Of a stretch of 42,091 bases of DNA, positions 1 to 42,091 are shown piece by piece. How positions within the stretch are numbered: the first letter of the stretch is position 1; the number at the start of each line of letters is the position of its first letter. Source of the DNA: Nitrospirales bacterium (GTDB lineage Bacteria; Nitrospirota; Nitrospiria; Nitrospirales; UBA8639); assembly GCA_012270585.1 (NCBI GenBank), contig JAAXIB010000037.1, positions 1-42,091 on the forward strand, given 5' to 3'. The notes under the pieces were generated by a model. The model ran no database searches and was not told the DNA's origin. It saw only the letters and a program-made list of their open reading frames with translations. The position numbers and the translations under genes are program-made.

Positions 1-1362
1 GTCAATGGGACGACCACGGTGTATATAGGCCAGCTCTATGTGTGCGAAGACACGGCCTGTGCCCGGCTGATCTATGCGGGGGCTCAGCGGGTGGCGCTGG
101 TGCAGGTAAACAATGGGGCCACCAGCTACTTTCAGGCGGATCACTTGGGCTCGACGAGCGTGCTGACGGATAGCAGCGGGACGGCGGAAGAGCACAACAG
201 CTATTTGCCATATGGGGGCCTTCAGACCCACACGGGCACCTCGGACGTGGCGTATAAATATACGGGGCAAGAGCGGGACGCGAGCGCGGATCTGTACTTC
301 TACCAAGCGCGGTACTACGACCCGGTGCTGGGGCGATTTTTGTCGCCGGATACGTATGTCCAGAATCCCTTGGACCCACAGACCTTGAATCGGTATGCAT
401 ATGCCCGGAATAATCCCATATTGTATACGGATCCCAGCGGCCACTGGTTTTGGGTAGCCGTCTTTGGGGTAGTCATTGGCGGGGTGTCGGCGGGAATCGC
501 CAGTGATTGGGATATTGGGGCGGTCCTGACCGGCGCGGTCATTGGTGGGGTTACAGGGGGCGTGGGGGCCAAGGTGGGTGGGCTTGTGGGCGCGACGGTG
601 GGGAAAAGTTATGGTGCCTTAGCGGGGTTCGGGGCGGGAGGACTCGCGGGCGGGGCAGCGGCTGGGGCGACGAGTGGCATCTTATACCGACTGGCGGGGC
701 ATAAGGTGAATATTGGGCTGGCGATTGCGGCCGGTGCCGGTGGAGGGCTGACCGGCGGGATTCTCGGGTTTGGTGTCGCGGACCTGCTGAATCATGCCGC
801 GACCGGGTTCTTTGCGGCCGCCGCCGCTGGGGGCGCGGTGTCGTCGACCATTGCCGGTGCTGATCCTGGAGTCGGCACCCTCTATGCTATTGCTGCGGCC
901 GGGCTCGCCTATAGCTTTCCCAGCGTCCGGGCGCAGTTGGCGAAATTGCAGGATTATTTGGATAACAAGGCAAGACAGACGGGTGCGGCGATGGCTCAAG
1001 GAAAGGGGGACGTGGTTGCGGCAGGAAATAAACGGGGTTATGGCCTTTATAGACCTAAGTGGCATAGACCTGTTGTCGGCCGAGATGGGAACCTAGTGGT
1101 ACCTACTAAAGGGATAATTGGTACAGTGATAGATGATTTTGTTCCGGGCGGGCATACGTTTGGCACGAATCACGACGCTTTTGTGGGGTATATGGTTGAG
1201 ACAAGAGGGGTCCCCGATATTGTGGCCAATCTTCCCTCTATGCCGCCAGTCTATCTCTATTCGCTAACTCAAGAAGTCCTGAATGCAGGCATTGCCTATG
1301 TGAATTCACTGTTTGGAATGGACTTTGACATCCTCTTTACGCACATTCACCCAAAGAAGTGA
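1..1362 (+). CDS. Rhs/YD-repeat polymorphic toxin, 3' part (5' truncated by window edge)
   Basis: The reading frame is open at the left edge. The first start-like codon (GTG at 19) lies inside the conserved core, so the true start is outside the window. In order: terminal Rhs core (about 1-429) with the typical YTGQERDASADLYFYQARYY and NRYAYARNNP signatures; the core-closing DPSGH at 430-444; a long Gly/Ala-rich hydrophobic stretch with glycine-zipper spacing (about 448-950), as seen in Rhs proteins where it is thought to help membrane insertion or translocation; then a variable C-terminal domain of about 130 residues (about 966-1359). In this family the core forms a shell and the C-terminal domain after DPxG is the toxin. 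I do not recognise this toxin fold. It has a GGHTFGTNHDAFVGY segment and a VPDIVANLPSMPPVYLYS segment. Base composition becomes more AT-rich in the last 300 bases, as usual for exchanged toxin tips. The delivery system is not visible. Confidence 0.9.
   Translation, partial: VNGTTTVYIGQLYVCEDTACARLIYAGAQRVALVQVNNGATSYFQADHLGSTSVLTDSSGTAEEHNSYLPYGGLQTHTGTSDVAYKYTGQERDASADLYFYQARYYDPVLGRFLSPDTYVQNPLDPQTLNRYAYARNNPILYTDPSGHWFWVAVFGVVIGGVSAGIASDWDIGAVLTGAVIGGVTGGVGAKVGGLVGATVGKSYGALAGFGAGGLAGGAAAGATSGILYRLAGHKVNIGLAIAAGAGGGLTGGILGFGVADLLNHAATGFFAAAAAGGAVSSTIAGADPGVGTLYAIAAAGLAYSFPSVRAQLAKLQDYLDNKARQTGAAMAQGKGDVVAAGNKRGYGLYRPKWHRPVVGRDGNLVVPTKGIIGTVIDDFVPGGHTFGTNHDAFVGYMVETRGVPDIVANLPSMPPVYLYSLTQEVLNAGIAYVNSLFGMDFDILFTHIHPKK
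712..964 (+). repeat. Rhs hydrophobic linker, copy 1 (direct repeat with 2164-2385)
   Basis: This 253-base stretch inside the rhs gene begins ATTGGGCTGGCGATTGCG and ends at TATTTGGATA. It recurs as a diverged copy about 1.45 kb downstream. It encodes the last part of the Gly/Ala-rich linker plus a GTLYAIAAAGLAYSFPSVRA segment and ends where the toxin tip begins. It is a ready target for homologous recombination that would swap toxin tips. Confidence 0.9.
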
Positions 1363-1369
1363 AGAGCCC

Positions 1370-1840
1370 ATGAAACCTCTCCTAGTGATCTATTCTGTCT
1401 TGTTAACGTTACAGGGTTGCCACCTAATGGCAAAATTTGAAGATATCAGCACCGACCAAACCTACCAGGGGTTAGTTCATCAAGTCCTAAAATCCAAACA
1501 GGAATTCTATATCTATGGCATAACTGTGGATCCGAATTACAAAAAGAAAGTTGACTACTATGTTATTATTAAGCCGCCAGGTATTGGCGGGCGGGAAGTG
1601 CTTTCTGAGGAAACGCTACCAAAAGGAACGCTGATGAGAATAGAAAAAGTTACCCGCTGTACGAACTGTTTATTGGATCACTATATTAACTTAGTGGTGT
1701 CGTTCTTGAATGACAACCAATATGGAGATATTCCGGTCAAACTCCGACATTTGGGGACTGATGAGGTGCTTGAGATTAGAAATAGTGTTGCTTCAGTGAA
1801 GCCCAATCTATTTGAAACTCTGCCATCTGAGCTTGAGTGA
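1370..1840 (+). CDS. small lipoprotein, candidate immunity protein for the Rhs toxin
   Basis: The frame is open from 1313, inside the rhs gene. The ATG at 1370 is preferred because it gives a clean lipoprotein signal (MKPLLVIYSVLLTLQGC), with lipobox LQGC and Cys16 as the predicted lipidated residue, and begins 7 bases after the rhs stop. The mature part (about 140 residues) has no domain I recognise. It contains a CTNC pair and an FLNDNQYGDIPVKLRHLG segment, and is AT-rich relative to the Rhs core. Position directly behind an Rhs toxin tip is the classic place for the cognate immunity gene; that role is inference. If correct, a lipoprotein immunity points to a toxin that acts in the periplasm or at a membrane rather than in the cytosol. 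The alternative is an unrelated lipoprotein cargo gene. Confidence 0.75.
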   Translation: MKPLLVIYSVLLTLQGCHLMAKFEDISTDQTYQGLVHQVLKSKQEFYIYGITVDPNYKKKVDYYVIIKPPGIGGREVLSEETLPKGTLMRIEKVTRCTNCLLDHYINLVVSFLNDNQYGDIPVKLRHLGTDEVLEIRNSVASVKPNLFETLPSELE

Positions 1841-2138
1841 TCCTTCAGGCGAGGCTGGCGAGGCTCGCAGTCGGTTCTGTAGCTCAACAGACGCAACAGA
1901 GTCCTGGGGCTCGCGGAGGGAGCCATTCAAAAACCTTCCTTCAGCTGCTAGCTTGACAGGTGGTCATGCAGGGGTAACGGTTGATGGCCCTGATGGAGAA
2001 AGACCAACTTATCGTTTCTTCACCTTCTTCTCGTGCTATGCCGGACTGAAAGGGAGGGCCTGTCCTAGACTGCGACGCAAGCCACAAGCAGTCGGCAACG
2101 GGATGCCGCTCACAAACTGATAGCTCCTAGCCTGAGCG

Positions 2139-2816
2139 TTGAAGAACGGGCGCGGGAACTCGGATTGGGCTGGCGATTGCGGCCGGTGCCGGTGGGGGCT
2201 GACCGGCGGGATTCTTGGGTTTGGTGTCGGGGGCCTGCTGAAGAATGCCACGGCCGGGTTCGTTGCGGGCGCCGCCGGTGCTGATCCGGGGGTCGGTACC
2301 CTCTATGCGATTGCCGCAGCCGGACTCGCCTACAGTTTCCCCAGTGTGCGGGCAGACTTGGCGAAGCTTCAGGAGTATTTGGATAGGAAAGATCAAATTA
2401 ATACGGGTGCGCTGAGACAAGAGCAAGGGACGAAAGCATTTGAAGGCCAACTATCAGCTAGAAACCGTGGAGGACCCATAAGAAATTTTGCAGATGGTAT
2501 TGGCGCATTACCCGACCAGCTTCTATATCACATAAGACAAGGAGTAAGAGTTCGGGCTGAAATCAATTTTATGAACGCAGTGGGCGAGCTTCAATCTCAA
2601 GTCCCGATAGGACAAAGTCGAATAGCGATTATCGGAATAAATCCGGTGACGGGAAATGTACCATTTGCCATGTTTGACACAGGTCCTAGTATTACTAACT
2701 ACGGAACTTTGTCCATTAAAATCCAGATCCAAGGGGCACGCCCATCCGTGCCACTCCCTCAGTTAGATCCTTTATTAGAACGTCTTGAGAAGCAGTGGCT
2801 GGGACAACAGGGCTGA
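2139..2816 (+). CDS. orphan Rhs C-terminal toxin module (displaced, no good start)
   Basis: The open frame can start at a TTG (2139), but its first 19 residues are out-of-frame sequence. True Rhs homology begins at 2164 and is in this frame only after about 2200. From there it encodes the Rhs linker (GILGFGVGGLLKNATAGF, then GVGTLYAIAAAGLAYSFPSVRA) followed by a different tip of about 140 residues beginning near YLDRKDQINTGA and ending WLGQQG. The tip is unlike that of the upstream Rhs protein and I do not recognise it. The first in-frame ATG lies far inside the tip (about 2570) and there is no convincing ribosome binding site. This matches orphan Rhs-CT modules known behind rhs genes, which are silent until recombined onto a full-length core. 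The 298 bases before it (1841-2138) hold no gene I can support. Confidence 0.7.
   Translation: MKNGRGNSDWAGDCGRCRWGLTGGILGFGVGGLLKNATAGFVAGAAGADPGVGTLYAIAAAGLAYSFPSVRADLAKLQEYLDRKDQINTGALRQEQGTKAFEGQLSARNRGGPIRNFADGIGALPDQLLYHIRQGVRVRAEINFMNAVGELQSQVPIGQSRIAIIGINPVTGNVPFAMFDTGPSITNYGTLSIKIQIQGARPSVPLPQLDPLLERLEKQWLGQQG
2164..2385 (+). repeat. Rhs hydrophobic linker, copy 2 (degenerate, frameshifted)
   Basis: This is the second copy of the linker at 712-964. It is 222 bases long, 31 shorter: a 30-base in-frame deletion removes ten residues (the GGAVSS part), and one base is lost in a G run near 2194-2198. The single-base loss creates an in-frame TGA at 2200-2202 relative to the Rhs frame. The copy therefore cannot be read through from an upstream Rhs core without recombination or frameshifting. 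Confidence 0.9.
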
Positions 2817-4003
2817 TGTGGTATTGGTCCTCCTGTAAGATAACGTGTCGCTACCGCATCATTTTGAATGTGTTCCTTATTCTTTGTTCTCAACTTGCAG
2901 ATATGGCCTCGGGAGGCTCAGGGATTGCTCATTCTTCTACATCTGCACAAACAGTTATTGCCAAAAATGTAGATGCTTTACAATTAGATCGTATCGATCT
3001 TGCTCCAGTGGACGAACTTCTCCTTCGTGCGGCAACCAAGCTTGAGGAGTGGGACCATTTCGAAGCCCTTGAATTGGCAACAAAGGCCATCGAATTGCAA
3101 CCACGAAGTCCCCATGGATATGCGTTGCAGGCAACGATTTTTGCCCGTATGGGACAGGTACCTGAAGCGATACAAGATTTAACAAAAGCTATTGAATTTG
3201 ATCAGAAAACTGGGGAGCATTACCGAAGGCGCGGAGCCGGGCATATTAAAATCGGAGACTACCAAGCAGCCATCAGTGATTTAACGATGGCCATACAATT
3301 GGGTGAAAATGATCTCACCGTCTTTCGTGACCGAGGGTATGCTTTTGAACAATCAGGCCGTTATGCTAAAGCCCTCCGAGAATATTCAGAAATCCTCAAA
3401 ATTTCTCCCTCTGATTATCTTGGGCTACTTAGTCGAGGGTGGGTTTACCGTTGTTTAGGCGAACCTCAAAATGCCATTCGGGACTTTGACAAAATCTTAG
3501 AGGAGAACCCTTTGGACAAAGAAGCTCGACTACAACGGGTTAGTGCTTTTATTGAAGCGGAACAATTTGAGCAGGCATTTCAGGATATCGACTTTCTTTT
3601 TAAGAAGGGCTATCAGGATGACCAAATCTATCTGGACTTAGCATTTCTCCATTTTCAAAACGACGAGATCGAAAAAGCATTATGGAAAAACGAGAAAGCT
3701 CTAAACAGTGGCGAGCAAGACATCCAAGTGTTAGCCATGTTTCAAAAGGGATTATTTTTGCTCAAACAAGGCAGCGCGGAGAAAGGGAGACAAGCCTATA
3801 GGAAGGGGATAGAACAGGCAAGGACTCTAGGAAGGTTTTTAAGTTTGAAGGACAGCATGATGGACTTGACCAGTTTAAGCGCTAGTGAGGATGGAGTAGA
3901 AGAGATAAAACGAGAGATTCTTAAAGATTTGACTCAGGTCCAACAGGATTTGAGTGCTGAATTTGCTCCTGCTTCGAATGTATGCAAGAAATCGGTCAGT
4001 TGA
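2816..4003 (+). CDS. TPR-repeat protein, candidate immunity protein of the orphan Rhs module
   Basis: The ATG at 2816 overlaps the stop of the orphan toxin module as TGATG, which implies translational coupling and decides the start; an in-frame upstream start at 2795 is possible but would overlap more. The product is 395 residues. The N-terminus (about 1-35) has a hydrophobic stretch (IILNVFLILCSQLADMAS) compatible with export or membrane anchoring. Residues about 60-330 are a run of tetratricopeptide repeats, with units such as FEALELATKAIELQPRS, PEAIQDLTKAIEFDQKT and YQAAISDLTMAIQLGEN, then more diverged ones. Composition is AT-rich like the toxin tip and unlike the housekeeping genes, suggesting joint transfer. 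An immunity role is inferred from position and coupling. A generic TPR scaffold protein carried along is the alternative. Confidence 0.75.
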   Translation: MWYWSSCKITCRYRIILNVFLILCSQLADMASGGSGIAHSSTSAQTVIAKNVDALQLDRIDLAPVDELLLRAATKLEEWDHFEALELATKAIELQPRSPHGYALQATIFARMGQVPEAIQDLTKAIEFDQKTGEHYRRRGAGHIKIGDYQAAISDLTMAIQLGENDLTVFRDRGYAFEQSGRYAKALREYSEILKISPSDYLGLLSRGWVYRCLGEPQNAIRDFDKILEENPLDKEARLQRVSAFIEAEQFEQAFQDIDFLFKKGYQDDQIYLDLAFLHFQNDEIEKALWKNEKALNSGEQDIQVLAMFQKGLFLLKQGSAEKGRQAYRKGIEQARTLGRFLSLKDSMMDLTSLSASEDGVEEIKREILKDLTQVQQDLSAEFAPASNVCKKSVS

Positions 4004-4082
4004 GAGCTAAGTGGTGTTCTCACGGAAAACAGGTCTACTTCGAGTGTGCGTGTTCTGCTCCGAAGAGCCAGGCTGACTCATT

Positions 4083-5031
4083 ATGAAGCAGAGACGATTC
4101 AGCGAAGCCTAGGTCAGTGGAGTTTTAAAAGAAGCTGATGCCAGGGCAAGAAAGAAGATCATTCCCGGAAAGATGGGCTTACCGAGCAGACGTTTGACCG
4201 TGGGCGCTCTAAGTACGTGTATGGGGCCACCACTTTGGCACTCGGGTTGAGGGTGAGGCAGGTGTTGGCCGACGCGCCAACTTGGATCAGGCGACCCGGA
4301 AGAAACTCCTGGTAAAAAACCGGGAAGGCCCGTGGCATGGCGCCAAGCGGTTCCCCATCTGATCATGCTGAGGCTGGTGAGGCAGAGGCGGTGTTTCCCC
4401 GCTATGGGGCCAAGCCTTTACATGAGTTGCCGAAACGGGAGGCCCAAGTCGTGAGCGCGAAGAAGACGTATCATCTGTATCGCAAAGAGCTCATGCGGAG
4501 CCGGTGCCATCTGCGCAACAGCCTTCCCGCTCGCGACCAGATCCCGCGCCCGAGTCTGGACGGCCCGAATCGAATTAGCGCTGGGCTTCCTGGCGGATCA
4601 GTGGGCCACAGGACGGCGGGTACGTATTCTGAATGTCGGGGACGAGTCCAGCCGCGAAGGGCTCGACTAACTCGTGGACTTACGATTGCCGGGGAGCGAG
4701 TCAGTCGGCTCTGGGAACGCCTGGCCGGCGAGCGGGCTCGTCCCCAGTCATTGTGGGGGATAACGAACCGGAGTTCACGAGTAAGGCGTTGTTTATGTGG
4801 GTCCAGCGCATGGGGGCACCTGTGCTTCATTCAGTCGGGGAAACCCTGCCAGAATACCTTCGAGGAGAGTTTTAACGGCAAATTTCTGGATGCCTGCCCG
4901 AATGCACAGTGGCTTGTCGATCTTGCTGAGGCGCAGCGGCGCCTTGAAGTGTGGCGTCTCCCCTCTAACACCATCCGACCCCACAGTTCGCTGGGTGGTT
5001 CTCAGGCCCGAACAGTTTCGGCTGGCGGGTG
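4083..5031 (+). pseudogene. decayed IS3-family insertion sequence (orfA and orfB remnants)
   Basis: Pieces of both IS3-type proteins can be read in order but in different frames. OrfA: from ATG 4083, MKQRRFSEA, a stop, VSGVLKEADA, then after a frameshift GLTEQTFDRGRSKYVYGA (4175-4228). OrfB: QVVSAKKTYHLYRKELMRSR (about 4446-4505); then in another frame FLADQWATGRRVRILNVGDE (about 4588-4648); in a third, GDNEPEFTSKALFMW (about 4757-4801); and finally NTFEESFNGKFLDACPNAQW with WRLPSNTIRPHSSLGG (about 4851-5000), the usual C-terminal integrase-core end. The Asp and Glu of the last two blocks survive, but the first catalytic Asp region is changed. No intact transposase remains. Clear terminal inverted repeats were not found; the right end may lie near 5090-5125. 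The flanks 4004-4082 and 5032-5187 hold nothing else I can support. Confidence 0.85.
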
Positions 5032-5187
5032 AACGAGGTGCGGGCCAAGCCGGGCGCTTAGCGAGCTTGGACAAAACGACAAATGGCCCACTTTTCCCAG
5101 CCAGTCTGGGGGCTATAACTCGGTAATTTCCTCACTTTCGCCATGGATCTAAATTGGGGAAGGGTAGGAAGCCTAGGATTGTCCTAT

Positions 5188-5223
5188 GGGCTCTGGCGTT
5201 AGGTTGGCAGGGCCCTTTTTTTT
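5188..5223 (+). terminator. possible intrinsic terminator before purA
   Basis: GGGCTC (5188-5193) can pair with GGGCCC (5210-5215) using one G-U pair, with a 16-base loop, followed by a run of nine T. The stem is short and the loop long, so this is only a candidate. It would insulate purA from the decayed insertion sequence. Confidence 0.35.
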
Positions 5224-5252
5224 GTGACTATTTTCCGTGAGAGATCGGGTAT

Positions 5253-6581
5253 ATGGGCAATCTGGTGGTCATCGGGTCCCAGTGGGGGGATGAGGGCAAG
5301 GGGAAAATCGTTGATATTCTGGCCCGGGAGGCGGATGTCATCGTGCGATTCCAGGGTGGCTCCAATGCCGGGCATACGGTCGTCACGAAAAAGGGCACGT
5401 TTGTGTTTCATTTGATTCCATCCGGGATCCTGTCCCGGGGGAAACAATGTGTGTTGGGGAATGGAGTGGTGATCGACCCCGGGGCCTTGATTCAAGAACT
5501 GGATCAATTGGCTGCCAAAGGGATCAAGGTGGGGCGGAATTTTGCCATCAGCCAGCGCGCGCATCTGATCATGCCGTATCATAAAGCAATCGACAAAGCC
5601 GCGGAAAAAGCCAAGGGCGCTCGTCGGATCGGGACGACCGGCAAGGGGATCGGCCCGGCTTACGTGGATAAAATGGCGCGCATCGGGATTCGGATGGGAG
5701 ACCTGCTCGATCCCGAAGGGTTTCGGGAAAAAGTGGGAAGTAATCTGGCGGAAATCAATAGTTTCCTTCGGCACGTCTACGGCGTGCGCGTATTTCAGGC
5801 CGATCGCATTTGTGAAGAATACCTGGCCTACGCCCAGCGGCTGTCGCCGTACATGACCGATGATTTCTTGCTCATCCACAAGGCCGTGGAGAGCGGGCGG
5901 TTCGTTCTTTTTGAAGGGGCCCAAGGGACGCACCTCGACGTGGACCTGGGGACGTATCCTTTTGTGACGTCGTCCAATGCGTGCGCGGGGGGCGCCTGTA
6001 CCGGGGGCGGCGTGGGACCGACGAGAATCGACGCGGTGTTGGGCGTCACCAAAGCCTATACCACGCGCGTGGGCAGCGGGCCGTTCCCCACGGAGTTATC
6101 CGATGCCGTGGGCAGTGGGTTGCAGGAGCGAGGACAGGAATTCGGCGCGACCACGGGACGGGCGCGTCGGTGTGGCTGGTTGGACGCGGTCCTGTTACGT
6201 TACGCAGTGCGGGTCAACGGCTGCACCTCCTTGGCGGTGACGAAACTGGACGTGTTGGATGGGGTGCCGGAACTCAAGATTGCGGTCGGGTATCGCCATC
6301 AGGGCAAGCTGTATCGCGAGATGCCCGCGGACCCACGGGTCCTCACGCAGTGTGACCCCGTGTATGACGTGCTCCCCGGCTGGGCGGGGACGACCACCGG
6401 AGCGACGGCTTATAAAGCCTTGCCCGCTGAGGCCAAGCGATATTTGCGGCGCATTGAAGATCTGACGTCGTGCCCGATCGATATCGTCTCGACGGGTTCG
6501 CATCGAGAACATACGATCATGCTGAAAAACCCCATGTCGCAGACGCGCCATCGGGTCAAACTCTCCAAGGTCAGTGCCTGA
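5253..6581 (+). CDS. purA: adenylosuccinate synthetase
   Basis: Catalyses GTP-dependent ligation of IMP and aspartate to adenylosuccinate, the first committed step from IMP to AMP; cytosolic homodimer. The 442 residues match the family length (about 430). Visible motifs: the N-terminal glycine-rich loop GSQWGDEGKGK (8-18) with the catalytic Asp13; NAGHT (38-42) with catalytic His41; IMP-site GTTGKGIGPAY; TRVGSGPFPTEL in the central region; and base-recognition TKLDVLDG towards the C-terminus. The ATG at 5253 is preferred because translation begins directly with the conserved LVVIGSQWGDEGKGK block. It stands alone on the plus strand between the IS3 remnant and tRNA-Lys. Confidence 0.97.
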   Translation: MGNLVVIGSQWGDEGKGKIVDILAREADVIVRFQGGSNAGHTVVTKKGTFVFHLIPSGILSRGKQCVLGNGVVIDPGALIQELDQLAAKGIKVGRNFAISQRAHLIMPYHKAIDKAAEKAKGARRIGTTGKGIGPAYVDKMARIGIRMGDLLDPEGFREKVGSNLAEINSFLRHVYGVRVFQADRICEEYLAYAQRLSPYMTDDFLLIHKAVESGRFVLFEGAQGTHLDVDLGTYPFVTSSNACAGGACTGGGVGPTRIDAVLGVTKAYTTRVGSGPFPTELSDAVGSGLQERGQEFGATTGRARRCGWLDAVLLRYAVRVNGCTSLAVTKLDVLDGVPELKIAVGYRHQGKLYREMPADPRVLTQCDPVYDVLPGWAGTTTGATAYKALPAEAKRYLRRIEDLTSCPIDIVSTGSHREHTIMLKNPMSQTRHRVKLSKVSA

Positions 6582-6614
6582 TCAGCAACGGCTGATCCGT
6601 GAAAACTCTGCCGT

Positions 6615-6643
6615 TTGACAACCATGAGAGTGGTTGCTAGCAT
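6615..6643 (+). promoter_or_regulatory. sigma70-type promoter of tRNA-Lys
   Basis: A perfect -35 TTGACA (6615-6620), 17-base spacer and -10 TAGCAT (6638-6643). The -10 ends 11 bases before the first base of the mature tRNA. The same hexamer pair and spacing recur at 16907-16935. Confidence 0.7.
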
Positions 6644-6654
6644 CCGATTCCGGT

Positions 6655-6730
6655 GAGCCGCTAGCTCAGTTGGCAGAGCATCGCCCTTTTAAGGCGAGGG
6701 CCCTCGGTTCGAGCCCGAGGCGGCTCACCA
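6655..6730 (+). tRNA. tRNA-Lys(TTT)
   Basis: A 76-base cloverleaf. Acceptor GAGCCGC pairs with GCGGCTC, then A and an encoded CCA. D arm GCTC/GAGC; anticodon stem TCGCC/GGCGA with loop CTTTTAA and anticodon TTT; T arm CTCGG/CCGAG with TTCGAGC loop. It sits directly upstream of rimP, the place occupied by metY (an initiator tRNA gene) in the Escherichia coli nusA operon. Confidence 0.97.
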
Positions 6731-6897
6731 CTTATCAATAGATGACAAGTGTCCGAGGAGTCCGTCGCAGACGCAAAAAATATTCCTCGCCCTTCAGAGG
6801 ATGGAGGGGCGTAGTCCGAAGAAAAGAACTTGTCCCTGACGGAAGGGGACATGGCTTGCCTTCGGTCATGGAGAAATGATAAGGTCTTGACAGTAGA
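6731..6897 (+). promoter_or_regulatory. leader between tRNA-Lys and the rimP terminator hairpin
   Basis: This non-coding leader precedes the strong hairpin at 6898-6921. It contains another potential stem, TGTCCC near 6832 pairing with GGGACA near 6847. No open frame of its own is convincing, although rimP's frame stays open back through the leader to about 6830. A run-through transcript from the tRNA promoter would cross it. I did not recognise a known riboswitch. Confidence 0.35.
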
Positions 6898-6921
6898 GTG
6901 GGCGAGAGCCCACTTTTTTTT
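6898..6921 (+). terminator. intrinsic terminator / attenuator in the rimP leader
   Basis: Perfect 6-bp stem GTGGGC (6898-6903), GAGA loop, GCCCAC (6908-6913), then eight T. It lies 50 bases before the rimP start codon, so it can end the tRNA-Lys transcript and also gate entry into the operon. Terminator-like hairpins ahead of rimP are known in other bacteria. NusA is encoded two genes in, so feedback through NusA-dependent pausing is plausible but inferred. Confidence 0.8.
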
Positions 6922-6970
6922 GCGTTGCCGTTCTCCAAGAGAGCATTCCAGAAAGCGTGGAATTGCGGAT

Positions 6971-7444
6971 ATGAACGGGCTGGGGAGCCAAGTCCATCGC
7001 ATTGCCGAGCCGATTGCCAAGGCCCTTCGCCTTGAAATTGTCGAAGTCGAGTGCCACGGGAAGGGAGCCAAGACAATCGTTCGGGTGATCGTGGAGAAAG
7101 AGGGCGGTGTCGGGATTCAGGATTGTGAACAGTTTCACCATTCACTCGGGCGAGCGCTTGACGTGGCTGATCCCGTCCCCCACGCGTATCGTCTTGAGGT
7201 GTCTTCCCCGGGTCTTGATCGTCCGTTGAGACAGCGAAAGGATTATGATCAGGCGGTTGGACGGAACATTCGAGTCAAAGTCCATGACCCCGTTCATGGG
7301 AATGGAACGTTAGTCGGTCAGTTGACTGAGGTCGATGACCGGGGGATTACTCTGCAGGTACCGGTTCGAAAATCGCGGACGCATCGACAGGTGGCTCTTG
7401 AGTGGGATGCCATTGCCCAAGCCAAACGCGAAGTTGAATGGTAA
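6971..7444 (+). CDS. rimP: ribosome maturation factor RimP
   Basis: Assists assembly of the 30S subunit. The 157 residues from the ATG at 6971 fit the family (about 150). The frame is open further upstream to 6830, but that part crosses the leader terminator and is not conserved-looking. The N-terminal domain carries LRLEIVEVECHGKG and a GVGIQDCEQFHHSLGRALD segment. The family hallmark YRLEVSSPGLDRPLRQRKDY is present. The C-terminal SH3-like domain follows (VGRNIRVKVHD, GTLVGQLTEVDDRGITL). It is the first protein gene of the rimP-nusA-infB operon; 70 bases separate it from nusA. Confidence 0.95.
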   Translation: MNGLGSQVHRIAEPIAKALRLEIVEVECHGKGAKTIVRVIVEKEGGVGIQDCEQFHHSLGRALDVADPVPHAYRLEVSSPGLDRPLRQRKDYDQAVGRNIRVKVHDPVHGNGTLVGQLTEVDDRGITLQVPVRKSRTHRQVALEWDAIAQAKREVEW

Positions 7445-7514
7445 CGGAGGGAGCGAAGGAGGGTGACGCGGTCGGGTCGGAGCCGATTGCGGGTCAGCAA
7501 GAAGAGGGGCGGCT

Positions 7515-8729
7515 ATGAAGCGTGAACTGATGGCAGTCATTGAGCAAGTGGGACGCGAAAAAGGCATTGATAAACATCGGGTGCTTGCGGCCGTGGAGTC
7601 TGCGCTGCTGACCGCGGCGAAGAAACGGTATGGCAACAACGAAAATATTCAGGTCCAAATCGACCCTGAAACGGGCGACATATCCATCGTGTCCCTGAAG
7701 ACCATTGCGGAGCAGATTACCGACGCCAATGCCCAGATTTCCTTGGAGGAGGCGCGGGCAATTGATGGCGAGGCCGAATTGGGCGATGAAATCGGCTCGC
7801 TCATCGACGTCGAGGAATTCGGGAGAATCGCGGCGCAGGCTGCGAAACAGGTGATTTGTCAAAAAGTCCGGGAAGCCACGTGGGAAGCGGTCGAGCGGGA
7901 ATATTCGAAGCGAGAGGGAGAATTGGTTCACGGCATCATCCTCGGACAAGAGCGTCGGAATTATCTGGTGGAGATCGGAAAGACCGAAGCCGTGTTGCCC
8001 GTCCATGAGCAGATTCCCCGTGAGGTCCACCGGCGAGGCGATCGGGTTCGGGCGTTGCTGTTGGAAGTGCGCCGGACGCCAAAAGACGTTCAGGTGATCC
8101 TGTCCCGAGCACATCCACAGTTCGTGGTCAAACTCTTTCAACTGGAGGTGCCGGAGGTCACGGAAAAAATTCTGGAGATTAAAGGGGTGGTGCGCGAACC
8201 CGGGGATCGGACCAAGATCGCGGTGTTCTCCAGGGATAAAGCCGTTGATCCGGTTGGCGCCTGTGTGGGGATTAAGGGGTCCCGCGTCCAGGCCATTGTG
8301 CGGGAACTCAAGGGAGAAAAGATCGACATCATCCCGTGGACCACGGACCCGCGCGTGTTTATCGGCGAAGCGTTGAATCCGGCCTCCATTGAGAAAGTGG
8401 GCATTGACGAGGAGAAAAAAGCGGCTCTGGTCGTGGTGGCGGACTCGCAATTGTCGTTGGCCATTGGGAAAAACGGGCAGAACGTCCGGCTTGCCGCCAA
8501 ATTGACCGGGTGGAAAATCGATATCATCAGCGTGAGCGAATATGAAAAAGAAAAGCTCGAGCGGGAACGGGAAATAAAAGCCGCATTGGCGGAGGAAACC
8601 GCCGCGCAACTTGAACAGGAGGCCGGAACGGAGAGTCAGCCGTCGGAACCCGCAAGTGACGGGAAGACAGATAAAGACCTCGATGTCACGTCAGGAGAGA
8701 CGGTTGAATCCCGGGAAGCTTCCTCGTAA
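7515..8729 (+). CDS. nusA: transcription elongation/termination factor NusA
   Basis: Binds RNA polymerase and nascent RNA; modulates pausing, termination and antitermination. The 404 residues begin MKRELMAVIEQVGREKGID, the usual NusA start. Order: N-terminal polymerase-binding domain (about 1-125), S1 domain (about 135-195, GELVHGIILGQERRNYLVEI), KH1 (about 225-285, with DPVGACVGIKGSRVQAIVRE), and KH2 (about 300-350, with SLAIGKNGQNVRLAAKLTGW). The C-terminal acidic repeats of gammaproteobacterial NusA are absent; there is only a short charged tail, as in many other phyla. A purine-rich GAAGAGGGGC lies just upstream of the ATG. Confidence 0.97.
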   Translation: MKRELMAVIEQVGREKGIDKHRVLAAVESALLTAAKKRYGNNENIQVQIDPETGDISIVSLKTIAEQITDANAQISLEEARAIDGEAELGDEIGSLIDVEEFGRIAAQAAKQVICQKVREATWEAVEREYSKREGELVHGIILGQERRNYLVEIGKTEAVLPVHEQIPREVHRRGDRVRALLLEVRRTPKDVQVILSRAHPQFVVKLFQLEVPEVTEKILEIKGVVREPGDRTKIAVFSRDKAVDPVGACVGIKGSRVQAIVRELKGEKIDIIPWTTDPRVFIGEALNPASIEKVGIDEEKKAALVVVADSQLSLAIGKNGQNVRLAAKLTGWKIDIISVSEYEKEKLEREREIKAALAEETAAQLEQEAGTESQPSEPASDGKTDKDLDVTSGETVESREASS

Positions 8730-8744
8730 GAATTGTGAATCACG

Positions 8745-11288
8745 ATGAGAGTGTATGAATTAGCCAAGAAGCTGGGCAAGGAAAGTCGGATCCTCATTGC
8801 TGAATTGGGAAAGCTGGGCATTGCGGTTTCCTCCCATAGCAATGCTTTGAGCGAGGAGGATGTGCAGAAAGCCTTGAAGGCGCTTTCGGGAAAGGCGGAT
8901 CTGCAGAAGACGCGGAAGAAGGCAACCGGTTCACTCAAACCTGGCAAAACCGCAAAGAAACCCTCCGGCTCCCCCGCAAAGGCACGCTGGCAGGCCGCGC
9001 GTGAAAAGGAAAAGGCTGCGGAAGAAGAGGTTCGCAAACCTGAGAAAAAGCACATTTTAATCAAACGACGAAAAGAAGAAGTCCCCCCGTCTCCCGAAAA
9101 CGAGACCTTGACGAAAGAAGAGCCTCCGGGAGACGGCATCATGGTTCCCAGGAGCGAACTGCCGAAACCGGTGGCCGTGGACGACGTGCCGCCCGAAGTC
9201 GCGGCCATGACTCAGGCTTTGGCTGCCGAATCGACGCTCCCTGACGCCTTGCCGTCAATCGAAGAAAAGGTTTCGCCCGTTACGGCCGGTGCGCCGGTCA
9301 CGACGCATCCTGAAAAAACGGTTGAGGAGCACAAGAAGGCCAAAGAAGAGGAGAAATCGAAAAAAAATCGGAAAGGTGTGAAACCGCGCGATGAAGACCT
9401 CTTTGCCGAGATCTATGAAGATGCGGCTCGCTGGCAGGACCTTCGTCCCCTTCCCACCCTGAGACGGGAAGAACGATTGCGGCACGTCCCGTCGGCTACG
9501 CCGACTGAAATCACGAAACCCAGAAGGAAGACCGTCAAACTGTCATCGGGCATTACGGTGAAGGACTTTGCGGAACACTTGGGGATCCGGACAGCGGATG
9601 TGATTCGTAAGTTAATGGAAATGGGCGTCGGCCTCACGCTGAATCAACCCATGGATCTGGATGCCGGTGTGCTGATTGCCGAGGGGCTTGGGATTCAGGT
9701 CGAGATCCAGACGGAAAAGGCTGGTGAGGCACTGTTGGAAGAAATACTTGAGCCGACGACCGAGTCACAATTCGTGCCCCGGGCTCCGGTGGTCACCATT
9801 ATGGGGCACGTGGATCATGGAAAAACGTCTTTACTCGATGCGATTCGCCAAACCAAGGTGACGCAACAGGAAGCGGGAGGCATTACGCAACATATCGGAG
9901 CTTACTCCGTGCAGGTCGGGGAAAAAAGTGTGACGTTTCTGGATACCCCCGGCCACGAAGCGTTTACGGCCATGCGGGCACGCGGGGCACAAGTTACCGA
10001 TATCGTGGTCCTGGTGGTCGCTGCGGACGACGGCGTCATGCCGCAAACCCTTGAGGCCGCCAATCATGCCCAAGCCGCCAACGTCCCCATCGTGGTGGCT
10101 GTCAACAAGATCGATAAACCCGGAGCCAATCCGGATCGAGTCAAGCAGGGCCTGTCTGAACAGGGCCTCGTTCCGGAAGCCTGGGGCGGACAGACCATCT
10201 ACGTGGAAGTGTCGGCGAAAGAAAAGCAGGGGTTGGAGACGTTATTGGAGATGTTGCTGCTTCAAGCCGAGGTCATGGAGTTGAGGACGGACGTGACCCA
10301 ACCCACGAAGGGGGTCGTGTTGGAGGCCAAATTGGACCGTGGTCGTGGTCCCGTGGCCACCGTCTTGGTCCAAAGCGGGACGTTGAACGTCGGCGCCGCG
10401 TACGTGGTAGGCGCAACCAGTGGTCGCGTACGGGCGCTGGTGTCGCACGATGGAAAGAAAGTCCGTGAGGCCGGGCCCTCCACCCCCGTCGAGGTGATAG
10501 GCTTGTTGGGGTTGCCGGCGGCAGGCGATCAATTAGTGGTCGTCAAAGATGAGCGGGTGGCCCGGGAGATTGCCGGGTCCCGACAACAGAAATTGCGCAC
10601 GGCTGAGCTTGGGACCGGTCCGAGCCGGCTCACGTTGGACGAGCTGTTTGCACAAGGCCAGGAGGCGGACAAGAAAGAATTGGCGTTGTTGGTGAAAGCG
10701 GATGCTCAAGGGTCGGTCGGGGCCTTGTGCGAATCCATAGCAAAAATCTCCTCCGATACCGTCAAGGTGCAGATTATTCATCGGGGCGTGGGGGGCGTCA
10801 CCGAATCGGACGTATTGCTGGCATCCGCGTCGAAGGCGCTGGTGGTTGGATTTCACATTCGTCCGGACCCCAAGGCAACAGCGCTCGCCGAACGAGAGGG
10901 CGTTGAGATTCGACTCCATACCATAATTTATAATGCGATTGCAGACGTCAAAGCCGCCGCCGAGGGATTGCTGGAGCCGACTCTCACCGAGCGCGTGTTG
11001 GGACGCGCAGAGGTTCGACAGGTCTTTACGATCCCCAAAGTCGGCGCGATTGCAGGCTGTTACGTCACGAACGGGCATATTGCCCGCGCGAGCGAGGGGA
11101 TTCGCCTGCTGCGGGACAGCGTGATCGTCTATGAAGGCAAATTGGGTTCGTTGCGGCGCTTTAAAGATGACGTCCGGGAAGTGCAGCAAGGGTATGAGTG
11201 CGGGATTGCCATTGAAAACTTCAATGATATTAAAGCCGGCGACGTGATTGAAGCGTACGTCTTTGATAGGAAGACGGCGAAATTGTAA
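8745..11288 (+). CDS. infB: translation initiation factor IF-2
   Basis: GTPase that places initiator tRNA on the 30S subunit and promotes subunit joining. 847 residues. An N-terminal IF2_N module ([20 protein letters not shown]) is followed by a long charged linker rich in Lys and Glu (about 55-260), then a second IF2_N-like module ([20 protein letters not shown]). The GTPase domain has G1 GHVDHGKT (354-361), G2 GGITQHIG, G3 DTPGHEAF, G4 NKID and G5 SAKE. Domains II, III and IV follow, ending with the fMet-tRNA-binding part ([20 protein letters not shown]). It starts 15 bases after nusA. Confidence 0.97.
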
Positions 11289-11348
11289 CCCCCCATCGAC
11301 GGTGTGGCCGCACTGAGTGGTGGGTGTTGCGCGTCGTGCTGAAAACCG

Positions 11349-11630
11349 ATGGTAGTTGGGGTCTGTCGGATAGAATTGCATTTTCCCGAAGGACATTCAC
11401 TGAAATCGAAGCGTCAAATTCTGTCCAGCCTCAAAGCGCGTCTGTGCAGGACGTTCAAAGTGTCGGTGGCCGAGCTTGACGATCATGATCTCTGGCAACG
11501 CTCCGTGTTGGGCATTGCCTGTATCGCGAATGAATCGAGTCACGTGAATCGGGTTCTCGATCAATCGATCAATATGATTCGGGCCACCCCAACGTTGGAG
11601 TTGCTCAATTTTCGCATCGAACTGTTGTAG
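11349..11630 (+). CDS. DUF503 (YlxP-like) family protein
   Basis: 93 residues, the whole length of a DUF503 protein. Typical signatures are the start MVVGVCRIELHFPEGHSLKS, KSKRQILSSLKARLCRTFKV, VAELDDHDLWQRSVLGIACI and the terminal LLNFRIELL. The biochemical role is not established; the family is found between infB and rbfA in many bacteria, including Bacillus subtilis (ylxP), which suggests a role in ribosome assembly or translation. Start at ATG 11349, 60 bases after infB. Its stop is 22 bases before the chosen rbfA start. Confidence 0.92.
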   Translation: MVVGVCRIELHFPEGHSLKSKRQILSSLKARLCRTFKVSVAELDDHDLWQRSVLGIACIANESSHVNRVLDQSINMIRATPTLELLNFRIELL

Positions 11631-11652
11631 GGTGGGAAGAAGCGCGAGTGTC

Positions 11653-12063
11653 GTGTCGAAGCCGGCGTATAAACGATCGGTCAGGGTGGCTGATCAAATC
11701 AGAATGGAGGTCGCGGACATTCTTGCCAGAAAATGCAAGGATCCGCGGCTCCAATTCGTGACGGTGACCGACGTTGAGATGAATAACGACCTGAGGAAAG
11801 CCCGGGTCTACGTGTCCTTGTTGGGGAACCAGGTCGAGGAGAAAGCCGTCGGAAAGATTCTTGAAAATGCGTCCGGGTTTGTTCGGTTGGAATTGGGGCG
11901 GCGCTTGGAGTTGCGCTATACACCGGAGGTGACATTCTGGTTCGACTCGAGCGGCTCGCGAGCGGAACAGATCGACCGGATCCTTGACGCCGTGCTCCCT
12001 GGTGACGAGTCGGGGTGCGAGGGGAATGGTTGGGGCGAATCCGGGGACGAGGGCAAGGTATGA
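11653..12063 (+). CDS. rbfA: 30S ribosome-binding factor RbfA
   Basis: KH-fold protein needed for late 16S rRNA maturation and cold adaptation. The frame is open from a GTG at 11632; the GTG at 11653 is chosen because GGAAGAAG (11635-11642) is then a well-placed ribosome binding site and the protein starts MSKPAYKRSVRVADQIRME. That gives 136 residues. Core signatures: DPRLQFVTVTDVEMNNDLRK and ARVYVSLLGN, then LRYTPEVTFWFDSS and the terminal AEQIDRILD. The last 20 residues are a Gly-rich, charged tail. The stop overlaps the start of truB (ATGATG region), so the two are translationally coupled. Confidence 0.93.
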   Translation: MSKPAYKRSVRVADQIRMEVADILARKCKDPRLQFVTVTDVEMNNDLRKARVYVSLLGNQVEEKAVGKILENASGFVRLELGRRLELRYTPEVTFWFDSSGSRAEQIDRILDAVLPGDESGCEGNGWGESGDEGKV

Positions 12064-13040
12064 TGGCCGAATGGGTTGATGGTCTGCCTCCCGGTCATGT
12101 GACACCGGCTGTGCCGGACGGTGTGCTGAACGTCTCGAAGCCTGCCGGGTGGACGTCGCACGACGTTGTGGCCAAAGTTCGCCGTCTTCTGCAGATCCGT
12201 AAAGTGGGACACGCCGGCACCTTGGACCCCGAAGCCACCGGCGTCCTTCCCGTCCTGCTGGGGAAAGGCACGAGACTCTCGGCCTTTCTTCTGCATTGGG
12301 ATAAGGAATATGAAGCCGTCTTGCGTCTGGGGCAGGAGACGACGACCCAGGACGCCACGGGCACCATTGTACGTGACTGTTCCGTCCAAGAGTTTCGTCC
12401 CGAGACCATTCACGCGGCGGTTGCGCAATTTCAAGGTGAACAACGGCAAATACCGCCCATGTATTCGGCGGTCAAAATGGCGGGACAACCGCTGTACAAA
12501 GCGGCCCGTGCAGGCAAAACCCTTGACCGCCAGGCGCGTCCCATCACTATTTACCACATTGAGGTCAGGGCACTGGCTTTGCCCTACGTCACGCTGTGGG
12601 TTCGCTGTTCCAAAGGGACGTACATTCGCACCTTATGTGCGGATATCGGCCAGGTATTGGGCGTGGGGGGGCATCTGAGCCAATTAACCCGAATGCGCGT
12701 TGGACCGTTTCACCTCGACCGGGCGTGGCCACTTGGTGACATCGGACGCGGCGATGACCTGTTCGAACACCCGGGGGCGTTTCTGAATCTCGATGAGGCC
12801 TTGGCTCATCTTCCGGCGGTGGTCGTGAGTCCCGCCATGGTGGGGAAGGTTTTGAATGGCGCGCCCGTTTCGGACGCTGCCCTTTGGTCGGAGGATCATC
12901 GGGAGAACCCCATGGAAACGTTGATTCGGGTCAAAGACGACATGGGACGGTTGCTGGCCCTCGGCAAATGGGCTCCGTCGATGGTGGATGTGCCGAGACA
13001 TCAATTACAGATGGTCAAAGTGTTTGGAGAGACGTCTTGA
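12060..13040 (+). CDS. truB: tRNA pseudouridine-55 synthase TruB
   Basis: Converts U55 in the T loop of tRNAs to pseudouridine. The start is one of two adjacent ATGs (12060 or 12063) overlapping the rbfA stop. 326 residues. The catalytic motif GHAGTLDPEATGVLPV contains the nucleophile Asp56. Other family blocks: NVSKPAGWTSHDVV, KEYEAVLRLGQETTTQDATG, QIPPMYSAVKMAGQPLYKAA and CSKGTYIRTLCADIG. The C-terminal part after about 240 is a diverged PUA-like extension. The downstream gap of 64 bases leads to rpsO. Confidence 0.96.
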   Translation: MMAEWVDGLPPGHVTPAVPDGVLNVSKPAGWTSHDVVAKVRRLLQIRKVGHAGTLDPEATGVLPVLLGKGTRLSAFLLHWDKEYEAVLRLGQETTTQDATGTIVRDCSVQEFRPETIHAAVAQFQGEQRQIPPMYSAVKMAGQPLYKAARAGKTLDRQARPITIYHIEVRALALPYVTLWVRCSKGTYIRTLCADIGQVLGVGGHLSQLTRMRVGPFHLDRAWPLGDIGRGDDLFEHPGAFLNLDEALAHLPAVVVSPAMVGKVLNGAPVSDAALWSEDHRENPMETLIRVKDDMGRLLALGKWAPSMVDVPRHQLQMVKVFGETS

Positions 13041-13104
13041 GCGCAACTCGCTCACGCCTTTTCATGAAACAAGTATGAAATAAATAAGGAAGAAGGAGGC
13101 TGGC

Positions 13105-13374
13105 ATGACAGCGGTCAAGGAAGCAAAATCCGAAATCGTGCAGCGACATCGCGCACATGAACGGGATACGGGTTCGTCAGAGGTGCAGGTTGCCTTGTTG
13201 ACGAACCGCATCAACTATTTAACCGACCATTTGCGTACGCATAAAAAAGACCATCATTCGCGACATGGGTTGTTGAAAATGGTGAGCCTTCGACGACGCT
13301 TGTTGGATTATTTGCATCGAAAAGATGTCGGGCGCTATCGCGCCCTGCTTGGGAAATTAGGGCTGCGGAAATAA
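13105..13374 (+). CDS. rpsO: 30S ribosomal protein S15
   Basis: Primary 16S rRNA-binding protein of the small-subunit platform. 89 residues, exactly the usual length. Signatures: [39 protein letters not shown] and [21 protein letters not shown] very strong ribosome binding site (AAGAAGGAGG) lies 7-16 bases upstream. It precedes pnp, the conserved rpsO-pnp pair in which PNPase often controls its own message. Confidence 0.98.
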
Positions 13375-13423
13375 CCACCCTGCTCAACGGGGGATGTCAT
13401 GAAGGCAAGAAGGAGAGAGGTAC

Positions 13424-15526
13424 ATGGTGCAAGCAGTTGAATTGGAGATAGCGGGACGCACGATGCGGTTGGAGACGGGTCGGATGGCCAAGCTGGCCGA
13501 TGGAGCCGTGTTGGCCTCCTATGGGGAGACCGTGGTCCTGGCGACGGCGGTGGCGTCCAAAACGTTGAAGCCGGATACGGATTTTTTGCCGCTCACGGTA
13601 AATTATCAGGAAAAGGCCTATTCGGCCGGGAAAATTCCAGGAGGGTATTTCAAGCGGGAAGGGGCTCCGTCGGAAAAAGAAACCCTGACGAGCCGGCTCA
13701 TTGACCGGCCGATTCGCCCCTTGATTCCGGAGCGATTTTATTATGAGACACAAGTCATTGCGTCGGTGCTTTCGGTGGACCAATCAATGACCTCGGAAGT
13801 GGTGGGAATCACCGCTGCCTCAGCCGCACTCGCGATCTCGGATATTCCCTTCGGCGGCCCGTTGGCCGGCGTCAAAATCGGACGCGTGAACGGTCAATTC
13901 GTGGTCAACCCCAGCATGCAGGAACTCCAGAACAGCGAACTCGATTTGGTTGTCGCAGGCACCGAGGACGCGATCCTGATGGTGGAAGCCGGGGCGAACG
14001 GACTGCCCGAGTCCGTGTTCCTTGATGCGTTGGCGTTGGCCCATTCGGAAATCAGGAAGCTTGTTGGGAAAATCGTCGAGTTACAGGCGGCGGCTGGACG
14101 GACCAAGCGGGTGGTGCCGGTTGAGCCGGTCGACGAGGAATTGGAACAACGGGTCCGCGAATTGGTGGCCGGTCCGATTCGGGAAGCCGTACTCATCGCC
14201 AACAAGACCGACCGGCAGGAGCGACTGGATCAGGTCCTGGCCGAGGCGGTCGATAAGCTGGGCGATGAGGATCCGGTGCGCTGTCGGCACGTCAAAGAGG
14301 TCTATCATGACGTGGAATACCGTGAAGTCCGCGAGACGATTCTGGACAAGCACATCCGAGCCGATGGTCGGGGTCCTTCCGATATTCGGCCCATTACGTG
14401 CGAAACGAGTCTGTTGCCGCGTACGCATGGCTCCGCCCTGTTCACGAGAGGGGAAACCCAGAGCCTGGCCGTGGTCACGCTGGGGACCTCTGACGATGAG
14501 CAACGCATCGATGCGCTGGAAGGGGAGTATTTCCGCAACTTCATGCTCCATTATAATTTTCCGCCGTTCAGCGTAGGGGAAGCCCGGCCGTTGCGCTCGC
14601 CTGGGCGGCGCGAAGTCGGGCATGGGAAACTTGCGGAGCGGGCGTTGAAGTCGGTGCTGCCGGACAGGGAGGAATTTCCCTATACCATTCGCATTGTCTC
14701 GGACATTTTGGAATCCAATGGCTCCTCCTCCATGGCCACGGTGTGCGGAGGTACCTTGGCCATGATGGATGCCGGGGTGCCCATTAAGGAACCGGTGGCG
14801 GGTATTGCCATGGGGCTCATCAAAGACGGCGATCGGGTCCTGATTTTATCGGATATTCTGGGACTCGAAGATCATCTGGGAGACATGGATTTTAAAGTGA
14901 CGGGGACACGAACGGGCGTCACCGCGCTCCAGATGGATATCAAAATCGAGGGGATCACGATTGATTTGATGCGGCAGGCACTTGAACAGGCCCGGGCCGG
15001 ACGACTCCACATTTTGGAAAAAATGCAGGAGTCGCTCTCATCCCCTCGGGAGTCCCTGGCACCTCATGCCCCTCGCATTTTTACGCTTCAGATCAAACCG
15101 GACAAGATTCGGGACGTCATCGGACCAGGCGGGAAAGTCATTCGCGGCATCATTGCGGAATGCGGGGTCAAGGTCAACGTCGACGATTCGGGTTTGGTGA
15201 CGATCGCGTCAGTGGACGAAACGTCGGCCCAACAGGCGATTGACATGATCAACCGGTTGACGGAGGAAGCGACCGTGGGAAAAACCTACCTGGGGACCGT
15301 CCGGAAGATCGTCGATTTTGGCGCCTTTGTCGAGATTTTACCCAACGTCGATGGCTTGGTGCATATTTCACAATTGGCCGAGCATCGAGTTAAATCCGTG
15401 GCCGATGAACTGGCGGAAGGCGAACAGGTCCTGGTCAAGGTTTTGGAAATCGACAAGCAGGGTAAAATTCGTCTAAGCCGCAAAGAGGCGTTAATGGAGT
15501 CGGAACAGCCCCCTGCCGCCTCCTAG
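13424..15526 (+). CDS. pnp: polyribonucleotide nucleotidyltransferase (PNPase)
   Basis: 3'-5' phosphorolytic exoribonuclease of the RNA degradosome and RNA turnover. 700 residues, normal length. Order: first RNase PH domain (about 10-140, with KAYSAGKIPGGYFKREGAPS), an alpha-helical linker, second RNase PH domain (about 310-540, with TRGETQSLAVVTLGT, PPFSVGEARPLRSPGRREVG and MDFKVTGTRTGVTALQMDIK), KH domain (IGPGGKVIRGIIAECGVKVN) and S1 domain (YLGTVRKIVDFGAFVEILPN, then DGLVHISQLAEHRV). The ATG at 13424 has AGGAGAGAGG just upstream. It sits 49 bases after rpsO. Confidence 0.98.
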   Translation: MVQAVELEIAGRTMRLETGRMAKLADGAVLASYGETVVLATAVASKTLKPDTDFLPLTVNYQEKAYSAGKIPGGYFKREGAPSEKETLTSRLIDRPIRPLIPERFYYETQVIASVLSVDQSMTSEVVGITAASAALAISDIPFGGPLAGVKIGRVNGQFVVNPSMQELQNSELDLVVAGTEDAILMVEAGANGLPESVFLDALALAHSEIRKLVGKIVELQAAAGRTKRVVPVEPVDEELEQRVRELVAGPIREAVLIANKTDRQERLDQVLAEAVDKLGDEDPVRCRHVKEVYHDVEYREVRETILDKHIRADGRGPSDIRPITCETSLLPRTHGSALFTRGETQSLAVVTLGTSDDEQRIDALEGEYFRNFMLHYNFPPFSVGEARPLRSPGRREVGHGKLAERALKSVLPDREEFPYTIRIVSDILESNGSSSMATVCGGTLAMMDAGVPIKEPVAGIAMGLIKDGDRVLILSDILGLEDHLGDMDFKVTGTRTGVTALQMDIKIEGITIDLMRQALEQARAGRLHILEKMQESLSSPRESLAPHAPRIFTLQIKPDKIRDVIGPGGKVIRGIIAECGVKVNVDDSGLVTIASVDETSAQQAIDMINRLTEEATVGKTYLGTVRKIVDFGAFVEILPNVDGLVHISQLAEHRVKSVADELAEGEQVLVKVLEIDKQGKIRLSRKEALMESEQPPAAS

Positions 15527-15599
15527 AGAGAGGGCTTGTTTGACCAGCCGGTGACGGGTATCCCGGCAGACTATTCTTTCAATCTTGGATAGCCGGACA

Positions 15600-16877
15600 A
15601 TGACCTGGACGCGGAAGATCGTCCTCGATAACGGTGTTCGCCTGGTAATGGAACGCATGCCGTCGCTCAAGTCCGTCGCCCTGAGCGTCTGGGAAAATGT
15701 CGGCACCAGGGATGAGGGGCCCCGGCAAAGAGGTTTTGCCCACTTTCTTGAACATATGATGTTCAAAGGCACTCGCCGTCGGTCCGCGACGCGGATTTCT
15801 CACGAAATCGATAGTCTGGGCGGAGAGATGAATGCCTTTACCATGCATGAAACCACCACGCTGTACATCAAAGTATTGGATCAACAAATCGGGCAGGCAA
15901 TCGACTTGTTGGCCGACGTCTTCTATCACTCCCGTTTTGATCGCAAGGAAATCGAACGGGAAAAACAGGTCGTGTTGGAGGAGATCCGAACGGTTCGAGA
16001 CGACCCCGAAGACTTTGTGCAGGAACTGCATGCCAGGCAGGTGTTACGGGGGCATCCCCTGGGCCGGTCGATCCTGGGTGATCGGGCCACCATGAAACGC
16101 GTTCAGAGACGCGATCTTCTCCATTACCTGGATCAACACTATCGTCCGGAGAAGACCGTGATTGCGGTGGCGGGGAATTTTGAGGTGAAGAAGGTCGAGG
16201 CCTTGGTCAAGGCCGCCTTTGGAAAGTGGAACCCCGTCGGGAGTGAGGGGAATGGGGGGCAACGGCAGAAGCCGCCCCACGTTCGGGGAGGGATCATGGT
16301 GCATCGGAAGCGATTGGAGCAGGTTCATCTCTGCATGGGATTTAAGGGACTGCCCATGGCCCATCCGGCCCGATACGCGGCCCATACGCTCAACGTCCTT
16401 CTTGGGGGAGGGATGAGTTCCCGACTCTTTCAGGAAATTCGGGAGAAACGCGGTCTGGCGTATACGATTTATTCCCAATTGTCGAGCTTCTCAGATGGCG
16501 GGGTGTTGACCATTTATGCGGCGAGCGCGGCCAAAGAGGCGCCCTCGGTGGTGGGCGTGGTGTGTCGGGAAATCAAGAAATTTCGGAAACGCGGGCCTCT
16601 TCCCCAAGAATTGGAGCGAACCAAAAACCAATTGAAAGGGACCTTGATGCTGGGGTTGGAAGGGACCTATGGGCGAATGAACAAGTTGGCCAAAGATGAA
16701 CTCGCGCAGGGGCGATACGTGTCCCTCCGGGAACTCGTGTCTGAAATTGATCGCGTTTCCGTGCAGGACGTTCAAGAAATATGTTGGGATCTTTTGGATT
16801 TCGGCTCGATGTCCGTGACGGCGTTGGGACCCGTGAACCCGGAAACTTTTCAGGAAAAAATTTTTGCGCAGGCTTGA
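15600..16877 (+). CDS. M16 family zinc metallopeptidase (processing-peptidase-like)
   Basis: Pitrilysin/insulinase superfamily. From ATG 15600 it has 425 residues (a TTG at 15585 is an alternative). The inverted zinc motif HFLEH is visible (His48, Glu51, His52) in RGFAHFLEHMMFKGT, with the downstream zinc-ligand helix REKQVVLEEI and the family block LGGEMNAFTMHETTTLYIKV. The second, inactive half follows, with GGGMSSRLFQEIREKRGLAY. It resembles the single-chain bacterial homologues of mitochondrial processing peptidase. An M16 gene following pnp is conserved in several phyla (for example Bacillus). No signal peptide is evident, so it is probably cytosolic. Substrate unknown. Confidence 0.93.
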   Translation: MTWTRKIVLDNGVRLVMERMPSLKSVALSVWENVGTRDEGPRQRGFAHFLEHMMFKGTRRRSATRISHEIDSLGGEMNAFTMHETTTLYIKVLDQQIGQAIDLLADVFYHSRFDRKEIEREKQVVLEEIRTVRDDPEDFVQELHARQVLRGHPLGRSILGDRATMKRVQRRDLLHYLDQHYRPEKTVIAVAGNFEVKKVEALVKAAFGKWNPVGSEGNGGQRQKPPHVRGGIMVHRKRLEQVHLCMGFKGLPMAHPARYAAHTLNVLLGGGMSSRLFQEIREKRGLAYTIYSQLSSFSDGGVLTIYAASAAKEAPSVVGVVCREIKKFRKRGPLPQELERTKNQLKGTLMLGLEGTYGRMNKLAKDELAQGRYVSLRELVSEIDRVSVQDVQEICWDLLDFGSMSVTALGPVNPETFQEKIFAQA

Positions 16878-16906
16878 AAACCCGGAAATTTTCCCTGGAA
16901 AGACTC

Positions 16907-16935
16907 TTGACAACTTGCAACGGGATGAGTAGCAT
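16907..16935 (+). promoter_or_regulatory. sigma70-type promoter of the exported-protein pair
   Basis: TTGACA (16907-16912), 17-base spacer, TAGCAT (16930-16935). It has the same hexamers and spacing as the tRNA-Lys promoter. It lies in the 219-base gap after the M16 gene and leaves a leader of roughly 155 bases before the first start codon. Confidence 0.65.
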
Positions 16936-17096
16936 GGGCCACTCTGATTAAAAGCGGGAAGGTCGTGAGGATCGAATCGGCCTTTCAGGCGTTGAGAAAA
17001 AAGGAGAAGTGCTTTTTCGTTGCAATTGAAGAGTTTTTTGGTTAAAAAGTACAAGTCGTTATTTTTATTATGTCATCCTAAGTAAAGGAGGGGGAA

Positions 17097-17645
17097 ATGA
17101 AGAAGTCATTTTTCCGTGGGGGCGTTGTGGGAGTGCTCGCTGCAGGTCTGATGCTCGTTGGGTTCATCGGTCTGGCAGATGCCCAAAAGGGCCCCTGTTC
17201 CAGCAACAAGAAATGTAGCGGTGATCCAAATGAAGTAGCCACTATCGGAGACATGGCCCTCAAAGGGACCGCACCCGCAAGCTTGAAGGGTCGCGTGTAT
17301 GCCCACTGGGCCGACAATCCGGCCGGAGAGATTCTCTTTGGCATTCAATATTGGAACACCAGCAACCCCGGCGAAACCGGTGATCCCCTTGGGCGTGCTT
17401 CCGATGACCGGGACGTGGCCATTCCTGATCCGCTGTTTGTCTGCTGCGCATGGGGGTATCAAGGTGGTGAGGAGCGCAACAGTCCATATGCAGGATGGTA
17501 CAACCCGCAAACCACGGTGCGGTTGCGGGTGAAAGATTCCGCATTGATGAAGCAGTTGACCGACGCGTCGCAAAATTTGGTGGCCATGGAAGTGCAACTC
17601 GACGGCAACACAGTCACGGGCTTCAAAGTCCTTGCTGCCGAATAA
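17097..17645 (+). CDS. exported protein of unknown function (first of a pair)
   Basis: 182 residues with a clear Sec signal peptide: basic start MKKSFFRGG, hydrophobic core VVGVLAAGLMLVGFIGL and cleavage site after ADA (about residue 29). The mature protein begins QKGPCSSNKKCSG and has four Cys: CSSNKKC near the start and a CC pair in LFVCCAWGYQGG. Repeated Trp/Tyr/Gly segments (YAHWADNPAGEILFGIQYWN, SPYAGWYNPQTTVRLRV) suggest a beta-rich fold. No family recognised. A very strong ribosome binding site (AAAGGAGGGGG) precedes the ATG. With its own strong promoter it is likely well expressed and periplasmic or secreted. It is followed by a second exported gene 93 bases on. Confidence 0.85.
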   Translation: MKKSFFRGGVVGVLAAGLMLVGFIGLADAQKGPCSSNKKCSGDPNEVATIGDMALKGTAPASLKGRVYAHWADNPAGEILFGIQYWNTSNPGETGDPLGRASDDRDVAIPDPLFVCCAWGYQGGEERNSPYAGWYNPQTTVRLRVKDSALMKQLTDASQNLVAMEVQLDGNTVTGFKVLAAE

Positions 17646-17738
17646 TAACTGCCGAATTTGGTGTTTATACCAACTGGAAAGGGATTCATTCATTTTAAGA
17701 GTTCTTATTTTTGGCGCTTAATTGAGGAGGAAGGAATC

Positions 17739-18392
17739 ATGAAAATTTGGAAATCAGGGTTAGCCGTTTTAACTGCCTTGATCGTGGTGGGTTGCATGGC
17801 CTCCAGTGCGCTTGCCATTGAAGCATTCCAAGAACGGTTTGAGTGGGGAGATCTCAGCAAAGCGACCACCCTGCACGGTCGAGTGGCTGTCACCGATCCG
17901 TACGACAAAGCCGCTTGGGTGAATATCGCGGTGTTTGGGGGCAATGCCGAGAGTGGGTATTATTGGCAGAAATATTTTCCCGGAAAGAATTTGAAAGTCT
18001 ACGCGGCCGATGATGGCGTGTGGAAGAAACTCGTGGCTCTGGGCAAAGGCTCGCACAGCCAAGCAGTGATGAGTGGGACCGAGGCTTCCAAATACACCCT
18101 GGTTGAACTCGTGATTCAGGAAACCGAGCAGAATCATCGGGTCGTGTCCTCGGTCAAAGAGGTTCCTGAAGTGGCCGGCACGCCGGACAAACCCAGAAGC
18201 ATTCATAGCTTGCGGGCAATCGGCGTCGTGGATTCCATTGACAACAACCATTGGGCACAAAACAAAAAGATGCAGTATGACGTGATGGTTCCGGGCGTGG
18301 GCCCGATTTCCGGGTTTATTCCCTACTCCAACCAAAAGCCCCATACGTCCAAGGGGACAAAGGAAGGAAAATTCGGGGGATTGTTGCAATAA
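17739..18392 (+). CDS. exported protein of unknown function (second of a pair)
   Basis: 217 residues from ATG 17739, chosen over upstream in-frame codons because GAGGAGGAAGG sits right before it and a signal peptide starts there. The signal is MKIWKSGLAVLTALIVVGC followed by MASSALA. Two readings are possible: a lipoprotein cut before Cys19 (VVGC), or Sec cleavage after ALA (residue 26). The mature part has LHGRVAVTDPYDKAAWVNIA, YYWQKYFPGKNLKVYAADDG and a C-terminal PGVGPISGFIPYSNQKPH block. A short [S/T]L[K/H]GRV strand followed by a hydrophobic strand resembles a segment of the upstream neighbour, so the two may be distantly related; that is tentative. A strong terminator follows 23 bases later. 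Confidence 0.85.
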   Translation: MKIWKSGLAVLTALIVVGCMASSALAIEAFQERFEWGDLSKATTLHGRVAVTDPYDKAAWVNIAVFGGNAESGYYWQKYFPGKNLKVYAADDGVWKKLVALGKGSHSQAVMSGTEASKYTLVELVIQETEQNHRVVSSVKEVPEVAGTPDKPRSIHSLRAIGVVDSIDNNHWAQNKKMQYDVMVPGVGPISGFIPYSNQKPHTSKGTKEGKFGGLLQ

Positions 18393-18415
18393 AAAGAGGC
18401 TTTCGCCAAGCAAAA

Positions 18416-18451
18416 GGGCAGGACCTTTTCGAGGTCCTGCCCTTTTTTTTT
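18416..18451 (+). terminator. strong intrinsic terminator, convergent with mutS
   Basis: Perfect 10-bp stem: GGGCAGGACC (18416-18425), loop TTTTCGA, GGTCCTGCCC (18433-18442), followed by nine T. The T run abuts the mutS stop codon on the other strand (18450-18452). Read from the minus strand the hairpin is followed by only four T, so it may also serve mutS, less efficiently. Confidence 0.92.
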
Positions 18452-21074
18452 ATTGGTCATCAAGACGTTTTTGAATGTCCGCCAGTCGGTTTAACGCTTC
18501 AAGTGGAGTCATGGAGAACAGGTCCAATTGTTTGATTTCCTCAACCAGGGGATGGGGTTGGGGTGACGAGAAACTCTCGTGCTCAAGGTCCCGTTGATGG
18601 ATTCGGTTGCTCATTCTCTCGGAAGACGCCTCTTGTTCCAGTTGCGCCAACACTTCTTCTGCTCGCGCGATGAGAGCTGAGGGTAAGCCGGCAAGTTTTC
18701 CAACATGGATTCCATAACTGCGAGCGGCCTTCCCGGGTTTGATTTTTCTTAAAAAGATGACCTGATCTTTTTCCTCTTTCACCGCAACGGTGAGGTTTTG
18801 AACGCCTTCCCGAAACTTTTCCAGATCCGTCATTTCATGATAATGGGTGGCAAAGAGGGTTCTCGCTCCGAGTACCCGCCGGTCTTGAATATGTTCGGCG
18901 ATCGCCCAAGCCAGGCTTAAGCCATCGTAGGTGCTGGTTCCCCGCCCTATTTCATCGAGAAGGATAAGACTGCGAGACGTGGCCCCACGCAAAATTTTGG
19001 CGGTTTCCAACATTTCCACCATAAATGTGCTCAACCCCAACGCCAAATTATCGGAGGCTCCCACACGGGTAAACATTCGATCGATGATCCCGATTTTCGC
19101 TTCGGTGGCAGGAACAAAACAGCCCATATGGGCCATGAGCACAATCAGCCCGGTTTGTCGCAAAAACGTGCTTTTCCCCGCCATGTTCGGGCCGGTCAGC
19201 AACAACAATCGATGGGCGTCGAAGTCCAGGTAGGAGTCATTGGGGATAAATCCTTCCGGCAAGTCGAATTGCTCAACAACCGGATGGCGACCATTTTTTA
19301 TGAAGATGATGCCTCCGTCGTGCATGTCAGGTTTGACGTAGCGGTTTCTGGAAGCCACCTCTGCAAAATTCGAGAGAACGTCGAGCAGGGCCACGTGTTT
19401 GGCCATTTTTTGAATGCGGAAAACGTGGCGGGAAAGCGTTTGCAGCATCGCGTGAAAACGTTCTTGCTCGGCGCGTCGTAACTTCTCATTGGTCCCGGAC
19501 AGTTGGGCCTCAATCCGTTCAAGGTCTTCAGTCGTATACCGTTCGGCATTGACCAGTGTTTGTTTCCGTCGAAAATACTCCGGCACGCGAGACAGGTTGG
19601 CTTTCGTGACTTCAAAATAGTATCCAGAAACCTGATTGTATTTGATTCTGAGCGAGTCAATACCACTCTGCTCTCGTTCGCGTTGTTCCAGATCGGTCAA
19701 CCATTGCACGCCATTACGGGTCATTTTTCGCAGCTCATCAATGGAGGGATCAACGCCGTCCTGAAAGATGGGTCCTTCTTTGACGGAAGTCGACGCATTG
19801 GGATCAATGGAGTCCTCGATGAGCGCGGTGATGTCCGAAAGGGCATCCCAGCGCTGCAAGATGGAGTTGAGCAGAGGATCGCTCATGCCGTCGAAGAGCA
19901 GAAAAAGCCGTGGGAGAATTTGTAGAGATTCTTTTAAACGAAGAACCTCCCGCGGAGTTGCCGTTCCCAGCACCACGCGGCTGCTTAATCGTTCAAGATC
20001 GTGCAGGTCTTTTAAGAAAGAACGAACGTGCAGGCGAAGCTTCAGGTTTTCCATGAAAGTGGACACCGCATTGAGCCGGCGTTGAATGGCTTCGTTGTCA
20101 ATCAGGGGCCGAACGATCCATTGACGTAAAAGCCGGCTTCCCATTGCCGTCACCGTGTGATCGAGAACCGACAGCAAGGTGGAATGTTTTTGATCGGGAT
20201 TCAACGCCTGGACCAGTTCCAAGTTGCGCATGGTCATGGCATCTAGGTGCATCTCCCGAGTGGGTTCAAGGAGTTCCGGTTTTTGAATATGGTGGTGCTC
20301 CAGGGTCGGTTGGGTATGCTTCAGATAACGCAGAATGCATCCACCCGCTTGGATCCCGGGCCCTGCGGGAGAGAGACCCAACTCGTCCACGTGGTCTATT
20401 TCGAAATGAGCCCGGAGAATATCCTGTGAAGCGTGCAATTCGAAATAGGCGGAAGGTTGTTCCGTCACGCGAGGTAGCCGCAGGGGGGCTAAGAGCCGGT
20501 CGAGGGCGATCGCTTCCGTTTTTTCCGGGATAATCACTTCTTGAGGGCCAAGGCGAATGAGTTCGTCCAGCATCGAGTCCTGCTCGGCAAATTCCGCAAT
20601 GAGAAATTGTCCGGTTGAAAGGTCAACCGAGGCGAGTCCAAAGCAGCAACGCGAATGGGCCGGATCGGGTTGAACGGATAAGGTCGCCAGGAAGTTGGCC
20701 GCTTTGGCGTCCAGCAACTCATCGTCGAAAATCGTGCCGGGGGTATAGAGTCGTACGACCTCCCGTCTGACCAGTCCCTTGGCCGGTTTGGGGTCTTCGA
20801 CCTGCTCGCAGAGCGCAACGGTTTTCCCGGCTTTCAGCAACTTGGCAAGATAGCTTGTGGCCGCGTGATAGGGCACCCCGCAGAGGGGAACGGGGTTGGG
20901 ACTATTCTTGTCCCTGGTCGTCAGGGCGATATTGAGCAGGGCGGCGGCCTCTTTCGCGTCCTCGAAAAACATTTCATAGAAGTCACCCACGCGAAAAAAG
21001 ACAATCGTATTCGGGTAGTGTCGTTTGATATCCCAATATTGTTTCAGTAGTGGCTTCAGTTCTGATTGACCCAT
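18450..21074 (-). CDS. mutS: DNA mismatch repair protein MutS
   Basis: Recognises base mismatches and small loops and recruits MutL. The frame is open back to 21248, but the ATG at 21074 is chosen: it begins MGQSELKPLLKQYWDIKRHY, just before the mismatch-binding motif FRVGDFYEMF (Phe32-x-Glu34), and gives 874 residues, the usual length. Upstream residues are the tsaE coding sequence in another frame. The ATPase domain has Walker A GPNMAGKSTFLRQ (about 628), ASDNLALGLSTFMVEM, Walker B LILLDEIGRGTST and the helix-turn-helix near the C-terminus (SYGIHVGKLAGLPSALI). It is the last gene of the pdxJ-nnr-tsaE-mutS unit; the gap to tsaE is 7 bases. Confidence 0.97.
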   Translation of the reverse strand: MGQSELKPLLKQYWDIKRHYPNTIVFFRVGDFYEMFFEDAKEAAALLNIALTTRDKNSPNPVPLCGVPYHAATSYLAKLLKAGKTVALCEQVEDPKPAKGLVRREVVRLYTPGTIFDDELLDAKAANFLATLSVQPDPAHSRCCFGLASVDLSTGQFLIAEFAEQDSMLDELIRLGPQEVIIPEKTEAIALDRLLAPLRLPRVTEQPSAYFELHASQDILRAHFEIDHVDELGLSPAGPGIQAGGCILRYLKHTQPTLEHHHIQKPELLEPTREMHLDAMTMRNLELVQALNPDQKHSTLLSVLDHTVTAMGSRLLRQWIVRPLIDNEAIQRRLNAVSTFMENLKLRLHVRSFLKDLHDLERLSSRVVLGTATPREVLRLKESLQILPRLFLLFDGMSDPLLNSILQRWDALSDITALIEDSIDPNASTSVKEGPIFQDGVDPSIDELRKMTRNGVQWLTDLEQREREQSGIDSLRIKYNQVSGYYFEVTKANLSRVPEYFRRKQTLVNAERYTTEDLERIEAQLSGTNEKLRRAEQERFHAMLQTLSRHVFRIQKMAKHVALLDVLSNFAEVASRNRYVKPDMHDGGIIFIKNGRHPVVEQFDLPEGFIPNDSYLDFDAHRLLLLTGPNMAGKSTFLRQTGLIVLMAHMGCFVPATEAKIGIIDRMFTRVGASDNLALGLSTFMVEMLETAKILRGATSRSLILLDEIGRGTSTYDGLSLAWAIAEHIQDRRVLGARTLFATHYHEMTDLEKFREGVQNLTVAVKEEKDQVIFLRKIKPGKAARSYGIHVGKLAGLPSALIARAEEVLAQLEQEASSERMSNRIHQRDLEHESFSSPQPHPLVEEIKQLDLFSMTPLEALNRLADIQKRLDDQ

Positions 21075-21081
21075 GAGGAAG

Positions 21082-21573
21082 CTACCTTGAGTCCGACATG
21101 ACCGCCCGAAGAAGACCATGGCTTCGTGGCCCGATAGCTTGAACCTGAACGCGACGGGCGTTTTTTCCCGTATGGAGAAAGTGAATCGAAAGATAGTCAT
21201 CGGGCAACCACGCGTCGGGCATCCGGTCGGCCCATTCAATGAGGACAACGAAGTCGCCGTTCAAATACTCGGCCAATCCCGTGTCAGCCAACTCCTCCGA
21301 TTGTTTCAGTCGATACAAGTCGACGTGGGCAAGCGTCAGGGGCCCGAAGTATTCCTGAATCAAGGTAAAAGTCGGACTGCTGACCACGTGGGGATCGAGT
21401 CCTGTACCCAGGGCGACGCCGCGGACAAATGTGGTTTTCCCGGATCCCAACTCACCGACGAGCGCGATGACCTCACCCTTCTGAAGACGGCGGCCGATGG
21501 TTGAGCCGAAGTTCTCGGTTTGCGACGGTGACGCCAGGGCAAGGGTCCAGGGCTCTGTCTGTTCAATGGCCAT
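21082..21573 (-). CDS. tsaE: tRNA t6A biosynthesis ATPase TsaE
   Basis: P-loop ATPase partner of TsaB/TsaD in N6-threonylcarbamoyladenosine formation at A37 of ANN-decoding tRNAs. The frame runs back to 21657, but MAIEQTEPWTLALASPSQTE from ATG 21573 is the likely start, giving 163 residues (family about 150). Visible: Walker A GELGSGKTTFVRG (from Gly40), SSPTFTLIQEY, and HVDLYRLKQSEELADTGLAE, and VVLIEWADRMPD. It overlaps the 3' end of nnr by 11 bases. Confidence 0.95.
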   Translation of the reverse strand: MAIEQTEPWTLALASPSQTENFGSTIGRRLQKGEVIALVGELGSGKTTFVRGVALGTGLDPHVVSSPTFTLIQEYFGPLTLAHVDLYRLKQSEELADTGLAEYLNGDFVVLIEWADRMPDAWLPDDYLSIHFLHTGKNARRVQVQAIGPRSHGLLRAVMSDSR

Positions 21574-23158
21574 ATGGTCCGGGAACGGCTTCACGGTGGG
21601 GGGTGCCGGCATGCAGCACCTGGGTGATGGCCTGAGGCAGGTAGGCAACAAGGTCACCGGCCATCAAACTCGGAAATCCGTATGCCTGTGCCGCGAGGTC
21701 GCCTGCCAATCCGTGCAGGTAGACGCCGCTTTGGGCCGCCTCCCACGGTGGGACCCCTTGCGCAAGCAACCCGGCTAGGATGCCGGTGAGCACGTCTCCC
21801 GTTCCGGCAGTGGCCATGCCGGGGTTTCCGGTCGGCGTAACGGCAGTCGCTCCATGAGGATGGGCTATAATCGTTCGTGCTCCCTTCAGCACCACGATGC
21901 TCGAATGGGTGCGGGCAAAGTCCTGGGCAATCCCTAAACGATTGCGGTTCACGGTTGCCGCCGTCGATTCACCAAGCAGCCGAGCCATTTCTCCGGGGTG
22001 GGGAGTCACGATCGGGGATCGTGGACATGAACGGAGGAGACTCGTATGGCCAGCCAAGGCATTCAGCGCGTCGGCATCGATGACGAGCGGGAGGTCGCAT
22101 TGAGCGATGAGCGTTCGAATTACTCCGGCGGTTTCAGCGTGCGTCGAAAGTCCCGGTCCAATGCCGATCGCATTGCGGGATTGAACAAAGGATTGAAGTC
22201 GGGGCAGGGCTCGTCGGGACAGCGTGTGGTCAGCGGTTTCAGGGAGCGGCAAGGTCATGACTTCCGGAATGCCTGAAGCGACACCGGCCTGCACACTGGC
22301 CGGCGTTGCCACGGTGACGAGCCCGGCGCCTGCTCTAAGGGCCGCCTTGGCGGCCAAGGCGGCGGCTCCGCTTTTCCCGGACGACCCGGCAATGATCCCG
22401 GCGTGACCAAACGTCCCCTTGTGTGCCGAAGCCGGGCGCTTGGGCAGCCACGGTCGAATCGTGGAGGGAGTCAACAGCTCAATGGGAAGATGAAGGTCTT
22501 CGACGTACTGACACGGAATTCCGATATCGACGCAATGAAGGCGACCGACGTGATCGATGCCCGCTCCCAGAAAGAGCCCGAGCTTGGGATTCCCCATCGT
22601 GATGGTCAGGTTGGCTTGAACCGCCGTCCCTAACGTGGCTCCGGTATCCGCATCGATGCCGGAAGGAATATCCACCGCAACGGTAGGAACCTCCGAGGTA
22701 TTCATGGCGTGAATGGCCTCATGGTACAGGCCGGTGATCGGTGAAGACGTTCCGGTTCCCAGGAGCGCGTCGACGAGAACGCGGCTGTGCCGGACCAACT
22801 CGTGGATGGAGTCCGGAGAGGGGACGCTCAAGACGTTCGACCGACCGGCGCTTTTGACGAACCGTTGATACATCAGTTTGGCGTCACCCTTGAGATCCCG
22901 GGTGTGCGCAAGAAGGCAGACCCGAACAACGCTGCGTTTTTGACGCAGGAGTCTTGCGACGACGAACCCATCCCCCCCGTTGTTGCCTTTCCCGCAGAAG
23001 ATCGTCACCCTTTTCCCCTTCAGAGCACCGAAGGTTTCTTCCATGGCCGACACCACGCCGGCTCCTGCCCGCTCCATCAACGTCTTTCCGGGCACGCCGG
23101 CCTCCTGGATCGTGCGACGGTCGAGTTCTCGCATCTGGTGGGCGGTGACGATTTTCAT
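21563..23158 (-). CDS. nnr: bifunctional NAD(P)HX epimerase / ADP-dependent NAD(P)HX dehydratase
   Basis: Repairs hydrated NAD(P)H: the N-terminal half interconverts R- and S-NAD(P)HX, and the C-terminal half dehydrates S-NAD(P)HX using ADP. 531 residues, the usual fused form. Epimerase (about 1-215): start MKIVTAHQMRELDRRTIQEA, GKGNNGGDGFVVAR and VAVDIPSGIDADTG. Dehydratase (about 235-515): KGTFGHAGIIAGSSGKSGAA, GAGLVTVATP, IDADALNAL, TPHPGEMARLLG, and the nucleotide site NPGMATAGTGDVLTGILAGL. ATG at 23158, 29 bases after the pdxJ stop. Its 3' end overlaps tsaE. Confidence 0.95.
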   Translation of the reverse strand: MKIVTAHQMRELDRRTIQEAGVPGKTLMERAGAGVVSAMEETFGALKGKRVTIFCGKGNNGGDGFVVARLLRQKRSVVRVCLLAHTRDLKGDAKLMYQRFVKSAGRSNVLSVPSPDSIHELVRHSRVLVDALLGTGTSSPITGLYHEAIHAMNTSEVPTVAVDIPSGIDADTGATLGTAVQANLTITMGNPKLGLFLGAGIDHVGRLHCVDIGIPCQYVEDLHLPIELLTPSTIRPWLPKRPASAHKGTFGHAGIIAGSSGKSGAAALAAKAALRAGAGLVTVATPASVQAGVASGIPEVMTLPLPETADHTLSRRALPRLQSFVQSRNAIGIGPGLSTHAETAGVIRTLIAQCDLPLVIDADALNALAGHTSLLRSCPRSPIVTPHPGEMARLLGESTAATVNRNRLGIAQDFARTHSSIVVLKGARTIIAHPHGATAVTPTGNPGMATAGTGDVLTGILAGLLAQGVPPWEAAQSGVYLHGLAGDLAAQAYGFPSLMAGDLVAYLPQAITQVLHAGTPHREAVPGPYGH

Positions 23159-23187
23159 GGCGAACCAAGCACGAACGCGCCGGGCAT

Positions 23188-23916
23188 CTAGCCGGGAAGC
23201 GATGCAGGGATTAAGGCCCGCATTTCCCTGACCGCCCGCTCGAGGCCGACGAGAACCGCGCGGGCAATAATGCTGTGCCCGATGTTGAATTCCACGATTT
23301 CGGTGATTCCGGTCAGGCGTTCGATATTGTGATACGTCAACCCATGGCCGGCATTCACCTCCAGCCCCAATTGCTGCGCGAGGCGTGCTCCCTGCAGAAG
23401 GGCTTCGACTTCTTTCCGGATCTCTCGATGATGGCGGTTGTTGGCATACGTGCCGGTGTGCAGTTCGACGGCATCGGCGCCCACTTTGTGCGCGGCGCGG
23501 ATTTGACTCCGGTCCGGGTCGATGAACAAACTGACCGGAATCTGCGCGTCGTGGAAGAGGCGAATCAAGGTGGTGAGCCGCCTCCGATGTTCCGTTACCG
23601 CAAGCCCGCCTTCGGTGGTGAGTTCCTGTCGCCGTTCAGGGACCAGCGTGACTTTATCGGGCCGGACGCGCAACGCAACCTTCGCGGTCGCGTCGTCCGC
23701 AGCCATTTCCAGATTCAAAGCGGAAGGGACGATATCCCGAAGCAGATCCAAGTCCCGTTCCTGGATGTGGCGACGATCTTCACGGAGATGGACGACCAAG
23801 CCGTCCGCGCCGCCCAAGTCCGCCAGTACCGCTGCGGCAATGGGATCCGGCTCATGCCCGCCTCGGGCCTGCCGGAGCGTGGCGACATGGTCGATATTGA
23901 CGCCGAGTCGGGCCAT
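23188..23916 (-). CDS. pdxJ: pyridoxine 5'-phosphate synthase PdxJ
   Basis: Condenses 1-deoxy-xylulose 5-phosphate with 3-amino-2-oxopropyl phosphate to pyridoxine 5'-phosphate (DXP-dependent vitamin B6 route); cytosolic TIM barrel. 242 residues, normal length. Signatures: start [89 protein letters not shown] and [19 protein letters not shown]. First gene of the minus-strand unit pdxJ-nnr-tsaE-mutS. Confidence 0.97.
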
Positions 23917-23961
23917 GGCAACCTTTCTGATCAGGTGGGGAGCGAGGACATGCTACCTGGC

Positions 23962-23990
23962 ATTATGGCAAAACGGGCAAGGGGTAGCAA
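23962..23990 (-). promoter_or_regulatory. candidate promoter of the pdxJ-mutS unit
   Basis: Read on the minus strand: -35 TTGCTA (23990-23985), 17-base spacer, -10 CATAAT (23967-23962). The -10 matches consensus at five of six positions. It lies 46 bases ahead of the pdxJ ATG. Confidence 0.45.
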
Positions 23991-24067
23991 TGAACCATGC
24001 TTGATCGCTTCGGAGAGGGCGCGTTCCTGAACGGCCAAGAAAAAAGCTGGAAAAACAAAGCCTTTCA

Positions 24068-24096
24068 TTGACTGGTCGTCTGGCCTCTATTACAAT
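24068..24096 (+). promoter_or_regulatory. promoter of the aminotransferase-hom unit
   Basis: TTGACT (24068-24073), 17-base spacer, TACAAT (24091-24096); each hexamer has five of six consensus bases. It lies 68 bases before the aminotransferase ATG and diverges from the pdxJ promoter. Confidence 0.65.
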
Positions 24097-24164
24097 GGCA
24101 GGTTATTATTATGACGCGTCATCGCGGGCCGTTTTCCTGTAAACCGGCTGTGTTCTGCTGACCC

Positions 24165-25349
24165 ATGCAAAATTTCTTTCGCATTCAACGGCTTCCACCC
24201 TACGTCTTCAGCCAAGTCCAGGAACTCAAAATTCAGGCACGGCAGCGTGGTGAGGATATCATCGACTTTGGGATGGGGAATCCCGATCAAGCGACCCCTC
24301 CCCACATCGTCGAGAAATTGGTCGAAGCCGCCCGGAAAGGGAAAAATCACAGGTATTCGGCGTCTCGTGGCATTACGAGGTTACGCCATGCCATCAGTAC
24401 GTGGTACGGCCAACACTATAACGTGGATATTGATCCCGAGACCGAAGCCATCGTGACGTTGGGCGTCAAAGAGGGACTCTCGCATCTGGTGCTCGCGATG
24501 TTGAGACCGGGCGACGTGGTGCTGACGCCCACCCCGACGTATCCCATTCATATGTACAGCGTGATTATTGCGGGCGGGGAAGTGCGCGGCGTCGAGCTTC
24601 GCCCCACTGACGATTTCTTTGAAAACCTCACGAGAGCCTATCGACAAAGCCAACCCAGACCCAAAGCCCTGATCATGAGCTTTCCCCACAACCCGACCAC
24701 GAGCGTGGTGGATTTGGAGTTTTTTAAAAAGGTGGTGTCGTTTGCGCGTGAACACGAGCTCTACGTCATTCATGACCTGGCCTATGCGGACATTGTGTTC
24801 GACGGCTATCGAGCACCGAGTTTGTTACAGGTGCCGGAAGCGAAAGAAATCGGCGTGGAATTTTACTCGTTGTCCAAGAGCTACAACATGCCGGGGTGGC
24901 GGGTCGGCTTCTGCGTGGGCAACAGGGACATCATTGCGGCCTTGACCAAGATCAAAAGTTATTTGGATTACGGGATGTTTCAGCCTATCCAGATTTCCAG
25001 TATCATCGCGCTGACGGGGCCGCAGGATTGCGTGCAGTCCATTGTGAAACAATATGAAAGCCGGCGGAACGCGTTAGTCTCCGGCCTGAATCGTATCGGT
25101 TGGCGTGTCGATTATCCGCGAGCCACGATGTTTGTCTGGGCTCGCATTCCCGCAGCTTACGCGGGAATGGGCTCGCTCGAGTTCTCAAAGTTTCTTCTTC
25201 GCGAAGGGAAAGTAGCGGTGTCGCCGGGGATCGGATTCGGAGAAGGCGGCGATGAATACGTCCGATTCGCGTTGGTGGAAAATGAACATCGAGCCCATCA
25301 AGCCATTCGGGGCATCAAGGCCGTGTTAAAACTGGACAATCAACCATGA
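24165..25349 (+). CDS. pyridoxal-phosphate aminotransferase, AlaC-like (class I/II)
   Basis: 394 residues of the fold-type I aminotransferase family, closest in feel to alanine/glutamate-pyruvate transaminase (AlaC) and LL-DAP-like enzymes. Visible: [16 protein letters not shown], the [14 protein letters not shown] block, [22 protein letters not shown] (substrate carboxylate and PLP contacts), [12 protein letters not shown] (PLP pyridine Asp), and [15 protein letters not shown] with the Schiff-base Lys238; the C-terminal Arg is in [10 protein letters not shown]. It is placed directly before homoserine dehydrogenase with an ATGA overlap, which suggests an amino-acid biosynthetic role. The exact donor and acceptor cannot be fixed from sequence. 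Confidence 0.92.
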
Positions 25350-26653
25350 ACAGTGAAATCGGAGTAGGCCTGATCGGATTCGGCACCGTCGGGTCAGGGG
25401 CCGCGAAAATCCTTCTCAACCAGGCCGAGTTGATTGCGCGACGGGTGGGCGTACCCCTGCGCTTGAAACGCATCGTGGATCTTGACGTAACGTCGGATCG
25501 TGGCGTGGTGTTTCCCCAAGGCATTCTCAGCACGGATCTTCCCGGCCTTCTGAATGATGAATCCATCCGGATCGTGATTGAAACAGTCGGGGGATATGAT
25601 TTTGCGAAACGCGTCATTCTTGAAGCCATCGCCAAAGGGAAACACGTCGTCACCGCCAATAAGGCATTGTTGGCGGTTCATGGGGAGGACATGTTTGCCG
25701 CCGCTCATCGCGCGGGCGTGGACGTGGGCTTCGAGGCCAGCGTGGGTGGAGGGATTCCGATTCTTCGATCATTGACCGAAGGCCTTGCGGCGAATCATTA
25801 TGTGTCCCTGGCCGGCATCATGAACGGCACCTCCAACTATATTTTGACCCAGATGAAACGCGAGGGACGGGAGTTTCAGGATGCCCTGGTGCAGGCGCAG
25901 GCCGCCGGCTACGCGGAGGCTGATCCGACGTTCGACATCGAAGGAATCGATTCCGCGCACAAATTGGCCATCATGGTGAGCCTGGCCTATGGAACGCCTG
26001 TCAACGTCAAGGAGATTTATACCGAAGGTATTCAACGCTTGACGGCCTTGGACATTCGCTACGCGTCGGAGTTGGGAATGACGGTGAAACTGCTGGGGGT
26101 GGCGAAATGCTGTGAAGGCGGAATCGAAGCACGCGTGCATCCCACCATGATTGACAATGCGGCGCCGTTGGCCCAAGTACATGGAGTCTATAACGCCATT
26201 CACGTTGTGGGCGACGCCGTGGGTGACGTCATGTTTTACGGGCAGGGGGCAGGGTCGTTGCCCACGGGGAGTGCGGTCGTGAGTGACGTGATCGACATTG
26301 CGCGCAACGTTCGCATGCACGCTTGTGGGCGCGTGCCGCCGACCTCGTTTCAAATGGATGGCAGGGTGCCGATCCGGATTCGCCCGATGGAAGAATTGAC
26401 CACCCGCTATTACCTGCGCTGCATGGTGCCGGATCGGCCCGGAGTCCTTTCCAGGATTGCAGGCGTACTCGGCAATGATGCCATCAGTATTGCCTCCGTG
26501 TTGCAGCAGGGCCGGCAGGAAGGCCAAACGGTTCCGGTCGTGGTCATGACGCATCGCGCGTCGGAACGCTCGGTACAAACTGCGATCCGGGAAATCAATC
26601 ACCTGCCATCGCTTGTGGCGGAGCCCGTGACGGTCATCCGGGTAGAGGAGTAG
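25346..26653 (+). CDS. hom: homoserine dehydrogenase
   Basis: Reduces aspartate semialdehyde to homoserine, the branch point to threonine and methionine. 435 residues. N-terminal Rossmann domain with [11 protein letters not shown] (GxGxxG at 11-16); [20 protein letters not shown] and [14 protein letters not shown]; catalytic domain with [33 protein letters not shown] and [22 protein letters not shown]-terminal ACT domain (about 350-435, [20 protein letters not shown]) is expected to sense an end product such as threonine. The ATG overlaps the aminotransferase stop (ATGA). Confidence 0.97.
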
Positions 26654-26719
26654 GGCCCCCCCCCCGTGGCGGCCCGCTAACGCAGAGGATCAAGAAGCAT
26701 CGTTCGGTGAGGGAACGTG

Positions 26720-27775
26720 ATGATGCCTTGGCGCGGGGTCATAGAAGAATTCAGGAAGTTTCTTCCGGTCACGGAACGGACGCCGGTGGTCACTCTGTGT
26801 GAAGGCAACACGCCCCTGATTCAAGCCAGCCGGTTGGCCAGACGAATCTGTCCACACGTCGATCTGTATCTCAAGGTGGAAGGGGCCAACCCCACTGCTT
26901 CGTTTAAAGATCGCGGGATGACCCTGGCGGTATCCAAGGCGTTGGAAAAACGCGTTCGTGCGGTCATGTGCGCCTCCACCGGCAATACGTCGGCGTCGGC
27001 CGCAGCCTATGGCGGGAGAGCGGGTTTGCCGGTGTACGTGCTGGTGCCGGCGGGCAAGGTGGCGTTGGGAAAACTGGCTCAGGCCATGGCGCATGGGGCC
27101 ATCGTGATTCAAATCGAGGGCAATTTCGATCAGGCGCTGGCTATCGTCAAGGATCTATGTGCGAACGAGGAATTCGAACTCGTCAACTCGTTGAACCCCT
27201 ATCGCCTGGAAGGACAAAAAACCGCGGCCTTGGAAGTCTGTGATCAGTTGGGCCGCGCTCCCTCGTACCATTGTCTGCCGGTGGGTAACGCCGGGAATAT
27301 CTCGGCGTATTGGAAAGGATACAAGGAATACCGGACAGCGGGCCAGATCGCGCACTGCCCGAAAATGATGGGCTTTCAGGCCCAGGGGGCGGCGCCGATC
27401 GTGCGAGGCCACGTGATTGAACACCCTCAGACGGTGGCGACGGCCATTCGTATCGGCAATCCTGCGAGTTGGAAGCTCGCCGTGCAGGCCGTGGAGGAAT
27501 CCGCCGGAGCGATCCAGATGGTGACGGATGAAGAAATTCTTGAAGCGTATCAGGCGCTCGCCAATGAAGAAGGGGTCTTCTGTGAGCCCGCGTCGGCTGC
27601 CTCGGTGGCCGGATTGACCAAGTGCAGCCAAGCCGGATTGTTCCCTGAAGGGGCCACGGTCGTCTGCACGTTGACCGGCCATGGCCTGAAGGATCCGGAT
27701 ATCGCCGTTGAAATCTCACCAAAAACCCTGACGGTCAAAGCCACACGGGAAGACGTGCTGGCGTTGCTGAGATAA
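26720..27775 (+). CDS. thrC: threonine synthase
   Basis: PLP enzyme converting O-phosphohomoserine to threonine. Start: GTG (26717) and two ATGs (26720, 26723) follow one another; ATG 26720 is chosen, with GAGGGA just upstream. 351 residues, the short threonine-synthase form. The PLP lysine is Lys63 in NPTASFKDRGMT. Others: ASTGNTSASAAAYGGRAGL, ELVNSLNPYRLEGQKTAALE, PVGNAGNISAYWKGYKEY, and FCEPASAASVAGL. A 66-base gap containing a run of ten C separates it from hom. Confidence 0.96.
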   Translation: MMPWRGVIEEFRKFLPVTERTPVVTLCEGNTPLIQASRLARRICPHVDLYLKVEGANPTASFKDRGMTLAVSKALEKRVRAVMCASTGNTSASAAAYGGRAGLPVYVLVPAGKVALGKLAQAMAHGAIVIQIEGNFDQALAIVKDLCANEEFELVNSLNPYRLEGQKTAALEVCDQLGRAPSYHCLPVGNAGNISAYWKGYKEYRTAGQIAHCPKMMGFQAQGAAPIVRGHVIEHPQTVATAIRIGNPASWKLAVQAVEESAGAIQMVTDEEILEAYQALANEEGVFCEPASAASVAGLTKCSQAGLFPEGATVVCTLTGHGLKDPDIAVEISPKTLTVKATREDVLALLR

Positions 27776-27990
27776 CTCCGTAGGGGACATGTGGCGTCAT
27801 GAGGCATGTCCTTTCCTCCGTAGGAGACGGCCCCCGTGCCGTCCCGAATGGACGACAAAGAGTTGCAGCAGGAGCCAGAGATCATGGCCTGTGTAGCAGC
27901 AGCCCTGATCGCCTGTCTGCCGACAGGCGGGCGGTCCGCGACATGTCTCGTGCGGCCTAAGGGAAGACTTTTTCAGCGAGGTGACACCTG
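27776..27990 (+). other. gap between thrC and lysC with three palindromes
   Basis: No gene seen. Stems: GGACATG/CATGTCC (27785-27811, 13-base loop, three T after it, a weak terminator candidate for thrC); GACGGC/GCCGTC within 27825-27844, a member of the GACGGC hairpin family also at 33576; and GCCTGTC/GACAGGC (27911-27928, loop TGCC). A stretch TGCGGCCTAAGGGAAG near 27953 resembles TGCGGCCTGAGGGAGG near 40680. No lysine riboswitch was recognised. Confidence 0.5.
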
Positions 27991-29232
27991 ATGGCGCTGT
28001 TAGTCGAAAAATTCGGCGGGACGTCCGTCGGAAACATTGAACGAATCCACCGGATTGCCGAACTGATAGAGCAGACCTATCGAGTGGGCAACCAGGTCGT
28101 GGTGGTCGTGTCCGCCATGAGTGGGGAGACGGATCGGCTGTTGCGGCTGGCCCATGAAATCACCCCGCAACCGGATGACCGGGAACTCGACATGTTGTTA
28201 TCGTCCGGAGAGCGTGTGACCATTGCCCTGCTGGCGATGAAACTGAGGAGCCGCGGTATCAATGCGCGTTCATTTACCGGGCGCCAGGTCGGGATTGTGA
28301 CCAACAGTTCGCATACGCGGGCTCGCATTGAGAAAGTGATGGCCGATCCCGTGAAGCAGGCTCTTGCGCAAGGGGTTCTTCCCATTGTAGCAGGGTTTCA
28401 AGGCGTCAACGAACGCTCGGAAGTCACCACGCTCGGACGAGGGGGATCGGATCTGACGGCCGTGGCGTTGGCCGCAACGTTGAAAGCCGACCGGTGCGTC
28501 ATCTTTACCGACGTGGACGGCGTCTACACCACGGACCCCAACGTGGTTCCCTCGGCCAGGCGGATTTCGAAGCTGTCCTATGAAGAAATGCTGGAACTGG
28601 CGAGTTTGGGGGCGAAAGTCCTCCAGGCGCGTTCCGTGGAATTTGCAGCGAAATACAGGGTTCCGGTACAAGTAAAATCGAGTTTCCGGGAAGGAGAAGG
28701 TACCCTTGTGACGCATGAAGACGTTGATATGGAACAGGCGGTGGTGTCCGGAGTCACGGGCGACCGGAACCAGGCCAAGATCACCGTGGTGGGCGTTCCG
28801 GATAAACCGGGCATTGCGGCGAACCTCTTCGGCGTCGTGGCGGAACACGCCATCGTGGTGGATATGATTATTCAAAACGTGAGCTACCAGGATGCGTTGA
28901 CGGATATTTCCTTTACGGTGCCACGGAGCGATCTGGCCCGTGCGATGGCCTTGGTCACGCAAACGGCCGCCGAAATCGACGCAGGGGCCGTCGAAGTCAA
29001 GGGAGAAATTGCCAAGGTGTCGCTGGTGGGAGTCGGCATGCGGTCCCATTCGGGAGTGGCGTCACGAATGTTCCAAACGCTCGCACGCGAACAAATCAAC
29101 ATCATGATGATCAGCACGTCCGAAATCAAGATTTCCTGTGTCTTGGATGAACGCGACGTGGACAGAGCCGTCCGGGCTCTCCATGAGGAATTCGGACTGG
29201 ACAAGGCGCCTGAAAACACCGAAGCGCCGTGA
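27991..29232 (+). CDS. lysC: aspartate kinase (aspartokinase)
   Basis: Phosphorylates aspartate, the first step to lysine, threonine, methionine and isoleucine precursors. 413 residues, monofunctional. Kinase domain about 1-250: start MALLVEKFGGTSVGNIERI (KFGGTS at 7-12), VVVVSAMSGETDRLL, LLSSGERVTIALLAMKL, and FQGVNERSEVTTLGRGGSDL and FTDVDGVYTTDPNVVPSAR. Two ACT domains follow (about 265-340 and 345-405, with VSLVGVGMRSHSGVASRMF), the usual site of lysine/threonine feedback. GAGGTG precedes the ATG at a good distance. Confidence 0.97.
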   Translation: MALLVEKFGGTSVGNIERIHRIAELIEQTYRVGNQVVVVVSAMSGETDRLLRLAHEITPQPDDRELDMLLSSGERVTIALLAMKLRSRGINARSFTGRQVGIVTNSSHTRARIEKVMADPVKQALAQGVLPIVAGFQGVNERSEVTTLGRGGSDLTAVALAATLKADRCVIFTDVDGVYTTDPNVVPSARRISKLSYEEMLELASLGAKVLQARSVEFAAKYRVPVQVKSSFREGEGTLVTHEDVDMEQAVVSGVTGDRNQAKITVVGVPDKPGIAANLFGVVAEHAIVVDMIIQNVSYQDALTDISFTVPRSDLARAMALVTQTAAEIDAGAVEVKGEIAKVSLVGVGMRSHSGVASRMFQTLAREQINIMMISTSEIKISCVLDERDVDRAVRALHEEFGLDKAPENTEAP

Positions 29233-29329
29233 AGAGGCCTTGAAAAAGAAAACGTGATTCGAGTATGTACGCAGAAACATCCCTCCGCCTGATGCGGGCG
29301 ATGCCGGGCTGATGGGGACTGGGAGCATG

Positions 29330-30928
29330 ATGACGAATCCTTTGGAAATTTACGATACCACGCTTCGAGACGGCGCGCAGGCCGAAGACGTGAGTTTTTC
29401 GGTTGACGACAAGGTTCGCATCGCGCAGAAACTCGATGAGTTGGGCATCCATTTCATCGAGGGAGGCTGGCCCGGGGCCAATCCCCGGGATATCGAGTTC
29501 TTTCAGGCCATCCGGGCGATTCCGCTGCAACACGCAAGAATCGTGGCATTCGGCTCGACCCGCAAGGCCAATCAATCAGCCGAGACCGATGCCAATCTCC
29601 AGGCGCTCCTGGCCGCGGAAACCAAAATCATCACCCTGTTCGGGAAGAGCTGGACGTTCCACGTGACGGAGGCGTTGGGCACTGCGTTGGAAACCAATCT
29701 TGAACTGATCGGGGATTCCATTGCGTACTTGCGCGCCCACGGGAAACAGGTCTTTTACGACGCGGAACACTTCTTCGACGGGTTTAAGGCCGATCCCGCC
29801 TATGCCATGCAGACGATCCAAGCGGCAGCCGAGGGCGGTGCCGAACGAATCATTCTCTGTGACACCAACGGCGGCACCATGCCGTGGGAAGTCCAAGCCA
29901 TTTGGGCGCAGGTGAAGCCGGCGTGCCGGGTGCCCCTGGGCATTCATGCGCATAATGACGCGGAAATGGCGGTGGCGAATACCTTGGTGGCCGTTCAGCA
30001 GGGCGCGCGACAAGTGCAGGGGACCATCAACGGGATCGGGGAGCGGTGCGGGAACGTCAATCTCTGTTCCGTGCTGGCCAATCTCGAGTTGAAGATGAAG
30101 ACCGGAGTGTTGGGAGGCGAGCGGATACGGCAACTCCGGAACGTCTCCAATTTCGTTTCTGAAATTGCGAACCTGCTGCCGAATAAACGGCAGCCCTACG
30201 TCGGGGACGCGGCGTTTGCCCATAAGGGGGGAGTCCACATCCACGCCGTGCAGAAAAATGCCCAAACGTATGAGCATATTGCTCCGGAATCGGTGGGCAA
30301 CCGGCAACGGGTGCTGATTTCTGACAATACCGGCCGGAGTGGGGTGGTCCAGAAGGTGGAAAGTTTGGGTTTCAGCCTCTCCAAGGACCATCCGCATCTT
30401 CAGGAACTGCTGGCCCGACTCAAGAGCCTGGAACGGGACGGGTACCAGTATGAAGGGGCTGAAGGATCATTCGAGTTGCTGGTCCGGGAAGCGATGGGAA
30501 CGCATCGCCCCTCGTTTGAATTGTTGGGCTTGCGGGTCATCGTCGAGAAACGACACGCCGATGAGGTGCCGATTACGGAAGCCACGATCAAGGTGAAGGT
30601 CGATCAGACCGTGGAACAGACCGCGGCGGAAGGTGACGGGCCCGTCAATGCGCTGGATAATGCCTTACGGAAAGCCCTTGAAAAATTTTACCCCGAACTC
30701 CGCGAAGTCCAGTTGTTGGACTACAAGGTGCGCGTGTTGGCGGGCAGTCATGGAACCGGGTCAAGGGTCAGGGTGCTGATTGAATCCGGCGACCATAAAA
30801 GTACCTGGGGCACGGTGGGCGTGTCGGAGAATATTATCGAAGCCAGTTGGCAAGCCCTGGCGGACAGCATCGAGTACAAGCTGCTGAAAAGCGAGTCCGG
30901 TGAGCAAGTTGAATCAAGTAAGGGTTAA
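29330..30928 (+). CDS. cimA: (R)-citramalate synthase
   Basis: Condenses pyruvate with acetyl-CoA to (R)-citramalate, opening a threonine-independent route to 2-oxobutanoate and isoleucine. 532 residues from ATG 29330; ATGs at 29312 and 29327 are alternatives. TIM-barrel domain: PLEIYDTTLRDGAQAEDVSF, FIEGGWPGANPRD (typical of the CimA type rather than LeuA), FGKSWTFHVTEAL, LCDTNGGTMPWEV, LGIHAHNDAEMAVANTLVAV and GTINGIGERCGNVNLCS. The LeuA-type C-terminal regulatory domain follows (about 420-515). Close isopropylmalate- and homocitrate-synthase relatives are possible, but the GGWPGANP block and length favour CimA. Confidence 0.93.
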   Translation: MTNPLEIYDTTLRDGAQAEDVSFSVDDKVRIAQKLDELGIHFIEGGWPGANPRDIEFFQAIRAIPLQHARIVAFGSTRKANQSAETDANLQALLAAETKIITLFGKSWTFHVTEALGTALETNLELIGDSIAYLRAHGKQVFYDAEHFFDGFKADPAYAMQTIQAAAEGGAERIILCDTNGGTMPWEVQAIWAQVKPACRVPLGIHAHNDAEMAVANTLVAVQQGARQVQGTINGIGERCGNVNLCSVLANLELKMKTGVLGGERIRQLRNVSNFVSEIANLLPNKRQPYVGDAAFAHKGGVHIHAVQKNAQTYEHIAPESVGNRQRVLISDNTGRSGVVQKVESLGFSLSKDHPHLQELLARLKSLERDGYQYEGAEGSFELLVREAMGTHRPSFELLGLRVIVEKRHADEVPITEATIKVKVDQTVEQTAAEGDGPVNALDNALRKALEKFYPELREVQLLDYKVRVLAGSHGTGSRVRVLIESGDHKSTWGTVGVSENIIEASWQALADSIEYKLLKSESGEQVESSKG

Positions 30929-30943
30929 TACCTGTTGTCGTTC

Positions 30944-30972
30944 TTGACAATCGGGTGTCCGCTCGATACGTT
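30944..30972 (+). promoter_or_regulatory. candidate promoter of the IHF/HU gene
   Basis: TTGACA (30944-30949), 17-base spacer, TACGTT (30967-30972). It starts 16 bases after the cimA stop and leaves a leader of about 35 bases. Confidence 0.55.
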
Positions 30973-31015
30973 GCAGGGCCGGACTCCCTCGAGCAAGAAG
31001 ATTCCGGGGTGGGCT

Positions 31016-31291
31016 ATGCGTAAAGCCGACATTGCCAATCGCATCTGTGAACAAGTAGGCGTTTCCAAAACCGAAGCCATGGAGTTGGTGGAGTACGTCT
31101 TGCATTGCATGAAAGAGGTGCTGCGCAAGGGCGAGGCGGTGAAAATTGCGGGATTCGGAAATTTTATGGTGCGAAGCAAAGGAGAGCGTAAGGGGCGGAA
31201 TCCTCGAACCGGTGAAGAAATTGCCATCACCCCTCGAAGGGTGGTCACCTTTCGTGCGAGTCAAATTTTCAAACGAGACGTGAATTCATAG
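31016..31291 (+). CDS. ihfA: integration host factor alpha / HU-family DNA-bending protein
   Basis: 91 residues from ATG 31016. The frame stays open to 30935, but that extension covers the promoter. Signatures: MRKADIANRICEQVGVSKTE, AVKIAGFGNFMVRSKGERKG, then GRNPRTGEEIAITPRRVVTF and the terminal ASQIFKRDVN. GRNP with GEEI fits the IhfA/HU beta-arm; the merR-type gene immediately downstream is the conserved ihfA neighbour. Assignment to IHF-alpha rather than HU rests on that context. Confidence 0.88.
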   Translation: MRKADIANRICEQVGVSKTEAMELVEYVLHCMKEVLRKGEAVKIAGFGNFMVRSKGERKGRNPRTGEEIAITPRRVVTFRASQIFKRDVNS

Positions 31292-31332
31292 GGCCAACCT
31301 CGTGCATCGGCCGGCAGGAGGCCGTCGTACTC

Positions 31333-31698
31333 GTGGCGAGTAAATTCCCGGACAAGGCGTTTTACAAGATTGGCGAAGTCAGCACGATCACGAAATTACC
31401 GGCTTCCGTGCTGCGTTTCTGGGAATCCGAGTTCAGTTTCCTGCGCCCCAGAAAGAGTCAGGGCCGGCACCGGGTGTATGATAAACAGACGATCGAAGTC
31501 GTCCTGGAAATCAAACGGATGCTCTATGAGGAAGGCTATACCATCACGGGTCTCAAACGATACTGGCGTCGTCGGCGAGGTCGGGAGAGCCCAGCCGTGC
31601 CGGGTGGGCAGGTCCAGCAAATCAAAGCAGAACTCCAGGACATCCTGAATATCTTGAATGCCTCGGGACGTCAGAAGACCGGAACCTCCCCGCAGTAA
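31333..31698 (+). CDS. MerR-family transcriptional regulator
   Basis: 121 residues from GTG 31333. An AGGAGG lies about 12 bases upstream. N-terminal winged-helix MerR domain (about 9-80): FYKIGEVSTITKLPASVLRF, then WESEFSFLRPRKSQGRHRVY and the helix YDKQTIEVVLEIKRMLYEEG and YTITGLKRYW. A short coiled tail (VQQIKAELQDILNILNAS) would dimerise. No Cys metal-sensor pattern is present, so the signal is unknown. It is one of the small MerR-like genes that sit next to ihfA in many bacteria; 41 bases follow ihfA. Confidence 0.9.
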   Translation: MASKFPDKAFYKIGEVSTITKLPASVLRFWESEFSFLRPRKSQGRHRVYDKQTIEVVLEIKRMLYEEGYTITGLKRYWRRRRGRESPAVPGGQVQQIKAELQDILNILNASGRQKTGTSPQ

Positions 31699-31741
31699 AC
31701 CGAAAAGATGTTCAGCCTTCCTCCAGTGATGGAATCATTGT

Positions 31742-31818
31742 CGGGGCGTGGCGCAGCCCGGTAGCGCACTCGCTTGGGGTGCGAGAGGTCGGCCGTTCAA
31801 ATCGGCTCGCCCCGACCA
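31742..31818 (+). tRNA. tRNA-Pro(GGG)
   Basis: A 77-base cloverleaf. Acceptor CGGGGCG/CGCCCCG, discriminator A and encoded CCA; D arm GCGC/GCGC; anticodon stem CTCGC/GCGAG with loop TTGGGGT and anticodon GGG; T arm GGCCG/CGGCT with TTCAAAT loop (one G-U pair). It lies 43 bases after the MerR gene. Confidence 0.97.
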
Positions 31819-31948
31819 TGACCATTGCCCTTCTCATCAGTTAGGCAGTCATCTCTCCTTCGTGACAAAAGCGCTGACGTAGATCAACATCCCGGGTCAG
31901 GGGAAGAACGTGGGATTCGTTCCTTCTCAGGCTTGCGACAAGCGGGAA

Positions 31949-32203
31949 TCAGGCTTGAAGATCATCCTCTTCTTCGATGAGATCTTCGCTCTCCGGCATG
32001 CCATAGGCCACAAATTTGGCATAGGACAGATAGATGCTGCTGCTGTCTTTCATGGCCTTTGTCCCGGCGGTCATGCGTTCGAGTTTTCGGGCATCCGCGC
32101 CCTCCGCGGATTGGAGGGAAATCAGATAGTGATTGAGGACCTCGTTATAGCGTTGCATGGACCGTTCAACGTCCAAGTAGGCCTGCATTAACTGGTCGTT
32201 CAT
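31949..32203 (-). CDS. small conserved-looking hypothetical protein
   Basis: 84 residues, no signal peptide or membrane segment. It is mostly helical by appearance (MNDQLMQAYLDVERSMQRYN, then EVLNHYLISLQSAEG) and ends in a very acidic tail (PESEDLIEEEDDLQA). GGGAGGT sits a few bases ahead of the ATG on the minus strand, an excellent ribosome binding site, which with the clean composition supports a real gene. I do not recognise the family. It is encoded against the flow of its neighbours and has its own candidate promoter. Confidence 0.75.
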   Translation of the reverse strand: MNDQLMQAYLDVERSMQRYNEVLNHYLISLQSAEGADARKLERMTAGTKAMKDSSSIYLSYAKFVAYGMPESEDLIEEEDDLQA

Positions 32204-32229
32204 GAGTTACCTCCCGGATGTAGCGGCTC

Positions 32230-32258
32230 ACCTTACACAAGGCTCCCGTCATGGTCAA
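32230..32258 (-). promoter_or_regulatory. candidate promoter of the 84-residue protein gene
   Basis: Minus strand: -35 TTGACC (32258-32253), 17-base spacer, -10 TAAGGT (32235-32230). The -35 is five of six; the -10 is weak. Confidence 0.4.
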
Positions 32259-32337
32259 CATCTGCAGGGGTTCGCCACTCTTCAATGACAAGAGTCGGGG
32301 ACAGGCTTTGGCACGCGGGTTAACGGACGAGCGTTTC

Positions 32338-32473
32338 CCCCTCCCCTTTGTAAGGGGAATTATAAAGAATAGTGGACAATGACAGTCCTTCAAAGAAAAA
32401 TGCCTTGATGGGCCGCATCTCATGCGGCCGGGAAAAGACTATTCAGTGTAATTCCCTTACAAAGGAGGGGAAT
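32338..32473. repeat. MITE-like nested inverted-repeat element
   Basis: Three nested inverted repeats share one centre. Outer arms of about 23-25 bases: CCCCTCCCCTTTGTAAGGGG at the left, and the complement of that pattern (TTCCCTTACAAAGGAGGGG) at the right. Middle arms GAATAGT (32367-32373) and ACTATTC (32438-32444). Inner arms GGCCGCAT (32411-32418) and ATGCGGCC (32422-32429) with a CTC loop. No coding capacity. The outer arms recur at 40575-40665 around a different core. The right arm supplies an AGGAGGGG 12 bases ahead of the DUF1295 start codon. Confidence 0.75.
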
Positions 32474-32482
32474 CGGGCGATC

Positions 32483-33265
32483 ATGAACTGGGGACTCCCC
32501 GTATGGGCTTGGCTGCTGACCACACCCATGATGGTGGGGCTGTGGCTGGGCTACCGCTGGGTGTACCGGAACGCGTCGTTGGCGGACGTGGGGTTTTGTG
32601 TGGGATTCGGCCTGGTGGCCATCGGCTTCGGTCTGGCGACCACTGGTGACATCAGTCATCGATTGGTGGTCGCCGCCATGGCAACGGGATACGCGGTTCG
32701 CCTCGCGGCGTACCTTGCGGCCAACCGGGTCCGTGGCGCCAAAGAAGATCAACGGTACCGGTCGCTTCGAGGAAGATTGGGTAATCGGGCGGAGTGGTAT
32801 TTTTTTGTGTATTTCGTCGGACAAGCCGTTGCCATCGCCGTCTTCTCGATTCCCTTGTTGGTTTTGATGTCCAATCCCGACCCCGCTTGGCAGGTATGGG
32901 AAGTCCTGGGGGTGATCGTCTGGGCAATTGGGGTAGGAGGAGAAACCGTGGCGGATGACCAATTGAATCGGTTTCGGCGAGACCCCGGCAATAAAGGCAA
33001 AACCTGTCGACGGGGACTGTGGCGATATTCCCGGCACCCCAATTACTTCTTTGAAGGCGTGCACTGGTGTGCCTACGTGGTGATGGGCATCGGATTGTCC
33101 GGCTGGTGGCTGACGCTGGTGGGCCCGGTCGTCATGATCGGCGCCTTGCTCAAGGTGACGGGCATCCCCATGGCCGAAGCCCAGGCCTTAGCCAGCCGGG
33201 GCGAGGACTACCGGGAGTACCAACGGACCACCAATGCGTTCATCCCATGGTTTCCCAGGGACTGA
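32483..33265 (+). CDS. DUF1295 integral membrane protein (steroid-reductase/ICMT-like)
   Basis: 260 residues from ATG 32483. The frame is open to 32372, but that part lies inside the repeat element. About six to seven hydrophobic segments (for example VWAWLLTTPMMVGLWLGY, GFCVGFGLVAIGFGLAT, FFVYFVGQAVAIAVFSIPLL, GVIVWAIGVGGETVAD). The family signature is visible: DDQLNRFRRDPGNKGKTCRR then GLWRYSRHPNYFFEGVHWC, shared with isoprenylcysteine carboxyl methyltransferases and steroid 5-alpha-reductase C-terminal domains. The substrate is unknown. The motif suggests a nucleotide-cofactor-dependent membrane enzyme. Flanked by repeats on both sides. Confidence 0.9.
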   Translation: MNWGLPVWAWLLTTPMMVGLWLGYRWVYRNASLADVGFCVGFGLVAIGFGLATTGDISHRLVVAAMATGYAVRLAAYLAANRVRGAKEDQRYRSLRGRLGNRAEWYFFVYFVGQAVAIAVFSIPLLVLMSNPDPAWQVWEVLGVIVWAIGVGGETVADDQLNRFRRDPGNKGKTCRRGLWRYSRHPNYFFEGVHWCAYVVMGIGLSGWWLTLVGPVVMIGALLKVTGIPMAEAQALASRGEDYREYQRTTNAFIPWFPRD

Positions 33266-33336
33266 CCTGCCTCAAACACCATTCTGTCATTCCTGTATGT
33301 GTTCAGCAATTCGTTGACATGCTCCCCGCCTCCTTC

Positions 33337-33405
33337 TGTCATTCCCGATCCCCGATTACAAATGTCGGGGACAGGCTATTTTTAATCGGGAATCCAGAGT
33401 CTTTT
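33337..33405 (+). repeat. nested-palindrome repeat, family TGTCAT, copy with CCCCGA inner stem
   Basis: Begins TGTCATTCCCGAT and ends AATCCAGAGTCTTTT. Outer stem ATTCCCGAT (33341-33349) / ATCGGGAAT (33385-33393); inner stem CCCCGA (33350-33355) / TCGGGG (33365-33370) with a nine-base loop TTACAAATG. A partial copy start (TGTCATTCC) also lies at 33285. The gap 33266-33659 holds only repeats of this and related types, with no gene seen. Confidence 0.85.
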
Positions 33406-33433
33406 CTTGTCCTCCGCTTTGCGAGGAGAACGA

Positions 33434-33464
33434 CCCTGGATCCTCGCGTTCGCAAGGATGACAG
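33434..33464 (-). repeat. TGTCAT-family repeat, short form, inverted
   Basis: Read on the minus strand it begins TGTCATCCTTGCG and ends GAGGATCCAGGG: a single stem ATCCTTGCG / GCGAGGAT-type with an AA loop region and one mismatch. It faces the copy at 33337 head to head, as in paired REP (BIME-like) arrangements. Confidence 0.8.
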
Positions 33465-33513
33465 AAAAAACAATCGGGAGACTTTGTCCGTCAACGAATG
33501 ACTGAACATTTAC

Positions 33514-33550
33514 AATTCCCGACGCTTGTCATCGGGAATCCAGGGTCTTT
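33514..33550 (+). repeat. TGTCAT-family repeat, partial
   Basis: ATTCCCGA / TCGGGAAT stem with loop CGCTTGTCA, followed by CCAGGGTCTTT. The usual TGTC start is degraded. Confidence 0.75.
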
Positions 33551-33575
33551 GCTTTTCCTCAATTCGCGAGGATAC

Positions 33576-33597
33576 GGGACGGCACGCAGGCCGTCCC
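33576..33597. repeat. GACGGC hairpin repeat
   Basis: Perfect 8-bp stem GGGACGGC / GCCGTCCC with a six-base loop ACGCAG. Related hairpins occur at about 27825-27844 and, more diverged, about 40519-40540. It is downstream of DUF1295 and of the minus-strand acidic gene, so it could act as a transcript end, but no T run follows on either strand. Confidence 0.7.
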
Positions 33598-33659
33598 CTA
33601 CGGGATCATGGGGGTGTGGGTATTCTGGTAGGAGCAGGCCTGTGTGCCGGCCCTTTGCG

Positions 33660-33851
33660 CTAGTCGCCTTCGGGCTCGGTGCTGCCGTGTTGGTGGGTCA
33701 CGGCATCTTCTTCAAAGAGTTCAGCCATTTCCTCGGCAATCATGTCGTCTTCGTGAGGCACCGACACCACGTGAATTTCCTTTTTGGCTTTGGGCTCGCC
33801 CGTGTTCGGAGTCGGTTCCTGGGGCGGGGTGGAGGGCTCGGAATCGCTCAT
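33660..33851 (-). CDS. small acidic hypothetical protein (after zinc-ribbon gene)
   Basis: 63 residues. The first third is Pro/Thr/Glu-rich and likely disordered (SEPSTPPQEPTPNTGEPKAK); the rest is acidic with an EIHVVSVPHEDDMIAEEMAE segment that could form a strand and helix. A longer frame upstream (to 34166) runs through the zinc-ribbon gene in another frame and is ignored. The start is 5 bases after the stop of the zinc-ribbon gene, so the two are probably translated together. Not recognised. The short length and low complexity limit confidence. Confidence 0.6.
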   Translation of the reverse strand: MSDSEPSTPPQEPTPNTGEPKAKKEIHVVSVPHEDDMIAEEMAELFEEDAVTHQHGSTEPEGD

Positions 33852-33856
33852 GGGAG

Positions 33857-34216
33857 TTACTCGAAGACTTCCAGAAATGACCGTTCGGTGAAGGAATGCC
33901 CGCAATGCCGGCAAGCCACGAAATAGAGTGACTCCCGCACGGACATGACGATGCGAAAGTCGAGCGTGACTCCCCGATTGCTGCAAACGGGACAGGGGAT
34001 TTCTTTGAGCCAATATTGCACGTCGGGCTGGATTCGGAGATAAAACTCCATATCCGTGTAGACCGGGAAGTGATAGTAGCAGTCCAGGCAGATCCCCTTC
34101 CATTCCCCGTCTTCCTTCATGGACCGGCTGTCGATGCCGAACCGGCTTTTTTTGCACACGGCGCATTTGGCCTGGCTGAGCCGGTTCTGAACGTATTGGA
34201 CATCGAGACTGGACAT
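33857..34216 (-). CDS. zinc-ribbon hypothetical protein with two four-Cys sites
   Basis: 119 residues. Cys pairs at 18/21 (CAVC), 43/46 (CLDC), 75/78 (CPVC) and 102/105 (CRHC) would bind two zinc ions. Between the sites are WKGICLDCYYHFPVYTDMEF and FRIVMSVRESLYFVACRHCG. No enzyme motif, signal peptide or membrane segment. The family is not recognised. Paired with the acidic gene downstream. Such double-ribbon proteins often bind RNA or proteins, but nothing here proves that. Confidence 0.8.
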   Translation of the reverse strand: MSSLDVQYVQNRLSQAKCAVCKKSRFGIDSRSMKEDGEWKGICLDCYYHFPVYTDMEFYLRIQPDVQYWLKEIPCPVCSNRGVTLDFRIVMSVRESLYFVACRHCGHSFTERSFLEVFE

Positions 34217-34257
34217 GACATGCTTTCCGGTGAAGGACGCTCTATGGCTGTGTCAAC

Positions 34258-34286
34258 AGTATAGAAGCCGCAGAGGGTTCGCGCAA
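34258..34286 (-). promoter_or_regulatory. promoter of the zinc-ribbon gene
   Basis: Minus strand: -35 TTGCGC (34286-34281), 17-base spacer, -10 TATACT (34263-34258). The -10 is 41 bases before the start codon. Confidence 0.55.
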
Positions 34287-34451
34287 CCGCCGTCGGGGTG
34301 GCGTATGTGATCACGGCTTCGTTGACAGAACCAGGGACTGCCTCCACGATAGCGGTCATTGATACGAAAATAAAAAATTGTTCATAAAAATCAAGAAGTC
34401 AGAAATTAGACATTCTGGAGACCGGAACGCCCCATTTTCATCCCTTGGGGC

Positions 34452-34469
34452 GCAGGCGGCCACGCCTGC
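34452..34469. repeat. perfect hairpin GCAGGCG/CGCCTGC
   Basis: A 7-bp stem with a GCCA loop in the gap between the zinc-ribbon promoter and mutM. No T run. The gap 34217-34677 otherwise holds the promoter and the two large repeats listed here. Confidence 0.6.
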
Positions 34470-34499
34470 ATGAGGGATTGGTATGAAAATAGCACCTTC

Positions 34500-34566
34500 T
34501 GTCATTCCCGACGCTTGTCCTCGACGTTTGTAATCGAGGATCTAAATCGGGAATCCAGTGTCTTTT
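34500..34566 (+). repeat. nested-palindrome repeat, family TGTCAT, copy with CCTCGA inner stem
   Basis: Begins TGTCATTCCCGA and ends GAATCCAGTGTCTTTT. Outer stem ATTCCCGA / TCGGGAAT; inner stem CCTCGA (34519-34524) / TCGAGG (34534-34539) with a nine-base loop CGTTTGTAA. Compared with the 33337 copy, the third inner-stem base pair has changed on both arms (C-G to T-A). Confidence 0.85.
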
Positions 34567-34604
34567 GTCTTCACGGACGAAAAAACCTCTGGATCCTTAT
34601 TGAT

Positions 34605-34649
34605 CCCTGGATCCCCGATCGAGTCGGGGACAAGCGTCGAGGATGACAG
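34605..34649 (-). repeat. TGTCAT-family repeat, inverted, upstream of mutM
   Basis: On the minus strand it begins TGTCATCCTCGACGCTTG and ends GGATCCAGGG, with stem CCCCGA / TCGGGG and loop CTCGA. A fragment (CCTCTGGATCC) lies at 34587-34597. It faces the 34500 copy and ends 29 bases before the mutM start. Confidence 0.8.
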
Positions 34650-34677
34650 ATTGGAGAGAGACGCCTGGAGAATTGCG

Positions 34678-35505
34678 ATGCCGGAACTTCCCGAAGCCGA
34701 AGTGGTTCGACGACAACTACAGGCGGCCGTGGTCGGGTCCACGATCGATCATATCTGGATCGGACGCGACGATATCATCCGAGAAGGCATCGAGTCCCTC
34801 TCCTGGTATGCCGGCGCTCGCGTCGCGGAGGTGCAGCGGCATGGCAAGAGCGTCGTCCTGGTCTGCGAGCGAGGCGCCGGGAAACGGGTGGTGGTGACGG
34901 AACTCGGCATGACGGGCCTGTTGCTCTTCGCGCGGGAATCGGTTCCGAACGCGAAGCACGTGCATATGATCATGAGGCTGGCACACGGGCCGCAACCGGC
35001 GCTGTGGTATTGGAACGCCCGTCGATTCGGCAGGCTGTTTCTCCTGGATCAGAAGGCCTGGAGCGTGTATCGCCAACGCCGCTTTGGCCGTGATCCGTTT
35101 GCGATGGCCGGTGCGGAGTTTGTGGACCTGATCAAATCCTGCCGTGGTCGGGTCAAGGCCGTGTTGTTGAACCAACACCGGATCGCCGGCATCGGGAACA
35201 TCTACGCCAATGAGGTGCTGTTTCGATCCGGCATCCATCCTCACGCTCGCGGGTGCCGGTTGTCGAAGCCAAGAATCCGCACGTTGTTTGAAACCATGCA
35301 ACGCGTGCTGGAGGAAGCGATCCTCATGGGCGGCTCGTCGGTTCGCAGTTTTGTCGCGCCGGATGGGACCCGAGGACGATTCCAAAGCCGGCACCTGGTG
35401 TATCAAAAAAAAGACGCGCCCTGTCCGAACGGATGTGGGACCATGATTCGAGGCCTCATGGATGAACGCTCGTCGTTTGTGTGCCCGGCCTGCCAGAAGC
35501 GGTAA
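34678..35505 (+). CDS. mutM: formamidopyrimidine-DNA glycosylase (Fpg/MutM)
   Basis: Removes 8-oxoguanine and other oxidised purines from DNA and nicks the site. 275 residues from ATG 34678; the frame is open to 34558 through repeats, but the catalytic N-terminal Pro must follow Met directly (MPELPEAEVVRRQL: Pro2, Glu3). Lys57 is in QRHGKSVVL; TELGMTGLLL follows. The helix-two-turn-helix part has NQHRIAGIGNIYANEVLFRS. The zinc finger at the C-terminus has CPNGC and CPACQKR with the family Arg before it (ERSSFV). GGAG lies upstream of the ATG. With mutS it forms the DNA-repair content of the window. Confidence 0.97.
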   Translation: MPELPEAEVVRRQLQAAVVGSTIDHIWIGRDDIIREGIESLSWYAGARVAEVQRHGKSVVLVCERGAGKRVVVTELGMTGLLLFARESVPNAKHVHMIMRLAHGPQPALWYWNARRFGRLFLLDQKAWSVYRQRRFGRDPFAMAGAEFVDLIKSCRGRVKAVLLNQHRIAGIGNIYANEVLFRSGIHPHARGCRLSKPRIRTLFETMQRVLEEAILMGGSSVRSFVAPDGTRGRFQSRHLVYQKKDAPCPNGCGTMIRGLMDERSSFVCPACQKR

Positions 35506-35527
35506 GCGAAAGGCGCATACCTTTTTC

Positions 35528-35556
35528 TTGTGGGTCTGCGCCCCCTTTGTTAGAAT
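35528..35556 (+). promoter_or_regulatory. candidate promoter of phoH
   Basis: TTGTGG (35528-35533), 17-base spacer, TAGAAT (35551-35556; five of six). Transcription would begin near 35563, within a couple of bases of the likely GTG start at 35565, so the message would be leaderless or nearly so. Confidence 0.45.
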
Positions 35557-35564
35557 ACGGGAAC

Positions 35565-36563
35565 GTGTCTCCTTTGGACCAACACCTGAAAAAAGTCTCA
35601 CTGCGTGAAGGGGTCGATCTATCCAACCTGTTCGGCCCGAGAGACTTGCATCTCCGGTTGATCGAAGACGGCCTGCACGTGCGCGTGTCGGCCCGCGGCA
35701 ACGAGGTGACCCTGGAAGGGCCGCCTGAAGCGGTCGGGCGGGCCGAGGGGCTTCTGTACGAGTTGGCCGAACGCACGATCGGCCGGCGTCAGATACGATC
35801 GGAAGACGTCACCCGCGCCCTCAAGGCGGCGGAAACCGACCAACCCGAAACGTCTTCCTTCTTGGACACGGCTCACGTTCTCACTCCCAAAGGGTGGGTG
35901 GTTCCGAAGACCCCCTCGCAGCAGATGTATCTCGAGGCCATCCGGCAACATGACCTGGTGATGGGCATTGGTCCGGCGGGAACGGGGAAGACGTACATGG
36001 CCATGGCCATGGCGCTTGCGGCGCTGACGAAAAAGGAAGTGCAACGGATCGTCCTGGCTCGTCCGGCCGTGGAAGCCGGTGAGCGATTGGGCTTTCTCCC
36101 GGGCGACATGTTCGCCAAGGTGCATCCGTACCTGCGGCCTTTGTATGACGCCTTGTATGCCATGATGGACATGGAACGGGCGAATCGCCTGATCGAACGC
36201 GGGGACATCGAAATGGCTCCCCTGGCGTTTATGCGGGGTCGGACCCTGAACGATGCGTTCGTCATTCTGGACGAGGCCCAGAATGCCACGGCGGAACAGA
36301 TGAAGATGTTTCTCACGCGGTTGGGCTTCAATTCCAAAGCCGTGGTGACGGGGGATATTACGCAGGTCGATTTGCCGCCGGACCGTCCCTCGGGCTTGAT
36401 TCAGGTTTCTGAAATCCTGCGAAACGTGGACGGGATCAAATTCGTGTATTTCCATGATCGCGACGTGGTCCGGCATCGATTGGTGCAGGATATTATCAAG
36501 GCCTACAACCAGCATGGAAACGGAACGGGCAAAGGTGCGGCTTCCGCAAGAGCCGATGAATGA
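35565..36563 (+). CDS. phoH: PhoH-like ATPase
   Basis: Cytosolic P-loop ATPase of the PhoH/YbeZ family, linked to RNA metabolism and ribosome quality. From GTG 35565 it has 332 residues, the family length; the frame is open to 35481 inside mutM. N-terminal KH-like domain (about 20-90: LRLIEDGLHVRVSARGNEVT), then TPKGWVVPKTPSQQMYLEAI, Walker A GPAGTGKTYMAMA (from Gly136), LARPAVEAGERLGFLPGD, Walker B FVILDEAQNAT, MFLTRLGFNSKAVVTGD and QVDLPPDRPSGL. It forms the conserved phoH-ybeY pair. No clear ribosome binding site. Confidence 0.95.
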   Translation: MSPLDQHLKKVSLREGVDLSNLFGPRDLHLRLIEDGLHVRVSARGNEVTLEGPPEAVGRAEGLLYELAERTIGRRQIRSEDVTRALKAAETDQPETSSFLDTAHVLTPKGWVVPKTPSQQMYLEAIRQHDLVMGIGPAGTGKTYMAMAMALAALTKKEVQRIVLARPAVEAGERLGFLPGDMFAKVHPYLRPLYDALYAMMDMERANRLIERGDIEMAPLAFMRGRTLNDAFVILDEAQNATAEQMKMFLTRLGFNSKAVVTGDITQVDLPPDRPSGLIQVSEILRNVDGIKFVYFHDRDVVRHRLVQDIIKAYNQHGNGTGKGAASARADE

Positions 36564-36624
36564 ACGGGATTGCCCCTCCATGAATCCGGGCGAACGGTCT
36601 GTTCCTCGGACCCCGTAGTGATTC

Positions 36625-37080
36625 GTGTCCGTCAGTATTCAGTGTCGCTTGAAAAGTGTTTCGGTTCGCCGGGGGACGTTGCGTCGCGTCACCGGGAGAC
36701 TCTTGCGTCTTCTTGACGAGGCGGAGGCCGAAGTCTGTATCGGGCTGGTCGGCGACACGAAGATGCGACGGTTGAACCGGACGTATCGGCATCAGGATCG
36801 AACCACGGACGTGCTGGCGTTTGCGTATCGGGAAGCCCGGACCGGCGTGTCTGCCCTGCTCGGAGACGTCGTGATTTCGGTGCCCACGGCCAGGCGCCAG
36901 GCCAAAGCGTTCAGCCATTCCTTGGACGAAGAGATCCTGCGCTTGCTGATTCACGGCGTGCTGCATCTGGTCGGCTACGACCATGAGCGGAGCAGGCAAC
37001 AGGCCCGGCATATGCACCAAAAGGAAACGGAGCTTTTTGAAACATTCACCCCTGTGCCGTCATTGGTGGTTGAATCCTGA
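36625..37080 (+). CDS. ybeY: endoribonuclease YbeY
   Basis: Metal-dependent endoribonuclease for 16S rRNA 3'-end maturation and 70S quality control. 151 residues from GTG 36625. The zinc motif HGVLHLVGYDH is present with His110, His114 and His120. Family blocks before it: VGDTKMRRLNRTYRHQDRTT, DVLAFAYRE and LLGDVVISVPTARRQAKAF. It follows phoH by 61 bases without an obvious ribosome binding site. Confidence 0.95.
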   Translation: MSVSIQCRLKSVSVRRGTLRRVTGRLLRLLDEAEAEVCIGLVGDTKMRRLNRTYRHQDRTTDVLAFAYREARTGVSALLGDVVISVPTARRQAKAFSHSLDEEILRLLIHGVLHLVGYDHERSRQQARHMHQKETELFETFTPVPSLVVES

Positions 37081-37165
37081 TGCGTCAGCAAAAAAATGTC
37101 TTGGTTCGCTCATTCGTTGACATCCAGGGTCGGTATCCGGGCGAATGCAGGAAAAAAGGAAAAAA

Positions 37166-37226
37166 CCCTGGATCCTCGATTAAGATCCTCGATTACAAAC
37201 GTCGAGGACAGGCGTCGAGGATGACA
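37166..37226 (-). repeat. nested-palindrome repeat, family TGTCAT, CCTCGA form
   Basis: On the minus strand: TGTCATCCTCGACGCC at the start, inner stem CCTCGA / TCGAGG around CGTTTGTAA, outer stem ATCCTCGA / TCGAGGAT, ending CCAGGG. Here the outer stem has also switched from the CCCGA to the CCTCGA form on both sides. The gap 37081-37434 contains only this repeat and the two below. Confidence 0.85.
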
Positions 37227-37263
37227 GAAGGAGCAAAGGCACTGGATCCCCGATTGCCTTTGC

Positions 37264-37296
37264 TGTCATTCCTGCGAAAGCAGGAATCCAGGGTCG
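37264..37296 (+). repeat. TGTCAT-family repeat, short GAAA-loop form
   Basis: TGTC followed by a perfect 8-bp stem ATTCCTGC (37268-37275) / GCAGGAAT (37280-37287) closed by a GAAA tetraloop, then CCAGGGTC. It has the same ends as the long forms with a minimal hairpin in between. Confidence 0.85.
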
Positions 37297-37326
37297 TTGC
37301 CTTGCGAACGAAGGAAAAAGAAAAAC

Positions 37327-37401
37327 CCCTGGATCCTCGATTAAGATCCTCGATTACAAACGTCGAGGACAAACGTCGAGGACAAACGTCGAGGATGACA
37401 G
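37327..37401 (-). repeat. TGTCAT-family repeat with a 13-base tandem triplication
   Basis: Same inverted CCTCGA form as 37166-37226, but a 13-base unit (ACGTCGAGGACAA) is repeated: two full units and a third ending in GATGACA (about 37360-37400). It ends 34 bases before ftsY. Confidence 0.85.
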
Positions 37402-37434
37402 CAATGAGCGAACACAGACAAGGATCATGAACCC

Positions 37435-38352
37435 ATGGGCTGGCTTGATCGACTGAAAGAAGGGCTCGGAAAAACGCGAAAGGGCGTCCAGCGTTCGCTG
37501 ATGCAATTGATGGGACGTGGCCTCGACCCCGAGGTGTTGGAGGAAGTCGAAGCATCGTTGTTGGGAGCGGACGTCGGCGTTCGTACGGCGGATCGTTTGA
37601 TCGAACGGCTTCGGGCCACGGCAGGGGGAGATCCCCGGGAATCGATTCAGGAGTTGAAGCGGGCGATGGCGGACATCCTTGCGTCCGTGGAATCCAAGCC
37701 AATTGACGAACTCATCCGAACGGGTCCCAAGCCCTTCGTGATTTTGGCCGTGGGCGTCAATGGCGTGGGGAAAACCACGAGCATGGCGAAATTGGCCGGT
37801 CGGCTGCGCAAGCAAGGGTTGACCCCGCTCCTCGTCGCGGCGGATACCTTCCGGGCCGCGGCCATCGAACAGTTGGAGGTGTGGGGCAAGCGAATCGGGG
37901 CCGACGTGATCAAACACCGGCAAGGAGCGGACCCGTCGGCCGTGGTGTTTGACGGGCTTGCCGCTGCCAAAGCCAGGGGCGTGGACGTCATGTTGATCGA
38001 CACGGCCGGCCGGTTGCATACGAAAGTCAATTTGATGGATGAGCTGAAAAAAATGAAACGGGTGCTCGATCGTGAATGTCCCGGGGCTCCGCATGAAGTG
38101 TTGCTCACGCTTGACGGCACCATCGGGCAAAATGCAGTGGCTCAGGCCAGACAATTTCACGAAGCCGTGGGTGTCACGGGGTTGGCCCTCACGAAGCTGG
38201 ACGGCACGGCCAAAGGCGGGGTCGTGGTGGCCATTGCCGAGGAATTGGCCATTCCGGTGCGCCTGATCGGAATCGGCGAAAAGGAAGAAGACTTGCAGGA
38301 CTTTCACGCGCAAGCCTTTGCCGAGGCTCTCTTGGAGGTTCATCCCTCATGA
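37435..38352 (+). CDS. ftsY: signal recognition particle receptor FtsY
   Basis: SRP-receptor GTPase that docks ribosome-nascent-chain complexes at the inner membrane. 305 residues; the long acidic A domain of some FtsY proteins is missing, leaving the NG core. N domain: start [39 protein letters not shown] domain: G1 [16 protein letters not shown] (from Gly107), [18 protein letters not shown]3 [31 protein letters not shown]4 [13 protein letters not shown], and [19 protein letters not shown] lies upstream of the ATG. The stop overlaps the next start (ATGA). Confidence 0.96.
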
Positions 38353-40487
38353 GAGCAGGCGTGACGATTGCAGGAGTATGGGGCATCAGCCTGCTCATGA
38401 GCCTGACCGTACAGGCTGCGGACGTCACCATTCGGCATCACGATTTGCACGTTGAACTCCGGCCCGGGAGTCACACGATCATTGCCCGCGATACGATCCA
38501 ATTGACCGGTCGTCCTGATGCCGGCCAGGTACTTCACGTGCGATTGAACCCGGATTTGGAAATTGAAGAAATTTTGTTGGCGGACGGCCCGTTACTCATT
38601 TGGGAAGAGGACTTGCCATCTGCCAAAAACAAAGCATCCGGAGGGACACGCACCATCGAAATCCGGCTGCCGGAGGCATCCTCTCCACCCGATACACTGA
38701 GTATATCCTATCGCGGTCGCATTCAGGATGCGCCCATGGCTACGCCGGGCCTACGGTTTGTGCGGCCGGACAGGACCTTGGGCTATATCGGTGAAGAGGG
38801 CGTCTATTTGACCTCGGAAACCTCCTGGTACCCTGAGATAACCGGGTCGTTCGCCACGTTTCGCGTCACGGCCATCGTGCCGGCGGGGTGGAGAACGGTC
38901 ACGCATGGTCAGGAAGTCTTGTTTACGGAAGGGAAGACCACGGTGACGTCCGAATGGAACGCGCGCGCCCGGACCGAAGCCCTGACGTTGGCTGCGAATC
39001 GATTCGTGAAACGGACATCTTGGTGGAAGGGCATCGAAATCGCGGTGTACGTCTTTCCCGAAGACGCGCACGTCGCCGAGCAGTACGTGGAAGCCACGAT
39101 GCGCTATCTCGATTGGTACACGAAACTGCTCGGCCCCTATCCCTTTCCCAAGTTCGCGGTCGTGGAAAATTTCTTTCCTAGCGGCATCGGGCTGCCGTCC
39201 TTCACGTTGCTGGGCAGCGGGATCATGAAGCGAGGCTATACTCAACCCTATTCCTTGGGGCATGAGGTCGTGCATTCGTGGATCGGGAACTCGGTGCATA
39301 ATCATTTCGAAACGGGCAATTGGGTGGAGGGACTGACGACCTATCTCGCAAACTATTACTACGACGAACAGACGGAGGGTGAGGACACGGCGCGCGCGCA
39401 TCGCAAACGGATGCTCATGGAATACAACTTGTACGTGCAGCCGGCCGACGACTATCCGGTGGTGAATTTTCATCATAAGGAGAACCGCGTAGATAACGCG
39501 ATCGGATATCAGAAGACCGCCATGGTGTTTCACATGTTGCGGCGCGAACTCGGCGACCGGAACTTTTTCCGGGCGATTCGAGCGATGATAGCCGGCTATT
39601 CGGGCGGGTATGCCGATTGGCCCCAACTCCAGCGGGCGTTTGAAGACGCATCGGGCAAGGAGTTGTCCTGGTTCTTCGACCAATGGGTGCGCGGAAGAGG
39701 GGCGCCGCACCTCCGCATTGCGCAAGCCCACGTCGAACCCGATCCTCGAACAGGCTATTGGGTAACCCTGACAGTGAAGCAAAAGGGCACGGCCTGTCGC
39801 TTGATCGTTCCGGTGGTGGTGCAGTTGGAACAGGGAGAGTATCGCACCGGGGTGGATATTCGAGGAAACGCACAAACCATGGCCCTGTGGGTCCCGGCCA
39901 AGCCCGTGCGGGTGCAACTCGATCCGGCGCATGAGACCTTTCGACGGCTCGACCGCCAAGCCATGAGTCCGCTACTCAATGCATGGGTTACGGACCAACG
40001 TCGAGCAGTGTTGTTGGCTTCGACCACGCCCGAATCCGAGCGGCAGAGCTTGAAGCCGGCGATAGACCGGATCCGATCGCAAAATGACGACACGGCCTGG
40101 TTGGATGAACGGACCGTCTCGGTCGGGGCGCAATCGGTGTTGGCCATGGGCCATCCCCAAACCAATCCATGGGTCGGCAGGATCCTGGAATGGTGCGGTC
40201 CTCGGGTCAAGCTGGGTGAAGAGAGCATCACGATTCAGGAGACCACGTACTCGGGTGATCACGTGGCCGTGCTGGTGAGTTGTCCCAATCCCACCCATCC
40301 CGGACACGTGGGCACGGTCTTCTTCGGATTCTCCCCAAAAGCCGTTCACGGGCTGTCCCGGTTGTTGTTTTTTTATGGATGGGATAGTTATCTTGTGTTT
40401 GAAAACAGAAGGGTCACGGTGCGCGGCTCCTTCGATCCACCAATGGAGGATCTGGCAGTTGCGTTACACGAGGACCAATTTCAATGA
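38349..40487 (+). CDS. exported M1-like zinc metallopeptidase
   Basis: 712 residues with an N-terminal signal peptide ([19 protein letters not shown], cleavage after VQA, about residue 24). An N-terminal beta-rich domain is followed by the catalytic part with zinc site HEVVHSW (His305, Glu306, His309) and Glu327 in GNWVEGLTTYLANYYY, as in M1 (gluzincin) aminopeptidases. The exopeptidase GAMEN motif is only partly kept (AVVEN before FFPSGIGLPSFTLLG). FFDQWVRGRGAPHLRI closes the catalytic region. An additional C-terminal domain of about 200 residues follows. Start overlaps ftsY (ATGA). Periplasmic or cell-surface peptidase; substrate unknown. Confidence 0.92.
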   Translation: MRAGVTIAGVWGISLLMSLTVQAADVTIRHHDLHVELRPGSHTIIARDTIQLTGRPDAGQVLHVRLNPDLEIEEILLADGPLLIWEEDLPSAKNKASGGTRTIEIRLPEASSPPDTLSISYRGRIQDAPMATPGLRFVRPDRTLGYIGEEGVYLTSETSWYPEITGSFATFRVTAIVPAGWRTVTHGQEVLFTEGKTTVTSEWNARARTEALTLAANRFVKRTSWWKGIEIAVYVFPEDAHVAEQYVEATMRYLDWYTKLLGPYPFPKFAVVENFFPSGIGLPSFTLLGSGIMKRGYTQPYSLGHEVVHSWIGNSVHNHFETGNWVEGLTTYLANYYYDEQTEGEDTARAHRKRMLMEYNLYVQPADDYPVVNFHHKENRVDNAIGYQKTAMVFHMLRRELGDRNFFRAIRAMIAGYSGGYADWPQLQRAFEDASGKELSWFFDQWVRGRGAPHLRIAQAHVEPDPRTGYWVTLTVKQKGTACRLIVPVVVQLEQGEYRTGVDIRGNAQTMALWVPAKPVRVQLDPAHETFRRLDRQAMSPLLNAWVTDQRRAVLLASTTPESERQSLKPAIDRIRSQNDDTAWLDERTVSVGAQSVLAMGHPQTNPWVGRILEWCGPRVKLGEESITIQETTYSGDHVAVLVSCPNPTHPGHVGTVFFGFSPKAVHGLSRLLFFYGWDSYLVFENRRVTVRGSFDPPMEDLAVALHEDQFQ

Positions 40488-40574
40488 ATGTGGAGGGAGG
40501 CCTGTTCCCCGCCTGTGTTTGTAGGGACAAGCCCCCGTGCCTGTCCGTAGTGAGGGAAAGGCATTCCTTCCTGG

Positions 40575-40665
40575 TTCCCCTCCTTTGTATGGAGGGGTGA
40601 GGGGAGGTAGAGAAGCTGGTCACGTTCTCTACCCCACCTGTCCTCCCCTTACAAAGGGGAGGGAA
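40575..40665. repeat. MITE-like nested inverted-repeat element, second copy type
   Basis: Ends TTCCCCTCCTTTGTATGG and CTTACAAAGGGGAGGGAA are inverted repeats of each other and match the ends of the element at 32338-32473. Inner arms GGTAGAGAA (40606-40614) and TTCTCTACC (40625-40633) with a ten-base loop are unlike the other element. Just before it, about 40519-40540, is a diverged GACGGC-type hairpin (GGACA/TGTCC arms). No gene seen in the gap 40488-40697. Confidence 0.75.
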
Positions 40666-40697
40666 AAGCATGTGTCTTATGCGGCCTGAGGGAGGCT

Positions 40698-41804
40698 ATG
40701 CCGAATCAATCAATGAGAAAAACTGGGACATGGTTGTGCATGGGCATGGTGGCGCTGTCTTGTCCTATCATGGCAGCAGGAACGCCGGCCTGGGCCGACG
40801 ACTCGCCGCCCGGTTCCGTCAAGGTCGAACGGCATTTGCGCAACGTCCGGCAACTGACCGCAGGCGGCAAAAATGCCGAAGCCTATTTTTCCTTTGACGG
40901 GTCGCGCCTGATTTTTCAATCCACCAAAGATCCGGCCAGCCAAACCCTCGGCGCGTGCTATCAGATGTACGTGATGGATTTGGACGGTGAAAATATCTAT
41001 CGGGTGAGTACGGGGTACGGTGCCACGACCTGCGGATACTTTTTCCCGGGAGGGCGACGGGTTCTGTATTCCTCGACCCATTTGGCCGGTTTGCAATGTC
41101 CGCCCAAGCCGGAGCGGGGCCCAAAATATCGCTGGGTCCTGGATGACTATGAAATTTTTTCCGTGCGCCTGGATGGCCGTGAACTCCATCGTCTCACGTT
41201 CTCGCCAGGATACGATGCGGAAGCGACCGTCTCGCCCAATGGGAAAAAAATCGTGTTTACATCGGTGCGGGACGGCGATATTGACCTGTATTCCATGAAT
41301 ATCGACGGAACCGGTCTCAAACGGCTCACCCATGACGTCGGCTACGACGGCGGGGCGTTCTACTCTCCGGACAGCAAGCGGGTCGTGTACCGGGCGCAAC
41401 ACCCCCAAACACCGGAGGAACGTGGAGCCTATCAGGAGTTACTGAGCCGGAATCTGGTGGAGCCGGGGAATCTGGAACTCTTCGTCATGAACGCCGACGG
41501 GTCAGGGAAGCGACAGGTGACAAAAAACGGCGCCTCCAACTTTGCGCCGTTTTTCCATCCCGACGGCCGACGGATTATTTTTTCGTCGAGTGGGCGGAAG
41601 GCCGCACAAGCAAAAGGCCGCCCGTCGTTCCATCTCTATCTTGTGAACGACGACGGCACGGGGTTGGACCAAATCACCGTTGAAGGACGCTTTAACAGCT
41701 TTCCGATGTTCTCTCCCGACGGCAAATTGCTGGTGTGGGTCTCCGACCGTAACGCCAAGGAGCCAGGCGAATACAACGTATTTCTCGCCGAGTGGGTTCC
41801 CTGA
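40698..41804 (+). CDS. exported TolB-like beta-propeller (PD40/WD40-like) protein
   Basis: 368 residues with a signal peptide (basic start, core WLCMGMVALSCPIMAAG, cleavage near AWA, about residue 33). Mature part: repeated TolB/PD40 propeller blades, for example NAEAYFSFDGSRLIFQST, EATVSPNGKKIVFTSVRDGD, GGAFYSPDSKRVVYRAQ, FAPFFHPDGRRIIFSSSG and FPMFSPDGKLLVWVSDRN, each with YVMDLDG/YSMNIDGTG-like strands. No peptidase domain is attached. GAGGGAGGC is just upstream of the ATG. It probably binds a protein partner or ligand in the periplasm; the M1 gene upstream is the only visible candidate partner, and the repeat-filled gap makes an operon uncertain. Confidence 0.9.
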   Translation: MPNQSMRKTGTWLCMGMVALSCPIMAAGTPAWADDSPPGSVKVERHLRNVRQLTAGGKNAEAYFSFDGSRLIFQSTKDPASQTLGACYQMYVMDLDGENIYRVSTGYGATTCGYFFPGGRRVLYSSTHLAGLQCPPKPERGPKYRWVLDDYEIFSVRLDGRELHRLTFSPGYDAEATVSPNGKKIVFTSVRDGDIDLYSMNIDGTGLKRLTHDVGYDGGAFYSPDSKRVVYRAQHPQTPEERGAYQELLSRNLVEPGNLELFVMNADGSGKRQVTKNGASNFAPFFHPDGRRIIFSSSGRKAAQAKGRPSFHLYLVNDDGTGLDQITVEGRFNSFPMFSPDGKLLVWVSDRNAKEPGEYNVFLAEWVP

Positions 41805-41814
41805 CCCCCCTTTC

Positions 41815-41850
41815 TGTCATCCCCGACTCAATTGAGGATCCAGTGTCTTT
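41815..41850 (+). repeat. TGTCAT-family repeat, short
   Basis: TGTCATCCCCGACTCAATTG at the start and GAGGATCCAGTGTCTTT at the end; the hairpin is short and imperfect. It lies 10 bases after the beta-propeller gene. Confidence 0.7.
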
Positions 41851-41855
41851 CCCCC

Positions 41856-41886
41856 TCTCCCTTTGGGAGAGGGTTGGGGTGAGGGC
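41856..41886. repeat. CCCTCTCCCTTTGGGAGAGGG hairpin
   Basis: CCCTCTCCC pairs with GGGAGAGGG around a short T-rich loop, followed by TTGGGGTGAGGG. The design recalls the ends of the MITE-like elements. Confidence 0.6.
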
Positions 41887-41951
41887 GGAGCGGGTACGGG
41901 TTGGAGGAACTGTCATCCAGAGCCTCACGAGGAATCTGCTTTTTCCCAATC

Positions 41952-42015
41952 TGTCATCCTCGATAATAAGACTTGGATCCCCGCTTACTACTGCGGGGAT
42001 GGATCCAGTGTCTTT
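41952..42015 (+). repeat. TGTCAT-family repeat
   Basis: TGTCATCCTCGATAATAAG at the start, an internal CCCCGC / GCGGGG stem around TTACTACT, and GGATCCAGTGTCTTT at the end. The preceding 41911-41940 (TGTCATCCAGAGCC to GGAATCTG) is a further, distinct hairpin repeat. Confidence 0.75.
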
Positions 42016-42035
42016 CCTTTTGCCTTTCCTCCTGC

Positions 42036-42091
42036 TGTCATCCTCGACGCCTGTCCTCGACGTTTGTAATCGAGGATCCAGGATCTTTGTT
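42036..42091 (+). repeat. nested-palindrome repeat, family TGTCAT, CCTCGA form (at window edge)
   Basis: TGTCATCCTCGACGCC, inner stem CCTCGA / TCGAGG around CGTTTGTAA, then GATCCAGGATCTTT. It is the plus-strand equivalent of the copy at 37166-37226, without the extra outer-arm spacer. May continue beyond the window. Confidence 0.8.

Follow-up and report, generated by a model that had tools for sequence, protein, structure and literature searches.

Two adjacent genes for predicted exported proteins, here termed A and B, are a real, unnamed core gene pair of the order Nitrospirales with a clear lineage boundary. Our data establish joint inheritance of the two genes, a single operon layout and export signals on both products. 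The explanation we prefer – possible rather than probable – is that A and B are a core two-gene operon of the nitrite-oxidising Nitrospirales and encode a co-secreted pair that forms a complex in the periplasm.

The pair was found in a window of 42,091 nucleotides (the whole stretch of DNA analysed, to which coordinates refer) belonging to a genome of 2.5 Mb whose nearest named records are Nitrospira and Nitrospirales MAGs. A first-pass annotation had drawn a self-contained two-gene unit here, with a strong promoter, two of the window's best ribosome-binding sites, a signal peptide on each protein and a 10-bp GC-rich terminator. The unit is real and was drawn correctly. All elements lie on the + strand. 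The promoter (TTGACA-17-TAGCAT, 16907..16935, 10 of 12 matches) is conserved in nearly all related loci, a TTGACA-N17/18-TANNAT form preceding gene A in almost every locus inspected across two families. It is followed by a long 5′ leader (16936..17096) that is kept among close relatives and not across families; outside close relatives most of the sequence between promoter and start codon drifts. The ribosome-binding site of A is AAGGAGGGGG (17085-17094) and that of B is GAGGAGGA (17724..17731), the latter similar in relatives. The two genes run in the same direction with 93 bp between them in the window, and a search for a terminator-like site on the + strand between A and B found none. The intrinsic terminator that closes the unit (18412..18446) is stronger than had been described – a 16-pair stem in which 8 pairs are G-C, followed by a T-run, with a folding z-score of -6.1 – and an Rfam search of the unit returned sub-threshold matches only, every one at this hairpin.

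Upstream of the unit lie truB, rpsO, pnp and a gene for an M16 peptidase; downstream, on the opposite strand, lies mutS. These neighbours are housekeeping genes, with no gene of nitrogen metabolism among them, and no metal efflux genes were found near the pair. At the left end of the window an ORF (19-1362) contains a YFQADHLGS stretch, which we take to be typical of RHS-repeat proteins.

Gene A (17097..17645, +) is predicted to encode an exported protein of 182 residues and gene B (17739..18392, +) one of 217, each supported by its open reading frame, by homologues and by dN/dS. Among close relatives dN/dS is 0.04-0.16 for both A and B, and because this indicates strong purifying selection we take both to be real genes. 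Judged by eye, the predicted signal peptides are of the Sec type: residues 1-29 in A (17097..17183, +; ...GLADA/QKG), of a type kept across relatives, and residues 1-26 in B (17739..17816, +; ...SSALA/IEAF), with a near-invariant IEAFQERFEWGD next. Codon usage, consulted as a possible sign of the abundance that the first-pass annotation had guessed, gives no expression signal in this genome, since its ribosomal genes score about 0.

The first-pass annotation had also guessed that the pair was specific to its lineage, and had proposed a survey of phylogenetic spread. The survey upholds the restriction and enlarges the lineage, which is most of an order, in which the pair holds a nearly fixed place. 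Our sample of the phylum comprised 198 genomes: 56 of the order Nitrospirales (families f1 and f2), every one of which carries A and B side by side, and 142 others, none of which yielded the pair. A is single-copy in each of the 56 genomes, as is B, bar three weak extra matches that represent a third paralogue (C, below). A wider scan covered 235 genomes of the order and found A in 216; among the 153 with at least 90% completeness and at most 5% contamination, 147 have it. Two of the six good genomes without A belong to a further family, f34; in two more (G316 and G349) B, or the end of it, lies at the edge of a contig, and in the remaining drafts (G253 and G373) the absence is unexplained. 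Wherever the locus is long enough to judge, A and B are neighbours, in most cases about 50-95 bp apart, and in nearly all loci the pair lies between the M16 peptidase gene and mutS; in one genome of the divergent family f33 (G203) the M16 gene is about 5.5 kb off and mutS still adjoins B. A search of plasmids for A gave no match. The pair could double as a lineage marker. Three loci titled Nitrospinota or Phycisphaerales (L017, L021 and L027) show the Nitrospirales gene order, and their bins are probably mislabelled or mixed.

Within the order, the presence of the pair can be set against that of nitrite oxidoreductase (NXR, detected through NxrB). Family f33 has both: A and B occur in all 8 drafts and NxrB pieces in 7 of them, with about 87-97% identity and, for the most part, truncated where the contig ends. 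Family f34 has neither: A and B are missing from its four genomes (73-96% complete), NxrB was not found in them at E 1e-20, and in three of them a small HU-like gene comes after pnp-M16 and the pair is absent. No other family of the order was found to lack the pair, and f34 is likewise the one that lacks NxrB. Beyond the order, NxrB-like proteins of about 48-71% identity are unaccompanied by A and B.

Several observations count against a link to nitrite oxidation. On the tree, the correspondence with NxrB comes down to a single evolutionary event, a joint gain or a joint loss of pair and NxrB, and support for the placement of f34 is weak (outside f33, f1 and f2 in a five-gene tree, support 76; sister to f33 in a two-gene tree, support 69). 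Moreover, of the 56 genomes of the order in the phylum sample, 41 gave a match to NxrB and 15, which carry the pair, gave none, and the genomic neighbours are housekeeping genes. To judge from the contig-edge matches in f33, gaps in the assembly of multi-copy nxr probably account for the 15 negatives. In L144, L145 and further contigs of f33, most nxrB pieces run up to the end of the contig, which is what would be expected if near-identical nxr copies break short-read assemblies; for that reason, absence of nxr from MAGs of the order is unreliable.

Strict adjacency and joint absence across the order suggest that A and B act jointly. The two genes face the same way behind the conserved promoter, and no terminator separates them. 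According to the explanation we prefer, both products would be exported by the Sec route and would then form a heteromeric complex in the periplasm. The likely contact surfaces would be the near-invariant mature N-terminus of B (IEAFQERFEWGD) and the aromatic-rich conserved parts of A. That the two proteins bind one another there we consider fairly probable, the step from surface to complex being one that we infer. More tentatively, the complex might act as an accessory to, or an assembly factor for, the nitrite-oxidising apparatus that faces the periplasm, and not as a metal carrier acting via a conserved ligand set; our estimate of this step ranges from unlikely to possible. A stronger version, in which the pair is a dedicated periplasmic complex required for assembling, scaffolding or feeding the periplasmic NXR of Nitrospirales and was gained with nitrite oxidation itself, strikes us as unlikely. 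If true, it would make the pair an unrecognised core part of the nitrite-oxidising machinery. Nitrospira and its relatives are major nitrite oxidisers, and the supporting parts of the periplasmic nitrite oxidoreductase of these bacteria are, to our knowledge, incompletely known; a strictly paired exported operon that is in almost all members of the order, and missing in the one family in which NxrB, too, went undetected, is a concrete candidate for the missing biology of NXR support.

A rival explanation is common descent. A and B may be a general envelope or periplasmic housekeeping pair of the order – structural, or a folding aid – that shares its distribution with nitrite oxidation by descent only, as their place among housekeeping genes, their detection whether or not a draft shows NxrB, and a single origin on the tree would suggest. 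It is harder to square with f34, which alone among the families of the order was found to lack the pair and which is also the one that lacks NxrB. We regard this explanation, too, as possible rather than probable.

The nature of the proteins themselves bears on what such a pair could do. No family could be named for them in the first-pass annotation, and Pfam, NCBIfam and PDB sequence searches with A, B and C likewise gave nothing above threshold. A and B are related to each other: their profiles match at E 2.1e-5, and with the signal peptides removed the score is 29.6; the highest control values were 19.7 when columns were shuffled 40 times and 17.8 among 37 windows taken from unrelated proteins. 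The short [S/T]L[K/H]GRV pattern noticed early on is present in both proteins, falls on the first domain strand in both models, and looks like a trace of common ancestry, both proteins appearing OB-like. Paralogue C, a predicted exported single-domain protein of about 125-150 residues, occurs sporadically (about 48 of 235 order genomes); it is a clear homologue of the B core (hhalign probability 98.9, E 3.7e-17) and, unlike B, has no C-terminal extension. Its similarity to A is weak and lies partly within the signal peptide. In this A-B-C superfamily, profile similarity goes beyond controls for B-C and for A-B, and the conclusion that A and B are divergent paralogues of one exported OB-like beta-barrel domain is well supported.

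Structure prediction of each protein, proposed at the outset, suggested an OB-like fold for both from weak AlphaFold models (pLDDT 52 for A and 60 for B), the more confident parts of which consist of two strands, then strand-helix-strand-strand. The best structural match of both is to CusF/SilF, periplasmic Cu(I)/Ag(I) chaperones with which they may share an OB-like five-strand barrel, small size and export. SilF matches residues 59-180 of A (17271..17636, +) with Z 8.8 and rmsd 3.5 over 73 residues, and residues about 40-143 of B (17856..18167, +), the part homologous to C, with Z 9.5 and rmsd 2.2 over 75 residues; a Z near 8 may, as the tool warns, mean merely a common arrangement. Because such a value can be unspecific, the fold assignment draws on the agreement of several lines, by which A and B appear to have a fold of a known type. 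Sugars and nucleic acids are common ligands of OB folds, and the structural match lists of A and B include SSB-like and toxin-B-subunit-like barrels as fold neighbours. The two could on these grounds be separately acting exported binding proteins that each bind a different ligand (for example a glycan or a nucleic acid) and are merely co-expressed, but their strict adjacency and joint absence across the order favour joint function, and we judge independent action distinctly unlikely.

Across f1, f2 and f33 neither protein has a His, Cys or internal Met that is invariant; residues fixed across the three families are mainly aromatic, Gly, Asn and charged and, in B, also the first after the signal peptide – a pattern that argues for a binding or assembly surface over a conserved metal site. 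The two Cys pairs reported earlier in A are present (C34/C40 and C116-C117), and neither defines the protein: the first is not conserved, and the second (Cys116-Cys117, 17442..17447, +), invariant in the A1 alignment of f1 and f2, reads GG in f33 and for that reason is not a general active site. The same substitution rules out a metal chaperone acting via the Cys-Cys pair as a general mechanism. That A and B are periplasmic metal chaperones working like CusF/SilF, whose metal ligands are Met, His and Trp, is most improbable: SilF is the top structural match of both and two families have Cys-Cys in A, yet there is no sequence match to CusF/SilF, A and B conserve no metal-ligand residue across families, f33 has GG, and efflux genes are absent nearby. 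Apart from its core, B has a C-terminal extension (18168..18389, +) with a YDV..P stretch that is conserved in the alignment; model confidence is low here. This extension differs between families: copies from f2 and f33 often end in a His-containing tail (GGGGH, AGAHH) and have Cys residues that are absent from f1 copies.

A remote relative is DUF6152 (PF19649), a family of exported proteins: the profiles of B and C align with it above 40 shuffles and 37 unrelated windows, and A shows no similarity to it. The Pfam gathering score of DUF6152 is not reached by A, B or their relatives, one member of C giving E 0.23. DUF6152 differs in having HH after the signal peptide and an NPH motif, both absent from A, B and C. 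A search of the phylum sample for DUF6152 found none, with the control genomes equally silent. The main texts of the literature searched do not mention the pair, and searches found no paper for DUF6152, nor for an OB-fold together with Nitrospira and periplasm. Figure 6 of the N. marina proteome paper omits hypothetical proteins (PMC8115632).

The neighbourhood of paralogue C was considered as a clue to function and rejected, its context differing between genera. In one locus, L103, paralogue C (1919-2299) is adjoined by a gene (1499-1879, -) for an exported protein with EALxHAxxA-type repeats, a product that resembles the small metal-binding protein SmbP; in other genera the neighbours of C are different.
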